NCBI RefSeq assembly: GCF_000022145.1
Contig: NC_011891.1
Location: forward strand, 372,001 to 436,000
Direction: 5' to 3'
Source: Anaeromyxobacter dehalogenans 2CP-1
GTDB taxonomy: Bacteria; Myxococcota; Myxococcia; Myxococcales; Anaeromyxobacteraceae
DNA: 64,000 nt
A program made the translations under genes and the position numbers. This document shows, piece by piece, positions 1-64,000 of this stretch (position 1 is the stretch's first letter; the number at the start of each line of letters is the position of its first letter). The notes below the pieces were generated by a model, which saw only the letters and a list, made by a program, of their open reading frames with translations, did not search any database and was not told where the DNA came from.

Positions 1-1
1 T

Positions 2-415
2 TCTGCGCTCCTCTGGGCCGCGCTCGGGCGCCGGGTCGGGGTCCGGTCGGCGCTGATCACCGCGCACCTCGTCCAGGCGGCGGGCATGGCGCTCCCATCG
101 CTGTCCTCCGCAGCGTGGGCCGCGCTCGCCGGCGCGGCGCTGTTCGGAGGAACGTTCATCGGGATCACCACGCTGACCGTGGCGGCCGCGCGCGAGATCC
201 GCCCGCAGGCGCTGGGGCGCGCGGTGGGAACGCTCACCGCCATCTACGGGGTCGGGCAGATCGTCGGTCCGCTGGCAGCCGGAGCCGTCGCGCAGCGCTT
301 GGGGGACCCGAGGCCCGCCGTCCTCGGCGCGTCCGCCGCCGTCGCCATCGGGGCCCTCGTCCTCCTCATCCCCTCGCGTGCATCGCTGGCGTCGAGAACG
401 GAACCGAACGCGTGA
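2..415 (+). CDS. MFS transporter, YbfB/YjiJ-like, C-terminal part (5' end outside window)
   Basis: The reading frame is open from the first bases of the window, so only about the last 137 residues are present. They contain several hydrophobic membrane segments, the conserved GGTFIGITTL stretch and GxxVGPLxAG, which are typical of the C-terminal half of YbfB/YjiJ-type major facilitator proteins. The role is probably proton-coupled export or import of a small molecule across the inner membrane, but the substrate cannot be read from this fragment. The gene ends 18 bp before the convergent transposase gene. Confidence 0.75.
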   Translation, partial: SALLWAALGRRVGVRSALITAHLVQAAGMALPSLSSAAWAALAGAALFGGTFIGITTLTVAAAREIRPQALGRAVGTLTAIYGVGQIVGPLAAGAVAQRLGDPRPAVLGASAAVAIGALVLLIPSRASLASRTEPNA

Positions 416-433
416 GCGCGACGACGGCGCGCG

Positions 434-1327
434 CTACCCGGGCGCGCAGCGCACGCCATGTGCCACACGCAGCCAGTACGTGCCGTTCGGGAACACCACG
501 TCGCGTAGCCCGGCGCGCAACGCCTTCAAGGCCTCGCGGTACTCGTTCAGGAACGACCTGAGCCGCCCGAGCGCCTCGATGCGCTTCCACTTGTCGCGCG
601 CGCCCACCCGCGGCCGGACGCCGCGGCGCGGCGCCACCGATGCCGGGCGGGCGGTCGGCTTCTGCGCGAGCACCCGGCGCACTCCGAGGAAGCTCCGGCC
701 CTCCGCCCGCATGCGCTCTGCGGCGAGCTGCTCGCGATCGGCGAGCGCCTGGGCGAGGCACTCCCGGAACTGCTGCACGTCGTCGAAGCCGGGAGGAAGC
801 GTGAGCTGGAGCTCGACGGACTCCGGCATGCTGCCGCCGGGGCGGAAGAAGTGCTCGGGCCGGCGCGCGACGAACTTCTCGCCACCGATCCGTTCGGGCG
901 ACGACCAGAGCCCGGGCCACTCCGATGCCGTCGGCACCAGCCCCGCGGCCACCGGGTTTGCGAGCGCGTATGCAAGCCGATCGATCACGTCTTCCGGCGT
1001 CGCGAGCGTCACGGCGCTGTAGCTCCCCGACGCCCAGAACGCCTCCCATCGGCCCAGCGCCGCGTTCAGCGACCGCGCCACGAGCGAGTCGAGGTACTGC
1101 TCGAACGCGGGCAAGCGCGCGCCGGGGTCGGTCACCACCAGGTGAAAGTGGTTCGAGAGCACGCAGAACCCGTGCAGGAGCAGCCCGTACCGGCGGAGGG
1201 CGACGCCGAGCACGTACAGGAACGTCTCGTTCACCATCTCCGAGGGCCGGAGGAGCAGCTCACGCTGCGCGCAGCGGCGCGTGACGTGGTAGGTGACTCC
1301 GGAGAGAATCTGGCGCGGTGCGGTCAT
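434..1327 (-). CDS. REP-associated tyrosine transposase-like protein (Y1/HUH family)
   Basis: A 297-residue protein whose N-terminal half carries the Y1-transposase signature: VLSNHFHLVV holds the HxH metal-binding pair, and LAYALANPVAAGL corresponds to the conserved YxxxNPVRAGL region of RAYT/IS200-like enzymes. These enzymes nick single-stranded DNA at REP-type hairpins. The C-terminal 130 residues are a basic extension. No IS200-type terminal hairpins or partner tnpB were seen, so it looks like a domesticated single-copy RAYT rather than an insertion sequence. The ATG at 1327 directly precedes the conserved N-terminal strand (PRQILSGVTYHVTRR). Confidence 0.8.
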   Translation of the reverse strand: MTAPRQILSGVTYHVTRRCAQRELLLRPSEMVNETFLYVLGVALRRYGLLLHGFCVLSNHFHLVVTDPGARLPAFEQYLDSLVARSLNAALGRWEAFWASGSYSAVTLATPEDVIDRLAYALANPVAAGLVPTASEWPGLWSSPERIGGEKFVARRPEHFFRPGGSMPESVELQLTLPPGFDDVQQFRECLAQALADREQLAAERMRAEGRSFLGVRRVLAQKPTARPASVAPRRGVRPRVGARDKWKRIEALGRLRSFLNEYREALKALRAGLRDVVFPNGTYWLRVAHGVRCAPG

Positions 1328-1462
1328 GCCTCGCGCCTCAGGCACACGCCGTGCCGACGGATGAGGCGCCCGATCCGCCTGCTTGCATCGAGGCGACGGT
1401 CCGAAACGCGGACGCACCGGCCGAAACGCATTACTCTGGGTCGGGGAGGGGAGGAGGCACGG

Positions 1463-1666
1463 ATGCCATACGTGAACATCAAGATCACCCGCGAGGGCGC
1501 GACCGCGGAGCAGAAGGCCACCCTCATCCGCAAGGTGACCGAGCTGCTCCGCGACGAGCTCGGGAAGAACCCGTCCACCACGGTCGTGGTCATCGACGAG
1601 GTGGACACGGACAACTGGGGCATCGGCGGGGAGTCGGTCACGGTCCGCCGCAAGCGCGGGAGCTGA
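1463..1666 (+). CDS. 4-oxalocrotonate tautomerase-family protein
   Basis: A 67-residue protein beginning Met-Pro. After Met removal Pro1 becomes the catalytic base, as in 4-oxalocrotonate tautomerase and its relatives. The length and the MPYVNIKITREG start, with two helices and a C-terminal strand, match the family. It would catalyse keto-enol tautomerisation of a small unsaturated acid; the substrate is unknown because no aromatic meta-cleavage genes are adjacent. The start follows a GGGGAGG(A)GG ribosome-binding sequence. The divergent transposase starts about 135 bp upstream. Confidence 0.85.
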   Translation: MPYVNIKITREGATAEQKATLIRKVTELLRDELGKNPSTTVVVIDEVDTDNWGIGGESVTVRRKRGS

Positions 1667-1712
1667 CGCGCGCTGCGGCCCCCCCGCCGGCGGCGACGCG
1701 AGGAATCGAGCC

Positions 1713-2492
1713 ATGCAACCCTGGGAGACGGTCGAACGCGCCCGCGCGCCGGACGGCACCGCGCTCGCGCTCGCGCGCCGCGGGGACGAGTGGGTGATCC
1801 GCGCCGCGGGCCACGTGCTCATGTCCTCGCGCGCCCACGGCTCCGAGGAGGCGCTCGCCGCGCTGGCCCTCGAGCGCTGCGCCCGCCCGCGCGCGGTGCT
1901 GCTCGGCGGCGTGGGTCTCGGCTTCACCCTGCGTGCATTGCTCGACCGCCTGCCGCCCGACGCGAAGGTGGTCGTGGCCGAGCTGGTCCCGGAGCTCGCC
2001 GCCTGGAACCGCGGCCCGGTGGCGGACCTCGCGGCCCGGCCGCTCGACGACCCGCGCGTGCGCCTCCAGCTCGGCGACGTGCTCGCCCGCATCGCCGAGG
2101 CGCGCGGCGCCTACGACGCGATCCTCCTCGACGTGGACAACGGCCCGTCCGCGCTCGCGCACGGCGCCAACCACCGCCTCTACGGCGAGGCGGGGATCCG
2201 CGCCTGCCGCGCGGCGCTGCGCCAGGGCGGCGTGCTCGCGGTCTGGTCGGCCGGGCCGGACGAGCGGTACCTGGCGCGGCTCGAGCGCGCCGGCCTCGAC
2301 GCCCGCGCGGTGACGGTCCCGGCGCGCGGCCCGGCCACGCAGGGCGGCGGCGGGGGCGGCGTGCGGCACGTGGTGTTCCTCGCGACCGCGCCGGCCCAGG
2401 GCGGCGGCGCACGCAGGCCCGGCTCACCGTCCCGCGACGGAGGCGCCGGACGCCGGCCCGGACCTCACGCCCGCGGCGCGCGCGGCCGCTGA
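1713..2492 (+). CDS. spermidine-synthase-like SAM-fold protein
   Basis: A 259-residue protein with a Rossmann methyltransferase core. GGVGLGFTLRALL is the SAM/dcSAM-binding glycine loop, VVVAELVPELAAWNR is the acidic strand-2 motif, and DAILLDVDNGP is the post-motif region seen in spermidine-synthase-like proteins. No strong polyamine pathway neighbour is present, so the aminopropyl acceptor (or a methyltransferase role) is not determined. The last 40 residues are low-complexity Gly/Arg/Pro. The 3' end overlaps that of the convergent oxyR gene by 28 bp. Confidence 0.7.
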   Translation: MQPWETVERARAPDGTALALARRGDEWVIRAAGHVLMSSRAHGSEEALAALALERCARPRAVLLGGVGLGFTLRALLDRLPPDAKVVVAELVPELAAWNRGPVADLAARPLDDPRVRLQLGDVLARIAEARGAYDAILLDVDNGPSALAHGANHRLYGEAGIRACRAALRQGGVLAVWSAGPDERYLARLERAGLDARAVTVPARGPATQGGGGGGVRHVVFLATAPAQGGGARRPGSPSRDGGAGRRPGPHARGARGR

Positions 2493-3436
2493 CGCTCGGA
2501 TCCCGCCGCCCGGCCCGCGGGCGCCGGGTACGCCGCCTTCACGGTGCCGGCGAGCCGCCGCAGCGCCTCGGCGATGGGCGAGCTGCGGCGCCACACCAGC
2601 GCGACGGTCCGGAACGGCGCCGGGTCGGCGAACGGGCGCAGGCGGAGGTCCGCGCGTCGCGTCTCGGTGGGGACCGCCAGCTCGGGCAGGAGCGTCACGC
2701 CGGCGCCGCCCGCGACCATCTGCGCGAGCGTCGAGAGGCTGGTCGCCCGGAACTCCAGCTCGCGAGTGCGCGCGCGAGAGCAGAACGCCAGCGCCTGCTC
2801 GCGCAGGCAGTGCCCGTCCTCGAGCAGCAGCACGCTCGCGTCGCGCAGCTCGGCGGCGGAGGCCGGCTCTCGCGCCACGCCGAGCGGGTGCCCGGGGGGC
2901 GTCGCGAGCACGAACGCGTCGCGCGCCACCGGCGCCACCTCCACGTCGCCGAGCTCCGCCTCCACCGCGAGCAGCGCCGCGTCGAGCGTGCCGGCGTGGA
3001 GGCTCCGGACCAGCTCGGCGGTGCGATCCTCGAGCCAGGTGAGGTGCAGCGCGGGGTAGGCCGCGCGGAGCGCGGGCGCGATGGCGGGCAGGAGATAGGG
3101 CGAGATGGTCGGGATGACCCCGACGCGCAGCGCCCCCGCGAGCGGATCCCCGGCCCGGCGCGCAGCCTCCAGCAGGTCGTCCGCCTGGAGCAGCAGGCGG
3201 CGCATCTGCTCGAGCAGCGGCCGCCCCGCCCCGGTGACGAGCACGCGCCGCCGGTCGCGCTCGAACAGGCGGAGGCCGAGCGCCGACTCGAGCTGCGCGA
3301 TCTGCGTGGAGAGCGAGGGCTGGGCCACGCGGCAGCGCTCGGCCGCGCGGCGGAAGGAGAGCGTCTCCGCGACGGCGACCGCGTACTGCAGCTGGCGCAG
3401 CGAGAACGGGTGCGGGGGCAGGCGAGTGATAGCCAT
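2465..3436 (-). CDS. oxyR: hydrogen peroxide sensor-regulator OxyR
   Basis: A LysR-family regulator of 323 residues: winged helix-turn-helix over residues 10-70, then a periplasmic-binding-like sensor domain. The stretch EDGHCLREQALAFC places two cysteines (about C210 and C219) exactly as the redox-active C199/C208 pair of E. coli OxyR, which form a disulfide in response to peroxide. It is divergent from ahpC-ahpD, the standard OxyR target. Its ATG lies inside a four-box OxyR-type operator, which implies autoregulation. The last 20 residues are a basic, poorly conserved tail overlapping the neighbouring gene. Confidence 0.92.
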   Translation of the reverse strand: MAITRLPPHPFSLRQLQYAVAVAETLSFRRAAERCRVAQPSLSTQIAQLESALGLRLFERDRRRVLVTGAGRPLLEQMRRLLLQADDLLEAARRAGDPLAGALRVGVIPTISPYLLPAIAPALRAAYPALHLTWLEDRTAELVRSLHAGTLDAALLAVEAELGDVEVAPVARDAFVLATPPGHPLGVAREPASAAELRDASVLLLEDGHCLREQALAFCSRARTRELEFRATSLSTLAQMVAGGAGVTLLPELAVPTETRRADLRLRPFADPAPFRTVALVWRRSSPIAEALRRLAGTVKAAYPAPAGRAAGSERQRPRAPRA

Positions 3437-3465
3437 GGACTAACAACGTAATCGAAACGATGTAA
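3429..3465. promoter_or_regulatory. candidate OxyR operator between oxyR and ahpC
   Basis: Four tetranucleotides sit at strict 11-bp intervals: ATAG (3429), CTAA (3440), ATCG (3451) and GTAA (3462), each separated by 7 bp. This is the ATAG-N7-CTAT-N7-ATAG-N7-CTAT register of OxyR sites, with the first two boxes best conserved. It covers the oxyR start codon, which fits repression of oxyR and activation of ahpC. Confidence 0.6.
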
Positions 3466-3552
3466 TGGCTCAATCAGAAGCCCGCGGGCATGTTGTGTCC
3501 CGTCGCGGCGATGGACGCCGCGCCCGAACCGATTCGACGAGGAGAGACACCG

Positions 3553-4089
3553 ATGCTGACCGTGGGCGACCGCTTCCCCGAGTTCTCGCTGCAGGCCGTG
3601 ACCAGCCTGGAGAGCGGCAACGAGTTCGAGACCCTCACGCAGGCGAGCCACCCGGGCAAGTGGAAGGTGGTGTTCCTCTGGCCGATGGACTTCACCTTCA
3701 TCTGCCCGACCGAGATCGCCGAGTTCGGCCGCCGCAACGGCGAGTTCCAGGACCGCGACACCCAGGTGCTCGGGGCGAGCATCGACACCCACTACGTCCA
3801 CCTCGCCTGGCGCAAGAGCCACCCTGATCTGAAGCACCTGCCCTTCCCCATGCTCGCCGACACCCGGCGCGAGCTCTCGAGCGCGCTCGGCGTGCTGCAC
3901 AGGGACGGCGTGGCGCTCCGCGCGACGTTCATCGTCGACCCGGAGGGCGTCATCCGGCACGTGTCGGTGAACGACCTCTCGGTCGGGCGCAACGTGGACG
4001 AGGTCCTCCGCACGCTCGACGCCCTGCAGACGGACGAGCTCTGCCCCTGCAACTGGAAGAAGGGCGAGTCCACGCTCCAGGTGGCCTGA
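3553..4089 (+). CDS. ahpC: alkyl hydroperoxide reductase subunit C, peroxiredoxin AhpE/AhpC type
   Basis: A 178-residue typical two-Cys peroxiredoxin. DFTFICPTE contains the peroxidatic cysteine (about C51) with its Thr/Pro environment, and ELCPCNW near the C-terminus carries the resolving cysteine (C164 or C166). It reduces H2O2, organic peroxides and peroxynitrite in the cytoplasm. The ATG at 3553 follows GAGGAGAGA; an upstream in-frame ATG at 3490 lacks a comparable site. It is followed after 3 bp by ahpD, and no ahpF is present, so AhpD is the likely electron donor, as in the mycobacterial system. Confidence 0.93.
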   Translation: MLTVGDRFPEFSLQAVTSLESGNEFETLTQASHPGKWKVVFLWPMDFTFICPTEIAEFGRRNGEFQDRDTQVLGASIDTHYVHLAWRKSHPDLKHLPFPMLADTRRELSSALGVLHRDGVALRATFIVDPEGVIRHVSVNDLSVGRNVDEVLRTLDALQTDELCPCNWKKGESTLQVA

Positions 4090-4092
4090 GCC

Positions 4093-4653
4093 ATGGCCGC
4101 CCTCGACGCGATCCGGGAGGCGCTCCCCGAGCCGGCCCGGGACATCAAGCTGAACCTGCAGGCGGTGCTGCAGCCCGGGACGCTCACCCCGGCGCAGCGC
4201 TGGGGCGTCGCGGTGGCGACGGCCGCGGCGGCCCGCAACGAGCGGCTGCTCGCGGCGGCCCTCGCCGACGCGCGGGCGGAGGTCGAGCCCGCCGTCATCG
4301 AGGACGCGCTCGCGGCCGCGGCGGTGATGGCGATGAACAACGTGTACTACCGGTTCCGCCACATGGTCGGGAAGGCGTCGTACGCGGAGAAGCCGGCGCG
4401 CCTGCGCATGAACCGGCTGGTGAAGCCGGCCGCGAGCAAGGTGGACTTCGAGCTCTTCGCGCTCGCGGTCAGCGCGGTGAACGGGTGCGAGACGTGCGTG
4501 CGCTCGCACGAGCAGGTGGTGGTCGCCGGCGGCCTCTCGGAGGACCAGGTCCACGAGGCCGTCCGGATCGCCGCGGTCCTGCACGCGGCGGCGGTCTCGC
4601 TCGAGCTCGCCGGGTACGCCGCGGTCCCGTCCGCGGCGGCCGCGGCCGGGTAG
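4093..4653 (+). CDS. ahpD: alkylhydroperoxidase AhpD
   Basis: A 186-residue all-helical protein of the carboxymuconolactone decarboxylase/AhpD family. GCETCVRSHE holds the CxxC redox pair and the downstream histidine that relays electrons (from lipoylated proteins in mycobacteria) to AhpC. It lies 3 bp after ahpC and is certainly co-transcribed. The motif context NNVYYRFRHMVG is highly typical of AhpD. The pair is divergent from oxyR and should be peroxide-induced. Confidence 0.93.
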   Translation: MAALDAIREALPEPARDIKLNLQAVLQPGTLTPAQRWGVAVATAAAARNERLLAAALADARAEVEPAVIEDALAAAAVMAMNNVYYRFRHMVGKASYAEKPARLRMNRLVKPAASKVDFELFALAVSAVNGCETCVRSHEQVVVAGGLSEDQVHEAVRIAAVLHAAAVSLELAGYAAVPSAAAAAG

Positions 4654-4654
4654 G

Positions 4655-6598
4655 CTACGCGGCCCGGAAGTACCCCGCCGCCTCCGTCGCGAGGAGGGTG
4701 GCGCGGGCGACGGACTCCGCCTCGCGGCGGCATGCGTCCGCCCGGACCGGATCGCCTGCGCGCTCCCAGTGCGCCGCGATCCGGCCCGGCGCGCCGCCGG
4801 TCGCCGCGAGCACCTCGGCGGCGCGGCCGTGCAGGAAGCCCCGCAGCGGCGCCGGGGTGGCGGCCACCACCGCCTCCGCGAGCAGATCGTGGCCGAAGGC
4901 GGCGCCGCGGACGAGCTGCGCTGCCTCGAGCTCGCTCCACCCCACCGCCACGTCCATCGCGCGCGCCTCCACCACGGCCGCCGCGCGCTCCAGCGTGAAG
5001 TCCGTGCCGAGCACGCCGAGCGCCCGCGCGAGCTGGAGCGCCGGCGCGGAGAGCCGCTCGAAGCGCGCGCGCAGCAGCGCCTCCAGCCGCGGCGGCGTGC
5101 GATCCGGGATCCCGCGCTCCACGGCGCCGGTCTCCACGAGGTGCTTCACCGTCTCGAGCGCGAACAGCGGGCTCCCGCCCGCGTAGCGCGCCACCTCGGC
5201 CGCCACCCGCTCGATCCCCGGCACGTCCAGGCTCCGGACCAGCTCCTCCACCGCGTCGTCCGCGAGCGGCTCGAGCTCGAGGTACAGCGCGCGCCCCGCC
5301 TCGGCGAGCGCGCGGATGTGCGCGAGCACCTCCGGCGCCATCTCCGCGGTCCGGAAGCAGTGCACGGTGCGGAGCGGCGTCTCGGCGTCGCGCAGGAGCT
5401 GCTCCAGCACGTAGGCCCCGGCCGCGGCGCTGGCCGGATCGACGAACTGCGTGTCGTCGAAGCCGAGCGCGTCGAACCCGGCCCGGAACGCGACCCGCAT
5501 CGCCTCGAGCTTCGCGTTCCAGAAGCGGACGCGATCCGCCTCGGTGGCGAGCGGGCCGGGCGAGGGCCCGAGCTCGGGGAGCATCCGCGCCAGCTCCGTC
5601 CGCACCCACGGCGGCAGCGCCACGCCGGCCGAGGCGAGCGCGCCGAGCGTCTCGCGGAACGTGCGCGCATGCGTGCCGTACGGCACGGCGCGGTCGCCGG
5701 GCCGGCCCTCGAAGAAGAGCGGCCGGGCGTGCGTGGAGAGGAAGTCCTGCATGAGCCGGCTCTTCCCGACGCCCGGCGCGCCGCCGAGGGCGATGCCCTT
5801 GCCGGCGGCCCAGGCCTCCTCCATGAGCGCCCACTCGCGCTCGCGGCCGGCGAGCGCCGGCGGCCGCGTCACCGACAGTGGAAGCGCCGCCGGGCTGCCC
5901 GCCCGGGCCGGGACGCGCCGCCCGCGCGCCACCTCCTCGGCGAGGCGGACCGTCTCCGGCGACGGCTCCACCCCGAGCGCGTCGCGAAGCGCGGCGCGGC
6001 AGCGCTCGTACGCGGCGAGCGCCGCGGCCCGGTCGCCGCCCAGGTAGCGCAGCCGGATCTCGAGGCGGTGCGCCTCCTCGGAGAGTGGCTCGAGCGCCAG
6101 CGCGCGCTGGGCCTGCGCGAGCGCCGCGCCGAGCTGGCCCGCCGCCTCGAGCCGGGCCGCCGCCGCCAGCGCCGCGTCGAGGCGCGCGGCGTCGAGCGAG
6201 CGGCGCGCGCCGGCCAGCCACTCCGACAGCTCCGGCGCCTCGTCCAGGTCGACCCCGTCGAGGAGCCGCCCGTCCGGCCAGGCCGCGTCCGGGCGCGTCG
6301 GGTCGCGCGCATCCACGGTCACCCTCGGTGAGAGCTCGAGCGGGTCACCGGCGCCGACCAGGTCCCCTGCCGCGGCCTCGCGCAGCCGGCGCAGCAGCTG
6401 GCGAAGGTTGGCGCGGGCCGTCTTCTCCGGCGAGTCCGGCCACAGCAGCCCCGCAGCGCGCGAGCGCGGCTGCGGACCGTCGATGGCGAGGAGCGCGAGC
6501 AGCGCCGCCGTGCGACGATCCAGCCGGACCGGCTCGGTCGCGCCCGCGAGCCGGGGTGCGCCGAGCAGGTGAAGGGTCCAGTTCGGTGAGGCGGGCAT
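4655..6598 (-). CDS. SARP/BTAD-type transcriptional regulator with AAA ATPase domain
   Basis: About 647 residues. The N-terminus (LHLLGAPRLAG...LDRRTAALLALLAI) is an OmpR-like winged helix of the SARP class, followed by a bacterial transcriptional activator (BTAD) helical domain (RRSLDAARLDAAL...AYERCRAALRDALGVEPSPET). GGAPGVGKSRLM near residue 270 is a Walker A loop of an STAND/AAA-type ATPase, and the C-terminal third is helical. Such proteins act as signal-dependent activators, often near their targets. Of two tandem ATGs (6601, 6598), the second has better spacing from AGGA. The 3' end abuts ahpD convergently. Confidence 0.8.
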   Translation of the reverse strand: MPASPNWTLHLLGAPRLAGATEPVRLDRRTAALLALLAIDGPQPRSRAAGLLWPDSPEKTARANLRQLLRRLREAAAGDLVGAGDPLELSPRVTVDARDPTRPDAAWPDGRLLDGVDLDEAPELSEWLAGARRSLDAARLDAALAAAARLEAAGQLGAALAQAQRALALEPLSEEAHRLEIRLRYLGGDRAAALAAYERCRAALRDALGVEPSPETVRLAEEVARGRRVPARAGSPAALPLSVTRPPALAGREREWALMEEAWAAGKGIALGGAPGVGKSRLMQDFLSTHARPLFFEGRPGDRAVPYGTHARTFRETLGALASAGVALPPWVRTELARMLPELGPSPGPLATEADRVRFWNAKLEAMRVAFRAGFDALGFDDTQFVDPASAAAGAYVLEQLLRDAETPLRTVHCFRTAEMAPEVLAHIRALAEAGRALYLELEPLADDAVEELVRSLDVPGIERVAAEVARYAGGSPLFALETVKHLVETGAVERGIPDRTPPRLEALLRARFERLSAPALQLARALGVLGTDFTLERAAAVVEARAMDVAVGWSELEAAQLVRGAAFGHDLLAEAVVAATPAPLRGFLHGRAAEVLAATGGAPGRIAAHWERAGDPVRADACRREAESVARATLLATEAAGYFRAA

Positions 6599-6601
6599 CA
6601 T

Positions 6602-7034
6602 CTCTTCCTGGGGCGGTGAAGCGTGGGTTTCTCGCCTACCTCTCGCCGGACCCGAACGGGCCATTGGGGCTGTGCCCGACCAGGGGGCGCCTTGTGCCGC
6701 TTCCACCCGACCCTGAGTCGTTTGCTCTTCGCCCGGAGTCGTTTGTACCTGCTTCGCGCCCCGCCCGAGGCGTCGCGCCCCCTCGCCCGCACTCGCCGGA
6801 TGGCCCGCACGCCCGCGCGCGCTCCTCACCCAGTCGCGCTCCTCACCCAGAGTCGTTCGGCCTGCTCCTCACCCAGAGTCGTTTGAGCCCAAGCCGTCTC
6901 ATCCTCCCCGCCCCATCCGGTCCCCCCACACCCCCGCCCCTCCTGGCGCCCGTCACGCGCCGGTCACGCCCCCGGTCCTATGACCCGCACTGGCCGGGCC
7001 CCGTGGCCCGCGCCGTTCCCTGGGGGGGAAACAC
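6602..7034. promoter_or_regulatory. long divergent intergenic region with repeated GAGTCGTTTG boxes
   Basis: This 433-bp region separates the SARP-type gene from the LuxR-type pair. It contains GAGTCGTTTG at 6715 and 6736 (21 bp apart) and ACCCAGAGTCGTTYG at 6845 and 6871, plus a degenerate copy (ACCCAGTCGCG) at 6828. The same box occurs twice, in reverse orientation and 21 bp apart, upstream of the PrpR-like activator at 63431-63465. The regular helical phasing suggests binding sites for a dimeric regulator. A weak GG-N10-GC element is at 6945-6958. No coding sequence is evident. Confidence 0.5.
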
Positions 7035-8060
7035 ATGATCCGCAGTCCCGAGGCTCACCCGTGCCGCGCGCTGCCGGCGCAAGGCGCCACGCCCGCGCGG
7101 CGATCGCTCCTGCGCCTGATCTCCGCGGACGCACCGGACGCGAGCGCGTCGGCGGGACGCGCCCCGGCCGGCCCCGCGCCGGCGGCGGTCGCGCGCGCCA
7201 TCGCCGACGCCGAGCGCCGCCCGCTGGCCTGGGTGGACCGGGACGGCGTGCTCCGGCTGGTGAACGCCGCCTTCGCGGCGCTGCTCGGGGCCGAGCCGGC
7301 GACGCTCGAGGGTCGCAGCGCCTGCGACCTGCTCTGCGCCGACGCGCCGGGCCGCGCCCAGGCCCTGCTGCGCGCGGCCTTCCGCGGCGCGCTGCACCGG
7401 ACCGACCTGACCGCCCTCCGCGGCGGCCGCGAGTACGGCCTCAAGGTCGAGCTCGCGGCGGTGGGCCGCGGCGCCTCGGCGGCGCTGTGCATCGACGTGC
7501 ACGAGGTGGTGGAGCGCGCGCCGCCGCCGGTGGCGTGCGGCGCGGCGGGGGACCTCGACTACCGCATCTCGGCCGGCGCGTCGGACTTCGGCCGGCTCCT
7601 GGCGCTGTCGGGCGCGGGTGCCGAGGCGGCGCTGCGGGTCGGGCGCCGCTGCCACGAGGTGCTCCATGGGCGGCCCTCGCCGTGCCCGGGCTGCCCGGCG
7701 CTGCGCGGCGGAGGCGAGGCGTGGCCGCGGGTGGAGGTGCGGCGCGCGGCGCGCACGCGTGGGTTCGAGGTCGCGACCGCCACGGCGCTGCCCGGCGACG
7801 AGGTCCTGGTCGCGGTGCGCCGCGTGGACGACGCGGCGCTCGCGGCGGTGCGGGAGGCGCGCACCGCGGAGCTGGTGCGCCGCTTCGAGCTCTCGCCGCG
7901 CGAGGAGGAGGTGCTCCGGCTGCTCCTCATCGGGCGCCAGGCGGCGGACATCGGCACGGCGCTCGGGATCACGCCACGCACCGCGAAGTTCCACCAGTCG
8001 AACGTGCTCCGGAAGCTCGGTGCGTCCTCGCGGCGCGACCTGCTGGGGCTCGCCTCGTGA
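7035..8060 (+). CDS. PAS-like, Cys-rich LuxR-type transcriptional regulator (first of a pair)
   Basis: A 341-residue protein. Residues ~55-150 look like a PAS sensor (PLAWVDRDGVLRLVNAAFAALLG). The middle holds a cysteine cluster, CHEVLHGRPSPCPGCP (C-x10-C-x2-C), that could bind a metal, cluster or haem. The C-terminus is a LuxR-type helix-turn-helix (LSPREEEVLRLLLIGRQAADIGTALGITPRTAKFHQSNVLRKLGASSRRDL). There is no receiver domain, so sensing is probably direct. Its stop overlaps the GTG of a paralogue (GTGA), so the two form one transcription unit. Cytochrome and porin genes follow. Confidence 0.72.
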   Translation: MIRSPEAHPCRALPAQGATPARRSLLRLISADAPDASASAGRAPAGPAPAAVARAIADAERRPLAWVDRDGVLRLVNAAFAALLGAEPATLEGRSACDLLCADAPGRAQALLRAAFRGALHRTDLTALRGGREYGLKVELAAVGRGASAALCIDVHEVVERAPPPVACGAAGDLDYRISAGASDFGRLLALSGAGAEAALRVGRRCHEVLHGRPSPCPGCPALRGGGEAWPRVEVRRAARTRGFEVATATALPGDEVLVAVRRVDDAALAAVREARTAELVRRFELSPREEEVLRLLLIGRQAADIGTALGITPRTAKFHQSNVLRKLGASSRRDLLGLAS

Positions 8061-8914
8061 CCCGCGCCCGGACCGAGCCGGACTGGGGGGCGGTCGCGCT
8101 CGCCATGCTGGAGCGCGGGCGCGAGCCGGCGGCGTGGGTGGACGCGGGCGGGACGGTGCGCCTGGCGACGGCCAGCCTGGAGCGGCTGCTCGGCGCGTCG
8201 CCACGCGCGCTGGAGGGGCGCCCGGTCGCGGCGGTGCTCGCGGGGGCGCCCGCGCCGGCGGAAGGCCGGGTGGAGCGGGAGGTGACCACGGCGGCGGGGC
8301 GGCGGCTGCGCGTCGCGCTCGAGCCGGGGTGCGAGCCGGCGGCCGAGCCGGGCGCGCTGCTCCGCGTGCTGGAGGTGCTCGGCGATCTCCCGGGGCTGGG
8401 GGCGGGGGAGCTCGACTACGCCATCGAGACCGGGCCGGGCGCGTTCGGCCGCCTGGCATGGGTGAGGCCGCTCGGCGGCGCCGCCCTCGATCCGGTGCCG
8501 GAGGCCCGCTGCCACGAGGCGCTGCACGGCCGCAGCGAGCCGTGCAGCGACTGCCCCGTCCGCGGCGGCGGCACGTGGCCGCGCGTCCACGCGCGCACGC
8601 TCGCGCCCGCGCCGGGCTACGAGGTCGTCACCGCCGCGCCCGAGGGCGCGGAGCGGGTGCGCCTCACCGTCCGGCGGCTGGCCGAGGCCGCGGTGCACGG
8701 GCTGGTGGAGGCGCGCGCCCGCGCGCTGGCGCGCGGCGCCGGGCTGTCGGAGCGCGAGGAGGCGGTGCTGAACCGGCTGCTGCAGGCCGAGGGGCTCGCC
8801 GACATCGGGCGGGCGCTCGGGATCACGTTACGGACCGTGAAGTTCCACCAGGCGAACCTGCTCCGCAAGCTCGGCGCCGAGTCGCGCGCCGACCTGGCGC
8901 GGGTGCTGATGTGA
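8057..8914 (+). CDS. PAS-like, Cys-rich LuxR-type transcriptional regulator (second of a pair)
   Basis: A 285-residue paralogue of the preceding gene, starting at a GTG that overlaps its stop codon. It repeats the same architecture: a PAS-like N-terminus (PAAWVDAGGTVRLATASLERLLG), the middle motif CHEALHGRSEPCSDCP with the same C-x10-C-x2-C spacing and a following GGGTWPRVHARTLAPAPGYEV block, and a C-terminal LuxR helix-turn-helix (LSEREEAVLNRLL...GITLRTVKFHQANLLRKLGA). Tandem duplication followed by divergence is likely, and the two products may heterodimerise. The target is probably the adjacent cytochrome and porin genes; this is inferred from proximity only. Confidence 0.72.
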   Translation: MTRARTEPDWGAVALAMLERGREPAAWVDAGGTVRLATASLERLLGASPRALEGRPVAAVLAGAPAPAEGRVEREVTTAAGRRLRVALEPGCEPAAEPGALLRVLEVLGDLPGLGAGELDYAIETGPGAFGRLAWVRPLGGAALDPVPEARCHEALHGRSEPCSDCPVRGGGTWPRVHARTLAPAPGYEVVTAAPEGAERVRLTVRRLAEAAVHGLVEARARALARGAGLSEREEAVLNRLLQAEGLADIGRALGITLRTVKFHQANLLRKLGAESRADLARVLM

Positions 8915-9029
8915 GCTCCCGCGCGGGGCCGGACGCTCCGCCGCGCGACCCCAGACCGCGTTGATCGACCCCTGCGTCCGCTCGTACGGTGCGCGCCCGT
9001 AGTTGGGGGCCCAACCATCGGAGCGGGAC

Positions 9030-9809
9030 ATGCACGACGACAGCATCGGGCGCAGGGGCTGGATCAAGCTGGTGGGCGGCGCGGCGGGCGCGGGCGCGGC
9101 GCTGGTGGTGGCGAGGCAGGCCGGCGCGGCCCCTCCGGCCGCCGGCAAGGGCATGCAGGCCGTCCCATGGCCATACGCGCCCCTCGATCCCGACGCCACC
9201 GCGGAGCGCGCGTTCAAGGGCTACCTCGAGGGCCACTGCATGTACGGCGCCTTCGACGCGCTGGCGGGGCAGGTCGCCGACAAGCTGGGCGCGCCGTACA
9301 CCTCGTTCCCCACCAGGATGTTCACCTACGGCGCCGGCGGGGTCGCCGGCTGGGCCACGCTCTGCGGCGCGCTGAACGGCGCGGCGGCGGCGTTCCAGCT
9401 CCTCTCCGCGAAGCCGGAGCCGCTGGTCGACGCGCTGTTCCGCCAGTACGAGCAGGCGGCGCTGCCGGACTGGGTCCCGGCGTCGGCCAAGTTCCCCAAC
9501 GTGAAGTCGGTGGCGGGCTCGCCGCTCTGCCACGCCTCGATCTCGGCCTGGTGCAAGGCGTCCGGCAAGAAGGCCTACTCGCCCGAGCGCAAGGAGCGCT
9601 GCGGCGTGCTCACCGCCTCGGTGGCGCGCCACGCGGCGATCATCCTGAACGCGCAGCACGCCGGGAAGGCGTTCCCGGTGCTCGAGGACAAGGCCACCGC
9701 GGAGTGCGCCTCGTGTCACGAGAAGGGCGGCACCCTCGAGAACACCCGTGCCAAGATGGCCTGCGGAGGGTGCCACTTCAACCTGGGCACCAAGCACCCG
9801 GCCATCTGA
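9030..9809 (+). CDS. Tat-exported split-Soret-type dihaem cytochrome c (C-GCAxxG-C-C family-like)
   Basis: About 259 residues. The N-terminus has a twin-arginine signal (RRGWIKLVGGAAGAGAALVVA), so the protein is exported folded. The C-terminus has two CxxCH haem-attachment motifs, CASCH and CGGCH, about 24 residues apart, and the central region is rich in conserved cysteines and glycines (GxAGGVAGWATLCGALNGAAAAF), as in split-Soret cytochrome c proteins. A periplasmic redox role is expected. The ATG at 9030 has GGAGCGGG upstream. A porin gene begins 23 bp downstream, suggesting an operon. Confidence 0.75.
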   Translation: MHDDSIGRRGWIKLVGGAAGAGAALVVARQAGAAPPAAGKGMQAVPWPYAPLDPDATAERAFKGYLEGHCMYGAFDALAGQVADKLGAPYTSFPTRMFTYGAGGVAGWATLCGALNGAAAAFQLLSAKPEPLVDALFRQYEQAALPDWVPASAKFPNVKSVAGSPLCHASISAWCKASGKKAYSPERKERCGVLTASVARHAAIILNAQHAGKAFPVLEDKATAECASCHEKGGTLENTRAKMACGGCHFNLGTKHPAI

Positions 9810-9832
9810 TCCGACGCCCGAGAAACGACACC

Positions 9833-10966
9833 ATGACGCTGACACCATTCCTGATCGCACTCTCGCTCGCACAGACCACCCCCGCCGCCGATCCGGCGGC
9901 GGCCGCCGCGCAGCCGGCCCCCGCGCCGGTGAAGGCGGCGCCCACGCTCGCGGGCGCGCTCGCGAACGCCCCGAAGCCGACGTTCTGGGGCTTCGTGAAC
10001 GCGCAGTACTCGCGCACCGAGGGGCTGAACGGCGCCGACGACACCTCCACATTCGAGCTCCGCCGCGCGCGCATCGGCGCCCGCGGCAAGGTCCACGAGC
10101 TCGTCGGCTACAGCATCCTGTTCGACGGCGCCGACTCGAAGCTGAAGGACGGCTACGTCTCCCTGTTCGCCCTGCCCGGCGTGGAGGTGCGCATGGGGCA
10201 GTGGAAGACGCCGTTCGGCTACGAGCAGTACGAGTCGGACACCAAGTTGCTCTGGGTGAACACCTCGTACGTGGTCGGCGCGCTCGCGCGCGGCCCGGAC
10301 GCGCGCGACCTCGGCGCCGGGCTCCTCGTCCAGACGCCGAAGGCCGGGCCGGTCTCGGCCGAGGTGCTGGGCTCGTTCGTGAACGGCGCGGGGCCGAACA
10401 AGAAGGACGACCTCGAGACGAAGAACTTCTGGGGCCGCGCCGGGCTGACGCTGAAGCAGGGCGCGATCACGCTGAAGGCGGGCGGCTCGTACGGCACCGG
10501 CCAGCAGCTGCAGGGCACCGGCGGGAACGGCGCCTTCGACGGCGTGGGCACGCCGGTCGACGACACCTACTTCTACTTCCACACGTACGGCGTCGACGCG
10601 ACGCTCGACACGCCCTGGCTCTTCGCCGCCGCCGAGCTCATCCAGTCGGAGCGCGACCAGTCGCGCTACGCCACCGCCGCGGCGGTGACCACGGTGACGC
10701 GCTCGAGCCGCACCGCGCGCGGCTGGTACGCGGGCGCGTACGGCAAGACGCCCTGGAACCTCGGGCCGATCTTCCGGGCCGAGCGCTTCGACGCGGACCG
10801 CACCGCGCCCGGCGGGCGGCTGGAGCGCTACACCATCGGCGCCTACGTGGACGTCATCCCGGTGAACGCCCGGCTCATCCTCAACCACGAGCTCGACCAG
10901 GGGCAGACCGGCGCGGCGGGTCGCACCGGCGACCGCACCACGCTGTTCGCGCAGGTCATCTTCTAG
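9833..10966 (+). CDS. phosphate-selective porin O/P-type outer-membrane porin
   Basis: A 377-residue outer-membrane beta-barrel protein with an N-terminal signal sequence, a Pro/Ala linker, and alternating strands beginning at FWGFVNAQYSRTEG. The segments FELRRARIGARGKV, YVSLFALPGVEVRMGQWKTPFGYEQYES and the C-terminal FAQVIF are typical of the OprO/OprP family. Ions or small anions would pass across the outer membrane; selectivity cannot be judged. It follows the dihaem cytochrome by 23 bp and overlaps the convergent hydrolase gene by 11 bp at its 3' end. Confidence 0.8.
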   Translation: MTLTPFLIALSLAQTTPAADPAAAAAQPAPAPVKAAPTLAGALANAPKPTFWGFVNAQYSRTEGLNGADDTSTFELRRARIGARGKVHELVGYSILFDGADSKLKDGYVSLFALPGVEVRMGQWKTPFGYEQYESDTKLLWVNTSYVVGALARGPDARDLGAGLLVQTPKAGPVSAEVLGSFVNGAGPNKKDDLETKNFWGRAGLTLKQGAITLKAGGSYGTGQQLQGTGGNGAFDGVGTPVDDTYFYFHTYGVDATLDTPWLFAAAELIQSERDQSRYATAAAVTTVTRSSRTARGWYAGAYGKTPWNLGPIFRAERFDADRTAPGGRLERYTIGAYVDVIPVNARLILNHELDQGQTGAAGRTGDRTTLFAQVIF

Positions 10967-11726
10967 CGGAGATCTCCGGCTCGTCGGCGGGCGCCGCGCG
11001 CATCGGCGCGGTGGCCGCCGGCGAGCGCCCGAGGAACGCCTCCACGGCGCGCATCGCCTCGGCGGGCCGCCGCTGCAGCACGAGGTGCGGCGCGTCGAGC
11101 ATGCGGATCTCGGCGTCGGGCCGTACCAGGCGGATCTCGATGGCGAGGCCGGTGCGGAGCAGCCGGTCCTGCCGCCCGCCCAGGAACAGCACCGGCGCCG
11201 GGCAGTCGCGGAGCCAGCCGGTCGCGTCCACGTGCAGCGCCTCGTGCGCGCGGCGCGCCATCACGCGCGGCCGGACCGAAGCGACCGCGGCCTGCACGTC
11301 CGCCACCAGCGCATCCGGCGCGTCGTGCCCGGCGAGCAGCACCCGCACCGCGTGCGCCGGCAGCGGCAGCCGGAAGAACGCGGGCGAGAGCGGCCGGAGC
11401 GCCGACACCAGCCGCGCCGCCGGCCGGCGGTGGAAGCTCGCCGCCAGCACCACCCCGACCAGCCCCGGAGGCCGCCCGGCCGCGACGCGCAGCGCGAGCG
11501 GCCCGCCGAAGGACTCGCCCACGAGCGCGAAGCGCCGCCCGCGCGGAAGCTCGGCGCGCACGAGCTCGGCGAGCTCCGCGTACGAGAGCGCCCGGTCCGG
11601 CGGGTACGAGAGCGCGCGCAGCTCGAGCCGGCCGCTCGCGGCGGCCACGAACCGATCGAGGAGCCGGCCGGTGCCGTCCAGGCCCGGCAGCAGCAGCGTG
11701 AGCAGCGGTCCGTCGGAGGCGGTCAT
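10956..11726 (-). CDS. alpha/beta hydrolase
   Basis: A 256-residue alpha/beta-hydrolase fold protein. LLPGLDGTGRLLDRF supplies the oxyanion region, VGESFGGPLALR is the nucleophile elbow (GxSxG with the catalytic serine), and an aspartate (GGRQDRLL) and a histidine (DAPHLVLQ) complete a plausible triad. It probably hydrolyses an ester or lactone, substrate unknown. The ATG at 11726 was chosen over 11744 because the family's first strand starts at LLTLLLPG. Confidence 0.82.
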   Translation of the reverse strand: MTASDGPLLTLLLPGLDGTGRLLDRFVAAASGRLELRALSYPPDRALSYAELAELVRAELPRGRRFALVGESFGGPLALRVAAGRPPGLVGVVLAASFHRRPAARLVSALRPLSPAFFRLPLPAHAVRVLLAGHDAPDALVADVQAAVASVRPRVMARRAHEALHVDATGWLRDCPAPVLFLGGRQDRLLRTGLAIEIRLVRPDAEIRMLDAPHLVLQRRPAEAMRAVEAFLGRSPAATAPMRAAPADEPEISARR

Positions 11727-11934
11727 GGTGTGACACGGTGACACGGTGGCCTGACGCGGCGCGTCTGACGCTCGTCATAGGTCAGACGCAGGCCGTCCTG
11801 GGCGGCCACCGCGGGCTCCGCCGGACGCCGCAGCCCATGCGGCGTCTCGGTCGTTGGCGGCCGCCCCGGATCCTGAGAGGTTGGGCCGGGTGGACGGCGC
11901 GCGGCACGGCACCGCCGCCGGAACGGGGAGGCCC

Positions 11935-12768
11935 ATGATCGGGTGGATCACCGTGCTCGCGCTCGCCGCGACCGTCGCGCTGGTCGGCGTCCGGCGCGCC
12001 CGGTTCGCGCGGGAGGTCGCCGCGGAGGCGCGATCGCTCTGGGCGCTCCGGGAGGACGCGCCGCCGGCGCGCCTCGATCCCGGGGCCCTGCCCGCGCCGG
12101 TGCGGCGCTACCTCGAGGTGGCGGGGGCGCTCGAGGCGACCCCGCTCGCGGCGGCCCGGCTCCGGCATGGCGGCTCGTTCCGGCCGGCGCTCGACGGCGC
12201 GTGGCGGCCGATCCGCGGCGTGCAGTACCTCGCGGCCGAGCCGCCCGGCTTCGTGTGGTGGGGGCGGGTGCGCCTCGCGCCCGGGGTCGAGGTCGCGGCG
12301 CGGGATCGGTCGGCCGGCGGCGAGGGCGGCATGCGGATCGCGCTCGCCTCCGCGCTGGTGATGGCCGACCTCTCCGGCCCGGAGCTCGACGCGGGCGCGC
12401 TGCAGCGGCTGCTGGCGGAGCTGGTCTGGCTCCCGACGGCGCTGCTCGACGCGCGGCACGTGGCGTGGCTGCCGCGCGACGCGTCGAGCGCGCGGGCGCG
12501 GCTCCGCGTGGGCGGGCGGGAGGTGGAGGTGACGTTCCACTTCGGCGGCGACGGCCTGCCGGAGCGGATCACGGCGCTGCGCTACCGCGACGTGAAGGGG
12601 CGCGGCGTGCTCACGCCGTGGACCGGGCGATGCGCCGACTGGCGCCAGGTGGGCGGCGTGCGCGTCCCGTTCCGGCTGGAGGCGAGCTGGGAGCTCGACG
12701 GCCGGGACCAGCCGTACGCGCGCTTCGAGGTGGAGCGCCTCGAGCACGGGGTCCCGCAGCCGTTCTAG
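11935..12768 (+). CDS. DUF6920/DUF6544-family protein
   Basis: A 277-residue protein with one N-terminal membrane-spanning segment (MIGWITVLALAATVALVGV) and a soluble domain. LPAPVRRYLEVAG near residue 55 and the block GRCADWRQVGGVRVPFRLEASW near the C-terminus are the conserved features of this uncharacterised family. No enzymatic motif was recognised. A strong GGGGAGG precedes the ATG. It stands alone between a divergent hydrolase and a secreted protease. Confidence 0.65.
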   Translation: MIGWITVLALAATVALVGVRRARFAREVAAEARSLWALREDAPPARLDPGALPAPVRRYLEVAGALEATPLAAARLRHGGSFRPALDGAWRPIRGVQYLAAEPPGFVWWGRVRLAPGVEVAARDRSAGGEGGMRIALASALVMADLSGPELDAGALQRLLAELVWLPTALLDARHVAWLPRDASSARARLRVGGREVEVTFHFGGDGLPERITALRYRDVKGRGVLTPWTGRCADWRQVGGVRVPFRLEASWELDGRDQPYARFEVERLEHGVPQPF

Positions 12769-12968
12769 GCCGCGGATCCCTCGCCGGGTGGGGAACCTCG
12801 CCACGTCCGCGCGCACCGTCGGTCCGCGCGCGGGGCGCGATGCCCCACGGTGTCATCCGGCGTCGCACGACGTTCGGGTTCCGCCCTTGGGGCGCGGCGC
12901 CGGTGGCGCGAAGTGGGGAACACTGCCAGCTCGCCTCACCCACACGCACGTTCACTCGGGGGAAATCG

Positions 12969-15260
12969 ATGCGCACCTCACGCACCACCACGCTGGCCTT
13001 GCTCGCGGCGCTGGCGCTCGCGCCATCGGCCGCGTTCGCCGCGTCCGACGAGCCGCAGCTCCCGGACGTCGCCGCGACGACCGACAACCCATCGCACCCG
13101 CTCGGCGACGCGCAGGCGGCGCGCAAGGCGATCGCGATCCAGGCGAAGCTCAGCGGGAAGACGAAGGGCAAGACGCACCAGGTGGCACGCGGCCAGTACG
13201 TCGAGCTGGAGCGGCAGGGCGAGGATCGGATCTGGACGGTGGTGGGCGAGTTCGGCGAGCAGGTGAACCCGACCTACGGCGGCACCGCCGGCCCGCTGCG
13301 CAACCAGATCCCCGAGCCCGACCGAACGGTGGACAACGTCACCATCTGGGCCCCGGACTTCAGCCGCGCGTACTACGAGGACCTGCTCTTCTCGGACGCG
13401 CCCGGCGACGTCTCGATGCGGAACTTCTACAAGGAGCTCTCCTCGAACCGCTACACGGTGAACGGCGAGGTCACCGACTGGGTGAAGGTCCCGCTCAACG
13501 AGGCCAACTACGGCTCGAACTACTGCGGCGGCATCGTGTGCGCCCGCACCTGGCTGTTCGTCCGTGACGCGGTGAACGCCTGGTACAACGGGCAGATCGC
13601 GGCCGGCCGGACGGTGGCGGAGATCAACGCCTACCTGGCGCAGTACGACGTCTGGGATCGCTACGACTACGACGGCGACGGCAACTTCAACGAGCCGGAC
13701 GGCTACATCGATCACTTCCAGGCGATCCACGCGGGCGAGGGCGAGGAGACCGGCGGCGGCGCGCAGGGCGACGACGCGATCTGGAGCCACCGCTGGTACG
13801 CCTTCTACAACAACATCGGCGCCACCGGCCCGGCGTTCAACCGGTACGGCGGGATCCGGATCGGCGCGAGCGACTTCTGGATCGGCGACTACACCATCGA
13901 GCCGGAGAACGGCGGCGTGGGCGTGTTCGCCCACGAGTTCGGCCACGACCTCGGCCTGCCCGACCTCTACGACACCTCCGGCAACACCGGCGGCGCGGAG
14001 AACTCGACCGGCTTCTGGACGCTGTACTCGGTGGGCTCCTACGGCGCCTCGGGGCGGCCGGAGGACGGCCTGGGCACGAAGCCGATCCACATGAGCGCCT
14101 ACGAGAAGATCTTCCTCGGCTGGTCGAACTACCAGGTGGTGCGCGCCGGGCAGTACGCGTCGCTGAAGCTCGGCCCGGCGGAGGCGAACACGAAGCAGGC
14201 GCAGACGCTGGTGGTGCTGCTGCCGGACAAGATCGTGGAGAGCGAGATCGGGACGCCGTACGCCGGCACGTACTTCTACCACTCCGGCTCCGGCAACGGC
14301 CTCGACCACTCCATGACGCGCCAGGTGACGCTGCCCGCGGGCGCGTCGCTCGCGGCCAAGGTGAAGTTCGACATCGAGCTGGACTGGGACTACGCGTACC
14401 TGACGGTGAACGGCGCGCCGGTCGCCACCAACCTGTCGAGCTCGACGAACCCGAACGGCCAGAACTTCGGCAACGGGATCACCGGCTCGACCGGCGGGGC
14501 CTGGGTGGACCTCACCGCCGACCTGTCCGCGTGGGCGGGCCAGACCGTGACGCTCGGGTTCCGCTACTGGACCGACGTGGCGGTGGCCGAGGCGGGCCTG
14601 TCGATCGACGACGTCGCGATCTCCGGCCAGCCGCTGGACGGCGCGGAGACCGATCCGGGCTGGACCTACGACGGGTTCGTCCGCACGAACGGCACGCTCG
14701 CGACGCCGTTCTTCAACGCGTACTTCGCCGAGTACCGGCAGTACCGCGGCTACGACCAGTCGCTGAAGACCGGGCCGTACACGTTCGGCTACCTGAACGA
14801 CCCGACCCTGCAGAACTGGGTGGACCACTTCCCGTACCAGGACGGCCTGCTGGTCTGGTACTACGACACGTCGTTCGAGGACAACAACGTGGGCGACGCC
14901 TGCGCGAGCGGCCGCTGCGGCGGCCTGTTCCTGCCGGTGGACGCGCACCCCGGGTTGATCCTCCGCCCGGACAACGGGAAGGCGTGGCGCCCGCGCTTCC
15001 AGGCCTTCGACTCGACGTTCGGCCTCGAGCCGACCGACGTGGTGTGCCTGCACGCGAACAGCCAGCAGGGCTGCTTCGGCGGCCAGCCGGGCAACCCGCT
15101 CTTCGACGACACGCAGAGCTACTGGGTGCCGCCGGATCCCTCGCTCAACCACTCCGGCTGGTCGAGCGTGATCGTGCCGAACACCGGGACCACCATCCGC
15201 GTGGTCGGGACGTCGGCGCAGGGTGACTTCATGCAGGTGGTGGTCGCGCCGAAGCGCTAG
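12969..15260 (+). CDS. secreted M6-family (immune inhibitor A-like) metalloprotease
   Basis: A 763-residue secreted zinc endopeptidase. Residues 1-24 form a Sec signal peptide (TTTLALLAALALAPSAAFA). A propeptide-like stretch precedes the catalytic domain, where HEFGHDLGLPDLYD supplies HExxH plus the downstream His/Asp of the M6 (InhA) family. A C-terminal domain with NGAPVATNLSS...SIDDVAISGQ resembles the jelly-roll module of InhA proteases. Extracellular protein degradation, as in myxobacterial predation or scavenging, is the expected role. It is monocistronic, with about 200 bp upstream holding no other gene. Confidence 0.88.
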   Translation: MRTSRTTTLALLAALALAPSAAFAASDEPQLPDVAATTDNPSHPLGDAQAARKAIAIQAKLSGKTKGKTHQVARGQYVELERQGEDRIWTVVGEFGEQVNPTYGGTAGPLRNQIPEPDRTVDNVTIWAPDFSRAYYEDLLFSDAPGDVSMRNFYKELSSNRYTVNGEVTDWVKVPLNEANYGSNYCGGIVCARTWLFVRDAVNAWYNGQIAAGRTVAEINAYLAQYDVWDRYDYDGDGNFNEPDGYIDHFQAIHAGEGEETGGGAQGDDAIWSHRWYAFYNNIGATGPAFNRYGGIRIGASDFWIGDYTIEPENGGVGVFAHEFGHDLGLPDLYDTSGNTGGAENSTGFWTLYSVGSYGASGRPEDGLGTKPIHMSAYEKIFLGWSNYQVVRAGQYASLKLGPAEANTKQAQTLVVLLPDKIVESEIGTPYAGTYFYHSGSGNGLDHSMTRQVTLPAGASLAAKVKFDIELDWDYAYLTVNGAPVATNLSSSTNPNGQNFGNGITGSTGGAWVDLTADLSAWAGQTVTLGFRYWTDVAVAEAGLSIDDVAISGQPLDGAETDPGWTYDGFVRTNGTLATPFFNAYFAEYRQYRGYDQSLKTGPYTFGYLNDPTLQNWVDHFPYQDGLLVWYYDTSFEDNNVGDACASGRCGGLFLPVDAHPGLILRPDNGKAWRPRFQAFDSTFGLEPTDVVCLHANSQQGCFGGQPGNPLFDDTQSYWVPPDPSLNHSGWSSVIVPNTGTTIRVVGTSAQGDFMQVVVAPKR

Positions 15261-15328
15261 CGGTGCGCGGGGCGGGGAGGGGCCGGCACGCCGCCGGTCC
15301 CTCCACCGCGCCCGCGCCGCGCGACGGC

Positions 15329-18300
15329 TCAGGGGACGTACACCGCGGGTCCGGGGCGGCCGGGCAGCCCGTCGGGCGCGCCGCGCGAGACGAACGTGGC
15401 GCCGCCGTCGGTCGAGACGTGGAGCAGGTCCCCGCCCAGGTAGAGCGCCGGGCCGCCCGCGGAGACTGCCTCCAGCCACGCCGGCCCGCCGCCCGCGGCG
15501 GTGAAGGTGGCGCCGCCGTCCGTCGAGCTGAACAGGCCCACGTTCGAGGCCACGTGGATCGCGCCGGAGGGCGCGACCGCCACGCCGCGCAGCGACAGCG
15601 TGTAGCCGCTCGGCGCGACCAGCCCGGCCGCCGCGCCACGCTCGGCGAAGCTGGCGCCGCCGTCGGTGGAGACGAACACCGTGTCGCGCGCGGCGACCGC
15701 GACGGTGGCGCCGCGGGCGTCCACGCCGACGGTGTCGGAGAGGTAGCTCGTCGAGCCGACGGGCGGGAGCCGCTGCGCGAAGTGCGCGCCCCCATCGGTG
15801 GAGACCTGCAGCCAGGACTTCTGCCCGAGGTAGACCGTGCTCGCGTCCGGCGCGGCGACACAGGCCGCCATGGAGGCGTTCGTGAGCGTCGCCGGCGGCG
15901 CGAAGTGGGCGCCGCCGTCGGAGGAGATCGAGAGCCCGAAGGAGGTGACCGCGTACACCCGCGTGCCCACCGCCGCGAGATCCACCACGCCGGGGTTCGC
16001 GAGCCCGTCCGCCTCGGTGCGCAGGACGAACGTCCGGAACCCGTCGGTGGAGACGGCCACGCCGGCGTCGAGCCCGGCGTAGAGCGATCCGCCCGCGGCG
16101 GCCACGTCGCGCACGCCGCCGGCGGGCAGCTCCGCGGAGCGGAAGGTCGCACCCGCGTCGGTGGACAGGAAGAAGCCGGGCGCGTAGCCGACGTACACGC
16201 GCGCGCCCTCGGCGTACACCGTGGAGGCGATGGCGTTACCCCGGTCCGGCGCCACGAACCAGCGCGGCGCGAACGTGGTCCCGCCGTCCGCCGAGGCGCA
16301 GAACGCGTCGGTGGAGCCCGACCAGTAGCGCTGGCCGCTCACCACCCAGACGCTCTGGCCGGACACGGCCACGTCGAGGATCGAGGTCTCACCCGCCGGG
16401 CACGGGCGCGCGACGGATGTCGCCGAGGCGGGCGCGCCGGTGGCGTCGCGGCCCAGGATGGCGAGGCCGGCGGCGGTGGCGACGTACACGCGGTCGGCGG
16501 TCACCGCGACGGCGCGGACGTCGCCGGAGGGGAGGGCGGGGACGGTGCCGGTGTCGAGCCGCGCGAACGTCGCGCCGCCGTCGGTGGAGCGGAGCAGGCC
16601 GGTCGAGGTCGCGGCGAACAGGTCGCCGGGGTCGGCGTCGAGCTCCAGTCCGCGACGGCCCGGTCCGCGATGGTCCAGGCGAACGTGCGCGCCCGGTCGT
16701 GCGAGACCGCGAGGCCGAGCGAGGTCGCGACGTACACGTCCTTCCCGTCGCCCGCGATGGCGGTCACCCAGGCGTCGTAGCCGTCCACGGTGCGCTGCAG
16801 GAGCGGCACGAAGGTCGCGCCGCCGTCCACCGAGCGGAAGAGGCCCTCCTCGGTGCCCGCCAGGACCAGGCTGCCCTGACCCCACACGGCGCGCGCCGGG
16901 AGCATCCGGCCGCCGCTCGCGCTCGGCAGCCGGGTGAGCGACCACGCGGCGCCGTCGTCGGAGCCGGCCACGCCGCGCTCGGTGGCGCGCCAGAGCCGGC
17001 CGGTGACCGGGTCGCGGTGGAACGCGGAGGTCCAGCCGGCGCCGCCCAGCGCGACGAACCGGGCCGGCACCACCCCAGCGCCGCGCGCCAGCCCGCCGGT
17101 GGTCGCGACGTAGGTGAAGCCGGAGGTGGAGACCGAGTACCGCTGCTGGCGCACCGCCTCGCGGTTGCCGGCGCGATCCACCGAGTAGTAGCGGAGCACG
17201 GTCTCGCCCTCGCCGACGGCGATGGGGCCGGCGACGGCGCCCTCCACCACCGTGCCGCTGCCCGGCGCCGGGACGCTCCCGTCGGTGGTGTACACGACGC
17301 GCGCGCAGCCGGAGCCGCCCGCGTCGGTGCAGGTCAGCGTGACCTGCTGCGGCGCCGCGTACACGCCGTCGGTCACGCTCGCGGTGGTGACGGGCTCGAC
17401 GCAGTCCGGGTCGGTGGTGAACGTCAAGGCGACCGCGGCGGGCAGCCCGTTGCCGGCGAGGTCGGTGACGCTGGGGTCGAGCGTGGCGGTGTAGGTCGTG
17501 CCGCACTCGAGGCGGCGGTCGGGCGGGAACCGCGCCGTGCGCGTCGCGGGCTCGTACGCGGCGCCGGTCGCCTGCGCCGGCGCGAGGGTGAGCCGGGCGG
17601 CGGTCACCGTCGCCGGGTCCATGTCCTCGTCGAACGCCGCCGCCGGCACCGCGTCCAGCGCGACGCCGGTGGCGCCGTCCGGCGGGAACACCGAGGCGAC
17701 GCCGGGGGGATCGACGTCGATGACGTAGGTGCCGGTGCCGGTGGCGCTCCGGTTCCCCTCGCCGTCGAGCGCGAAGAAGGTCAGCGTCGCGCTCGCCTCC
17801 AGCCGGACGAGCCCCACGTACGGATGTGGCGCGCCGCCGTTCACCGCGAACACGGTCTGCGCGCAGCCCGAGCCGCCGGGCTCGTCCGCGCAGGTGAGCA
17901 CCACGTCGACCGGGTGGTTGAAGTGGCCGCCGGCCGGGTCGGCGGCGATGGTGGGGGGCGCCGTGTCCGGCGCGTCGCGCGTGTAGAAGCCGAGCACCCA
18001 CCCGCTGAACGGCTCGCCGCGCGCGCCGCGAGCGGTCGGCAGGACCATGACCACGTACGAGGTCGAGAGCGCGAGCGGCGCCGCCGGCGTGAGCACCAGG
18101 GTGGCGGTGGCCGCGTCGTACGCCTGCGTGAACGGGATCGCGGTCGTGCCGCGCCGGAAGGACACCGCGCCCGCGAGCGTGGGGGTGTCCACGCAGGTGT
18201 TGAAGCGGATCCGCACCGCCGCGTTCACCGAGACGCCGTCCGCGCCCTGCCCCGGCGCGGACTCGACCACCTGCAGGGACGTGGCCGCGGGGAGCGCGCA

Positions 18301-18408
18301 GGACGAGCCGCCGGGGCCGGCGGCGCCGCCGCCGCCGGAGCAGCCGGCGAGCGCGAGGGCGGAGGCGAGGGCGACGGCGACGGGGTGCAGGGCGGCGGTG
18401 CGGTGCAT
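15329..18408 (-). pseudogene. Ig-like/beta-propeller repeat lipoprotein gene, split by one frameshift
   Basis: Two abutting frames together encode one protein of about 1,025 residues. The upstream frame (18408 down to about 16645) starts with a lipobox (LALAGCSGGGG) and contains Big/chitobiase-type modules (PPTIAADPAGGHFNHPVDVVLTC). The downstream frame (about 16655 to 15329) carries repeated STDGGATF/STDGGAHF blades of a BNR/sortilin-like beta-propeller, which already begin in the first frame (RSVDGGATFVPL). Continuity of the repeat across 16645-16655 shows a one-base shift, a real mutation or a sequencing error. The intact product would be a surface lipoprotein. Confidence 0.72.
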
Positions 18409-18523
18409 GCGGGTCCTCCGAGGAGGCGGGCAGTGTACACGGCGGGTGCGCGCGCGCGAGCGGCAGGCCGGGACGGGGTGGGACGCTGTCGGGCACTTGG
18501 CTCCGGCGGGGCGACGGGTGCTA

Positions 18524-21169
18524 ATGGGTGCGATGCCGATCCCCGCGCTCGCACTCACCGTGGCCGCGCTCGCCGCGGCCGCCGCCGGCGACCCCGCCCC
18601 GCGCCCGCCGCCGCTCCCGGCCGGCGAGGTCCCGCCCGCCCTGCGCCTCCCCGCGGGCGTGCGGCCCATCCGCGGGGAGGTGTCGCTGACCCTCGATCCC
18701 GCCGCCGAGCGCTACCGCGGCCGGGTCCGCTACCCGGTGGTGCTCGACGCGCCGGCCCGCGTCGTCTGGCTCCACGCCGAGGGGCTGGAGATCGAGGAGG
18801 CCAAGGTGGGCGGCCGGCCGGCGCGGGCCGTGCCCGCCGCGGGCGGGCTGCTGGGGCTCGTGCCCGACGCGCCGCAGCCGCCGGGCGAGGCGACCGTGGA
18901 GATCGCGTTCGCCGGCACCATCGACCGCGTGCGCAGCCGCGGCGTCTACGCGGCCGCGGAGGAGGGGCGCTGGTACGCGTACACGTTCTTCGAGCCCGCC
19001 GACGCCCGCCGCGCCTTCCCCTGCTTCGACGAGCCCTCGTTCAAGATCCCGTGGCGCCTGTCGCTCACGGTGAAGCGGGGGGACCGCGCCGTCGCGAACA
19101 CCCCGGCGCTCCGCGAGGCGCCGGACGGCGGGGGCACGCGCGTGGAGTTCGCGGAGACGCGGCCGCTGCCCTCGTACCTGGTCGCGTTCGTGGTGGGGCC
19201 GTTCGACGTGGTGGAGGCGGGGGCCGGCGGCGCCGCCCGCGTGCCGGTGCGCTTCGTGGTGCCGCGCGGGCGCGGCGGCGAGACCCGCTACGCGGCCTCC
19301 ATCACCGCGCGCCTCCTCGACCTCATCGAGGCCGAGACCGGCGTGCCGTACCCCTACGAGAAGTGCGACGTGGCGGTCGTGCCGCGCTTCTGGGGCACCA
19401 TGGAGCACCCGGGGATCGTGGCGCTGGGCCAGCCGCTCACGCTCATCCCGCCGATCGCCGAGACGCGCGAGCGGCGGCTGCGCTACGCGAGCATCGCGGC
19501 CCACGAGCTCGTGCACCACTGGTTCGGCGACCTCGTCACCATGGCGTGGTGGGACGACACCTGGCTGAACGAATCGCTCACCAGCTTCGTCGATCCGGTG
19601 ATCACCGACGCGCTCGAGCCGGCCTGGCGCCGCACCGCGCGCGCGCGCGCCGAAGGCCGGGCCTCGGCGCTCGCGGCGGACGCGCTCGCCGCCGTGAAGC
19701 GGCTGCGCGAGCCGGTCGGCTCGCGCCACGAGATCGAGGGAGCGTTCGACAACGCCATCACCTACGACAAGGGCGCCGCGGTGGCCGCCATGTACGAGCG
19801 GTTCCTGGGGCGCGCGGCGTGGCGCGCGGTGCTGCGCGATCACCTGCTCGCGCACGCCGACCGAACCGCCGCGAGCGAGGACTTCCTCGCCACGCTGGCG
19901 GCCCGCTCGACCCCGGCGGTGGCCGCGTCGCTGCGCGGGTTCCTGGAGCGCCCGGGCGTCCCGCTCGTCCGTGCCTCCGTGCGCTGCGACGGGCGCGGCG
20001 CCGCGGCGGTGGTGCGCCAGGAGCGCTTCCTCGCCTCGGGCGCGCCGGATCCCGCGGCCACGTGGGCGATCCCGCTGTGCGTGCGCGCCGGCGCCGGCGC
20101 GCGGGTGGAGACGGCGTGCGCCCTCGTCGGCGGCGACGGGCCGGAGGGCGAGCTCCCGCTGCCGTTCTGCCCGGAGTGGCTCTGGCCGAACGCGGGCGGG
20201 ACCGGCTACCACCTCACCGCGCTCGACGCGGCCGCGCTCCCCGGCCTGTGGCCGCACCTCGCGCCGGCGGAGCGGCTCGCGCTCGCCACCGACGCGTCGC
20301 TGCTGGCCCGCCGCGGTGACCTGCCGGTCGAGGCCGCGCTGGGCCGGGTGGGACCGCTCGCCGCCAGCGAGGACCGCCTGCAGGTGGAGGCCTCCCTGGC
20401 GCTCGCGCGCCTCGCGCAGCCGGAGTGGCTCGGGCCCGACGACCACGCGCGCTGGCGCGCGTTCCTGCGCGAGACGTGGGGGCCGCGGGCGCGGTCGCTC
20501 GGGTGGATGCCCCGGCGCGGCGAACCCGACGACACGGCTGCGCTGCGGCGGCTGGTCGTGCCGGCGGTGGCGGACGAAGGCGAGGACGCCGCGCTCGCCG
20601 GCGAGGCGGCGGCGCTGGCGCGGCGGTGGCTCGCGGACCGGCGCTCGGTGCCGGCCGAGGCGGCCTGGCCGGCGCTGGAGGTAGCGGCGCGCACCGGCGA
20701 CGCGGCGCTGTTCGACCGCATCCTCGCGGCGGCGCGCGCCTCGCGGGACCGGACCGTCCGCGCGCGCCTGCTCGCGTTCCTCGGCCGCTTCGAGCGGCCC
20801 GCGCTCGCGGATCGCGCGCTCGGGCTGGTCGCGTCGGGCGAGGAGGACCTCCGCGACACCTCCGGGATCCTCCGGGCGGCGCTGGCCGGACGGGAGACGC
20901 GCTGGCGCGCCTGGGCGCTCCTGCGCGGGCGCTGGGACGCGCTCGCGCCGCGGCTGCGCAGCGACGAGGCGTCGTGGCTGGTGGCGCAGGCCGCCGGGCT
21001 CGCTTGCGATCCCGGCCGCGCCGCCGAGGTCGCCGCGTTCCTGCGCCCGCGCGCCGAGGCGTTCGACGGGGCGCCGGCGGCGCTGGCCCGCGCGCTGGAG
21101 GAGGCCGGGGCCTGCCGCGCCGCCCGCGCTCGCAACGGACCCGCGGTGGCGCGCTTCCTCGCGCGCTAA
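18524..21169 (+). CDS. M1-family zinc aminopeptidase with signal peptide
   Basis: An 881-residue protein. The N-terminal hydrophobic stretch followed by Pro-rich sequence suggests export. WGTMEHPG corresponds to the GAMEN exopeptidase loop (here altered to G(T)MEHP), and HELVHHWFGDLVTMAWWDDTWLNESL provides HExxH-x18-E of M1 peptidases. The ERAP1-like C-terminal helical domain follows. It would trim N-terminal residues from peptides. The substitution in the GAMEN loop could alter specificity. The ATG at 18533 is an equally possible start. Confidence 0.85.
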   Translation: MGAMPIPALALTVAALAAAAAGDPAPRPPPLPAGEVPPALRLPAGVRPIRGEVSLTLDPAAERYRGRVRYPVVLDAPARVVWLHAEGLEIEEAKVGGRPARAVPAAGGLLGLVPDAPQPPGEATVEIAFAGTIDRVRSRGVYAAAEEGRWYAYTFFEPADARRAFPCFDEPSFKIPWRLSLTVKRGDRAVANTPALREAPDGGGTRVEFAETRPLPSYLVAFVVGPFDVVEAGAGGAARVPVRFVVPRGRGGETRYAASITARLLDLIEAETGVPYPYEKCDVAVVPRFWGTMEHPGIVALGQPLTLIPPIAETRERRLRYASIAAHELVHHWFGDLVTMAWWDDTWLNESLTSFVDPVITDALEPAWRRTARARAEGRASALAADALAAVKRLREPVGSRHEIEGAFDNAITYDKGAAVAAMYERFLGRAAWRAVLRDHLLAHADRTAASEDFLATLAARSTPAVAASLRGFLERPGVPLVRASVRCDGRGAAAVVRQERFLASGAPDPAATWAIPLCVRAGAGARVETACALVGGDGPEGELPLPFCPEWLWPNAGGTGYHLTALDAAALPGLWPHLAPAERLALATDASLLARRGDLPVEAALGRVGPLAASEDRLQVEASLALARLAQPEWLGPDDHARWRAFLRETWGPRARSLGWMPRRGEPDDTAALRRLVVPAVADEGEDAALAGEAAALARRWLADRRSVPAEAAWPALEVAARTGDAALFDRILAAARASRDRTVRARLLAFLGRFERPALADRALGLVASGEEDLRDTSGILRAALAGRETRWRAWALLRGRWDALAPRLRSDEASWLVAQAAGLACDPGRAAEVAAFLRPRAEAFDGAPAALARALEEAGACRAARARNGPAVARFLAR

Positions 21170-21182
21170 CCGCGCCGGCCCG

Positions 21183-21230
21183 CGCGGATCGGCCGCCGCG
21201 GCGACGGGAGGGGATGGGTTCACGTGCTCT
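21183..21230. repeat. 48-bp perfect direct repeat, copy 1
   Basis: Positions 21183-21230 are identical to 21347-21394 (offset 164 bp). Copy 1 begins 14 bp after the aminopeptidase stop codon. Confidence 0.9.
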
Positions 21231-21252
21231 CAGAGCGCGTGAATCCATCCCC
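21210..21252. terminator. long hairpin between convergent genes
   Basis: GGGGATGGGTTCACG (21210-21224) pairs with CGTGAATCCATCCCC (21238-21252) with one G-T mismatch, and the loop itself can pair (GCTCT/AGAGC). The hairpin lies between the 3' ends of the convergent aminopeptidase and msrB genes, so a bidirectional terminator is likely, although there is no obvious U-tract. Confidence 0.55.
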
Positions 21253-21346
21253 GGACCGAACCAGGCGGTCGAGACGCGAGCAGCGCGAGGCGCGACGACC
21301 GAGCATGCCCCGAGGCATGTGAGGGAGGAGCAACGACGCGATGCGA

Positions 21347-21394
21347 CGCGGATCGGCCGCCGCGGCGACGGGAGGGGATGGGTTCACGTGCTCT
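21347..21394. repeat. 48-bp perfect direct repeat, copy 2
   Basis: Second copy of the 21183-21230 repeat. It ends at the base immediately next to the msrB stop codon (21395). It contains the left arm of the hairpin without the matching right arm. Confidence 0.9.
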
Positions 21395-21817
21395 TCAGCC
21401 CGCGCCGGGCGGATCGAGCGGCGCGCCCTCGGCCACGTGCCGCATGGCCGCCGAGTTCATGCAGTACCGCAGCCCGGTGGGCGGCGGACCGTCGGGGAAC
21501 ACGTGGCCCAGGTGGCCGTCGCAGCGGGCGCACCGCACCTCGGTGCGGCGCATGCCGTACGAGCGATCGTGCACCTCCACCACCGCGTCGGGCGAGACCG
21601 GCCGGGTGAACGAAGGCCAGCCGGTGCCCGACTCGAACTTCTCGCCCGAGCGGAAGAGCGGGTTCCCGCAGCCCGCGCACACGTACGTCCCCGGCTCGTG
21701 CGTGCCCAGGAAGCAGCCGGTGCCCGGCGGCTCGGTGCCGTGGCCGCGCAGCACCTGGTACTGCTCCGGCGTGAGCCGCGCGCGCCACTCGGCGTCGGAG
21801 AGGATGAGCTTGTCCAT
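21395..21817 (-). CDS. msrB: peptide-methionine (R)-S-oxide reductase MsrB
   Basis: A 140-residue MsrB that reduces the R-epimer of methionine sulfoxide in oxidised proteins. CAGCGNPL and [12 protein letters not shown] provide the four zinc-binding cysteines, [10 protein letters not shown] is the substrate pocket, and RYCMNSAAM holds the catalytic residue (here Cys). The length matches stand-alone MsrB. No msrA is adjacent. Confidence 0.95.
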
Positions 21818-21945
21818 GGGGACCTCGGGGCACCTCGGGCGCCTCCGCGGCGCACCTCGCGCGCAGAGGGGCGGCCTCGCCGCGCCGGGGTACGTAACCG
21901 CGCCCGCGGCCGCGCGCCCGGGCACGGACGGGCCGGGCGCGGGGC

Positions 21946-23571
21946 TCAGGGCGCCGGCTCGCCGTACTCCTTCAGCTTCCGGTACAGCGTGGCGAGCCCG
22001 ATGTGGAGCCCCGCGGCGGTCGCCACCTTGTTGCCCCCGGCGGTGCGCAGCGCCGCGAGCACGTGCTCGCGCTCCACCTCGTGCAGCGGCCGGATCACGC
22101 CGGGTCGCGCCGGGGCGGGGGGCGCGTGGCGCAGCGCCTCCGGCAGATCGTCGACGCCCACCTGGTTCCCGGCGGACAGCGCCACCGCGTACTCCACCGC
22201 GTTCTGCAGCTCCCGCACGTTGCCGGGCCACGGATAGCGCACCAGCAGGTCCGCCACCTGCGCCGTGAACCCGGTGACCGGCCGGTGCGCGCTGCGGGAC
22301 AGCTTCGCGAGGAAACAGCGCGCCAGCGGGACCACGTCGTCCGGCCGATCGCGCAGCGGCGGCACGCGCAGCTCGATGACGTTGAGCCGGTAGAAGAGGT
22401 CCTGGCGGAAGCGGCCGGACGCCACCTCGACGGCGAGGTCACGGTTCGTCGCCGCGACGATCCGCACGTCCACCTTGCGCGAGCGGCTGTCTCCCACGGG
22501 GCGGACCTCGCGCTCCTGGAGCGCGCGCAGGAGCTTCACCTGCATCGCGGGCGAGACCTCGCCCACCTCGTCCAGGAACAGCGTGCCGCCGTCGGCGGCC
22601 TCGAACAGGCCCACCGCGTCCGTCTCGGCGCCGGTGAACGCCCCCTTCACGTGGCCGAACAGCTCGCGCTCGAGCAGCGTCTCCGGGATCGCGCCGCAGT
22701 TCACGGCCACGAACGGCCCGCCGGCGCGCTCCGAGGAGCGGTGGACGAGGCGCGCCACCTCCTCCTTCCCCACGCCGCTCTCGCCCGTCACCACCACCGA
22801 CGAGCCGGTGCGCGCCACGCTGCGCGCGCGCTCCAGCACCCGGCGCATCGCCTCGCTGCGCGCGACCAGGCCGGTGTCCTGGTCGGAGCAGGTCGCGAGC
22901 CGCTCCAGCTCCGCCTGGCGCTCGCGCAGGCGACGCTCGGTGCGCCGCAGCTTGCTCGACACCTCCTGCAGCGCGTGATCGATCGACTCCATGTGGTAGT
23001 AGGGCAGGTGGCGCTCCAGCTCCGGGCCCCAGCGCTCCTTGAAGCGCGCGGCGATGTGGCACTCGGAGTCGCCCTTGCCGACGCAGCGGTCCTCGATGAC
23101 GTAGACCTCGCGCCGCTCCTTGTACGAGAGGTAGCCGCTCGCGAAGGCGGCCGAGGTCCAGCACACCGGCTCGTCGGAGAGCCCGATGTGCAGCAGGTGC
23201 TGCTCGGCCTCGTAGGAGCGGTGCCACACCGTCTCGACCAGCGGCGCGTCGCCGAGGCCGTCGGTGCGGACGTTCTCCCCGAGGATGAACTGGCCCTTCA
23301 GCGGCGGCAGGAACGGGCCGGCCTTCCCCTCCTTCCAGAGGTCCGGGTGCTCGTGCTCGAGCGCCTCGCCCACGCGCCACCCGTGGGCGTAGCCGAACCG
23401 CGTCAGGACGCCGCGGGCCGCGAACGTCCCGAACGCGTTCGTGAGCTCCTTGCGCAGCAGGCCGAGGGCCACCGCGTCGAACAGCACCACGCGCTGGCCC
23501 ATGAAGCGGATCACCCCGCCCCTGGGATCGAACGAGAGGATCTCCCTCAGGTCGAGGTCCTCGATGCGCAT
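21946..23571 (-). CDS. XylR/DmpR-type sigma-54-dependent activator with V4R sensor
   Basis: A 541-residue regulator. Residues 1-100 are the XylR N-terminal domain ([26 protein letters not shown]) and residues ~135-195 the V4R ligand/metal-binding domain ([28 protein letters not shown]). The AAA+ domain has Walker [10 protein letters not shown], the sigma-54 contact loop GAFTGA and Walker [12 protein letters not shown], and a Fis-type helix-turn-helix is at the C-terminus ([18 protein letters not shown]). In this family aromatic effectors release autoinhibition. Tandem TTCTCGAAACG-type boxes lie just upstream and again near the divergent porin promoter, suggesting autoregulation and porin control. 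Confidence 0.9.
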
Positions 23572-23581
23572 CGCCGCTCCG

Positions 23582-23617
23582 GTTTCTCGAAACGGGAGGT
23601 CCGTTTCTCAGGACGAG
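23582..23617. promoter_or_regulatory. tandem TTCTCGAAACG-type boxes upstream of the activator gene
   Basis: GTTTCTCGAAACGGG (23582) and GTTTCTCAGGACGAG (23603) are direct repeats 21 bp apart, starting 11 bp from the activator's start codon. GTTTC-TC-GAAAC is itself an inverted repeat. Together with 23754-23787 they look like enhancer sites for this sigma-54 activator. Confidence 0.5.
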
Positions 23618-23753
23618 TGATGCGCCCAGCCGCGTCCAGGGAAAAGCGGCGTGAGGTCGCAGGACTGCAGGTGTCGCGGGCGGTTCACGGTCCGTGCTGC
23701 GGCATGCGGCCGCGCCGGGACGCGGCGCCGGCGCGGACCGCCGGTCGCAGGCG

Positions 23754-23787
23754 GTTCTCGAAACGAGTCACCGGTTCTCGGAACGAG
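23754..23787. promoter_or_regulatory. tandem 14-bp enhancer-like boxes, GTTCTCGRAACGAG
   Basis: GTTCTCGAAACGAG (23754-23767) and GTTCTCGGAACGAG (23774-23787) differ at one base and are 20 bp apart (two helical turns). Each has the dyad CTCG-N3-CGAG. They lie about 70 bp upstream of a good -24/-12 element, the usual place for sigma-54 upstream activating sequences. Confidence 0.6.
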
Positions 23788-23854
23788 CGACCGGCCGCGG
23801 GCCGGCCGCCCGAAAAGACCCGTGAAGTCCATGAACGGTGCGTCACGCCCCGGG

Positions 23855-23870
23855 TGGCACGTCGGGTGCT
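23855..23870 (+). promoter_or_regulatory. candidate sigma-54 promoter for the porin gene at 24057
   Basis: TGGCACGTCGGGTGCT matches the -24/-12 consensus (TGGCACG-N4-TTGCW) at nearly all positions, with GG and GC 10 bp apart. It implies a leader of about 175 nt before the porin start codon. Confidence 0.6.
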
Positions 23871-24056
23871 CGAGGGCTCCTCGCCGTGCGCCGGACCGCG
23901 ACGCGGCGCCGCGGCGCACGGCTCGGCGCACCGGGGCTGACGGAGCGTCCGTCTGCCACCGCCAGGCCGACGCGACCGTCAACGGGTGCGCCCACTGCCA
24001 CACGTTCGACTCGAGGTGCCGTAGCCGTCCAACCCGCTGCACGACGCAGATCGAAC

Positions 24057-25352
24057 ATGAACATGACCCACAGACGCTCCCTGGCGCTCCTCGCGGCGCT
24101 CCTCCTCCCTGCGGCGGCCTCCGCGCTGGAGGGCGACGTGACCCTGTACGGCACGCTGATGCCGTTCTTCGACAACGCGCGCGTGTCCGACCCGACGCGC
24201 CCCGGCCTCTCGCCCGCGACCGGCGGCGCGACGCAGGTCTCCGATGCTGCGTACACGGGCGTCGCCATCCCGCAGCGCTTCCGCCTCACCTCCGGCACGT
24301 CCAACATCGGGTTCAAGGGCGGGTTCGACGTGCTGGGCGAGGACCTGCAGGTGTTCTTCCAGGTGGAGAGCGCGGTCAGCCCCGACGGCGACGCGCCGAA
24401 CGCCTGGGCCTCGCGCAACAGCGCGGTCGGCGTGAAGGGCAAGTTCGGCCGCGCGTTCTTCGGCAACTGGGACACGCCGTACAAGTACCCGGTGCTGCTG
24501 GTCGGCGCGGTCCGCGGCCTGAACCCGTTCGACAACACCATCACCGCGAACCCCGGCTTCGGCGTCCCCGGCACCACCACCCAGAGCGGCCGGGTGAACG
24601 GGAAGGCCGACGCGGCCTTCAACCGCCGGCAGGGCAACAGCGTCCAGTACTGGACGCCCGAGCTCTACGGGTTCTCGGCGCGCCTCGCGTACTCGGCCAA
24701 CGAGTCGAGGACCGTGGCGTCGGCCACCGCGCCGTCCATCAGCCCGACGATCTCCTCGGGCCTGGTGAGCTGGGCCTACGGGCCGCTGCTCCTGCGGTAC
24801 GCGTACGAGCGGCACCAGGACTACTTCGGCCTGTCGCAGCTGGGCGGCTCGCCGGTGTCGCTGACGAACCGGTCGTCCACCGACCAGGGCCACGAGGCGA
24901 TCGCGCAGCTGGCGCTCCCCACCGGGACGCGCGTCTCGCTGGTGGGCGAGCGGCTCTCCTACGAGAACGAGGATCGGGCCGTGGGCGCGGTGCGCGAGTA
25001 CGCCCGGCTGGCCTACTACGCGCTCCTGCAGCAGCGCTTCGGCGCGCACCAGGTGTTCGGCTCGTTCGGCCAGTCCGACGCGGGCGAGTGCAAGGTGGTG
25101 GGCGGCGGCGCCTGCACCGTGAACGGCCTCGGCGCCACGCAGTGGAACGCCGGCTACTCGTACGCGCTCACCAAGGCGGCGGACGTGTACGTCGCGTACT
25201 ACGAGACGCGGAACGACCGCTCCGCCAGCTACGGCGTGGTGGGCGGGCCGGGCGCGGTCGCGCCGGGCGGCGACACCCGCGGCTTCGGCCTGGGCCTGCT
25301 GTACACGTTCGCGGCGACGGCCAACGTCGGCGCGCCGAAGGGTTCCCCGTAG
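24057..25352 (+). CDS. outer-membrane porin (general porin, Gram-negative type)
   Basis: A 431-residue protein with a Sec signal peptide (RRSLALLAALLLPAAASA) followed by EGDVTLYGTLMPFFDNA, the first strand of general diffusion porins. GFKGGFDVLGEDLQVFFQVESA, SAVGVKGKFGRAFFGNWDTPYKYP and YQYWTPELYGFSARLAYSANES-like strands support this. It is divergent from the XylR-type activator and has a sigma-54 promoter and matching boxes, so uptake of the activator's effector (an aromatic compound or its halogenated form) is a reasonable guess. Confidence 0.8.
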   Translation: MNMTHRRSLALLAALLLPAAASALEGDVTLYGTLMPFFDNARVSDPTRPGLSPATGGATQVSDAAYTGVAIPQRFRLTSGTSNIGFKGGFDVLGEDLQVFFQVESAVSPDGDAPNAWASRNSAVGVKGKFGRAFFGNWDTPYKYPVLLVGAVRGLNPFDNTITANPGFGVPGTTTQSGRVNGKADAAFNRRQGNSVQYWTPELYGFSARLAYSANESRTVASATAPSISPTISSGLVSWAYGPLLLRYAYERHQDYFGLSQLGGSPVSLTNRSSTDQGHEAIAQLALPTGTRVSLVGERLSYENEDRAVGAVREYARLAYYALLQQRFGAHQVFGSFGQSDAGECKVVGGGACTVNGLGATQWNAGYSYALTKAADVYVAYYETRNDRSASYGVVGGPGAVAPGGDTRGFGLGLLYTFAATANVGAPKGSP

Positions 25353-25373
25353 AGCGCACGGGGACGAGGGGCA

Positions 25374-25401
25374 CCCCGGCCGCCTTCCTCCGCGGCCGGG
25401 G
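25374..25401. terminator. hairpin after the porin gene
   Basis: CCCCGGCCG (25374-25382) and CGGCCGGGG (25393-25401) form a perfect 9-bp stem with a 10-nt loop, 22 bp after the porin stop codon. No U-tract follows. Confidence 0.5.
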
Positions 25402-25683
25402 CGCTCCTCGCAGTCTTCGCCGGGCCGGGCGGGCGCCGGGAGCTGCTCGCGCCGCCAGCGCCGAGGACGCTCGGTGGTGGCGGCGCTGCGTCTTGCGGAC
25501 GTGACGCCCTCGTCCGCCGCCGCCGTCCCGGGATCGTCCGCTCCGGGTCCCCGCCGGCTCACCGCGAACGCTCGCGCGGGTCGGGGCGCAGCGAGCCGCC
25601 TCACCCACGTCCCGGAACCGACGGCTCGGACACCCCCGCGGGCGATCACGTCGCCGCTGCCCGCGGGCGGGCGGCGCCGGGCG

Positions 25684-25720
25684 CGTTTCAGATTGCCCGC
25701 GCCCGTTTCAGAGAGAAACC
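25684..25720. promoter_or_regulatory. paired enhancer palindromes of the dehalogenase operon
   Basis: CGTTTC-AGATT-GCCCGC (25684) and CGTTTC-AGAGA-GAAACC (25704) are 20 bp apart and match the form CGYTTC-N5-GAARCG; the second is the better palindrome. The same pair with the same 20-bp spacing occurs at 40280 and 40968. The rest of the 456-bp gap (25353-25808) holds a terminator hairpin and a -24/-12 element but no gene. Confidence 0.65.
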
Positions 25721-25780
25721 GCGCAGCGCCGCGCACCTCGATATCCGCGCGCAATTGCAGCGCGCCGCGGGCGCAGCACG

Positions 25781-25796
25781 TGGCACGGGCCATGTA
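25781..25796 (+). promoter_or_regulatory. candidate sigma-54 promoter of the rdh operon
   Basis: TGGCACGGGCCATGTA has a perfect -24 half (TGGCACG) and a weaker -12 half (ATGTA for TTGCA). It lies 61 bp after the paired palindromes. Transcription would start close to the ATG at 25809, so the first transcript has almost no leader. Confidence 0.5.
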
Positions 25797-25808
25797 ACCC
25801 GGACGGGC

Positions 25809-26300
25809 ATGTCGCCCGGTCCCGAGCCCCGAAGCCGCGCCTCGCGCGCCCTGGAGTGGATCTTCGCCGCCCTGCTGCTGGGGGCGTCGTCGGCCATCCT
25901 GATCGCAGCGGCGGTGAGCCGGGCGGACACGCACTATGCGTGGATCCGGCCCGCGGGCGATCCCGCGCGCGGCGACGTCACGGCGGCGCAGGTTCGCGAG
26001 CGCCTGCACGAGGTGCTCGATCCCGAGCTCGGGATCGACGTCGTCGATCTCGGGCTCGTCTACGAGATCGCCGAGCCGAGGGAGGGGAAGGTGGCCCTGG
26101 TGATGACGCTCACCGTCCCCGGCTGCCCGTTCGCGAAGCAGCTCGTCGAGGACGTCCGTCGGGCGCTCTTCGCGCACCCCGGCGTGAAGGAGGTGTCGCT
26201 CACCGTGACGCTGGATCCTCCCTGGAGCTGGGAGCGGGTCGCGCCGGAGGTCCGCAAGCGGATGATCGAGCACGGCGCCGGGGCGGAGGAGCGGTCATGA
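25809..26300 (+). CDS. membrane-anchored MIP18/DUF59-family protein
   Basis: A 163-residue protein with an unusual layout: residues ~15-40 form one membrane helix (ALEWIFAALLLGASSAILIAAAV), and the rest is a MIP18/PaaD/SufT-like domain (VREVLDPELGIDVVDLGLVYEI; MTLTVPGCPFAKQLVEDVRRAL, including the conserved Pro-Gly-Cys). Soluble members assist Fe-S cluster delivery or assembly. Being first in the reductive dehalogenase operon suggests a role in cofactor loading at the membrane. The start is uncertain because the predicted transcript begins only a few bases upstream. It overlaps the next gene by ATGA. Confidence 0.7.
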   Translation: MSPGPEPRSRASRALEWIFAALLLGASSAILIAAAVSRADTHYAWIRPAGDPARGDVTAAQVRERLHEVLDPELGIDVVDLGLVYEIAEPREGKVALVMTLTVPGCPFAKQLVEDVRRALFAHPGVKEVSLTVTLDPPWSWERVAPEVRKRMIEHGAGAEERS

Positions 26301-26926
26301 CGCTCCTCGGGCCGCTCTCCAGCGGCTTCCTGCTCGGCCTGGGAACCGGACCGCTCTGCTTCATCGGCTGCATCCCGCTGGCGCTGCCCTTCGCGCTGCC
26401 CGGCCCGGACGCAGGGCCAGGGTCGCGCCGCGGCGGATGGGGGTTCCTGCTGAAGTTCCTGGCCGGCCGGCTGGTCGCCTACTCGACCGTGGGCGTGCTC
26501 ACCGGCCTCGCGTCGTCCCTGGCTGGCCCGCTGCGCCGCTGGGTGACGCCGGTGTGGCTCGCGCTCAGCCTGGTGCTGATCCTCCACGGGCTCGGGCGCG
26601 GCCTCGGGCACCGCGGGCTCTGCGGCGCGACCACGCGCCTGGTGCGGTCGCGCGCGTTCCCGTTCCTGCTCGGCCTCGCCGCGGCGCTCTCGGTCTGTCC
26701 GCCGTTCCTGCTCGCGGTCGCCTACGCGATGGATCGCTCGGGCCAGGTGCTCGGCGGCGTCGCCTTCTTCCTCGCCTTCTTCGTCGCCACCACCCTGTAC
26801 GTCCTGCCCATCGCGATGCTCGGGTACCTGCCGCGGCGCGAGCTCTGGCAGCGCGTGGGCCGCGTCGCGTCCGTCATCGCCGGCGCCGCGCTCCTCGCGC
26901 AGGGGCTGAGGGAGCTCCTGGCGTAG
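26297..26926 (+). CDS. DsbD/CcdA-like (sulfite exporter TauE/SafE-type) membrane protein
   Basis: A 209-residue protein of about six membrane helices. Cysteines occur in the first helix (GTGPLCFIGCIPLALPF) and again in LSVCPPFLLAVAYAMD, the pattern of DsbD-type transporters that carry reducing equivalents from cytoplasmic thioredoxin to periplasmic acceptors. It starts at an ATG overlapping the previous stop and precedes the first RdhA gene by 140 bp. A periplasmic thioredoxin (40377) under a similar promoter could be its partner. Confidence 0.7.
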   Translation: MTLLGPLSSGFLLGLGTGPLCFIGCIPLALPFALPGPDAGPGSRRGGWGFLLKFLAGRLVAYSTVGVLTGLASSLAGPLRRWVTPVWLALSLVLILHGLGRGLGHRGLCGATTRLVRSRAFPFLLGLAAALSVCPPFLLAVAYAMDRSGQVLGGVAFFLAFFVATTLYVLPIAMLGYLPRRELWQRVGRVASVIAGAALLAQGLRELLA

Positions 26927-27066
26927 ATGCCTGGCGCAGGAGCCCGGGCCTCCGCGTCAGCGAGGTGAATGCCCCGGAATGCAGCACGGACATCCGACCG
27001 AAGCAGGAGATGGACAGCACCCATGACCAACCAACACGGACAGGAATCGACCCGAGGGCACGCGCC

Positions 27067-28989
27067 ATGACCAAGACGGACCGTTACGTCCTCTGGGGCA
27101 TCGGCGCGGTGTGGGCCCTCGACCTCGCCACCTTCATCCTCACGGACTTCCACATCTACGCGTTCCTGGCGCTCTTCGTGATCGCCGCGCTCGGGTTCGC
27201 CTGGTGGGGACTCCGCTTCCAGGTGACGGAGCCGATGCGCCGCAACGCGGCGCTCGGGGTGACCGGCTTCTGGACGGTGGCGATGGCGCTGCTCTTCGCG
27301 CCCTGGCCCATCCCCGACAAGCCGGAGTACATCGTCGGCGAGGTCCACCGGTTCAGCGAGATGGAGCACGGCTTCTCGCGCGTGCTCACCGGCGTCACCG
27401 GCCCGAACATCGCGGCGGGCGGCCTGGTGTACGGCGACCCCGCCGACCAGCAGAGCATGATGACGGAGTGGGGCTGGCCGCCGAACTTCATCAGCGGCTA
27501 CCCGCTCGCCCGGGCGCTGTTCGGCGGCACCATCCTCATGGAGCGGCTCCGCGGCGCCACCACCATCGGCGGCGAGCCGGCGAACCCGCTCCGCTACAGC
27601 TGGAGCAACTTCCAGGGCGAGAAGCGCGACAAGAAGCTCGGCTGGAACAAGGGAGACCTGCTCCTCGGCGAGGTGGCCAAGGCGATGGGCTCGGCGAAGG
27701 CGACCTACACGCCGCACGAGAACACGCTCATGGTGAAGTCGATCGCGTCGTGGCTCGGCTCACCGCGCATCGCCATCGCGGCCGTCGATCCCCGCTGGTT
27801 CTACTCGCACGACCTCAGCACGTACGGCACGCCGCTGCCGCTGAAGGACGCGAAGGACCTGAAGTACGTCATCCAGATCTTCACCGACCAGGACTGGACC
27901 CGCATCCACAACGACGCCGGGACCTCCTGGTGGTCGGTGTCGAACAGCGGCCAGGCGTACTCGACGAGCGCGTGGATCGGCATCCGCATGGCGCAGATGC
28001 TCCGTGACATGGGCTACGTGGCCCGCGTCGGGTTCGGCGGGATGAACTACGAGAACATCGAGACGCCGGCCTCGGTGTACAGCGGCATCGGCGAGTACGG
28101 CCGGCTCTCCGACGCGGTGGTGCCGACGGCGGGCGGCCTGCGCTTCAAGTCCGCCACCATCTTCACCGACTTCCCGCTGGAGGCGGGCGATCCGAAGCAG
28201 GGCTGGGGCATCACCCGCATGTGCGCGAACTGCGATCGCTGCGCTCGCGCCTGTCCCGTGAACTCCGTGCCGATGGGGGAGCCCACCGTCGAGAACGGCG
28301 TGAAGATCTGGCAGGTCGACAAGGACAAGTGCACGCGCTTCCGCACCGGCAACCTGAACGGCAACATGTGCGGCGCCTGCCTGGCGGTCTGCCCGTACAA
28401 CAAGCCGGACACCGCGTTCCACCGGGTGGGCAACTACATCATCCGGCACAGCCCGATCGCGACGTACCTGTTCGGCAACATCCACGGCGTCGGCCTCGAG
28501 GACTGGCTCGACTTCGAGTACAGCTCCGAGGCCAGCCCGTACAACGTGAGCCGCCCGGCCCGCTGGATCCAGGAGGATCCCGGCTGGAAGGCCACGTTCC
28601 CCTACCAGGTGGGCCAGTACATCTACACCGAGCGTGACCGCTCCAAGAACGAGGAGTGGGCGTCCGGCGTGGACCCGAAGATGGGGAAGGTCGGGCTCAG
28701 CTACAAGGGCACGACCTGGGGAAAGATCCCGGACCGCCTGCTGGACGCCAGCGGCCGCAACCGCAACGTCCACTGGGACTACGAGGCCGGCGAGCTCCCG
28801 CCGAACCTGCCGCTCCCCGGCAAGCTGCTCACGCCGGAGGAGGCCACCGCGCTGCTGAAGGAAGGCAAGGCGTTCTCCGGCGCGTCCTACTCGCCGGACG
28901 ACGAGGTCTTCCCTCCGCGCGATCCCAAGTACGAGAAGCAGACGCTCACCTACGAGCAGGCGGCCCGCATGTGGGCGGAGGAGAAGTGA
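27067..28989 (+). CDS. rdhA: reductive dehalogenase catalytic subunit, membrane-anchored (first of two)
   Basis: A 640-residue corrinoid/Fe-S reductive dehalogenase that would use organohalides as electron acceptors. Two ferredoxin motifs are near residues 386-442: C386xxC389xxC392xxxC396P and C422-x12-C435xxC438xxxC442P. The upstream half contains the corrinoid domain block (HNDAGTSWWSVSNSGQAYSTSAWIGIRMAQMLRDMGYVARVG). Unusually there is no twin-arginine signal; three membrane helices (residues ~8-82) replace it, with the positive loop between helices 2 and 3 predicting a periplasmic catalytic domain. The ATG at 27067 follows GAGGG; an in-frame ATG at 27010 is too close to its AGGAG. Confidence 0.9.
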   Translation: MTKTDRYVLWGIGAVWALDLATFILTDFHIYAFLALFVIAALGFAWWGLRFQVTEPMRRNAALGVTGFWTVAMALLFAPWPIPDKPEYIVGEVHRFSEMEHGFSRVLTGVTGPNIAAGGLVYGDPADQQSMMTEWGWPPNFISGYPLARALFGGTILMERLRGATTIGGEPANPLRYSWSNFQGEKRDKKLGWNKGDLLLGEVAKAMGSAKATYTPHENTLMVKSIASWLGSPRIAIAAVDPRWFYSHDLSTYGTPLPLKDAKDLKYVIQIFTDQDWTRIHNDAGTSWWSVSNSGQAYSTSAWIGIRMAQMLRDMGYVARVGFGGMNYENIETPASVYSGIGEYGRLSDAVVPTAGGLRFKSATIFTDFPLEAGDPKQGWGITRMCANCDRCARACPVNSVPMGEPTVENGVKIWQVDKDKCTRFRTGNLNGNMCGACLAVCPYNKPDTAFHRVGNYIIRHSPIATYLFGNIHGVGLEDWLDFEYSSEASPYNVSRPARWIQEDPGWKATFPYQVGQYIYTERDRSKNEEWASGVDPKMGKVGLSYKGTTWGKIPDRLLDASGRNRNVHWDYEAGELPPNLPLPGKLLTPEEATALLKEGKAFSGASYSPDDEVFPPRDPKYEKQTLTYEQAARMWAEEK

Positions 28990-28990
28990 C

Positions 28991-29248
28991 ATGACCCGGC
29001 TCAAGCGTCTGAAGCTCAGCATCGCGCTGGAGTGGTACGAGATCCTCCTCATCGGCGTCACGGCGGGCCTGCTCGCGTTCGGCCTGTGGGCGCTCGTGGA
29101 CACGCTCCTCATCTCGTCTCCCGTGGCGGCGTGGCGCTTCCTCGCCCTGTTCGTCGTCTGGTCGTTGCCGGGCATCGCGATCCTCGCGTTCGTGCGCCCC
29201 CGGCCTCCGGCGGCCCCGCCCGCTCCACGGCAGCAGGTCACCCCGTAG
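28991..29248 (+). CDS. small two-helix membrane protein (possible RdhB-like partner)
   Basis: An 85-residue protein with two membrane helices (IALEWYEILLIGVTAGLLAFGLWALV and AAWRFLALFVVWSLPGIAILAFV) and a Pro-rich tail. It starts 2 bp after the rdhA stop. Canonical RdhB anchors are small three-helix proteins encoded right after rdhA, so position and size argue for an anchoring or electron-transfer partner, although no RdhB sequence signature was recognised and RdhA here already has its own helices. Confidence 0.6.
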   Translation: MTRLKRLKLSIALEWYEILLIGVTAGLLAFGLWALVDTLLISSPVAAWRFLALFVVWSLPGIAILAFVRPRPPAAPPAPRQQVTP

Positions 29249-29307
29249 GTCCCCGGTCCCCGGGGCGGGGCGCTGGCCCCGCCCCCGGGGGCGGATGGGA
29301 GCATCGC

Positions 29308-30762
29308 GTGCGCTGGAAGGCTCGAGAGCTGGGGTGCATGGCGCTCCTCGCCGTGGGGACGGCCGCGTGGACGGCCATGACCTCGGCCGCGCTGGTGGAG
29401 CGCGAGTGGCGCGCCACCTGGATCTCGCTCGCGACGGCGCTCGGCTGCGCCGCGCTGGGCGCGGGGTTGCTGCTGGCGAAGCGCCGCGGCGCGCTGGAAG
29501 GCTCGCGCGCCCGGTGGACGCTGCGCGGCGTCCTGGGGCTCGCGGCGCTGCTCGCGCTCGCGCTGGTGATCCCGTCCGACCGGAGCTTCCCCGACAAGCG
29601 GGTCGGCGCGGCGACACCGACGCAGGCCTACGACGCGACCACCCAGCCCGGCAACGACGTCCTCGGCAAGGTGGAGCGGAGCCGTGGCCCCGACGGCCGT
29701 GACGAGCTCACCTTCTCCGTGTACGACGTGTGCGTGGGGAAGGTCGCCCACCGCGCGGCGCGCGACGGCTCGGTGGCGCCGGTCGCGGTCGAGGTGACCG
29801 AGCCCGCCGTGCTGGCGGCGCAGATCAAGGACGAGGCGCGGGCGCTCGGGGCGCAGGTGGCAGGGATCACCGAGCTCCACCCGCAGTTCGTGTTCCAGAA
29901 GGACAACGACGGCCAGCCGGTCGCGCTCCACCACCGGTACGCCATCGTGATCGCGACCGGCCTGGATTACCGGCTGGCCAGCCCGTCCGCGCCGCTGCCC
30001 TGGCGCGACTACTACAGCTCCATCCCGGAGGAGGTCGCGGCGGTGCTCTCCGGGCGCAGCACGAACCCCGCGGTCCCCATCCCTCCCGAGACCGTCCAGG
30101 AGTACCGCGACACCCTCGAGTTCTACGCCGAGGGCGGACGCGTCGCGGTGGAGCTCGCGAAGGCCATTCGCAGCCTGGGGTATCCGGCCCGGGCCCACTT
30201 CGGCCGGTGGGCGGAGGTGCAGGTGATCCCGCTCGCGATCGCCGCGGGCCTCGGCGAGCTCGGCAAGAACGGCATGCTCATCAACGACCGGTTCGGGCCG
30301 CGCGGGAGCTTCGCGGTGGTGACGACCGACATCCCGCTCGCCGTGGACCGGCAGCGCGACCTGGGGGTGCAGGAGTTCTGCCGCGTCTGCAACAAGTGCG
30401 CGGACGCCTGCCCGGTGAGCGCGGTGCCGCGCGGGGAGGCGGGCGCGCCGGCCGGCGGCGTCTCGCGCTGGCAGGTGGACGGCCCGAAGTGCTGGACCTA
30501 TCTCAAGATCAACCCGAAGTGCATGGCGTGCACCGGCGCGTGCCCGTTCAACAAGAAGGATCTGCTCGCGCACCGCTGGGCGGTGGCGCTCATCGCGCGC
30601 AAGTCCGTCGCCGCCAATCGCCTGCTCGTGTGGCTCGACGACCTGCTCGGCTACGGCCGGTCCGCGTTCCGGCTCCGCGACGAGGCGCGCAACGCGCTGG
30701 GGGCGCCCGGCGAGGCGCCGCGGCCGGCGGGTGCGTTCCCGGGGCCGGAGGCGCGGTCGTGA
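29308..30762 (+). CDS. rdhA: reductive dehalogenase catalytic subunit, membrane-anchored (second of two)
   Basis: A 484-residue paralogue of the RdhA at 27067. Three N-terminal helices (about residues 9-88) again replace a Tat signal. The corrinoid domain (QEYRDTLEFYAEGGRVAVELAKAIRSLGYPARAHFG...GLGELGKNGMLINDRFGPRGSFAVVTTDIPL) and two Fe-S motifs follow: C358xxC361xxC364xxxC368P and C395-x9-C405xxC408xxxC412P. GELGxxGxLIxxxFGPRxR is the best-known RdhA/QueG-like block. The GTG at 29308 has GGGAG six bases upstream. It overlaps the next gene by GTGA. Confidence 0.88.
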   Translation: MRWKARELGCMALLAVGTAAWTAMTSAALVEREWRATWISLATALGCAALGAGLLLAKRRGALEGSRARWTLRGVLGLAALLALALVIPSDRSFPDKRVGAATPTQAYDATTQPGNDVLGKVERSRGPDGRDELTFSVYDVCVGKVAHRAARDGSVAPVAVEVTEPAVLAAQIKDEARALGAQVAGITELHPQFVFQKDNDGQPVALHHRYAIVIATGLDYRLASPSAPLPWRDYYSSIPEEVAAVLSGRSTNPAVPIPPETVQEYRDTLEFYAEGGRVAVELAKAIRSLGYPARAHFGRWAEVQVIPLAIAAGLGELGKNGMLINDRFGPRGSFAVVTTDIPLAVDRQRDLGVQEFCRVCNKCADACPVSAVPRGEAGAPAGGVSRWQVDGPKCWTYLKINPKCMACTGACPFNKKDLLAHRWAVALIARKSVAANRLLVWLDDLLGYGRSAFRLRDEARNALGAPGEAPRPAGAFPGPEARS

Positions 30763-30926
30763 GGTCGCCCGGTCCGAGCAGGCCGGTGAAGGAGTGGCTC
30801 GCGCTGATGGCGGCGGGGCTGCTCGTGGGTGCGCTGTTCAACGCCGCGTTCCAGGCCGCGCCCTGGAGCTCGGGCGGCCTGCTCGGCGGCGTCGTCGCCG
30901 CCGCACTGCTGAGGCTCCTGTCATGA
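30759..30926 (+). CDS. small membrane protein in the rdh operon
   Basis: A 55-residue protein with two short hydrophobic segments (EWLALMAAGLLVGALFNAAF and GGLLGGVVAAALLRLL). Its GTG overlaps the stop of the second rdhA and its stop overlaps the next ATG, so translation is coupled on both sides. This coupling is the main evidence that it is real. It may be a second, shortened anchor protein. Confidence 0.55.
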   Translation: MRSPGPSRPVKEWLALMAAGLLVGALFNAAFQAAPWSSGGLLGGVVAAALLRLLS

Positions 30927-31090
30927 TCGAGATCGTCACCACCCTGCTGCTCGCGGTGGGGGTCTATGCGCTGCTGCGCCGCCCCGGCGCCGGCTGCGAC
31001 GCTGGCTGCGACGGCGGCCGTGGCGGCTGCGAGGGTGAGCCGGTGGCGCTGGTCCAGCTCGGCCGGCCGCGCGGGAGGGCCCGCCGATGA
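30923..31090 (+). CDS. small membrane protein with cysteine-rich tail
   Basis: A 55-residue protein with one membrane helix (MIEIVTTLLLAVGVYALL) followed by RRPGAGCDAGCDGGRGGCEG, three cysteines spaced C-x3-C-x6-C. The arginines after the helix suggest a cytoplasmic tail that could bind a metal or pass electrons. Coupled by ATGA overlaps to both neighbours. Confidence 0.55.
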   Translation: MIEIVTTLLLAVGVYALLRRPGAGCDAGCDGGRGGCEGEPVALVQLGRPRGRARR

Positions 31091-32540
31091 CCTGGGCCGG
31101 CCCCGCGGCGCTGGGCCTCTTCGTGGGCGGGGTGATCGCCTCGCTGCGCGGGTGGATCCCGCAGCGCGTGGTCACCCTCCAGGCGCTGCTGCTCGCGGTC
31201 GCGGGGCTGGCGATCGGGTTCTCGGCGCTCGCGGGGCGGCCCATCCCGTGGCCCCAGCTCCTCGCCTCGGCGAACGTGCATCCGGTGCCAGCGTCATCGC
31301 CGGCTTCCTGCTCGCCGGCGCGTTGCACGCCGCGGGCGCGTTCGACGCCGCGGCGCGCCTGCTCGGGCGGCTGACGCGCACCCGGCTCGGCGCGCCGTTC
31401 GTGATCTCGCTCCTGGTGAACCTCCCCACGATCCTGGCCATGCCGTGCGGCCGCATCCTGGTCTCGCCGCTCATCCCCCTCGCGCTGATGCTGGGCTGGG
31501 CGCTCGCCAAGGAGCGCGGCGAGCCGGTCCTGGTGGCCGTCACCGTCTTCGGGCTGGTGGTGAACGCGGCCGCCTCCTGCGGCCCCTCCGTGATCGGCGG
31601 GATCGGGATGCTGGGCGAGGGGATGGGGCGGTATCCGCCGGGCTCGTTCTCCAACCCGGCGCAGATCGCGATCCTGGTGATCACCGTCGCCACCATGGCG
31701 CTGATCCGGTGGGGCTACGGGACGACCCTCAGGATGCGCGCCGCGCCGCCCGAGGCCGCCGAGCGCCCGGTGCCCGAGCACGGATACCTGGCGCTCGCGA
31801 TCTTCCTGGCCGTGCTGCTCGTGGTGGTGCTCGTGCGCCCGCCGGTCCCGCTGCAGGTGACCCTCACGATCGGCACGGCGTGCGTCATGCTGGTCGCGCG
31901 GCTCGGCCTGGACGATCTGCTGGGCGGCGTGATGCTCCACCCGCTCTCGGCGATGCTGGCGGGGTTCCTGGTGGCGGGCGCGCTCTCGATCGCGGGCGCG
32001 TTCGACGCGCTGCTGGCGCTGCTGGTGTGGGCCGCCGAGCACACCCCGCTCGGCTACGTGGGCGTGAGCGTGGTGCTGGCCTACGTGCCGGTGATGCTGG
32101 CGATGCCGTGCGGTCGCATCGTGTCGCTGGCGCTCATCCCCGGGGTGCTCATGTTCGGCGTGCGCCTCGCCGACGCGACCGGGCTCGAGCGCGCCACGCC
32201 GGCGCTGCTCTCCGCCTTCATCCTCGCCGGCGCGGCGTCGTGCGGCCCCTCCGCCATCGGCGGCATCGGGAGCATCGGCGAGGGGCGGCTGCGCATCCGC
32301 GACGCGTGGTCCGGCCGGCCGCAGACGCTCGGGATCTTCCTGGGCGTCCCGGTCACGGCGCTGCTCGTCTCCCGCCTGCCGCTCACCTCGACGGCCCTCG
32401 ATCCGCGCTACTTCCCGGCGGCGCTCGTCCTCGGGGCGGTGGCGGGGGGCGTGGTGAACCTCGTCTACGGCTACCGGGTGCACCACCTCGGCGGCCTGCT
32501 CGGCGGCCTGCTCACCGGCGCGCTCCTGGTGCTCCTGTGA
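31087..32540 (+). pseudogene. two-fold repeated polytopic membrane protein, split by a one-base frameshift
   Basis: The frame opened by the ATG at 31087 (overlapping the upstream stop) runs to about 31282 and then continues in another frame to 32540. Adding one C at the CC of 31282-31283 would restore H-P-G-A-S-V-I and a protein of about 484 residues. The two halves repeat each other: GFLLAGALHAAGAFDA / GFLVAGALSIAGAFDA, LAMPCGRI twice, and SCGPSxIGGIGxxGEG twice. The architecture resembles two-repeat ion transporters, but I do not recognise the family. The intact downstream operon suggests a recent mutation or a sequencing error. Confidence 0.7.
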
Positions 32541-33028
32541 AGCGCGCGCTCGTCACCGTGAACGCGATCGCGGTCGGCGCCACGCTCGCGTACCTGGGCT
32601 GGTTGCTCGCGGACGCGCTGCGCGCACGGCAGCCGTGGGCGATCACCTGCTACGACTGCAAGGCGTGCACGGCGCGCTGCGTGCTCGGGCTGGACCCGCA
32701 GGGCTTCGTCTCGGCGGCGCTGGCCGGGAGCGGCGACGTGTACGTGTACGCGACGAACGTGCGCCTCCCGGTGCGGAGGGCGCTCGAGATCGATCCGGAG
32801 ATGCTGGTCACCGTGGCGGATCGCCACCTCACCGCGCGGGAGGCGGCCGCCGCGCTGGGGCCGGACGCGGAGCTGGTCACCTTCAAGATGCGGGCGCGCG
32901 ACGCGGCGCGCGTCTGCTTCCGTTGCGGCGCCTGCGAGAAGGGGTGCGGGCTGCGGCTGCCGCTGCTGCGGCTGATCGCGCAGCTCCGCGGCGACGCCGG
33001 GAACGAGTGGGCGGCCCATGCTCCGTAG
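32537..33028 (+). CDS. membrane-anchored double [4Fe-4S] protein
   Basis: A 163-residue protein with one N-terminal helix (ALVTVNAIAVGATLAYLGWLLADAL) and two four-cysteine sets, CYDCKACTARC and CFRCGACEKGC, each CxxCxxCxxxC as in bacterial ferredoxins and HdrC-like proteins. It should carry electrons at the membrane, plausibly from the quinone pool or a dehydrogenase towards the dehalogenases. The GTG overlaps the previous stop and its end overlaps the next gene by 11 bp. Confidence 0.75.
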   Translation: MKRALVTVNAIAVGATLAYLGWLLADALRARQPWAITCYDCKACTARCVLGLDPQGFVSAALAGSGDVYVYATNVRLPVRRALEIDPEMLVTVADRHLTAREAAAALGPDAELVTFKMRARDAARVCFRCGACEKGCGLRLPLLRLIAQLRGDAGNEWAAHAP

Positions 33029-33647
33029 CCCTGCGTTCCTCGCCACCCTGACGTTCCTGGCCGTCGCGCTCGGCGCGCGCGTGGCGCAGGCGCCGTGGAC
33101 GGAGCAGTTCCCGGGCTCCTACCCGCGGGTGCACGCGCCTGCCGACGCGCGGTTCGAGTTCCTGCCGGACGAGATCCGCATCCACCTCGACGAGGAGACC
33201 AAGAGCGGCCGCATCATCGTGTTCGCACACGCCGCCGACGGCAGCCTGCTCGGCCTGCTCAAGCCCATCGTCGATGGGGCCGTCACGGTGCGACGAGGGG
33301 ATCTCGCCGACTACCGCCTGGCGGTCCGGGGCCGTGAGGTGGGCGAGCACCGGCTGCTGAAGGCGATGGACCGCTACGTCGAGCGCGAGGACATGCTCGA
33401 GCGGATCCTGGACGCGCGTGCCAAGGGGCTGCGCTTCGGCGTCCAGCGCTGCCTCTACCCCATCTGCAACCGCTGCCTGGATGGCTGCAAGAGCGTCATG
33501 CGCGGCGACTTCCCCATCTCGATGCGCGTCGGTGAGCGCGGGAACGTGGAGCCGGTGTTCGCGAAGGGGAGCTGCCCGCGCTGCGGCAAGTGCTTCGTCT
33601 GGTGCCCGTCCGGAGTGATCCGCGACAGCGGGTCCCTCACCAACTAG
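33018..33647 (+). CDS. membrane-anchored Fe-S protein with two four-cysteine clusters
   Basis: A 209-residue protein with an N-terminal signal/anchor helix (AFLATLTFLAVALGARVAQA), a 110-residue domain without recognised similarity, then CLYPICNRCLDGC (C-x4-C-x2-C-x3-C) and CPRCGKCFVWCP (CxxCxxCxxxCP). The longer first spacing differs from a standard ferredoxin, so cluster type there is uncertain. It is the second of three consecutive Fe-S proteins in the rdh operon and overlaps the first. Confidence 0.72.
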   Translation: MLRSPAFLATLTFLAVALGARVAQAPWTEQFPGSYPRVHAPADARFEFLPDEIRIHLDEETKSGRIIVFAHAADGSLLGLLKPIVDGAVTVRRGDLADYRLAVRGREVGEHRLLKAMDRYVEREDMLERILDARAKGLRFGVQRCLYPICNRCLDGCKSVMRGDFPISMRVGERGNVEPVFAKGSCPRCGKCFVWCPSGVIRDSGSLTN

Positions 33648-33655
33648 GAGTCGCG

Positions 33656-34021
33656 GTGTTCGAGGCGATGGAGATCGCGGTGGTGCTGCTCCCAGTCGTG
33701 CTGGTCGCCGGGATGGTGGTCCGGCTGGTGGCGCGCGGGCACACGCAGGTGCTGCTCTGCATGGAGTGCGAGCTGTGCATGGGCGCTTGTCCGCTGTGCG
33801 TGAAGCGGGGCGAGGCGTTCCCCGGTCCGAAGGGCATCCTCGCGGCGGCGAAGACGGGCAAGGTGGACGCGGCCATCGCCGCCGGCGCGCTCGACTGCAC
33901 CTCCTGCGGCGCCTGCACGCACGTGTGCCCGCGTGGCCTCGCGCCGCAGCGGGAGGTCGAGCGCTGGCGCGCCGAGGCCGAGCGGGTGGCCTCGCGCCAC
34001 GCCGCGGAGGATCCCGCATGA
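33656..34021 (+). CDS. membrane-anchored double [4Fe-4S] ferredoxin-like protein
   Basis: A 121-residue protein with one N-terminal membrane helix (AMEIAVVLLPVVLVAGMVVRLVA) and two motifs, CMECELCMGACP and CTSCGACTHVCP, separated by about 40 residues as in HdrC/GlpC-type dicluster proteins. The GTG at 33656 follows AGGAG by five bases; an ATG at 33668 is poorly spaced. It overlaps the TonB receptor gene by ATGA, tying electron transfer and uptake genes to one transcript. Confidence 0.75.
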   Translation: MFEAMEIAVVLLPVVLVAGMVVRLVARGHTQVLLCMECELCMGACPLCVKRGEAFPGPKGILAAAKTGKVDAAIAAGALDCTSCGACTHVCPRGLAPQREVERWRAEAERVASRHAAEDPA

Positions 34022-35967
34022 GCGCGTCGGCGCGGTTGGCCGCCCGGACGGCGATCGCGCTCGCGTGCGCGACGTGCCCGGCGCTGGCGGCCGGCGCGGC
34101 GCCGGGACCGGATCCGGACGACCCGGTGGTGGTGCTGGAGGAGCAGGTGGTCCGCCTGCCGCGCGCAACGACGGAGGCGCGGCCGCTGGCGTCCGGCACG
34201 GTGGTGGACCGCGCGACCTTCGAGGGCGAGGCGAAGGACGTCGGCCAGCTCGTCTCCACCGCGCCCGGGATCGCCGTGGAGGAGCACGGCGGCCTGGGCC
34301 AGCTCACCACGATCTCCATCCGCGGCTCCCCGCCGAGCGGCGTCAAGGTGCTGCTGGATGGCTTGCCGCTGAACACCGCGTTCGGCGGCGGCGTGGACCT
34401 CTCCACCATCCCGCGCTCCTGGGTGGACGCGGTGGAGGTGGTGCGAGGGCCGGAGGGAGCGCGCTACGGCTCGGGCGCGCTCGGCGGCGTGCTGAACGTG
34501 GTCACGCGCCGACCCGAGGCGGGGAGCTGGAGCCTCGAGACCGGCGGCGGCTCCTTCGACACGGCGCGGGTCGCGGCCGACGTCGGCACCTCGGTCGGGC
34601 CAGGCGCGGTGTTGCTGGGCGCCACCGCCGAGACCACCAGCGGTCGGTTCCCGTTCCGGCTCGATCCGGGTCTACCGGGTGGTCCCACGGTGCGGGCGAC
34701 GCGAGAGAACGCCGGCGTGCGGCGCGGAGGCCTGCTCGCGAAGCTGATCCGGCCGCAGGAGCACGGCCGGCTCGACGCGCTCCTGGAGGTGTCCGGCGGG
34801 CACCGCGGCCTCCCCGGCTTCGCCGCGGCGCCGACCCCGTGGGCCTGGCAGGACGACGCGCGGCTGCTCGCGATGGGGCGGGTCGCGCGTTTCGGTGCGC
34901 TCGGCCCGGCCACCCTCGCGGCCCGCGGCCACCTGCGGCTCGACCGGCTGGATGCGCGCCTCACCGGCCCCGACGACTCGCCGATCCGTCAGCGCGGCGC
35001 GGCGGCCGGGCTGGCGCTGGAGGCGACCGGGTCGCATCGGCACGGCGTCCTCAGCGCCTCGCTCGAGACCACTGCCGAGCTCCTCGCCGCAGACGGGCTG
35101 GGGGGCCGCCGCGACCTCTATGGCGTGGCGGCGGCGGTCGCCGACGACCTCAGCCTCGCCGGCGGCGGTCTCCGCATCGCCCCCGCCGCGCGAGCGGAGC
35201 GGGCCGGGCAGTTCGGCGGCGTCTCCGGCTCGCTCGGCCTGTCGGTTCGGCTCGCCCCCGCCCTGCGCGCCCGCGCGGGCGTGGGCCGCACCTTCCGGCC
35301 GCCCGGCCTCGCGGAGCTGCACCTGCAGCAGGGGCTCCTGGTCCCGAACCCGGACCTCCGGCCCGAGACCGCCGTCGCGGCCGACGCGGGGTGGGTGGCG
35401 GACGGCCGCGCGGGGCTGCTCGCGGTCACCGGGCACCTCACCCGCTACGAGGACCTGGTCGTGTACGAGCCGAGCGATGCGTTCGGTCGGCTGAAGCCCT
35501 TCAACTCCGGGCGCGCGTCGGCCACCGGCCTCGAGGTCGAGGGCGCGTCCGCGCCGGTCGGCGGTCCGCTCCGCGCGAGCGCCCGCGGCAGCTACACCCT
35601 GCTCGTCACCGAGCTGCTGCGCGGCGCGCCCGCGGAGGTGGGGCACTGGATCCCCTACCGCCCGAGGCAGCGCGCCTTCCTGCGCGTCGCGCTCGCCCCC
35701 GGGCCGCTGTCGGCGCACGTGGAGCTCCACCGCCTCGGCCGTCGCTACCGGGATCGCCGCGGCGTGAACCCGATTCCCTCCTCGACGAGCTGGAACGCCG
35801 GCCTCGGCGTGCGCGTGGCGCGCCGCCCCGGCGTCCGGATCCACCTCGAGGTCCTCAACCTCGCCGACGATCGGACGCTCACCGACGGCGTCGGCGATCC
35901 GCTCCCGCCGCGGACCGTGATGGTCACGCTGCGCGCCGGGTCCTCTGCCCAGGAGTACGCACCATGA
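34018..35967 (+). CDS. TonB-dependent outer-membrane receptor, probable corrinoid uptake
   Basis: A 649-residue BtuB/CirA-type receptor. After the signal peptide, the plug domain is clear (VGQLVSTAPGIAVEEHGGLGQLTTISIRGSPPSGVKVLLDGLPLN...IPRSWVDAVEVVRGPEGARYGSGALGGVLNVVTRRP), followed by beta-barrel strands including FRPPGLAELHLQQGLLVPNPDLRPETA. TonB would power import of a large ligand. Location in a reductive dehalogenase operon suggests a cobamide as ligand, because RdhA needs one; this is inference. No cobalamin riboswitch was recognised. Coupled by ATGA overlaps to both neighbours. Confidence 0.82.
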   Translation: MSASARLAARTAIALACATCPALAAGAAPGPDPDDPVVVLEEQVVRLPRATTEARPLASGTVVDRATFEGEAKDVGQLVSTAPGIAVEEHGGLGQLTTISIRGSPPSGVKVLLDGLPLNTAFGGGVDLSTIPRSWVDAVEVVRGPEGARYGSGALGGVLNVVTRRPEAGSWSLETGGGSFDTARVAADVGTSVGPGAVLLGATAETTSGRFPFRLDPGLPGGPTVRATRENAGVRRGGLLAKLIRPQEHGRLDALLEVSGGHRGLPGFAAAPTPWAWQDDARLLAMGRVARFGALGPATLAARGHLRLDRLDARLTGPDDSPIRQRGAAAGLALEATGSHRHGVLSASLETTAELLAADGLGGRRDLYGVAAAVADDLSLAGGGLRIAPAARAERAGQFGGVSGSLGLSVRLAPALRARAGVGRTFRPPGLAELHLQQGLLVPNPDLRPETAVAADAGWVADGRAGLLAVTGHLTRYEDLVVYEPSDAFGRLKPFNSGRASATGLEVEGASAPVGGPLRASARGSYTLLVTELLRGAPAEVGHWIPYRPRQRAFLRVALAPGPLSAHVELHRLGRRYRDRRGVNPIPSSTSWNAGLGVRVARRPGVRIHLEVLNLADDRTLTDGVGDPLPPRTVMVTLRAGSSAQEYAP

Positions 35968-37451
35968 GACCGACGTTCCTCGCCACGCTCGCCGCCGCCG
36001 CGCTCCTCGCGTGCAGCGCACGGAGCTCCTGTCCCGAGGGGCAGGTCGACTGCGGGGGGCGCTGCGTCGCGCTCTCCGCCGACCCGCTCAACTGCGGCGC
36101 CTGCGGCACGGTGTGCGGCGCGGGCGGAGCCTGCCGCGCGGGCGCGTGCGACTGCGGCCCGGGGACGGTCCGCTGCGGCGAGACCTGCGCGCAGCTCGAG
36201 AGCGACCCGGCGAACTGCGGCGCCTGCGGGAAGACCTGCCCCGGCGCGCAGGTGTGCGGCACCGCCGGCGGCGCGATCGCCTGCGCGGACGCCTGCGGGG
36301 CGGGGTTGACGGCGTGCGACCGCGCCTGCGTGGACCTGGCCTCGGACCGCTACCACTGCGGCGCCTGCGGCGTGCCGTGCGAGCCGGGGGAGGCCTGCGA
36401 CGGCGGCACCTGCCGCTCGCTCCAGGTCGCCTGCTTCGCGACCGATGACGTCCGCCCGCTCGCGCCCGATCTCGCCGGCACCGGGTCGCCACGACCCGCG
36501 GGCGACGGCCCGGTCGCGCTGGCCGGACTCGACGGGGACGTCTGGGCCGCCGCCGCGCTGTCCGGGAGCCTGGTGCGGCTGCCGCTCGAGCTCGCCGCAC
36601 CGTCGGTCGAGCACGCGCTGCATGCCGCCGACCTGGAGGGGATCGCCGCCGTGGGCGATCGGCTGCTGGTCTCGAACTCCGGGGGCGGCTCCGTCGCGGT
36701 GGTGGAGCCCGGGACCGGGCGCGTGCTGGACGACGTGATCCTGCCGGGGCCGCCCGGCGCCAACCCGCGGGGCATCGCGGTCCTGGATGGGCGTGCGTAC
36801 GTGGCGCTGTACGGGAAGGACGAGGCGAGCGGGGGCCAGGCGGTCGCGGTGCTCGACGTCTCAGGCGTTCCGGGGTGCGCCGGCGCGCCGTGCGCCACGC
36901 TGGAGCGCACGATCGATCTGCGCGGCGCGGCCGATGCGGGCGCCCTGCCGTTTCCGGCGCACGCGGTGGCGCTGGGCGCGAACGTCTACGTCACGCTCGC
37001 GAACCTGGCGAAGGACTCGGACCCGACGAGCTGGACCTACGGGTACTACGTGACGCCGGCGGGTCCGGGTCGCCTCGTGACGATCGACGGTGCGAGCGGC
37101 GCGTCTCGCGTGCTCTCGCTGGGCGATGGCTGCAAGAACCCAGGCGCGCTCGCCGCACACGGATCCACCCTCTGGATCTCGTGCGCCGGCGCGGGCGCCG
37201 CCGGGCTGCTGCCGGTGGACCTCTCGAACCCCGCCGCGCCGGAGGTCGGAGGCCTGCTCCTCACCGCGTTCGACGCGCCCGGCGCCGTGGCCTTCTGCCG
37301 CGGCGCGGGCTTCGTGAGCGATCAGTATACAGGGAGGGTGCAGCGCTTCGACCCTGTGACCCGGAACGCGCAGGAGGCGGTGGAGGTCTGTCCGATGGGC
37401 GCACAGGGATGGGCGTGGGCCGCCGATCTCCTGTGCGCGCCGGGACGCTGA
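35964..37451 (+). CDS. surface lipoprotein: Cys-rich repeats plus beta-propeller
   Basis: A 495-residue protein with a lipobox (AAAALLAC). Residues ~20-150 contain three NCGACG-centred cysteine repeats (DPLNCGACGTVC, DPANCGACGKTC, DRYHCGACGVPC) of a type common in myxobacterial surface proteins. The remaining 340 residues have YncE-like beta-propeller blades (GDVWAAAALSGSLVRLPL, DRLLVSNSGGGSVAVVEPGTGRV, GRAYVALYGKDEASGG). It overlaps the TonB receptor gene by ATGA. This pairing recalls the BtuB-BtuG corrinoid-capture pair of Bacteroides, in which BtuG is a propeller lipoprotein; no homology is claimed. Confidence 0.72.
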   Translation: MRPTFLATLAAAALLACSARSSCPEGQVDCGGRCVALSADPLNCGACGTVCGAGGACRAGACDCGPGTVRCGETCAQLESDPANCGACGKTCPGAQVCGTAGGAIACADACGAGLTACDRACVDLASDRYHCGACGVPCEPGEACDGGTCRSLQVACFATDDVRPLAPDLAGTGSPRPAGDGPVALAGLDGDVWAAAALSGSLVRLPLELAAPSVEHALHAADLEGIAAVGDRLLVSNSGGGSVAVVEPGTGRVLDDVILPGPPGANPRGIAVLDGRAYVALYGKDEASGGQAVAVLDVSGVPGCAGAPCATLERTIDLRGAADAGALPFPAHAVALGANVYVTLANLAKDSDPTSWTYGYYVTPAGPGRLVTIDGASGASRVLSLGDGCKNPGALAAHGSTLWISCAGAGAAGLLPVDLSNPAAPEVGGLLLTAFDAPGAVAFCRGAGFVSDQYTGRVQRFDPVTRNAQEAVEVCPMGAQGWAWAADLLCAPGR

Positions 37452-37523
37452 CCTGTCGCCACCCGGGCCTCGAGGTGCACGGCGGCGCCTGGAGCGAAGC
37501 ATCGATCCACCGGAAGGCGAACC

Positions 37524-39188
37524 ATGAAGCTCCACGACATTCACCTGCTGGACCTCTTCGACGTGGGCACCGAGCAGGGCTGGCTCAGCATGCGCCAGCA
37601 GCGCATGGTGGTGCACAGCGCGGCGGCGGTCAGCATCATGCGGGCGCAGCTGATCCGCAGCCTGGGCCAGGACGCGGCGCGGGCCATCGTGTTTCGCTGG
37701 GGCTTCGCCCAGGGGTACTTCGACGCGATGATGTGCTCCGACCACCTGGCGAGCTTGCAGCCGGTGGACCGATTCGTGTTCGGCTGCACGCTCCACACCA
37801 TGGAAGGCATGGTCCGGGTGGCGCCCAAGGTCATCGAGGCGAAGGGGCCCGGCAAGCTGCACATGGAGGCGAACTGGTGGCACTGCGCCGAGGCCGACGA
37901 CCACGCCCGCGTGTTCGGAGCTGGCATGACGAGCTCGTGCTGGGCCACCCTGGGCTACGCCTCCGGGTTCGGCACGTACGTGATCGGGGCGCTCATCCTG
38001 TTCGAGGAGGTCGCGTGTCGCTGCTCCGGCGCGCAGTGCTGCTCGGTGGTGGGCAACGATCTGGACGGCTGGGGTGATCGCGCCGCGGAGATCGAGGCGC
38101 GCTACACGCTCGCGGGCGAGACCTCGTTCTCGCAGCAGTGGAAGGAGATCCACGCGGAGTGCGAGCACGCCCGCGCCATCGGGACGGCTGCGGCGAGCGC
38201 CAAGTCCGCGCCCACCGCCACCGTGACCACGGTGAACGGCCCCGACCGCACCACCGCACCGCTCAACTTCGTGGTGTGCAGCCAGGCCATGACGGACCTG
38301 CTGGTCCTCGCGGAGCGGGTCGCGCCGCTCGAGATGAACGTGCTCATCGAGGGCGAGAGCGGGACCGGCAAGGAGTTCCTGGCCCGGTTCATCCACGAGA
38401 AGAGCATGCGCGGCGACGCGCCGATGGTCGCCATCAACTGCGCCGCGCTCACCGAGGGGCTGCTCGAGTCGGAGCTGTTCGGCCACGCTCGAGGCGCGTT
38501 CACCGGCGCGGTGCGCGACAAGCCGGGGCTGTTCGAGCACGCCGGCCGAGGCACGATCCTCCTCGACGAGATCGGCGAGATGCCGCTGTGCCTCCAGGCG
38601 AAGCTGCTGCGCGCGCTGGAGAGCCGCGAGTTCCGGCGCGTCGGCAGCGAGAAGGTGCTGCGGCTGGACGCGCGGGTGGTCGCCTCCACGAACCGGGACC
38701 TCCGGCAGCAGGTGCAGACGGGCGCATTCCGCGAGGACCTGTTCTACCGGCTGGGCGGGTTCGTGCTCACCATCCCGCCGCTCCGGGAGCGGCGGGAGGA
38801 GATCCCCGCGCTGGCGCACTACTTCCTGCACTCCACCGCACGGCGCTGGAACAAGGGCGTGCAGACCATCAGCCCGGGCGCGATGCGGTGCCTGATGAGC
38901 TACTCCTGGCCCGGGAACGTCCGGGAGCTGCAGCACGCCATCGAGCGCGCCACGGTCGTCGCTTCCCAGTCGGTGCTCACGGTGAAGGACCTGAACCCCG
39001 AGGTCGCCGGGCGCCTCGGAGACCCCGCGCCCGACGGCGATCTGGACGTCGAGGCGAACGAGCGGCAGCTCATCGAGGAGGCGCTCCGCCGCTACCACGG
39101 CAACCGGAAGGAGGCCGCGGCCGCGCTGCGCATCAGCCCGGTCACGCTCTGGCGCCGCGTGCGCAAGTACGGGCTCTCGCTCAGCTGA
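37524..39188 (+). CDS. XylR/DmpR-type sigma-54-dependent activator of the rdh island
   Basis: A 554-residue activator with an XylR-type N-terminal domain (DIHLLDLFDVGTEQGWLSMRQQRMVVHSAAA), a V4R domain with clustered cysteines (EEVACRCSGAQCCSVVG), an AAA+ domain (Walker A GESGTGKEF, GAFTGA loop, GTILLDEIGEMP) and a C-terminal Fis helix-turn-helix (AAALRISPVTLWRRVRKYG). Effectors of this class are usually phenols or other aromatics, which bind the N-terminal domain. It follows the last rdh operon gene by 72 bp. It is the best candidate to bind the paired CGYTTC-N5-GAARCG palindromes at 25684, 40280 and 40968. Confidence 0.88.
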   Translation: MKLHDIHLLDLFDVGTEQGWLSMRQQRMVVHSAAAVSIMRAQLIRSLGQDAARAIVFRWGFAQGYFDAMMCSDHLASLQPVDRFVFGCTLHTMEGMVRVAPKVIEAKGPGKLHMEANWWHCAEADDHARVFGAGMTSSCWATLGYASGFGTYVIGALILFEEVACRCSGAQCCSVVGNDLDGWGDRAAEIEARYTLAGETSFSQQWKEIHAECEHARAIGTAAASAKSAPTATVTTVNGPDRTTAPLNFVVCSQAMTDLLVLAERVAPLEMNVLIEGESGTGKEFLARFIHEKSMRGDAPMVAINCAALTEGLLESELFGHARGAFTGAVRDKPGLFEHAGRGTILLDEIGEMPLCLQAKLLRALESREFRRVGSEKVLRLDARVVASTNRDLRQQVQTGAFREDLFYRLGGFVLTIPPLRERREEIPALAHYFLHSTARRWNKGVQTISPGAMRCLMSYSWPGNVRELQHAIERATVVASQSVLTVKDLNPEVAGRLGDPAPDGDLDVEANERQLIEEALRRYHGNRKEAAAALRISPVTLWRRVRKYGLSLS

Positions 39189-40158
39189 CCCCCTCCCCGA
39201 CGCGGAGCGCGGTGAGCGCCGCGGACTGCAGGTCACGCGCCTTGGCGGCGCTGCCGGCCGGTGCGGGCGCGATCGCCAGCTCCGCATGGACCGCGTCGCG
39301 GAGCGCGGCCGGGCAGAGGCGCGCTCCCACCAGCCGCGCCTCTGCGGCGCGTGCGCGCCAGGGGCTGGGGGCGACGCCGCCGAGCACGATGCGGGCTGCC
39401 TCGACCACCTGGTCCCGGACCTGCACCGAGCCCGCCACCGCCGCCGTCACGGTGTCCCCGGTGCGCCTGGCGTCGAAGAACGTCACCGCGCCAGGGGCCG
39501 GCCAGCGGAGGTGGATGCAGGTGAGGATGTCCGCCGGCGTGGTGCAGACCGGCCGCCCCGCGCTCGAGCGGCGCGGAGGGTAGAGGCGGTCGAGCGGGAC
39601 GCGCACGAGCCCGGAGACGCTGTGAGCCTCGGCGCGCGCGCCGAGCGCGATGAGCACCGGCGCGAGCGACGACGGATGCGCGCTCGCGCAGGCGCGCCGG
39701 TCGAAGAGGGCGCCGTCGGCGCGCCAGCTTCCGTCCGAGTGACAGCGCCCCGCGCCGGAGCGTCGGCACGGACGCCCCTCGGTGCGCAGCTGCCAGCAGC
39801 GCGGGTACTGCATGAGATTGCCGCCCACCGTGGCGACCTCCCGCACCGCAGGCGTCGCGGCGAGTCCGGCGGCGCGCGCGAGCGCCGGGAACCGCTCCAG
39901 CACCAGGGGGCTCTGCGCCAGCTCCTGCAGCGTCACCAGCGTCCCGATGCACACGCCGTCCGTCCGGACGTCGAGGCGGCGCAGCTCGGCGAGGCCGCGG
40001 ATGCACACGATGCTCCGCGGCGCGCGGCGCACGAGACGGAGCCGCTCGCCCAGATCGACGCCGCCGGCCACCACCGCCGCGCCCTGAAAGGCGCGCCACG
40101 TCGCCTCCGCGAGCGAGCTCGCGAGATGCCACTCCGGATATGCCCTGGTGCGAGACAC
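39181..40158 (-). CDS. FAD/[4Fe-4S]-binding subunit of a xanthine dehydrogenase-family enzyme (orphan)
   Basis: About 325 residues, the length of HcrB-type subunits. VVAGGVDLGERL and ATVGGNLMQYPRC are the FAD-binding motifs of the CoxM/XDH medium subunit. A four-cysteine insertion (C-x9-C-x7-C-x15-C between RCWQLRTEGRPC and DRRACASAHPS) matches the extra cluster of the 4-hydroxybenzoyl-CoA reductase beta subunit. No large molybdopterin subunit or [2Fe-2S] subunit is adjacent, so it may act alone or with a partner elsewhere. The start is uncertain; the frame stays open to a GTG at 40302, inside the operator region. Confidence 0.7.
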   Translation of the reverse strand: MSRTRAYPEWHLASSLAEATWRAFQGAAVVAGGVDLGERLRLVRRAPRSIVCIRGLAELRRLDVRTDGVCIGTLVTLQELAQSPLVLERFPALARAAGLAATPAVREVATVGGNLMQYPRCWQLRTEGRPCRRSGAGRCHSDGSWRADGALFDRRACASAHPSSLAPVLIALGARAEAHSVSGLVRVPLDRLYPPRRSSAGRPVCTTPADILTCIHLRWPAPGAVTFFDARRTGDTVTAAVAGSVQVRDQVVEAARIVLGGVAPSPWRARAAEARLVGARLCPAALRDAVHAELAIAPAPAGSAAKARDLQSAALTALRVGEGVS

Positions 40159-40279
40159 CGCGTGCGCCTCTCCGTGGACGGGAACGTTCGCACCGAGGCG
40201 CTTCACGAAGCGCGCCAGCACGCTGGGCCGCGATCGCGCCGGCTCCGGCGCGCGAGCAGGCGGCGCCGCGGCGCCCAGG

Positions 40280-40316
40280 CGTTTCAGGCAGGAGCCGGGC
40301 ACTTCAGCCTGAAGCG
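40280..40316. promoter_or_regulatory. paired enhancer palindromes upstream of the thioredoxin gene
   Basis: CGTTTC-AGGCA-GGAGCC (40280) and CACTTC-AGCCT-GAAGCG (40300) are 20 bp apart, the same form and spacing as at 25684 and 40968. The outer arms GCGTTTCAGGC and GCCTGAAGCGC also pair with one mismatch. They lie only 12 bp upstream of the -24 element. Confidence 0.65.
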
Positions 40317-40327
40317 CGACCGCGCCG

Positions 40328-40343
40328 CGGCACGGGGGTTGCT
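40328..40343 (+). promoter_or_regulatory. sigma-54 promoter of the thioredoxin gene
   Basis: CGGCACGGGGGTTGCT matches the consensus TGGCACG-N4-TTGCW at every defined position but the first. GG and GC are 10 bp apart. This is the strongest -24/-12 element in the window. Confidence 0.7.
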
Positions 40344-40376
40344 CCGTGAGCGAGCATGGAACGTGGACCGGAGATC

Positions 40377-40952
40377 ATGGACGGGGCCGGCGACCGCGGT
40401 CGCGCGGCGCGGCCAGCGCGCGGCGGCGCCCGGGGGGGGCTGGCGCTCCTCGCCGGCGCTGCGCTGGCGATCGGTGCACTGGTCGTGGCCGACCGCCGCG
40501 CGGCGGCGGGGCGAGCGCCGGGCCTGGACGAGCTCGCGCCGCCGCTGGTGGTGACCTCCGTGGGCGGAGGCGGCGCGATCGACCTGGGGAAGCTGCGGGG
40601 GCGCGCCGTCGCGGTGAACTTCTGGGCACCCTGGTGCGGCCCGTGCCGGGCCGAGCTTCCGGACCTGGCCGAGGTGAAGCGGGAGCTGGCGGACGCCTGC
40701 GTGGAGCTGATCGGGGTCGCTGGCGACGGCGGGCGCGAGGAGGTGGCGCAGGTCGCCGCAGGGCAGCCGTATCCGATGGGCTTCGACGCGGACGGCGCGG
40801 CGATGCGCGCGTGGCGCGTGGACGCGGTGCCGACCACGTACCTCGTCGATCCCGGAGGCAAGATCCACGCGGTCATCTCCGGCGCCGTCGGCCGGGCAGA
40901 GCTCCTCGAGGCCCTTCGTCCCATCATCCCGGCGACGTGCCCGCGGAGCTGA
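40377..40952 (+). CDS. membrane-anchored TlpA/ResA-type thioredoxin
   Basis: About 191 residues: an N-terminal anchor helix (GGLALLAGAALAIGALVVA) and a periplasmic thioredoxin domain with VNFWAPWCGPCRAELPDL (CxxC at about C87/C90) and the cis-proline region AVPTTYLVDPGG. Such proteins reduce disulfides on apocytochromes or other exported redox proteins. The sigma-54 promoter ends only 13 bp before an upstream in-frame ATG (40356), so the ATG at 40377, preceded by GGAG, is preferred. The DsbD-like protein at 26297 could recycle it. Confidence 0.8.
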   Translation: MDGAGDRGRAARPARGGARGGLALLAGAALAIGALVVADRRAAAGRAPGLDELAPPLVVTSVGGGGAIDLGKLRGRAVAVNFWAPWCGPCRAELPDLAEVKRELADACVELIGVAGDGGREEVAQVAAGQPYPMGFDADGAAMRAWRVDAVPTTYLVDPGGKIHAVISGAVGRAELLEALRPIIPATCPRS

Positions 40953-40967
40953 GCCCGGCAGCGCGAC

Positions 40968-41004
40968 CGCTTCGCATTGAAGCGCGCGCTTTCCGATTGA
41001 AACG
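40968..41004. promoter_or_regulatory. paired enhancer palindromes upstream of the outer-membrane channel gene
   Basis: CGCTTC-GCATT-GAAGCG (40968, a perfect dyad) and GCTTTC-CGATT-GAAACG (40988) are 20 bp apart. They are the clearest members of the CGYTTC-N5-GAARCG family found at three promoters. Confidence 0.7.
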
Positions 41005-41057
41005 TCCGCGCCGCACGGCGGCGCTCCAGGGCGGCGGGATCTCGACGGATGCGCGCT

Positions 41058-41073
41058 CGGCACGGCCGTTGAA
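41058..41073 (+). promoter_or_regulatory. candidate sigma-54 promoter of the outer-membrane channel gene
   Basis: CGGCACGGCCGTTGAA has a good -24 half and TTGA in place of TTGC at -12, with the correct spacing. It lies 54 bp after the paired palindromes and about 65 bp before the start codon. Confidence 0.5.
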
Positions 41074-41136
41074 GCGCCGCCGCTCCACATCACCGCCGCC
41101 GGCAGCCCGGGCGGCCAACGGAGAGGTGTGACCAAC

Positions 41137-42024
41137 ATGAAACCGCATCCATGGAAGCCCGTCCTCGCGCTCGTCGCGGCGATCACCCTGGCGACGCCCG
41201 CGGCCGCGAAGGAAGGCGGCGATCAGTACCCGGTGGGCGTCGACGGCCTCGCCGCCGGCGCGCTCCCGCCGCCGGGCACCTACCTCCTGAGCATGGTCGC
41301 GCTCGTGCACGGCGAGGTGCAGGACGCCGCCGGGCACGACGCGGGCGTCGAGGCGAACGCGCAGTTCGGCGTGCTGCGCCTGGTTCACGTCACCAAGCTG
41401 CGCGTGCTGGGGGCGCAGTACGCGTTCGGCGCGATCCTGCCGTACTGGCACCAGAGCGCGAAGATCCGCACGCCCGTGGGCAAGCTGGAGCTGGACGCGG
41501 ACGGCCCCGGCGACATCACGATCAACCCCGTCTACCTGAACTGGCACCTCCCGCAGAACCTCCACCTGCTCGCCACCGTCGACCTGAACCTGCCCACCGG
41601 GCGCTTCCGCACCGACGGGGGCCTGAGCCAGGGCGTCGGGTACTACAGCGTCAGCCCGACCGTCGCCGCGACCTGGTATGCGCCGGGCGGCGTCGAGGCG
41701 TCCGGGAAGCTCCTGTACAACCTCAAGCGCGAGAACCCGGTGACGGGCGTGCAGTCCGGCGACGAGCTCGAGCTCGACTTCGCGCTGGCGAAGCGCTTCG
41801 GGCCGTTCGAGGCCGGCGTCGGCGGCTACTACACGGTGCAGACCACCGACGACGAGCTCGATGGACGCGAGGTCAACGACAAGGCCGAGGGCCTCGCCCT
41901 CGGCATCCAGGCCGCGTACCAGGCGCCGTTCGGCACGTTCATCGGGATGTGGCACCACGACGTCACGAGCGACAGCCGCCTGCAGGCGGATCGCGTCTTC
42001 CTCAAGCTCATGCTCCCCCTGTAG
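41137..42024 (+). CDS. phenol-degradation MetA-type outer-membrane channel protein
   Basis: A 295-residue protein with a Sec signal ([17 protein letters not shown]) and the alternating strands of the 'meta-pathway of phenol degradation' outer-membrane family ([64 protein letters not shown]). Family members are thought to help hydrophobic aromatics cross the outer membrane. Its promoter shares the enhancer pair of the dehalogenase operon, so uptake of a halogenated phenol is a reasonable inference. The ATG at 41137 is correctly spaced from GGAGAGG; the GTG at 41128 is not. Confidence 0.78.
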
Positions 42025-44185
42025 CACCCGCCGCGAGGCAGGTCGGGTCGTCCGATCCCCGGCCTGCCTCGCACGCGGCGCGGGGCGCGGCCCTCACCGC
42101 GGCGCGATCGCCGGCGCCGCCCAGCCGGAACTCTCCCAGCAGCTCGGCCAGCATGCCCGAGCGCGCCGACAGCTCCGCCGCCGCCGCCGAGGACTGCTCG
42201 GCGCTGGCGGCGTTCTGCTGGGTGACCCGGTCGATCTCGGCCACCGTGCCGGTGATCCGCGCGACCCCGCTGGCCTGCTCCCGCGCCGACGCGCTGATCT
42301 CGGCCGCGAGCGCGGCGAGCCGGTCCGAGCTGCCGTGGATCGCCTCGAGCCGCTCCGCGACCGCGCGCGTGATCGCGTCGCCGTCCGCCGCCTGGCGCAC
42401 CGACTCGTGGATGAGCGCCTCGGTGCGGGAGGCGGCCGCCTTGGAGCGGAGCGCGAGCGAGCGCACCTCCTCGGCGACCACCGCGAACCCGCGCCCGGCG
42501 TCGCCGGCGCGGGCGGCCTCCACCGCCGCGTTCAGCGCGAGCAGGTTCGTCTGGAACGAGATCTCGTCGATGTCCTTGATGATCTGCGCGGTCTGCTCGG
42601 CCGCCAGGCGCACCTGCGCCATGGCGGCGGTCATGCGCGACACCGTGGCGGTGCCCTCGGCGGCGGCGTCGCGCGCCGCCGCGGTGAGGCCGTCCGCGGC
42701 GGAGGCGTGCTCGGAGGTGGCGCGCGCCTGCCCGGCGACCGCCTCGAGGCTCGCGCCGGTGCGGCCGATGGCGGAGGCCTGCTCGGCGGCGCCACCCGCC
42801 ACCGCCCGGCTCGAGGAGGCGATCTGGGCCGCGGCCGCCGAGATCCCGCCCACCGCCTCGACCACCTGGCCGAGCGCCGCGTCGAGCGCGCCGGCAGTGC
42901 CGTTCACCACCTGCTGGAGCCGCGCGTGGTCGCCCAGGTAGCGCCCGCCCATGCGCGCTCGCAGGTCGCGCGCGGCGAGCCGCGCCAGGACCTCGCTGGC
43001 CTCGCGAACCGGCGCGGAGACCGCGTCCAGGATCTCGTTCACCCCTGCGAGGACGCGGCGGTAGTCGCCCTCGCAGCGGGCCGGGTCGCCCCGGCGGCCA
43101 AGGTCGCCGGCGCGGCCGGCCTCGATGGCCACGTCCACCTCGCCGACGAGCGCGCGGATGGCGGACGTGCAGGCGTTCACGTTGCGGCGGAGCGTGTCGA
43201 ACTCGCCGCGATAGGTCTCCTCGATCGGCGCGGGCGCCTCTCCGCGCGCCAGCCGCTCGAGCGCGCCCGCCGCCGCACGGAGCGGCGCCACCACGGCGTC
43301 GAGCAAGGCGTTCATCCCCCGCACCAGGTCGCCGTTCTGGCCCGGGTAGCGCGAAGGGTCGGCGCGCACGTCCAGGCGCCCCTCCGCCGCCGCGCGCAGG
43401 AGCAGCGCCAGGTCCGCGTTGCGCAGGCGCACCACCTCGAGCAGCGCGTTCACCCCTCGCTTCAGGTCGAGGAAGCGGCCCTGCACCGCGAGATCGACGT
43501 CGGGCGGCACCTCGCCGGCGGCGAGGCGCACCACCCGGTCCGTGGCGACCTCGATCGGCCGGATCACGGTGTCGAGGAGCAGGTTGATCCGGCCGATCAT
43601 GGCGCCGTTGTACCCGTGGTAGCGGGTGACGTCCGCCCGGACGTCCAGGCGGCCCGCGGTGGCCGCCTCCACCAGGCGCCGGATGTCGTCGTTGCGCTGC
43701 TCCACCACCTCGATCACCGCATTCACCGCCTCGCGCAGGCGGTCGAAGTCGCCCTCGAACGGCGCGGTGATGCGCGCGGGGAGGTCGCCGCGCGAGATGC
43801 GCTCCACCGCCTCCGCGGTGGCGGCGAACGGGACCGAGAACGCGTCCAGCGTCTCGTTCAAGGTCCGGATGATGAGCTGGAACTCCGGGTCGATGCGCCC
43901 CTCGCCCCCGCGCACCGTGAGCATGCCGGCGCGCACCGCGTCGCGCACGTGCGCGGACTCGGTGCGCATGGCGCGGATGGCGCGGCCGACCACGAGCGAG
44001 ACGAACAGCCCGCCCGCGGCGATCACCGCCGCGACCGCCGCCGAGGCGCCGAGCGCGAGGGTGGCACCGCCGGGCAGGCCGCCCCGTGCGGCGAGCCAGC
44101 CGGCCATCCCGGCCGCGAGCGTGGCGCCCGCGGCGAGCAGGGAGGAGCCGAGGATCTTCGTCGAGACCGGGAGCGAGCGGAGCAT
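42008..44185 (-). CDS. methyl-accepting chemotaxis protein with serial HAMP-like repeats
   Basis: A 725-residue chemoreceptor-like protein. Two membrane helices lie in the first 75 residues with almost no periplasmic loop, so sensing is probably cytoplasmic or at the membrane. Residues ~75-400 contain several repeats of the form [42 protein letters not shown], resembling a poly-HAMP array. The C-terminal signalling hairpin is canonical ([43 protein letters not shown]). The last ~20 residues and the stop overlap the convergent channel gene by 17 bp. Confidence 0.85.
42033..42072. terminator. possible terminator hairpin after the channel gene
   Basis: GCGAGGCAGG (42033-42042) and CCTGCCTCGC (42063-42072) form a perfect 10-bp stem with a 20-nt loop, 8 bp after the channel gene stop and within the 3' coding end of the chemoreceptor. 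Confidence 0.4.
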
Positions 44186-44445
44186 GTCGGGACCTGGCGA
44201 GGCGGGCGCGGTGGACGTTCGGAGGCGGCGGAGCACCCGACGTGCCAGCGCGTCGGCGGCGGGCCGTGGCATCGGGGCGGCGGGCGCTTGCGGCCCCTCC
44301 CGGCCGCACGCCGTCCCGCGTCCTCGGTCGAGTGGCGGGCGCCCCAGGGTGGAGCGCGTGGGTCGCGCGCGAGGATCGATCGTGGACGCGGCGGCGCCGC
44401 GACGTCAGGAGCCTGACGTCGCCTGGCCCGGACGCGGCGCGGCCG

Positions 44446-45444
44446 TCACCGCGGCGCGAGGGCCAGCGCCGCCCCGAGCAGCGCGGAGTAGACGAGCCCG
44501 ACCCGCGCCATCCGCGGCGTGAGCGGGATGAGGCGCGCCCGCTCACGGACCGTGAACAAGGTCCGGAGCGCGCCGACGGCCATCGGCGCGGAGGCGAGCG
44601 GCAGGAGCATCCACGGGCCGAGGTCGAGCAGGAGCCAGGAGCCGAGCGGTGCGAGGTACGCGAGCGCGAGCAGGGCGGAGATCTCGACGCGGTTGAAGCC
44701 TGGCCCGTGGAGCACCGCGCCGGTCCGCCAGCCCTTCAGGCGGTCGAACTCGTGGTCGCGGAGGTCGTCCACCAGGAGCACCGCGGTCACGAGCGCGCCC
44801 ACCGGCAGGCCGACGAGGTAGACGGGCAGCGGCAGCGACGCGAGCATGCGCCACGGCTCGGGCGCGCCCTGCACGGCCGCCGCCTGGATGAAGTACGTCC
44901 CCACCACGCCGACCACGCCGAACATCACCACGAACAGCGGGTCGGCCTGGCCGCGGCGGGCGTAGGCCCACGGGCCCCCGTTGTACGAGAGGCTGGTCAC
45001 GATCCCCAGGGCGCCGAAGGCCAGCACCGGCGCGCCGCCGATCCGGTACAGGTACGGCGCCGTCGCGAGCGCGAGCGCGAGGCACCCGACGATCGCGAGG
45101 CGCAGCGTGGCGAGCCGCAGGGCGCCCGTCTCCACGGCATGGACGAGCTCGGGGTGCTCCGGGAGCTTCGGGTGGAGCCGGAGCAGCTCGTGGTTGTCGG
45201 TGAAGAGCCCGGCCACGTGGATGACCCACGATCCGAACAGGCCCACCAGCGCCGGCCAGGGCGAGAGCACGCCGAAGTGCACCGCCAGCCCCAGGCCGAC
45301 CAGCACCGGCTGCGCGGCGGTGGGCAGCGAGTGCGTCGGGTACACGAGCAGGTCCACCCAGATGCTCCGCGCCGAGGTCGCAGGCACCGCGGCGGCGCCG
45401 AGCTCCTCGGGCGGGCCGGAGAGGTGGGGAGATGGCGTGCTCAC
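44446..45444 (-). CDS. UbiA-family prenyltransferase (MenA-like)
   Basis: A 332-residue polytopic protein of the UbiA superfamily, with eight or nine hydrophobic segments. The second Asp-rich motif is evident (LLVDDLRDHEFDRLKGWRTGAVLHG), as in MenA. The first motif is atypical: DNHELLRLHPKLPEH replaces the usual NDxxDxxxD. It would attach a prenyl chain to an aromatic acceptor such as a menaquinone precursor; the altered first motif leaves specificity open. GTG at 45444 was chosen because the preceding 25 codons are low-complexity. Confidence 0.72.
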   Translation of the reverse strand: MSTPSPHLSGPPEELGAAAVPATSARSIWVDLLVYPTHSLPTAAQPVLVGLGLAVHFGVLSPWPALVGLFGSWVIHVAGLFTDNHELLRLHPKLPEHPELVHAVETGALRLATLRLAIVGCLALALATAPYLYRIGGAPVLAFGALGIVTSLSYNGGPWAYARRGQADPLFVVMFGVVGVVGTYFIQAAAVQGAPEPWRMLASLPLPVYLVGLPVGALVTAVLLVDDLRDHEFDRLKGWRTGAVLHGPGFNRVEISALLALAYLAPLGSWLLLDLGPWMLLPLASAPMAVGALRTLFTVRERARLIPLTPRMARVGLVYSALLGAALALAPR

Positions 45445-45534
45445 CCGCACAGCTTCGATCAGCCGGGGGGCCGTGGCGCGGCCGCGGTGCGCGGCATGGC
45501 GCCGCGGGCGACCGGGCACGCCTCCCGGCGACGC

Positions 45535-45912
45535 TCACCGCCGCACCCGCGGCGTCGGCGCCGGCCGGCGTGCGGCCGCCACCGACGCGTGCGGCGTGCC
45601 GGGAGCCGACGCGGTCCATCCCGCGGCCGGGCCCGCCGCCACCTCGCCGAGCGCACCGGCCACGCCCACCGTGAAGACGGCCCACAGGCCGATCCAGAGC
45701 GCGGCCAGGAGCGCTCCGACGGCGAGGTCCGGCGAGCCGCGGGCGGCGCGCGCGAACCGGGGCGCGAGCAGCCGTCCCGTGCCGGCACGGCCGGCCGGCG
45801 CCGGCCGGGGCGCCGGAGGGGGAAGCCGGGGGGCGAGGGCCTGTGGGCCACCGGTGAGCCAGAGGGCGCCCCAGGAGGGCGCAGCGGTGGAGGGTGACGC
45901 TCGCGACTTCAT
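45535..45912 (-). CDS. hypothetical protein with one membrane helix
   Basis: A 125-residue protein, Pro/Ala/Arg-rich, with one hydrophobic segment (LAVGALLAALWIGLWAVFTVGVAGAL). GGGAG lies 8 bases before the ATG at 45912, which supports expression. It is divergent from the LysR gene at 45969 and may be its target. No family recognised. Confidence 0.5.
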   Translation of the reverse strand: MKSRASPSTAAPSWGALWLTGGPQALAPRLPPPAPRPAPAGRAGTGRLLAPRFARAARGSPDLAVGALLAALWIGLWAVFTVGVAGALGEVAAGPAAGWTASAPGTPHASVAAARRPAPTPRVRR

Positions 45913-45968
45913 GTGGTTTCTCCCTCGTGCTCGCCGCGCGGGCTGCGCGGCACGTGGAGGATGTACCG

Positions 45969-46910
45969 ATGTCGAAGCGCGCCTTGAACGCGCAGGGGGG
46001 CGCGGGCCCCGCGCAGCAACGCGCGGGGCTGGACTGGGGGCACCTCGAGTTCTTCCTCGAGCTGGTGCGCACCGGGAGCCACGCCCGCGCGGCGCGGCGG
46101 CTCGGCGTGGATCGCAACACCGTGGCGCGCCGGGTGGCGGCGCTGGAGGGCGCGCTCGGCCTGGCGCTGTTCGAGCGCGGGCCGCAGGGCTGGGCGTGCA
46201 CCACCACCGGCCAGGAGCTGGCCGAGCTCGCCTCGCGGGTGGAGCAGGACGTGCTCGCGCTCGCGCGCCACGCCGACACGCGCGACCGGGCGCTGGACGG
46301 GACGGTGCGGCTCACCACCGCCTCGCACCTCGCCACATACCTGTTCCTGCCGGCGGTGGGCGTCCTCCGCGAGCGGCACCCCGGGCTCGTCCTCGAGATC
46401 GCCGCCGACCAGCGCGCCTTCGATCTCACGCGGCGCGAGGCCGACCTGGCGGTGCGCATGGGCCGCCCTCGCGACGCCGGCCTCGTCACGCGCAAGCTCT
46501 CCGACGTCGCCTACGGGCTGTACGGCGGCCGGGAGGTGGTGGGCGGGAAGCCGCGGGCGGTGGACTTCGCGGCGGATCCGTTCGTCGGGCTCGACGAGGG
46601 CCATGCCGCGGTGCCGCAGGAGCGCTGGCTGGAGCGGGTCGCGCCGGCGCGCCGGATCGTCTTCCGCTGCAACAGCACCACCGCGCTGCTCCAGGCGGCG
46701 CGGCTCGGGGTCGGGGTGGCGGTGCTGCCGCGCTTCGTGGCAGACCGCGACCCGGCGCTGGTGCGGCTGGAGGGTCCGGAGCCGGCGCCGCACGAGCTGT
46801 GGCTCCTCGTGCATGGCGACCTGCGCCGCACGCCGCGGGTGCGGGCGGTCATCGACTGGCTGGACGGCCTGGTGGAGCGCGCCCGGCCGGCGCTGGCGGG
46901 GCAGCCCTAG
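45969..46910 (+). CDS. LysR-family transcriptional regulator
   Basis: A 313-residue LysR protein: N-terminal helix-turn-helix (LEFFLELVRTGSHARAARRLGVDRNTVARRVAALEGALGLALFERG) and an effector-binding domain with the FRCNSTTALLQAARLGVGVAVLPRFVAD block typical of the family. It is divergent from a small membrane protein gene (56-bp gap), the probable target. The effector is unknown. Its stop overlaps the convergent gene by 4 bp. Confidence 0.85.
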   Translation: MSKRALNAQGGAGPAQQRAGLDWGHLEFFLELVRTGSHARAARRLGVDRNTVARRVAALEGALGLALFERGPQGWACTTTGQELAELASRVEQDVLALARHADTRDRALDGTVRLTTASHLATYLFLPAVGVLRERHPGLVLEIAADQRAFDLTRREADLAVRMGRPRDAGLVTRKLSDVAYGLYGGREVVGGKPRAVDFAADPFVGLDEGHAAVPQERWLERVAPARRIVFRCNSTTALLQAARLGVGVAVLPRFVADRDPALVRLEGPEPAPHELWLLVHGDLRRTPRVRAVIDWLDGLVERARPALAGQP

Positions 46911-47653
46911 CGCCGGCGCAGGCTGCGGGGGCCCGGGCGCCGAGCCCGGCTCGCCCCCCGTCCGCCCGCCGGCGCGGGGCGGCGCACCGCGCGCACCTTC
47001 CCGCTCGCGGCGCCGCCGCAGAAGAACAGGCCGGCGCCGTCGGACTCGAGCCCGCTCACCAGCGCGCCCCGGGGCATCGCGAGCCGCGCCCGCACCGCGC
47101 CGCCGGCCGGATCGACCCGGCGCAGCTCGCTCTCGCCCCCCTCCATCGTCCCGTGCCACAGCTCGCCGTCCACCCAGGTCACCCCGGTGACGAAGCGGTC
47201 GGACTCGATCGTGCGCAGGACGGCGCCGGTGGCGGGATCGACCCGCAGGATCCGCCGCTCGCCGTAGCGCCCGACCCACAGGCTCCCTTCGGCCCAGCAC
47301 AGGCCCGAGCCGCCGGCGCCCTCCGGCGCCGGGATGCTGCCCAGGACCGCGCCGGTGCCCGGGTCGAGGCGAAGGATCCGGTCGCCGGCGAGCTGGTGGA
47401 GGTGCCGGCCGTCGAACGCGGTGCCCGCGTCGCACGCGACCTCGAGCGCGCGGACCGTCTCGCCGCTGGCAGGGTCGAACGCGATGAGCCGCGCGCCGGT
47501 CGCGGCCCAGACGCGCTCGCCGTCGAAGCTGACCCCGGCCACCGGGGCGCCGTCGAACGGGCCGTACTCGCGCACCACCTCGGCGGCGGCGCTGGGGACT
47601 TCGGCGCCGGGTGCCTCGGCGGGCACGGCGTGCTTCCTCGCTCCGGAGCTCAT
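46907..47653 (-). CDS. beta-propeller (glutamine cyclotransferase-like) protein
   Basis: A 248-residue cytoplasmic protein, no signal peptide. Repeated blades (VSFDGERVWAATGARLIAFDPASGETVRAL; GDRILRLDPGTGAVLGSI; GSLWVGRYGERRILRVDPATGAVLRTI) resemble the five-bladed glutaminyl cyclotransferase/PQQ-like propellers. Its ATG overlaps the stop of the upstream regulator gene (ATGA), so the two are co-translated. The last 30 residues are Arg-rich. Catalysis is not certain. Confidence 0.65.
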   Translation of the reverse strand: MSSGARKHAVPAEAPGAEVPSAAAEVVREYGPFDGAPVAGVSFDGERVWAATGARLIAFDPASGETVRALEVACDAGTAFDGRHLHQLAGDRILRLDPGTGAVLGSIPAPEGAGGSGLCWAEGSLWVGRYGERRILRVDPATGAVLRTIESDRFVTGVTWVDGELWHGTMEGGESELRRVDPAGGAVRARLAMPRGALVSGLESDGAGLFFCGGAASGKVRAVRRPAPAGGRGASRARRPGPRSLRRR

Positions 47654-48894
47654 CCCTGCCCGATAGCGCGGGGGAGCGGCAGCAGCAACGCCGGGTTGAA
47701 GCCGCTCGTGGGTGCCGAGACCCAGCGGCGCGCGCGCCCGCGGCCGAGCGCGCGGACGGCGCCGCGCTCGGCGAGCGCGGTCAGCCCGCGCTGCACCGTG
47801 CGCCGGCTGGCGCCGAGCGCGAGCGCGAGCGCCGACGACGACCAGGCCTGGCCGTCGGCGAGCAGGGCCGCGAGCGCCGCGGCCTGGCCGTCGGCGTCCC
47901 CCGCCGCCGCGGGGGGCGCGAGCACCGCCACGCCGGCCCGGGTGCGCGGCGCCAGCGCGAAGCCCGCGGGCGTGGCGTGCACGGAGGCCAGCGCCCGGAC
48001 CGCCCGCCGCAGCCGGCCCACCTCCACCCGCAGCCGCCCGCGCAGCGACGGGGTGGCGCGGGCCGCGCCGAACGCGCGGCGCACCAGCACCTCGCGCGGC
48101 GCGTCGCCCGGCCAGGCCTCGGCGAGCGCGCGGAGCAGCGCGAACAGCACCGGCCGCCGCGCCAGGTCCACCGCGGCGCCACCCCGGCCGGCGGTGCGCC
48201 GGCAGCCGTCCACCACCAGCCGGTCGCTCCGGCGGAGCGCCTCGACCTCGCCGAGCCGGAGCGGCCGCTCCGCGCCGGCGGAGAGGAGCCGCGCGGCGGG
48301 GCTCGCCAGCGCCTCGCCGGCCCTTGCCACCTCCGCCACGAGCGCGGGGATCCCGGCGCGGTCCGCGGCGCGCCGCGCCCGCGCGTGCGCCTCCGCGGCG
48401 GCGGCGCTCCGCCCGGACCGGAGCGCGACGTCGAGCGCGGCGAGGCCGGCCACCGCGGCGAGCGCCGGCGGCGCGCCGCGCAGCGCGAGCCGGTCGAGCG
48501 CGCGGCCCGCCTCGGCCACCCGGCCGCCGAGGAGCAGGCGCCGCACCGCGAGCAGCCGGGCGTGCAGCGCGTTGGTCCGGTCCCCGCCCGCCTCGAGCGC
48601 GCGCGCCGCGTCCTCCAGGTCGATCGCGGGCGCGTCCGGCCCGCGCGCGGCGAGCGCCACCTCCGCCTCGGCCGTCGCGCAGCGCGCGCGGGCGATCGGC
48701 GCCGCCGGCCCGAACGCGCGCGCGGCGCGCCGCAGCAGCCGCCGCGCCGCGCCGAGGTCGCCGAGCTGGGCCATGGCGATGCCCCGCAGCGCGAGCCCGG
48801 TCGCGTCGCGCCGCAGCGCCACCTCCCGGAGCGCGCCGAGCGGATCCCCGGCCTGGAGCGCACGGGCGGCGGCGGCAGGGGGCGTCGCTGGCAT
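47650..48894 (-). CDS. winged-helix transcriptional regulator with SARP-like region
   Basis: A 414-residue Ala/Arg-rich protein. The first 200 residues are helical repeats (TPR-like). The stretch RRPVLFALLRALAEAWPGDAPREVLVRRAFGA...LRGRLRVEVGRLRRAVRAL resembles an OmpR/SARP winged helix, and the C-terminus has a second helix-turn-helix (WSSSALALALGASRRTVQRGLTALAERGAVRALGRGRARRW). It is coupled to the downstream propeller gene. The ligand is unknown. Confidence 0.6.
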   Translation of the reverse strand: MPATPPAAAARALQAGDPLGALREVALRRDATGLALRGIAMAQLGDLGAARRLLRRAARAFGPAAPIARARCATAEAEVALAARGPDAPAIDLEDAARALEAGGDRTNALHARLLAVRRLLLGGRVAEAGRALDRLALRGAPPALAAVAGLAALDVALRSGRSAAAAEAHARARRAADRAGIPALVAEVARAGEALASPAARLLSAGAERPLRLGEVEALRRSDRLVVDGCRRTAGRGGAAVDLARRPVLFALLRALAEAWPGDAPREVLVRRAFGAARATPSLRGRLRVEVGRLRRAVRALASVHATPAGFALAPRTRAGVAVLAPPAAAGDADGQAAALAALLADGQAWSSSALALALGASRRTVQRGLTALAERGAVRALGRGRARRWVSAPTSGFNPALLLPLPRAIGQG

Positions 48895-49057
48895 CGGCCC
48901 GGGATCGTAACCGGAGGAGCGCCCGCGCTCCACGCGCCGGTCGAGGGGCGCCGCAGCGCCCGGTCCCGCCGGCTCGCGCCCGGTGCGCCGGTGTGCGAGA
49001 TCGCCGCCCGCACGCTCCGTGGACGGGGCGCGTGGCCCCATGCTCTGTATCCGGCGC

Positions 49058-50272
49058 ATGCGATCCGACCGGAACCTCGGCACCCTCGACCGCCGCGACG
49101 GCGTCTGGCCGCGCACCTACCGCTTCGCGAGGCGATGGCGGCTCCTCTTCCACGGGCTCGGCGCGCTCGGCCTCGCCGCGGCGGTGGCGGGCTCGATCGC
49201 CGCGCTTCGCGGCGCGCTCACCGGACCCGTGCTGATCGTGCCGCTCGGCTTCGGGGCGCTGGGCGCCGCGGCCGTCGCGGCGGCGCAGCGCGGGCGGCTC
49301 CTCCTGCACGCGGACGGCGTCGAGGTGATCGAGCTGGGCCGGTCGCCGCGCCGGCTGCGCAACGATCAGATCGCGGGACGCCGCACCATCCCGCTGCAGT
49401 ACGGGATGGAGAAGCTGGTGCTGGAGCGGCGGGAGCGGGGGGAGAAGCCGGTCTCGATGGGCTTCCTGTTCGAGCGAGACGCCACGCTCGACGCGTGGCT
49501 CGAGTCCCTCCCCGACCTCGACGTGGCGGACCGGGCCTCCGCCGAGGCGGCGCTCCTGGCCTCGGCCGAGCTCGGTCCGGACGAGGAGGCTCGCCGGGCC
49601 TCGCTGGCGGGGTCCCACCGCGTCGCGAAGGTGCTGAAGGGCGCCGCGCTCGCGGCGGGCGGCTGGGGGCTGCTCTTCCCGCGGCCGTACCCGGTCGCGA
49701 TCGCCGTGCTGGCCGCGATCCCGCTCGCCACGCTCGCGCTCGTGCTGGCCGGCCGCGGCCGGTACGCGGTGGAGGAGCGGCGCAACGAGGTGCGGCCGGG
49801 GGTGGGCGTGCCCATCTTCGCGCCGGGCGTGGTGCTCATGCTCCGCGCCCTCCTCGACTACGAGGTGGTGGACGTCGCGCGCGTGCTCGGGTGGACCGCC
49901 GCCGCCGCGGTGGCGCTCACCGCCCTGCTGGTGCGGGGCGACGCGGCGCTCCGGCGCCGGTGGTACGTGCCGGCCCTGGTCCTCGCGCTGGTGGCGCCCT
50001 ATCCCTGGGGAGCGCTCAACGCCGCGGACGTGCTGCTCGACCGGGCGCCGGCCGAGGTCCACGAGGTGCCGGTGCTGCACAAGCACGTCTCGAGCGGCAA
50101 GCACACGAGCTACGACCTCCGCCTCCCGCCCTGGGGACCGATCGGCGCGGCGCAGGAGGTGGACGTGGGCAGGGAGCTGTACGGTCAGGTCGAGGTCGGC
50201 GACCTGGTGTGCACGCACCTGCGGCCCGGCGCGCTCGGAGCGCGCTGGTTCGTGGTCGACCTCTGCGACTGA
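49058..50272 (+). CDS. hypothetical multi-spanning membrane protein
   Basis: A 404-residue protein with hydrophobic helices near residues 30-80 and again around 195-330, separated by a soluble segment. GKHTSYDLRLPPWGP...VGDLVCTHLRPGALGARWFVV near the C-terminus suggests an exposed soluble domain. No family recognised. Divergent from the winged-helix regulator gene. An ATG at 49040 is an alternative start. Confidence 0.6.
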   Translation: MRSDRNLGTLDRRDGVWPRTYRFARRWRLLFHGLGALGLAAAVAGSIAALRGALTGPVLIVPLGFGALGAAAVAAAQRGRLLLHADGVEVIELGRSPRRLRNDQIAGRRTIPLQYGMEKLVLERRERGEKPVSMGFLFERDATLDAWLESLPDLDVADRASAEAALLASAELGPDEEARRASLAGSHRVAKVLKGAALAAGGWGLLFPRPYPVAIAVLAAIPLATLALVLAGRGRYAVEERRNEVRPGVGVPIFAPGVVLMLRALLDYEVVDVARVLGWTAAAAVALTALLVRGDAALRRRWYVPALVLALVAPYPWGALNAADVLLDRAPAEVHEVPVLHKHVSSGKHTSYDLRLPPWGPIGAAQEVDVGRELYGQVEVGDLVCTHLRPGALGARWFVVDLCD

Positions 50273-50284
50273 CGCCCGTGTGCG

Positions 50285-50908
50285 TCAGCGGCCCCTCGCC
50301 GGCGGGGCGCCGGTGAGGGGCGCGCGGATCGCGGCCGCCACCTCATCCGGCCGCTCGTTCGCGAACGCGTGGGTGCCGCCCGCGAACACCTCCAGCGCGG
50401 CCCCCGGAATCCGCGCCTCGAGCAGGCGCCCCACCGCGAGCGGGCTCACCGGGTCGGCGTCGCTCCACAGGAGCAGCGTGGGTGCGGCGAGCTCGCCGAG
50501 CCGCGCGGTGTGGTCGGTCCGGTCGTCCACGAACCAGCGCGGCACGCCGGGCAGCGACGCCAGGTACTCCGGCCGCCAGTCGGCGGCGCCGGTGCCGCGC
50601 AGGTCCACGCCGCCCGAGGTCGCGACGAGCACGAGCCGCTCCACGCGCTCCGGGTGCTCGAGGGCGAGGCGCACCGCCAGCGCGCCCCCCATCGACTGCG
50701 CGACGACGTGGCTCCGGCCCGCCGGTAGCCGCGCCAGCACCCAGGCGAACAGGTCGCCGGAGGAGCGGATGGCCGGGTCGGGCGGGCAGCCGCCGAAGCC
50801 CGGGTAGTCGAGGCGTACGGACGGGCCGAGGTCGGCGAGCCGATCGGCCACCGGCGCCCAGAAGGCGCCCCGGCCGCCGGCGCCGGGGAGGAAGACGAGC
50901 GACGTCAT
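50285..50908 (-). CDS. alpha/beta hydrolase (BioH/MenH-like)
   Basis: A 207-residue alpha/beta hydrolase. FLPGAGGRGAFW is the oxyanion-hole region, VVAQSMGGALAVRLAL the nucleophile elbow with catalytic serine, LLLWSDADPVSP carries the acid residue and GGTHAFANERP the histidine. It is shorter than most family members, with a small lid. The substrate is not predictable. Confidence 0.8.
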   Translation of the reverse strand: MTSLVFLPGAGGRGAFWAPVADRLADLGPSVRLDYPGFGGCPPDPAIRSSGDLFAWVLARLPAGRSHVVAQSMGGALAVRLALEHPERVERLVLVATSGGVDLRGTGAADWRPEYLASLPGVPRWFVDDRTDHTARLGELAAPTLLLWSDADPVSPLAVGRLLEARIPGAALEVFAGGTHAFANERPDEVAAAIRAPLTGAPPARGR

Positions 50909-51096
50909 GGGCGCCGAGTGTAGCCGCGCCTCCGCGCGACCGCCCGCCGGACGGGGCGAGGGAGGCGCCCAGGCTCGCGCCGGGCACGCCCCGCGGCGAG
51001 GCGACGCAGCGTGAAGGCGCGCTTGACGGCGGCCCAGCCCCTGGGATATCCGTCCGCCCTTCTCACGATCGGTGCTCGCGCCGGAGGAGGTGTCCC

Positions 51097-51147
51097 ATGA
51101 AGCTGGAGCTCGTCGCCCACCCGGGATGCCCCTCGGAGCGCGCCTAG
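51097..51147 (+). pseudogene. 16-codon ORF with strong RBS, possible gene remnant
   Basis: GGAGGAGG sits correctly before an ATG that encodes MKLELVAHPGCPSERA and then stops. The start resembles the first strand of small thioredoxin-like or mercury-related proteins (MKLELxxxPGCP). It looks like the front end of a truncated gene, though a leader peptide is possible. Nothing else was seen between 50909 and 51267. Confidence 0.35.
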
Positions 51148-51267
51148 CCGACCCGACCGTTCTCCAAAGACGGGTCCTCGCTGTGCGCGCTCGCCTCCGA
51201 AGCGCTGCGCCCAGGCATGTCCACGCGATCGCGCTCCCGCAGGAGCGCGCGCCAGGAACCCGTCGTG

Positions 51268-51693
51268 ATGACCCCAGAACGCCCGAATCGCCCCGGCGCG
51301 CCCTCGCGCGCCACCCCGTTCACCCCGCAGCCTGCCGCCTCCGCGGCGGACGCGGCCGCCCTCCGCGCCGAGCGCCTCGAGCGCATCCTCCTCGCGCTGT
51401 TCCGCTCGGTGGTGCGCGAGGAGTCCACCGACCCCGGGCTCACGGGCGTGGACCTCGTCGCGCTCCGCCTCTCGCTGGACGGCGCCGAGGCGCGCATCGG
51501 GTACGCGCTCGAGGTTCCGCGCGGCGAGGGGCAGGGAGCGGAGTGCGAGGCGGCCGAGGCGCTGGCCCGCGCCGCGCCGCTCCTGCGCGCCCGGCTCGCC
51601 GAGGTCATCGACCTGCCCGTGTTGCCGTCGCTCACGTTCGCGCTCGAGCGCGTCCGCGAGGTGCCTCGCGCGCCGCGGGCCGGGGCGGCGTGA
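51268..51693 (+). CDS. RbfA-like ribosome-binding factor
   Basis: A 141-residue protein with the KH-type pattern of ribosome-binding factor A: RAERLERILLALFRSVVREESTDPGLTGVDLVALRLSLDGAEARIGYAL, then EALARAAPLLRARLAEVIDLPVLPSLTFALERV. RbfA assists 16S rRNA 5'-end maturation in the 30S subunit. It lacks the usual infB-truB neighbours, so it may be a second copy or a divergent paralogue. ATG 51268 has AGGA upstream; an ATG at 51217 is also in frame. Confidence 0.65.
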   Translation: MTPERPNRPGAPSRATPFTPQPAASAADAAALRAERLERILLALFRSVVREESTDPGLTGVDLVALRLSLDGAEARIGYALEVPRGEGQGAECEAAEALARAAPLLRARLAEVIDLPVLPSLTFALERVREVPRAPRAGAA

Positions 51694-51709
51694 TCCCGTG
51701 GTGCCCCTG

Positions 51710-52696
51710 TCAGAGGTGCACGAGCCCGGTCCGCACCGCGGCGAGCGTCGCGGTCGCGACCGCGAGCCAGAGCGCGACCGCCATCGCCAGGGCGCCGGCG
51801 CCGACGGAGCGGAGCGCCTGCCGGGAGAGGCCGAGGCCCACCAGGAACAGCGTCAGCACCAGCGCGCGGCGCCCCGCCTCGGCGGCCAGCAGCCCGGCGG
51901 GGCGCAGCGCGGGCAGGAACGTCGCGAGCGCGGCCACCGCCACGAAGCCCAGGATGAACCAGGGCGGGCGCGCCGCGGACGCCGCGCCGCCGCCGCGCGC
52001 GCGCCGCGCCACGAGGCCGATGGCCAGCGTCACCGGCACGATCCAGAGCGCGCGGGCGAGCTTCACCGTGGTCCCCACCGCGAGCGCCTGGGGGCCGTAC
52101 GCGAGCGTGGCGCCCACCACCGAGCTCGTGTCGTGGATGCCGAGCGCCGCCCAGAGGCCGAACGCCGGCTCCGCCAGGCCTGCCGCGTGGCCCACCAGCG
52201 GGAACACGAGCAGCGCGGCCGAGTTCAGCAGGAACACCGCGCCGAGCGCGATCGACGTCTCGTGCTCGTCCGCCCCGACCACCGGCGCGACCGCGGCGAT
52301 GGCGCTCCCGCCGCAGATGGCGGTGCCGACCGAGATGAGCGCCGCGGTGCGGGCCTCCACGTGCGCGGCGCGGGCGAGGAGCGCGCCGAGGGCCAGGCAC
52401 GCGGCGATGCTGACGAAGGTGTAGCCCACGCCGCGCGCCCCGACGTGCGCGACCACGCGGAGATCCATGGCGCCGCCGAGCGCCACCACGGAGACAGGCA
52501 GGAGCCGCCGGGCCAGCGCGCGCGTGGTGGCGGCGTACGGGTTCCCGGTCGAGAGCGCGAGCGCGACGCCGGCGGCGAGCGCCAGCGCGGGCGAGACGTG
52601 CGGGATCGCCACGCAGGCCAGTCCCGCGGCCGGCACGAGGAAGGACGGGATCGATCGAGCGGATGAGGTGCGGGGCTCGGGGGTGGACCGTTCCAT
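51710..52696 (-). CDS. YeiH/UPF0324-family membrane transporter
   Basis: A 328-residue polytopic protein of the YeiH family with about ten helices. GNPYAATTRALARRLLPVSVVALGGAMDL, SVGTAICGGSAIAAVAPVVGA and GIHDTSSVVGATLAYG are family landmarks. Members are proposed sulfonate/sulfite-related exporters. The LysR gene upstream in the same direction, at a distance of 76 bp, matches the common yeiE-yeiH pairing. Confidence 0.85.
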   Translation of the reverse strand: MERSTPEPRTSSARSIPSFLVPAAGLACVAIPHVSPALALAAGVALALSTGNPYAATTRALARRLLPVSVVALGGAMDLRVVAHVGARGVGYTFVSIAACLALGALLARAAHVEARTAALISVGTAICGGSAIAAVAPVVGADEHETSIALGAVFLLNSAALLVFPLVGHAAGLAEPAFGLWAALGIHDTSSVVGATLAYGPQALAVGTTVKLARALWIVPVTLAIGLVARRARGGGAASAARPPWFILGFVAVAALATFLPALRPAGLLAAEAGRRALVLTLFLVGLGLSRQALRSVGAGALAMAVALWLAVATATLAAVRTGLVHL

Positions 52697-52772
52697 GCGG
52701 CGCGAACCTAGTCGCTCGGCGGCTCCGCGGCACACCGGCATTTCCGATGGGACATCGGCGGCGCCGCCGGCC

Positions 52773-53696
52773 TCACGGGAACCAGGCCGGGCGCACCGTC
52801 CCGGCCGCGAGCCGCTGCGCCTCGCGCAGGAAGCGGCCGGCGATCCCGGAGACCCCGCCGGCCGGGAGCGCCCACGAGAACGCGCGCTCGATGCGGAGGC
52901 CCTCGAGCGGGATCGCGCGCAGCGCGCCGGTGGCGAGCTCGGTGCGGATGGCCCAGCGCGACAGGAACCCGACGCCCAGCCCGAGCTGCACCGCGGCCTT
53001 CACCGCGTCGTTCGTCCCGAGCTCGAGGTCGGCGTGGCGGCGCGTCCTGCGGACGCCCGCGCGCCGGAGCGCCTTCTCCACCACCGCGCGGGTACCGGAG
53101 CCGACCTCGCGCCACACGATGGGCACGCGGTCCAGCTCGGCGACGCGGCGCAGGCGCAGGATCTCGGCCGGCGCGGCGCTCGAGGCCGCCGCGACGATCT
53201 CGTCCCGCGCGAACGGCTCCAGCCGGACGTGCGGCGCGCGGGAGAGCCCCTCCACCAGGCCCAGCGGGACGGTGCCCTTGGCGAGCCAGCCGAGGACGGC
53301 GTCGGTGTTGCCGACCTCCACGCGCACCGCCACGCCCGGCCGCGCGCGGCGGAGCTCCGCGACGAGGTGCGGGACCACCCAGGCCGCGGTGGTCTGGCTC
53401 GCCCCCAGCACGAGCGGACCGCCCTCCTCCGCCTCGCGATCCATCGAGGCCTCCGCCGCGCGCAGCGCCTCGTCCACGCGCTGCGCGTGCTCGAGGAGCC
53501 GCTGCCCGTCCGCCGTGAGCTGGACGCCGTGGGCGGTGCGAAGGAGGAGCGGCCGCCCGCACGTGCGCTCCAGCTCGCGGACCTGCTCCGAGAGCGCGGA
53601 CGGCGAGAGGTGGAGGGTGCGCGCGGCGACCGAGATGCGGCCGGCGAGCGCGACCTCGCGGAAGGACTGCAGGCGGCGCGGATCGAGGCGGGGCAT
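52773..53696 (-). CDS. LysR-family regulator, YeiE/CysB-like, next to YeiH transporter
   Basis: A 307-residue LysR protein with an N-terminal helix-turn-helix (LQSFREVALAGRISVAARTLHLSPSALSEQVRELERTCGRPLLLR) and a sensor domain containing WREVGSGTRAVVEKAL and LGTNDAVKAAVQLGLGVGFLSRWA, typical of the CbbR/CysB/YeiE group. It probably controls the downstream transporter, in response to a sulfur compound by analogy with YeiE. Confidence 0.85.
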   Translation of the reverse strand: MPRLDPRRLQSFREVALAGRISVAARTLHLSPSALSEQVRELERTCGRPLLLRTAHGVQLTADGQRLLEHAQRVDEALRAAEASMDREAEEGGPLVLGASQTTAAWVVPHLVAELRRARPGVAVRVEVGNTDAVLGWLAKGTVPLGLVEGLSRAPHVRLEPFARDEIVAAASSAAPAEILRLRRVAELDRVPIVWREVGSGTRAVVEKALRRAGVRRTRRHADLELGTNDAVKAAVQLGLGVGFLSRWAIRTELATGALRAIPLEGLRIERAFSWALPAGGVSGIAGRFLREAQRLAAGTVRPAWFP

Positions 53697-53819
53697 CCGG
53701 GCAGGGTAGCGGATCCGGCCCCCGTCGGCCCGAGCCGGGATCGCGTGCGGCGCCGTGCGCCGCGGACGACCCGACTCAGCGCTTCCTGCTCGCGCCGAAG
53801 GCCGCTAGCTTCGCCGCCC

Positions 53820-54602
53820 ATGCGAATGCTGCTCACCGTCGCGCTCGCGGTCCTCCCCTTCGCGAGCCTGGCCGACGCTCACGCGCACGGCGAGGCGGAG
53901 ATCGACCTCGGCCAGCGCGTCTGGGCCCGGCCCATCTCGCGCGATGCCTGGATCATCCGGTCGGTGAGCCCGATCGCTGGGTTCGGGGACGTCGAGTCGA
54001 ACGCGGTCCTCGTGGCGGGCGCCGCCGAGTCCGTGCTCATCGACACGCCGGCGACCGAGGCGCAGACCGCACCCGTGCTCGCGTGGGCCGCGGAGACGCT
54101 GCGCCGGCCGGTGCGCCACCTCGTCGTCACGCACTGGCACGCCGACCGGATGGGCGGGATCGGGCTCGCGCGGCCGAACCGGATCCGGACGTACGCGCTC
54201 GGGAAGACGCGCGCGCTCGCGCAGCGCCACGGCCTGGTGGTCCCGGAGCGCGAGCTGCGGCCCGAGGAGCGACTCGCCCTCGCGGGCGTGAAGCTCGAGA
54301 CCTGGTACCCCGGGCACGGGCACACCGCCGACAACCTCGTGGTGTGGCTGCCCGCGAACGGGCTGCTCGTGGGCGGGTGCTTCGTCAAGGCGGCGGAGGC
54401 GAGGACGCTCGGGAACCTCGAGGAGATCGATCCGGTGCAGTGGGCGAAGGGCGCCGCCGCGGCCGCGCGTCGCTATCCGCAGCCTCGGACGGTGGTCCCG
54501 GGCCACGGCGCGGCCGGCGGTCCGGAGCTGCTGCGGCACACCGCGGAGCTGGCCCAGGCGTACGCGGCGGAGCACGGACGCGAGGGCGAGCGGCGCCGGT
54601 GA
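53820..54602 (+). CDS. subclass B1 metallo-beta-lactamase
   Basis: A 260-residue exported enzyme: signal peptide (LLTVALAVLPFASLADA), then zinc ligands in B1 order: H105-x-H107-x-D109 (HWHADRMGG), H168 (GHGHTADNLVVWLP), C187 (LVGGCFVK) and H229 (VPGHG). The GGCFVK context and the lysine distinguish B1 from B2/B3. It would hydrolyse penicillins, cephalosporins and probably carbapenems. It sits in normal chromosomal context with native base composition, so it looks intrinsic rather than mobile. Confidence 0.88.
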   Translation: MRMLLTVALAVLPFASLADAHAHGEAEIDLGQRVWARPISRDAWIIRSVSPIAGFGDVESNAVLVAGAAESVLIDTPATEAQTAPVLAWAAETLRRPVRHLVVTHWHADRMGGIGLARPNRIRTYALGKTRALAQRHGLVVPERELRPEERLALAGVKLETWYPGHGHTADNLVVWLPANGLLVGGCFVKAAEARTLGNLEEIDPVQWAKGAAAAARRYPQPRTVVPGHGAAGGPELLRHTAELAQAYAAEHGREGERRR

Positions 54603-54642
54603 GGCGGGGAGCCGGATCGCCGGGGAGGCGATCCCGTGCACG

Positions 54643-55029
54643 TCAAAGGCAATCCCCGGTCAGGAGGCAGGCGGTGGCGATGCCCGCCACCCCGGCGTAC
54701 GAGATCCCGGCTGCGCCGAGCGCGATGGCCAGCGCGATCCGGACGGGCGCTCTTGCTCGACGGAACACCACCAGCGCCGTCAGCACCGAGACGAGGGGAA
54801 GTCCCGCCGCGGCGAGGTGCGGGACCAGCCGTTCACCGAGCCAGCCTGCCTTCTGCCAGCCGAGCGCCGTCGCGGTGGCGGCAAGCGCCACGAACGACGC
54901 CACGAGGATCGCGGCCAGGAACCCCGCAGCCCGGGGCCAGCGCGGCTGCGTGAGCGCGCCACCGAGCGCGACCCCGACGACGAGGATCCCGAGCGCCACG
55001 AGATACGGGACGGGCAAGAGGTGAGGCAT
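54643..55029 (-). CDS. hypothetical four-helix membrane protein
   Basis: A 128-residue protein with four membrane helices (LVALGILVVGVALGGAL; AAGFLAAILVASFVALAATATAL; LAAAGLPLVSVLTALVVF; ALAIALGAAGISYAGVAGIATA). No family recognised. Convergent with the beta-lactamase gene. Confidence 0.6.
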   Translation of the reverse strand: MPHLLPVPYLVALGILVVGVALGGALTQPRWPRAAGFLAAILVASFVALAATATALGWQKAGWLGERLVPHLAAAGLPLVSVLTALVVFRRARAPVRIALAIALGAAGISYAGVAGIATACLLTGDCL

Positions 55030-55136
55030 GGCGCCGAGACTACAGCGAAGGACGCCCGCCTGCCGACGGAACCCTGCGTGAAGCGTGCGGGCGCCGGACG
55101 GGCCGCGGATCGGCACACCCCTTCACCCGGAGCGCG

Positions 55137-55709
55137 TCACCTCGGCGAGGCCTCGCTGGGCGGAGGCGTGCGGGCCACGCGGACGGAGCGGACGGTCGCG
55201 GCGCCGCTCGTCCCGACCGCCGGCTGCGCGGACGGGCCGCGAAACGCCTCGGGCCCGCCACGGAGGAAGCCGGCGTAGGACGTCGCGAGGCATCCGAGGA
55301 ACAGGAGCGGATCGATCACGTACAGCGGGCTCAGCCGCCGGGCGTCGCCGACCGAGAAGTGCGCGATCGCGGCGGAGACGAGCGTGAGGCCGAAGCCGAA
55401 GTAGGCGAACTCCCGGACCTTGCGCGGCACACCGGGGACGAGCAGCGCGAGGACGCCGAGCGCCTTCGCGATCGTGAGCTCCACCTTGAAGTACGGGGGC
55501 AGCCCGAGGTGCACGAACGCGCCCTCCTTGCCATCGGGGAACGGGAAGCGATCGTGGAACGTGAACGAGAGGACGCTGAACACCATCACGGCGCACACCA
55601 GGCCGGTGCTGATCCAGTACGCGAGGCGCGCGCGTCGCGCGCTCCTGGGGGGAGGAGCGCGCAGCGCCGGCGGAGCGGCGGTCGTGGACGGGGTCGTCGT
55701 GCTCGTCAT
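55137..55709 (-). CDS. DoxX-like membrane protein
   Basis: A 190-residue protein of the DoxX-like family: four helices with YFKVELTIAKALGVLALLVPGVPRKVREFAYFGFGLTLVSAAIAHFS, where the KxLGxxALL(V)P and EFAYFG signatures are clear. It lies 70 bp downstream of an ECF41-like sigma factor gene in the same direction. ECF41 factors are commonly paired with DoxX or carboxymuconolactone decarboxylase genes that they control. N- and C-terminal tails are low-complexity. Confidence 0.82.
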   Translation of the reverse strand: MTSTTTPSTTAAPPALRAPPPRSARRARLAYWISTGLVCAVMVFSVLSFTFHDRFPFPDGKEGAFVHLGLPPYFKVELTIAKALGVLALLVPGVPRKVREFAYFGFGLTLVSAAIAHFSVGDARRLSPLYVIDPLLFLGCLATSYAGFLRGGPEAFRGPSAQPAVGTSGAATVRSVRVARTPPPSEASPR

Positions 55710-55779
55710 CGGGGGCAGATCTCCAGGGTGGGGTTCGCCGAGGAGACGACGCGGCTCGGCGGAGCGTGACGCGGCGGGC

Positions 55780-56664
55780 TCACGCCAGCGGACCGACGTG
55801 GCGGAGCCGCTCCGGGTCCACCTGGAGATACACGTGCCGTACCTTGCCGCCGGCGACCGCGAGCACGATGGCCGACACCGGACGCCCGTCCTCGAACGCC
55901 ACCGCGGCCGGCTCCCCGTTGAGCGTGCGCTCGCGCAGCTCGAGCGGCGCCCCGACCCGCTGCCGCGCCACGGACGCGAGCAGCGCGGCCACCTTCACGC
56001 CGCCGACCACCGGCCGTCCGATGTTGCGGATGCGTCCGTAGCGCACCACGCCCGGACCCGCGTCGGCGATGAGGACGGCGTCCTCCGCGAGCAGCTCGAG
56101 CAGCGCGCGCTGGTCACCACGCGCGCTCGCCTCCATGAACGCCGCCAGGAGCCGGCGGTGCTCGTCGCGCGACGCCCGGAGCGTGCGGCGCTCCGTCGCG
56201 ACGTTCTCCCTCGCCCGCCTGAGGAGCTGCCGGCACGCCGGCTCGCTCCTCTCGAGCCGCGCCGCGATCTCGGCGTGGGTCATGTCGAACACGTCGTGCA
56301 GCAGCAGCACGGCGCGCTCGGCGGGCGTGAGGCGCTGCAGGAGGACCAGGAACGCCATCGAGATCCGGTCGAGCATCTCCACGCGCCCGAGGCCCGCGCG
56401 CTCGAGGTCCACCGGCTCCGGCAGCCGATCGCTGCGGCTCTCCTCCCGCCTCGCCCGCGCCGAGCCGAGCTCGTCGAGGCAGAGGCGCGCGACGGTGGTG
56501 AGCAGGAACGCCTTCGCGGAGCCGACCTCGTCCGGGCGCCGCTGCCACCGGAGCCACGCCTCCTGCACCACGTCCTCGGCGCGCGCCAGCTCCCCGAGCA
56601 TCCGGTAGGCGAGCGCGAGCAGGGCCGGACGTTGCGTCTCGAAGGTCTCCGTTCCGTCGGTCAT
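55780..56664 (-). CDS. ECF41/SigJ-type RNA polymerase sigma factor with SnoaL-like tail
   Basis: A 294-residue sigma factor. Region 2 (RPALLALAYRMLGELARAEDVVQEAWLRWQR) and region 4 (LTPAERAVLLLHDVFDMTHAEIAARLERSEPACRQLLRRARENV) are followed by a 110-residue SnoaL/NTF2-like domain (HRRLLAAFMEASARGDQRALLELLAEDAVLIADAGP). In ECF41 factors this tail replaces a separate anti-sigma factor. The downstream DoxX gene is the expected target. Confidence 0.87.
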   Translation of the reverse strand: MTDGTETFETQRPALLALAYRMLGELARAEDVVQEAWLRWQRRPDEVGSAKAFLLTTVARLCLDELGSARARREESRSDRLPEPVDLERAGLGRVEMLDRISMAFLVLLQRLTPAERAVLLLHDVFDMTHAEIAARLERSEPACRQLLRRARENVATERRTLRASRDEHRRLLAAFMEASARGDQRALLELLAEDAVLIADAGPGVVRYGRIRNIGRPVVGGVKVAALLASVARQRVGAPLELRERTLNGEPAAVAFEDGRPVSAIVLAVAGGKVRHVYLQVDPERLRHVGPLA

Positions 56665-56741
56665 CCCGGGCAGACGACGTAGCCGCGCGAAGCGTGACGC
56701 GCAGCGGCGGCGCGCATCTCGACGCCCTGGCGTCACACGAA

Positions 56742-56766
56742 AGAACGCCCGGGATCACCGGGCGTT
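56742..56766 (-). terminator. terminator hairpin in the left att repeat
   Basis: GAACGCCCGG-GATCA-CCGGGCGTTC forms a 10-bp stem followed on the minus strand by a T-rich stretch. It is the duplicate of the tRNA-Gly terminator at 61265-61287 and was probably the original terminator before the island inserted. Confidence 0.7.
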
Positions 56767-56806
56767 CGGTCCACCGAAGATTGGAGCGGGAAACCGGATT
56801 CGAACC
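56745..56806. repeat. left 62-bp att-type direct repeat (tRNA-Gly 3' end plus terminator)
   Basis: Matches 61267-61328 at 59 of 62 positions with a constant offset of 4,522 bp; 56774-56806 is identical. Positions 56781-56806 equal the last 26 nt of tRNA-Gly including CCA, with no tRNA body attached. This is the signature left by a site-specific integrase at a tRNA 3' end. Confidence 0.85.
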
Positions 56807-57013
56807 GAAACCGCGCGCGCGGGGCCCGTCTGTGGTCGGTCTCGCCTGCAACCCCCCGAATCCTTGCGGGAACTACCTCGTCTCGACGTCCGAGCTGTGG
56901 GAGGGGATCCCGCCTTTCCCGCGCATGGAACGCGGGGGGATCCCCGTCGTGCTCGGGGCGGCTCGCGAAGGGAACTGCGGCTGGGTGTAGGGGATCTCCC
57001 CGGGGTGGCACGG

Positions 57014-57300
57014 TGGCGCCGCGCGCCGTCGTGTTCGGGCGGGGGTACTACGTGAGCCGGGCCCAGCGCGCCCTCGTGAAGGCCTTCGCCGACGCCGTCC
57101 GGGCGGAGGCGCGGTCGCTGCGGCACGGGTCGGCCTCAAGGCGGCGTCGACCCGCGCTGCGGAGCTGACGCGGCAGCTCATGGATGCGGGGATACCGTCC
57201 ACGAACGTCGCCCTCCACGCCGTTCGTGCTCTCGCGCTGCCGGCAAATGGCGGGGCACGCCGGCGGGTCGCCGCGCGCTGGCGGAAGCAGGTGAGCCGCC
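57014..57300 (+). pseudogene. degenerate coding fragment in the island
   Basis: The frame FGRGYYVSRAQRALVKAFADAVRAEARSLRHG stops making sense near 57130, where a shifted frame continues as VGLKAASTRAAELTRQLMDAGIPSTNVALHAVRALALP. Together they could be one frameshifted helical protein of about 95 residues. No family recognised. The rest of 56807-57389 shows nothing supportable. Confidence 0.3.
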
Positions 57301-57389
57301 TTGTGACGCACGGTCACGGCTCTCCGTCTCGCCCTCTTGGTTCCGTCGAGGGCGCTCACTTAACGTCGAATGGAAAGGAGGCCAACGAC

Positions 57390-57542
57390 ATGGCCATCGT
57401 GCACCGGAAGATCACCGAGGAGTGGATCGAGGACCCCGGTCGAGACGCTCGACGACGCCGACTGCGACGAGGAGGAGTGCAGCGACGAGGAGAGCGCGGC
57501 CGAGGCGCCGCGGAAGCGACGCCAGCAGCTGGCGAGAGGCTC
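57390..57542 (+). pseudogene. small acidic ORF with a likely frameshift at a C4 run
   Basis: A very strong AAAGGAGG precedes an ATG encoding MAIVHRKITEEWIEDP. At the CCCC near 57433 a one-base shift gives ETLDDADCDEEECSDEESAAE, an acidic sequence that looks more protein-like than the original basic frame. Either an extra C broke the gene or the reading shifts. The shifted frame runs into the next gene without a stop. Confidence 0.3.
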
Positions 57543-57648
57543 CGCACAGACGGGCCGTCGGGACCTCCCGATGGCCCGTCTTCATTTCCGGGACCGCCCG
57601 CGTCGACAGTGGGATGAACCCATGGTGTCATCGAGCGGGAGACATCTG

Positions 57649-58860
57649 ATGAAGCTGCTCGCATTACTGCTCGGGGCACTCGGGTTCGCGCCGACGGCGG
57701 TCGAACGGGCCGCACTACTCCAGTTCCGCGGTGATGCCGCAGCGGCGCTCTCGGCAGCGGATACGATCCTCGCGAAGGATCCGCAGGACGCCCGGGCCTT
57801 GTTCGTCGCGGCTTGCGCCGCCGTCGAGGCGGGCGACCTTGACCGCGCTTCGGTGTACACGGGTCGGCTCGAGCAGCACGGCCGGGATCCGCACGTCGTC
57901 GTCCTGAAGCGCCTCATCGAGCGCCGTCGCGAGCGGAAGGATGAGCCGCTCCGCGAAGCACTCGTGCTGGCCTGGAGGGACACCGGGCGACCGGACCTCT
58001 CGGGCAATCGAATCCTGCGCGAGAGCGAGTCGTGGGGTCAGCTCGTGCCCAAGATCGACCGCCCTGTCCGCGCCCGCCTGACCGCCGGCGAGCGCTTCAT
58101 GTTCGACGGCATCGGCTCCGCCACCAGCGCCGCGTACGTCAAGGCGGCGATCCGGGCGGCCGCGGATGCGGAGAAGCAACCCGTCGTCGTGAACCTAGAC
58201 GTTCTCGGCGCCTTGACCCCCTTCGCCGCCATCAAAGGCATCGACGCGCAGGCAGCCTCGCGCGCGGCCGCTCACGTCGGCCGCGTCGTCGTCGCGGCTG
58301 AGCCGGACAACGGCTACATGGAGCTGGCGAGCCTGCTCGCGGCCGCCCCCGGTACCGTTCCGTTCAACGCCGACGATCTCTCGGCCATCGAAAGGGCCCT
58401 GGGAAAGCCCCGGTTCGAGTACCCGCGCGAAGGATCGTTGACGCAGCTCCGGCAACTGGCGGCGCACTTCGATCCGGGCCACGCCGAACTCCGGGCTTGG
58501 TCCGCAGCGCTGGGGGCGTCCGTTCCACTATTCCGGCTGTGGCAGCGTGCGGAGGCGGTCAAGGATCCCGAGCTGCGCGTCCGCGCCGGCCGGGTGCTCC
58601 AGGCGGTTGGGTTACGGCTCCGCGAGGCCGGCACCGCGCTCGAGAAGAGCCTCTCCTTCGCGCTGGAGGTGAAGGGCGCCGAGCTGCGTGGCGACGCTGC
58701 GGCCGTCGAGGCTGCGAAGGCGGCTCGTGCGCAGTGGTGGGCGTGGCATCAGGCGACCGAGGACGCCCGCAGGCGCATGGGGAACTGGCCGTTCGCGGCG
58801 GGCTGGCGCGAGTGGACGCCGGCGGGAGAGGTCGCCTACATGCGGAAGCTGACCGACTAG
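57649..58860 (+). CDS. unknown 403-residue protein of the island
   Basis: Starts at an ATG preceded by GGGAG, with a short hydrophobic N-terminus (MKLLALLLGALGF). Residues ~15-100 resemble TPR-like helical pairs (GDAAAALSAADTILAKDPQDARALFVAACAAVEAGDLDRASVYTGRL). The middle has VVVNLDVLGALTPFAAIKGIDAQAASRAAAHVGRVVVAAEP, an alternating beta/alpha pattern, and the C-terminus is helical and Trp-rich. No family recognised. It lies 26 bp before the AlbA_2 gene, so the two are probably co-transcribed and may act together. Confidence 0.6.
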   Translation: MKLLALLLGALGFAPTAVERAALLQFRGDAAAALSAADTILAKDPQDARALFVAACAAVEAGDLDRASVYTGRLEQHGRDPHVVVLKRLIERRRERKDEPLREALVLAWRDTGRPDLSGNRILRESESWGQLVPKIDRPVRARLTAGERFMFDGIGSATSAAYVKAAIRAAADAEKQPVVVNLDVLGALTPFAAIKGIDAQAASRAAAHVGRVVVAAEPDNGYMELASLLAAAPGTVPFNADDLSAIERALGKPRFEYPREGSLTQLRQLAAHFDPGHAELRAWSAALGASVPLFRLWQRAEAVKDPELRVRAGRVLQAVGLRLREAGTALEKSLSFALEVKGAELRGDAAAVEAAKAARAQWWAWHQATEDARRRMGNWPFAAGWREWTPAGEVAYMRKLTD

Positions 58861-58886
58861 CATTTCGTGGACAGTGCGGGAGCGAG

Positions 58887-60503
58887 ATGAAGCAAAGAGG
58901 ACTCGAGGAGCTGCGGATCTGGATGAACTCGGTCGAAGCCGAGCGCCTCGAATTCAAGGAGGCGAAGAACAATTTCGACCTAGAAAAGCTCGTCCAGTAC
59001 TGCGTCGCCATCGCGAACGAGGGCGGGGGCGTGCTCATTCTGGGGGTCACAGACCAGGCTCCCCGCCGCGTCGTGGGCAGCCGGGCGTTCGAGGATCTCG
59101 AGAGGACGAAGTCTCAGTTGGTCGACCGTCTGAAGCTCCGCGTTGATGCCGACGTGATCGCGCACCCCGACGGCAGGGTTGTCGCGTTCACGATTCCGCC
59201 CCGCCCTCTCGGCGTCCCGCTTCACCACAACGGCGCGTATCTGATGAGGGCGGGCGAGTCGCTCGTCGCGATGACGCCTGACAGGTTGCGACGCATCTTC
59301 GACGAGGTTGTGCCCGATCACTCGGCGGAGATCGTTCCCGCCGCTACGATGGCCGATCTCGAGCCCGGAGCCATCGAGAAGTTCCGAGAGCTGTGGCGAC
59401 GGAAGTCAGGTAACGAGCAGATCGACCGAATGGGGCCGGATCAACTCCTGGCGGACGCCGAGCTGGCGCCCGACGGCCGCATCAGTGTTGCGGCGCTCGT
59501 GCTGCTCGGCACTCGCGCTGGGCTCGGAAGACATCTAGCGCAGGCCGAGCTGGTGGCTGAGTACCGGTCCGCGGACGCGAGCATCGCGCCACAGCAGCGT
59601 CTCGAATTCCGCGAAGGGTTCCTGCGCTACTTCGACGAGCTGCTTCGGTTTGTCCAAGCGCGCAACGAGGTGCAGCAGTTCCGCGACGGCCTCATCATCA
59701 GGGACATTCCCACCATCAACGAGGTCGCCGCACGCGAGGCGATCCTGAATGCGGTGAGCCACCGCGATTACAGGCACGCTGGATCGATCTTCCTGCGCCT
59801 GTACCCTCGACGGATCGAGATCGTGAGCCCCGGCGGGTTCCCTCCAGGCGTGACGGCGGAGAACATCTTGTGGCGGCAAGCGCCGCGGAACCGACGGCTC
59901 GCGGAGGCGCTCGCGAAGTGCGGGTTCGTCGAGCGCTCCGGCCAGGGCGCCGACAGGATGTTCGAGGAGTCCATCAAGGAGGGTAAGCCCCGTCCCGACT
60001 TTGCCGGGACGGACGACTATCAGGTCGCGCTCACGTTGCGTGGCGACGTGCAAGACGTCGCCTTCCTCCGTTTCCTAGAGCGCGTCGGTCAGGAAACCCT
60101 TGTCTCATTCTCGACGACCGACCTCGTCGTCCTCGATATCGTTCATCGCGGCGAGGAGGTCCCGAAGAACCTCGCGTCTCGTGTGCCTCAACTGGTCGAG
60201 AAGGGTGTCCTTGAGCGCTACGGCCGAGGGCGGAAGAAGCTCATGCTTTCGCGCCGCTTCTACGCGTTCGTCGGCCGCAAGGGGGAGTACACGCGCCGGC
60301 GCGGCCTCGACAAGCCGCATTCGAAAATGCTGCTGCTCCAGCACCTAGAGCAGTTCGAGACGGCGACCATCCAGGAGTTCGAGCAGGCGCTCCCTGGCCA
60401 CGTCCGTCACGCCATTCACCGGCTGCTCCGAGAGTTGAAGAGGGAAGGAAAGGTCGTGATGCTCGGGTCCAAGCGTGGAAGCCGCTGGACCCTGAAGAAG
60501 TGA
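58887..60503 (+). CDS. AlbA_2/Schlafen-type ATP-binding protein (COG2865-like)
   Basis: A 538-residue protein. The N-terminus is an AlbA_2 domain (ERLEFKEAKNNFDLEKLVQYCVAIANEGGGVLILGVTD). The middle carries the HATPase-like C-terminal block of this family (NEVAAREAILNAVSHRDYRHAGSIFLRLYPRRIEIVSPGGFPPGVT; GFVERSGQGADRMFEE), and the C-terminal third has winged-helix-like segments. Such proteins are called transcriptional regulators or putative helicases, and several relatives occur on phages and defence islands. Here it is island cargo; a defence or regulatory role is possible but unproven. Confidence 0.8.
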   Translation: MKQRGLEELRIWMNSVEAERLEFKEAKNNFDLEKLVQYCVAIANEGGGVLILGVTDQAPRRVVGSRAFEDLERTKSQLVDRLKLRVDADVIAHPDGRVVAFTIPPRPLGVPLHHNGAYLMRAGESLVAMTPDRLRRIFDEVVPDHSAEIVPAATMADLEPGAIEKFRELWRRKSGNEQIDRMGPDQLLADAELAPDGRISVAALVLLGTRAGLGRHLAQAELVAEYRSADASIAPQQRLEFREGFLRYFDELLRFVQARNEVQQFRDGLIIRDIPTINEVAAREAILNAVSHRDYRHAGSIFLRLYPRRIEIVSPGGFPPGVTAENILWRQAPRNRRLAEALAKCGFVERSGQGADRMFEESIKEGKPRPDFAGTDDYQVALTLRGDVQDVAFLRFLERVGQETLVSFSTTDLVVLDIVHRGEEVPKNLASRVPQLVEKGVLERYGRGRKKLMLSRRFYAFVGRKGEYTRRRGLDKPHSKMLLLQHLEQFETATIQEFEQALPGHVRHAIHRLLRELKREGKVVMLGSKRGSRWTLKK

Positions 60504-60721
60504 TTTGCAGCCAGCAAAGCAGCCGTCGCACCCAGTAACAAAACTGACGTATCAAAAACCCGTAACATCCCGTTTTATCAGGAAGTAGTCTCGTGGCGCG
60601 ATCGCGCCGCGCGATCGCAAAGCCATCGCCTGAACACGGCCGCCAGCGTGAGCGCGGCCGGTGAGCGGGCTGCAGGCGCGCCGGCGCCGGTTCGCCTTGC
60701 GCGCCTGACTCCCCGAGCCGC
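60504..60721. other. A/T-richer intergenic stretch in the island
   Basis: Positions 60500-60590 contain runs such as AACAAAACTGACGTATC and ATCAAAAACCCG, unlike the rest of the window. No gene, hairpin or known site was identified with confidence. Confidence 0.5.
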
Positions 60722-61183
60722 TCAGGCGCGCTCGACCGCCGCCCGCAGCGTCTCCAGCGCCTGCCGGACGTCGTGCCGGAACGGCGTGGTGAGCAGGGCG
60801 GCGGCGAAGCCGACGGTCACGGTTCCGGCCACGAGCGCGAGGACGATCCCCGCGACATCGGATGCGAGCCCGCGCAGGTTCGCCGCGGCCGCATACGAGA
60901 AGAGCGCGAACCAGACCCCCAGGAATGCGGCGAGCGCCCACCGAAGCCGGAAGCGGAGTCGGACGACGGAGCCAGCCCCGGCGCTCTCGATCTCGCCGAC
61001 GACCACCGCGTGCGGCCGCTGGACGTTCCGCACCAGCTGGAAGCGCCGCCCCTGGAGCTTTCCGCGGAACGGCCGCTGCGCCGCCCAGTGCCCCTGGGTC
61101 ACCAGCTCGGCCACCCGTGCAGCGATCTCGTCCGGGGTGGACGTCGAGCGAAGCTCGGTGCGGTCGAAGGGGAGGAGGTTCAT
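60722..61183 (-). CDS. hypothetical two-helix membrane protein
   Basis: A 153-residue protein: an N-terminal soluble part (RPFRGKLQGRRFQLVRNVQRPHAVVVGEI) and two helices (WALAAFLGVWFALFSYAAAA; DVAGIVLALVAGTVTVGFAAALL). GGAGGAGG precedes the ATG. Base composition is closer to the host than to the other island genes. No family recognised. Confidence 0.55.
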   Translation of the reverse strand: MNLLPFDRTELRSTSTPDEIAARVAELVTQGHWAAQRPFRGKLQGRRFQLVRNVQRPHAVVVGEIESAGAGSVVRLRFRLRWALAAFLGVWFALFSYAAAANLRGLASDVAGIVLALVAGTVTVGFAAALLTTPFRHDVRQALETLRAAVERA

Positions 61184-61264
61184 CCTGGAGCGCTGTGCCT
61201 CGGGGTCGGGGGAACTCGGGTCGTACCGGTGGTGCACACCGTATCCCGGCAGCGCCTAAAACGA

Positions 61265-61287
61265 AACGCCCGGGGTCGCCGGGCGTT
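61265..61287 (-). terminator. tRNA-Gly terminator
   Basis: AACGCCCGG-GGTCG-CCGGGCGTT is a perfect 9-bp stem. On the minus strand it is followed by CGTTTT, giving a rho-independent terminator 15 bp after the tRNA 3' end. Confidence 0.75.
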
Positions 61288-61328
61288 CGGTCCATCGAAG
61301 ATTGGAGCGGGAAACCGGATTCGAACCG
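61267..61328. repeat. right 62-bp att-type direct repeat
   Basis: Partner of 56745-56806. This copy is joined to the complete tRNA-Gly gene, as expected when an element inserts at the tRNA 3' end and restores the gene. Confidence 0.85.
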
Positions 61329-61378
61329 GCGACCCTCAGCTTGGGAAGCTGATGCTCTACCAACTGAGCTATTCCCGC
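61303..61378 (-). tRNA. tRNA-Gly (anticodon CCC)
   Basis: A 76-nt cloverleaf read from 61378 to 61303: acceptor GCGGGAA/TTCCCGC, D-arm GCTC/GAGC, anticodon stem TCAGC/GCTGA with loop TTCCCAA (anticodon CCC), T-arm GCCGG-TTCGAAT-CCGGT, discriminator T and encoded CCA. It serves as the attachment site of the adjacent island. Confidence 0.95.
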
Positions 61379-61457
61379 GTCGCGACCCCGTTTTTGCCGT
61401 GAAGGCGGGCGGGAGTCAAGGAGATCGGCGGCGCGCTCGGGAGGGGGCGACCGAGGT

Positions 61458-63416
<1,959 letters not shown>

Positions 63417-63430
63417 GACGGCTCCTCGCG

Positions 63431-63465
63431 AAACGACTCTGGGTCAGGAGCAAACGACTCTGGGT
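63431..63465. promoter_or_regulatory. tandem AAACGACTCTGGGT boxes (enhancer-like)
   Basis: AAACGACTCTGGGT occurs at 63431-63444 and 63452-63465, 21 bp apart. Its complement ACCCAGAGTCGTTT occurs at 6845 and 6871. Position between the activator and its divergent neighbour fits an upstream activating sequence. Confidence 0.6.
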
Positions 63466-63486
63466 TCGGGGAGAGGCGGGCCTGGT

Positions 63487-63503
63487 GTACCGGTACTGTA
63501 CCG
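63487..63503. promoter_or_regulatory. overlapping palindromes GTACCGGTAC / CGGTACTGTACCG
   Basis: Positions 63487-63496 are a perfect 10-bp palindrome and 63491-63503 a perfect 6+1+6 dyad. They lie in the intergenic region before the dehydrogenase gene and look like a TetR- or FadR-class operator; the factor is unknown. Confidence 0.4.
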
Positions 63504-63635
63504 AAACCGGAACGGAATGCGCCAGTGACGGAACAGAACGGAACACGTCTGGGAACCAGACCCTCGCGGGGAGGCTGCGTTGATTCGCATGTCAACCCGC
63601 CGCCTTGGCCGCTCGGCCGGGCAGGGGCGATGACG

Positions 63636-63651
63636 TGGTGCGGCACGTGCA
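63636..63651 (+). promoter_or_regulatory. possible sigma-54 promoter of the dehydrogenase gene
   Basis: TGGTGCGGCACGTGCA keeps GG and GC 10 bp apart and ends GTGCA, but its -24 half (TGGTGC) differs from TGGCAC at two bases. It lies 170 bp downstream of the tandem boxes and 67 bp before the start codon. Confidence 0.35.
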
Positions 63652-63718
63652 ACTTGTGCGCGTCGCGCGGCGGCCGTCAGGGCCGCGCAGCGGACGCGAA
63701 CGCACCACGGAGGCCACG

Positions 63719-64000
63719 ATGGACCGGATCGAGCGGGTGGCGGTGCTGGGGTCGGGCGTGATGGGCAGCACCATCGCCGCGCACCTCGCCAACGCGGGCT
63801 TCGGGGTGCTGCTCCTCGACATCGTCCCGAAGGAGCCGAACGCCGAGGAGCGGGCGGCCGGCCTCGGGCTCGACAGCCCGGCGGTACGCAACCGCCTCGC
63901 GGCCGCGGCGCGCGCGGGCCTCGAGAAGCTGAAGCCGGCGCCGCTCTACCTGCCCTCCTACGCGTCGCGCATCGACGTGGGCAACCTCGAGGACGACCTC
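63719..64000 (+). CDS. 3-hydroxyacyl-CoA dehydrogenase (FadB/FadJ-like), 5' part
   Basis: The first 94 residues only; the gene continues past the window. [29 protein letters not shown] is the N-terminal NAD-binding Rossmann motif of 3-hydroxyacyl-CoA dehydrogenases. The insertion [42 protein letters not shown] is typical of the long stand-alone forms fused to an enoyl-CoA hydratase-like domain. It would oxidise 3-hydroxyacyl-CoA in fatty-acid degradation. Divergent from the PrpR-type activator. Confidence 0.88.

Follow-up and report, generated by a model that had tools for sequence, protein, structure and literature searches.

The two reductive dehalogenase homologues of Anaeromyxobacter dehalogenans 2CP-1, here RdhA1 and RdhA2, carry a pattern of basic residues around their N-terminal helices that is opposite to that of the other helix-bearing RdhAs scored, and this pattern suggests that their catalytic domains face outward. 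The contrast is a new point of this computational work. RdhA1 (640 aa, 27067..28989) and RdhA2 (484 aa, GTG start, 29308..30762) are read from the forward strand of the window, the 64,000-nucleotide stretch that was analyzed; coordinates refer to the window and, unless stated otherwise, to this strand. They matched TIGR02486 at 2.5e-39 and 1e-37, both with scores below the curated cut-off of the family, and were the only RdhAs in the complete 2CP-1 genome, where the next match was QueG. The 2CP-C genome encoded two RdhAs, Adeh_0329 and Adeh_0331, assigned by gene order and description as the orthologues of RdhA1 (89% identical) and RdhA2 (82% identical).

The helix-fused architecture itself is already known, which corrects the original prediction. 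A 2008 paper on the same species (PMC2330069) assigned non-Tat signals and internal helices to Adeh_0329 and Adeh_0331, in a cluster with two non-Tat RdhAs, small B-like genes, and a multi-helix gene; its account of these two proteins gives no analysis of topology direction or active-site residues. The helix-bearing class was reported by Jochum in 2018 (PMC6129605) and surveyed by Atashgahi in 2019 (PMC6797604). Like RdhA1 and RdhA2, these hybrid RdhAs begin with three helices and lack both a Tat signal and an EXE-type rdhB.

Helices were called by a biological-hydrophobicity scan, whose energy coefficients were checked only by a Leu/Ala series, in which 3–4 Leu in 19 Ala gave about 0 kcal/mol. 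The three hydrophobic helices that had been claimed were found in each protein. In RdhA1 they span residues 6–25 (27082..27141, DG +0.2), 30–51 (27154..27219, DG −3.7), and 61–82 (27247..27312), the last being weakly hydrophobic (DG +0.27; +0.18 in 2CP-C). Those of RdhA2 span residues 8–30 (29329..29397), 34–56 (29407..29475), and 68–90 (29509..29577; DG −1.7, −1.0 in 2CP-C). As predicted, RRxFxK was absent from both N-termini. The possibility that a Tat signal lies behind an overlooked earlier start was rejected for RdhA1: the in-frame sequence 5′ of the gene lacked an RR plus hydrophobic stretch, and it diverges from 2CP-C just before the Met. The GTG start of RdhA2 is supported because the sole nearby ATG, Met11, is Val in the 2CP-C orthologue, whereas VRWKAREL is conserved. 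AlphaFold models built from 4-row alignments had a mean pLDDT of 44.7 (RdhA1) and 38.7 (RdhA2), too poor for a fold search.

Helices 2 and 3 were joined by an Arg-rich loop in both genes of both strains. It contains Arg58-Arg59 of RdhA1 (27238..27243), directly ahead of helix 3 (MRRNAAL, LRRNAAL in 2CP-C), and Arg59-Arg60 of RdhA2 (29482..29487; KRRGALEG, RRRGALDG in 2CP-C). In each of the two genes, and in either strain, the side of the N-tail and loop 2 had 3 to 5 more basic residues than the side of loop 1 and the C-terminal part, which bears out the basic-residue pattern predicted for an N-in protein with its catalytic domain out. Six canonical RdhBs, which RdhA1 and RdhA2 resemble in charge pattern, scored with the EXE loop outside, in agreement with the PceAB structure. 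The rule of counting basic residues does not hold in every case. The opposite sign, which predicts a cytoplasmic catalytic domain, was obtained for all 27 scorable helix-bearing RdhAs of other genomes, and the contrast was unchanged across four ways of counting.

The unanimity of these 27 hybrids would also fit a different arrangement, in which both catalytic domains are cytoplasmic, take electrons from the quinol pool or from soluble inner-side donors, and need no export. The lack of a canonical Tat signal agrees with it, as do the catalytic domains, which are nearer in sequence to the cytoplasmic NpRdhA than to the exported PceA, and the charges after the helix of the Fe-S protein encoded at 33641. 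It is opposed by the charge pattern of RdhA1 and RdhA2 themselves in both strains, and we regard it as somewhat unlikely.

The original prediction also read the helices as an anchor fused to the enzyme, a reading with good support in RdhA2 only. RdhA2 carries the EXE motif of RdhB (Glu31-Arg-Glu33, VEREWRA, 29398..29406), and the EREWRA that contains it is shared with typical hybrid RdhAs (KEREWRA in L019, LEREWRA in L054); RdhA1 has no EXE motif in loop 1 and is longer than the hybrids. Among six canonical RdhBs examined, five had EXE and the sixth the related EEG. No adjacent rdhB with an EXE loop was found when the two small proteins of the cluster were examined: an 85-aa protein with two helices in the rdhB position (28991..29248) and a small hydrophobic protein of about 55 aa (30759..30926), which are kept in 2CP-C with 83% and 81% identity, respectively, over the aligned parts. 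The nearest structural reference is the menaquinol:organohalide oxidoreductase PceA2B2 (8q4h, PMC10624902), in which the EXE loop lies outside, beside the quinol site. RdhA1 and RdhA2 share with it two 4Fe-4S motifs and the catalytic Tyr, as well as a C-terminal His and Tyr, which in RdhA2 align with the menaquinone-site region; they differ in having fused helices rather than a separate PceB, and in lacking a Tat signal. A sequence search for PceB in the PDB gave no match.

The shared EREWRA motif and the outer position of the EXE loop in PceAB would suit the idea that all hybrids face outward, with functional Lys and Arg of the EXE loop misleading the positive-inside rule and the Arg-rich loop 2-3 of RdhA2 showing the orientation more clearly. 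Phylogeny is compatible with this, since a tree with RdhA2 placed in the hybrid clade is worse by 0.14 log units (AU p 0.476). Typical hybrids, however, are also basic after helix 3 and poor in basic residues in the N-tail and loop 2, and the EXE loops of canonical RdhBs contain few basic residues; we consider a uniformly outward class quite improbable. In the best tree both RdhA1 and RdhA2 fell outside the hybrid clade, and joining it was not rejected for RdhA2 or for RdhA1 (AU p 0.119); separate origins of the helices of the two proteins are no more than suggested by this tree, whose alternatives have AU p of 0.088 to 0.476. A single-sequence scan of genome contigs with RdhA2 gave two relatives only, and a plasmid search for relatives of RdhA1 gave NpRdhA-like matches; the wider search for RdhA1 relatives covered several phyla with tiny samples. 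A PF13486 genome search was uninformative, as it matched none of the controls.

If the domains are outside, they must cross the membrane with their cofactors already in place. RdhA1 and RdhA2 would be inserted N-in by helices 1 and 2, leaving the catalytic domain at the outer face, and the folded domain would cross with its cofactors as helix 3 is passed from Sec to Tat. By analogy with actinobacterial Rieske proteins, this hand-over is the most plausible known route. Dual Sec-Tat proteins (Rieske, polyferredoxin; PMC5449189, in whose text the word dehalogenase does not occur) share with the pair a layout in which an even number of helices is followed by an Arg-rich loop, a final helix, and a cofactor domain that is folded; the weakly hydrophobic helix 3 of RdhA1 is a further likeness. 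TatC is encoded in the genome.

The sequence rules of such proteins are followed only in part; support for the hand-over is partial in RdhA1 and poor in RdhA2. An RR that immediately precedes the final helix and comes after an even number of helices was found in RdhA1 of both strains; in RdhA2 the RR sits right after helix 2, and only 2CP-C has an RR before helix 3. The rule of at least about 8 residues between helix 2 and RR, with positive charges beyond the last helix, failed for both proteins: the distance is 6–8 residues in RdhA1 and 2 residues to the first RR in RdhA2, and helix 3 is followed by few positive charges in RdhA1 and by three basic residues in RdhA2. Release from Sec calls for a positive DG of the last helix, which is marginal in RdhA1, and helix 3 of RdhA2 is too hydrophobic. 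The RR pair says little in favor of Tat, since RR occurred in 2 of 7 other basic loops within the window, and among the basic residues of these loops Arg outnumbered Lys by 26 to 1. The idea that the loop 2-3 RR is a Tat signal of the whole family was rejected, because none of 28 other hybrids has it.

Ordinary Sec export, with the corrinoid and Fe-S clusters received in the periplasm, would dispense with Tat. The helices are insertable by Sec according to the hydrophobicity scan, and the cluster encodes a TonB receptor of the B12 type as well as a DsbD-like protein; yet established exported RdhAs use Tat and we know of no precedent for a domain of this kind acquiring its Fe-S clusters in the periplasm, which makes this route very improbable.

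Both proteins have two 4Fe-4S motifs, CANCDRCARACP (28222..28257) and CGACLAVCP (28369..28395) in RdhA1 and CRVCNKCADACP (30379..30414) and CMACTGACP (30520..30546) in RdhA2. They also have the catalytic Tyr, which was present in all RdhAs compared and absent from QueG. The best PDB match of RdhA1 was NpRdhA (4ras, 8.5e-39), and the tree grouped it with NpRdhA/BhbA (94/78). In NpRdhA, three of the residues Ser422, Lys488, Arg552, and Tyr426 bind the hydroxyl group that the substrate carries ortho to its halogen, and activity is severely impaired by the changes K488Q and R552L (PMC7565698). RdhA1 keeps all four of these phenol-binding and proton-donating residues: Ser294, Lys361 (28147..28149), Arg426 (28342..28344), and Tyr298 (27958..27960; Tyr246 in PceA) by alignment. 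Unlike NpRdhA/BhbA, it has membrane helices, comes from a respiratory organism, and has only 4Fe-4S Pfam domains, with no fused reductase or 2Fe-2S domain. RdhA2 has Thr, Ser, Leu, and Tyr at the same positions, so it lacks the basic catalytic residue of every other RdhA compared: Ser334 (GPRGS, 30307..30309) replaces the Lys or Arg at the Arg305/Lys488 position in both strains, with Tyr273 retained. These active-site differences are new here and computational.

A. dehalogenans 2CP-C ortho-dehalogenates 2-chlorophenol and 2,6-dichlorophenol (PMC3975901). RdhA1 and RdhA2 together are most likely the chlorophenol-respiratory enzyme of this Anaeromyxobacter. We give about an even chance to a division of labor in which RdhA1 is an outward-facing ortho-halophenol dehalogenase and RdhA2 its EXE-bearing, quinol-side partner. 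RdhA1 would be the catalytic subunit, its Ser/Lys/Arg set holding the phenolic OH and its Tyr donating the proton. The EXE loop of RdhA2 would be the counterpart of the loop beside the quinol site in PceAB, and RdhA2, having lost the basic catalytic residue, may serve mainly as a quinol-side electron relay or act on another substrate.

The cluster continues with a polytopic protein of 10 helices (31087..32540), a weak CitMHS match in 2CP-C; its gene is one base shorter than in the 2CP-C cluster near 31286 and is frameshifted in 2CP-1. This frameshift and the lack of EXE in RdhA1 are points against the chlorophenol-respiration model. Three Fe-S proteins follow: one-helix proteins with two 4Fe-4S motifs at 32537..33028 and 33641..34021, and a 4Fe-4S protein with a signal or anchor at 33018..33647. 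Positive charges beyond the helix of the 33641 protein suggest an inner-facing cluster. A TonB-dependent receptor (34018..35967) is nearest to the vitamin B12 receptor family (TIGR01779, 2e-40, below cut-off), and the DsbD-like protein is also encoded here; no cobalamin riboswitch was found near the cluster.

At the cluster end lies a sigma-54 activator of the MopR/DmpR type (37524..39188), whose phenol-pocket His and Trp and Cys/Glu/Cys/Cys align with DmpR; this regulator with conserved phenol-pocket residues is a new computational observation. A second XylR_N/V4R activator on the reverse strand (21946..23571) does not conserve the pocket His. The search for sigma-54 promoters near the cluster gave a single site with one mismatch, at 23855; the window as a whole had 3 matches vs. 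0.62 expected. The site was not used as evidence because the similar 2CP-C site is on the other strand.

The survey of 2019 (PMC6797604) names as open questions whether hybrid RdhAs are active and on which side of the membrane. A broader scheme, unlikely to hold in all its parts, is that helix-bearing RdhAs occur in two opposite orientations, most facing the cytoplasm and the Anaeromyxobacter pair flipped outward, with a catalytic RdhA1, a catalytically degenerate, quinol-oxidizing RdhA2, and Sec-to-Tat export of a folded corrinoid domain that has no N-terminal Tat signal. A. dehalogenans, a soil bacterium available in culture, respires ortho-chlorophenols and has no RdhAs besides these two, and is suited to settling the function and side of hybrid RdhAs. 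If RdhA1 is the enzyme, NpRdhA-type ortho-halophenol chemistry would be tied to respiration.

The window lies in a complete genome (one contig, 5,029,329 bases). The two reductive dehalogenase homologues, RdhA1 (27067-28989) and RdhA2 (29308-30762), gave good TIGR02486 matches that fell under the curated cut-off, and scanning the genome with PF13486 picked up neither of them, nor anything in any control genome; automatic annotation may therefore overlook both. The nearest PDB sequence for each was NpRdhA, a catabolic dehalogenase of known structure, followed by the exported Tat-type enzyme PceA. No third RdhA was found in the whole genome. The same cluster is present in a congeneric genome of 5,013,479 bases, which we take to be Anaeromyxobacter dehalogenans 2CP-C. 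Both RdhAs were missing from seven of nine Anaeromyxobacter species genomes (G002-G008; one is just 66% complete).

The original prediction was that both proteins begin with three membrane helices and lack a Tat signal. A scan of membrane-insertion energy (with coefficients tested against a Leu/Ala series) confirmed the three N-terminal helices in RdhA1, RdhA2, and their 2CP-C orthologues (89% and 82% identical, respectively). A missed start was looked for, and no sequence able to act as a Tat signal lies upstream of either gene or of its orthologue. RdhAs with three N-terminal helices are already a described class (Jochum 2018, PMC6129605; Atashgahi 2019, PMC6797604), and the architecture itself is previously published. 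Those papers left open the Tat-less export of an outer C-terminus and stated the function as unknown; the 2019 table does not include Anaeromyxobacter proteins.

Orientation was assessed by counting Lys and Arg on both membrane sides, as defined by the helices, in RdhA1, RdhA2, and 28 other three-helix RdhAs (hybrids) from Myxococcota (three, all from other genomes of the phylum) and at least four further phylum-level groups. One hybrid had an unreliable helix call; in all 27 scorable ones, the side comprising the loop between helices 1 and 2 and the region after helix 3 was the richer, which by the positive-inside rule points to a cytoplasmic catalytic domain. This sign was kept in 25 to 27 of the 27 across four counting schemes. 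As a control, the EXE motif loop of six canonical RdhBs scored as outside, in agreement with its outer position in the PceA2B2 cryo-EM structure. RdhA1 and RdhA2 had the opposite sign in both strains under every scheme, so that these sequence-based counts agree with the predicted outward catalytic domain. The reversed orientation that we infer here is new. The uniformly cytoplasmic result for hybrids disagrees with the TMHMM table of 2019, which mixes cytoplasmic and exoplasmic C-termini. The cytoplasmic-domain pattern was uniform in typical helix-bearing RdhAs (L019-L021, L029, L030, L032, L033, L048-L068, L073).

A catalytic-domain tree with 59 rows gathered the 28 hybrids into one group (80/96) and placed RdhA1 and RdhA2 outside it, each on its own long branch, with RdhA1 adjoining NpRdhA/BhbA-like enzymes (94/78). 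This placement is not decisive: the penalty for forcing RdhA2 into the hybrid group is 0.14 log units (p 0.476); neither RdhA1 with the hybrids nor RdhA1 with RdhA2 was rejected in the topology test. The string EREWRA is common to RdhA2 and two typical hybrids, and the RdhA2 helix module therefore likely shares ancestry with theirs. The EXE motif is absent from RdhA1.

A corrinoid/Fe-S domain on the outer face would need export in the folded state, for which the sole precedent found was the dual Sec-Tat membrane proteins (PMC5449189). RdhA1 resembles these in its conserved RR immediately ahead of helix 3 and in the weak hydrophobicity of that helix. It falls short or is borderline in the length of the loop and in the positive charges that follow helix 3, and RdhA2 matches less well. 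The RR pair is weak evidence for Tat, because Arg makes up nearly all of the basic residues in membrane loops of the window and two of seven other basic loops also contain RR. Export through a Sec-Tat hand-over is possible but less likely than not.

The proton-donor Tyr is kept in both proteins. The Lys488 position is Ser in RdhA2 of both strains and Lys or Arg in every other RdhA of a grouped comparison (32 hybrid-clade, nine Tat-type, three NpRdhA-like, two alphaproteobacterial, and two RdhA1 sequences); because of this replacement RdhA2 may be weakly active, act on another substrate, or serve as an electron relay. Such a division of roles is a new proposal. RdhA2 also reads GKNGMLI...GSF at 30259-30450, slightly QueG-like.

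The cluster (25755-39188) is conserved in 2CP-C and closes with a sigma-54 activator (37524-39188) that scored best against the family of the phenol regulator MobR, at a value under its cut-off. The activator's His and Trp align with the DmpR phenol pocket. A second XylR/DmpR-type sigma-54 activator (21946-23571) brackets the region on the other side, and the phenol-pocket His is not kept there. Just upstream of RdhA1 (25755-26926) are a PaaD/SufT-like Fe-S assembly protein and a DsbD-like membrane protein. A 10-helix membrane gene downstream of RdhA2 (31087-32540) has one base fewer near 31286 than its intact 2CP-C counterpart and is thus frameshifted, whether by a genuine mutation or by an error in sequencing. 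Three successive small membrane-anchored 4Fe-4S proteins follow (32537-34021), also kept in 2CP-C and possibly electron carriers. The nearest family of the cluster's TonB receptor is that for B12.

Strain 2CP-C ortho-dechlorinates 2-chlorophenol and 2,6-dichlorophenol (PMC3975901). Together with the phenol-type activator, the B12-like receptor, and the lack of a third RdhA, this makes RdhA1 the best candidate for ortho-chlorophenol dechlorination, and the predicted halophenol substrate is likewise new. The two-gene observation is real and conserved, and is an interesting test bed.
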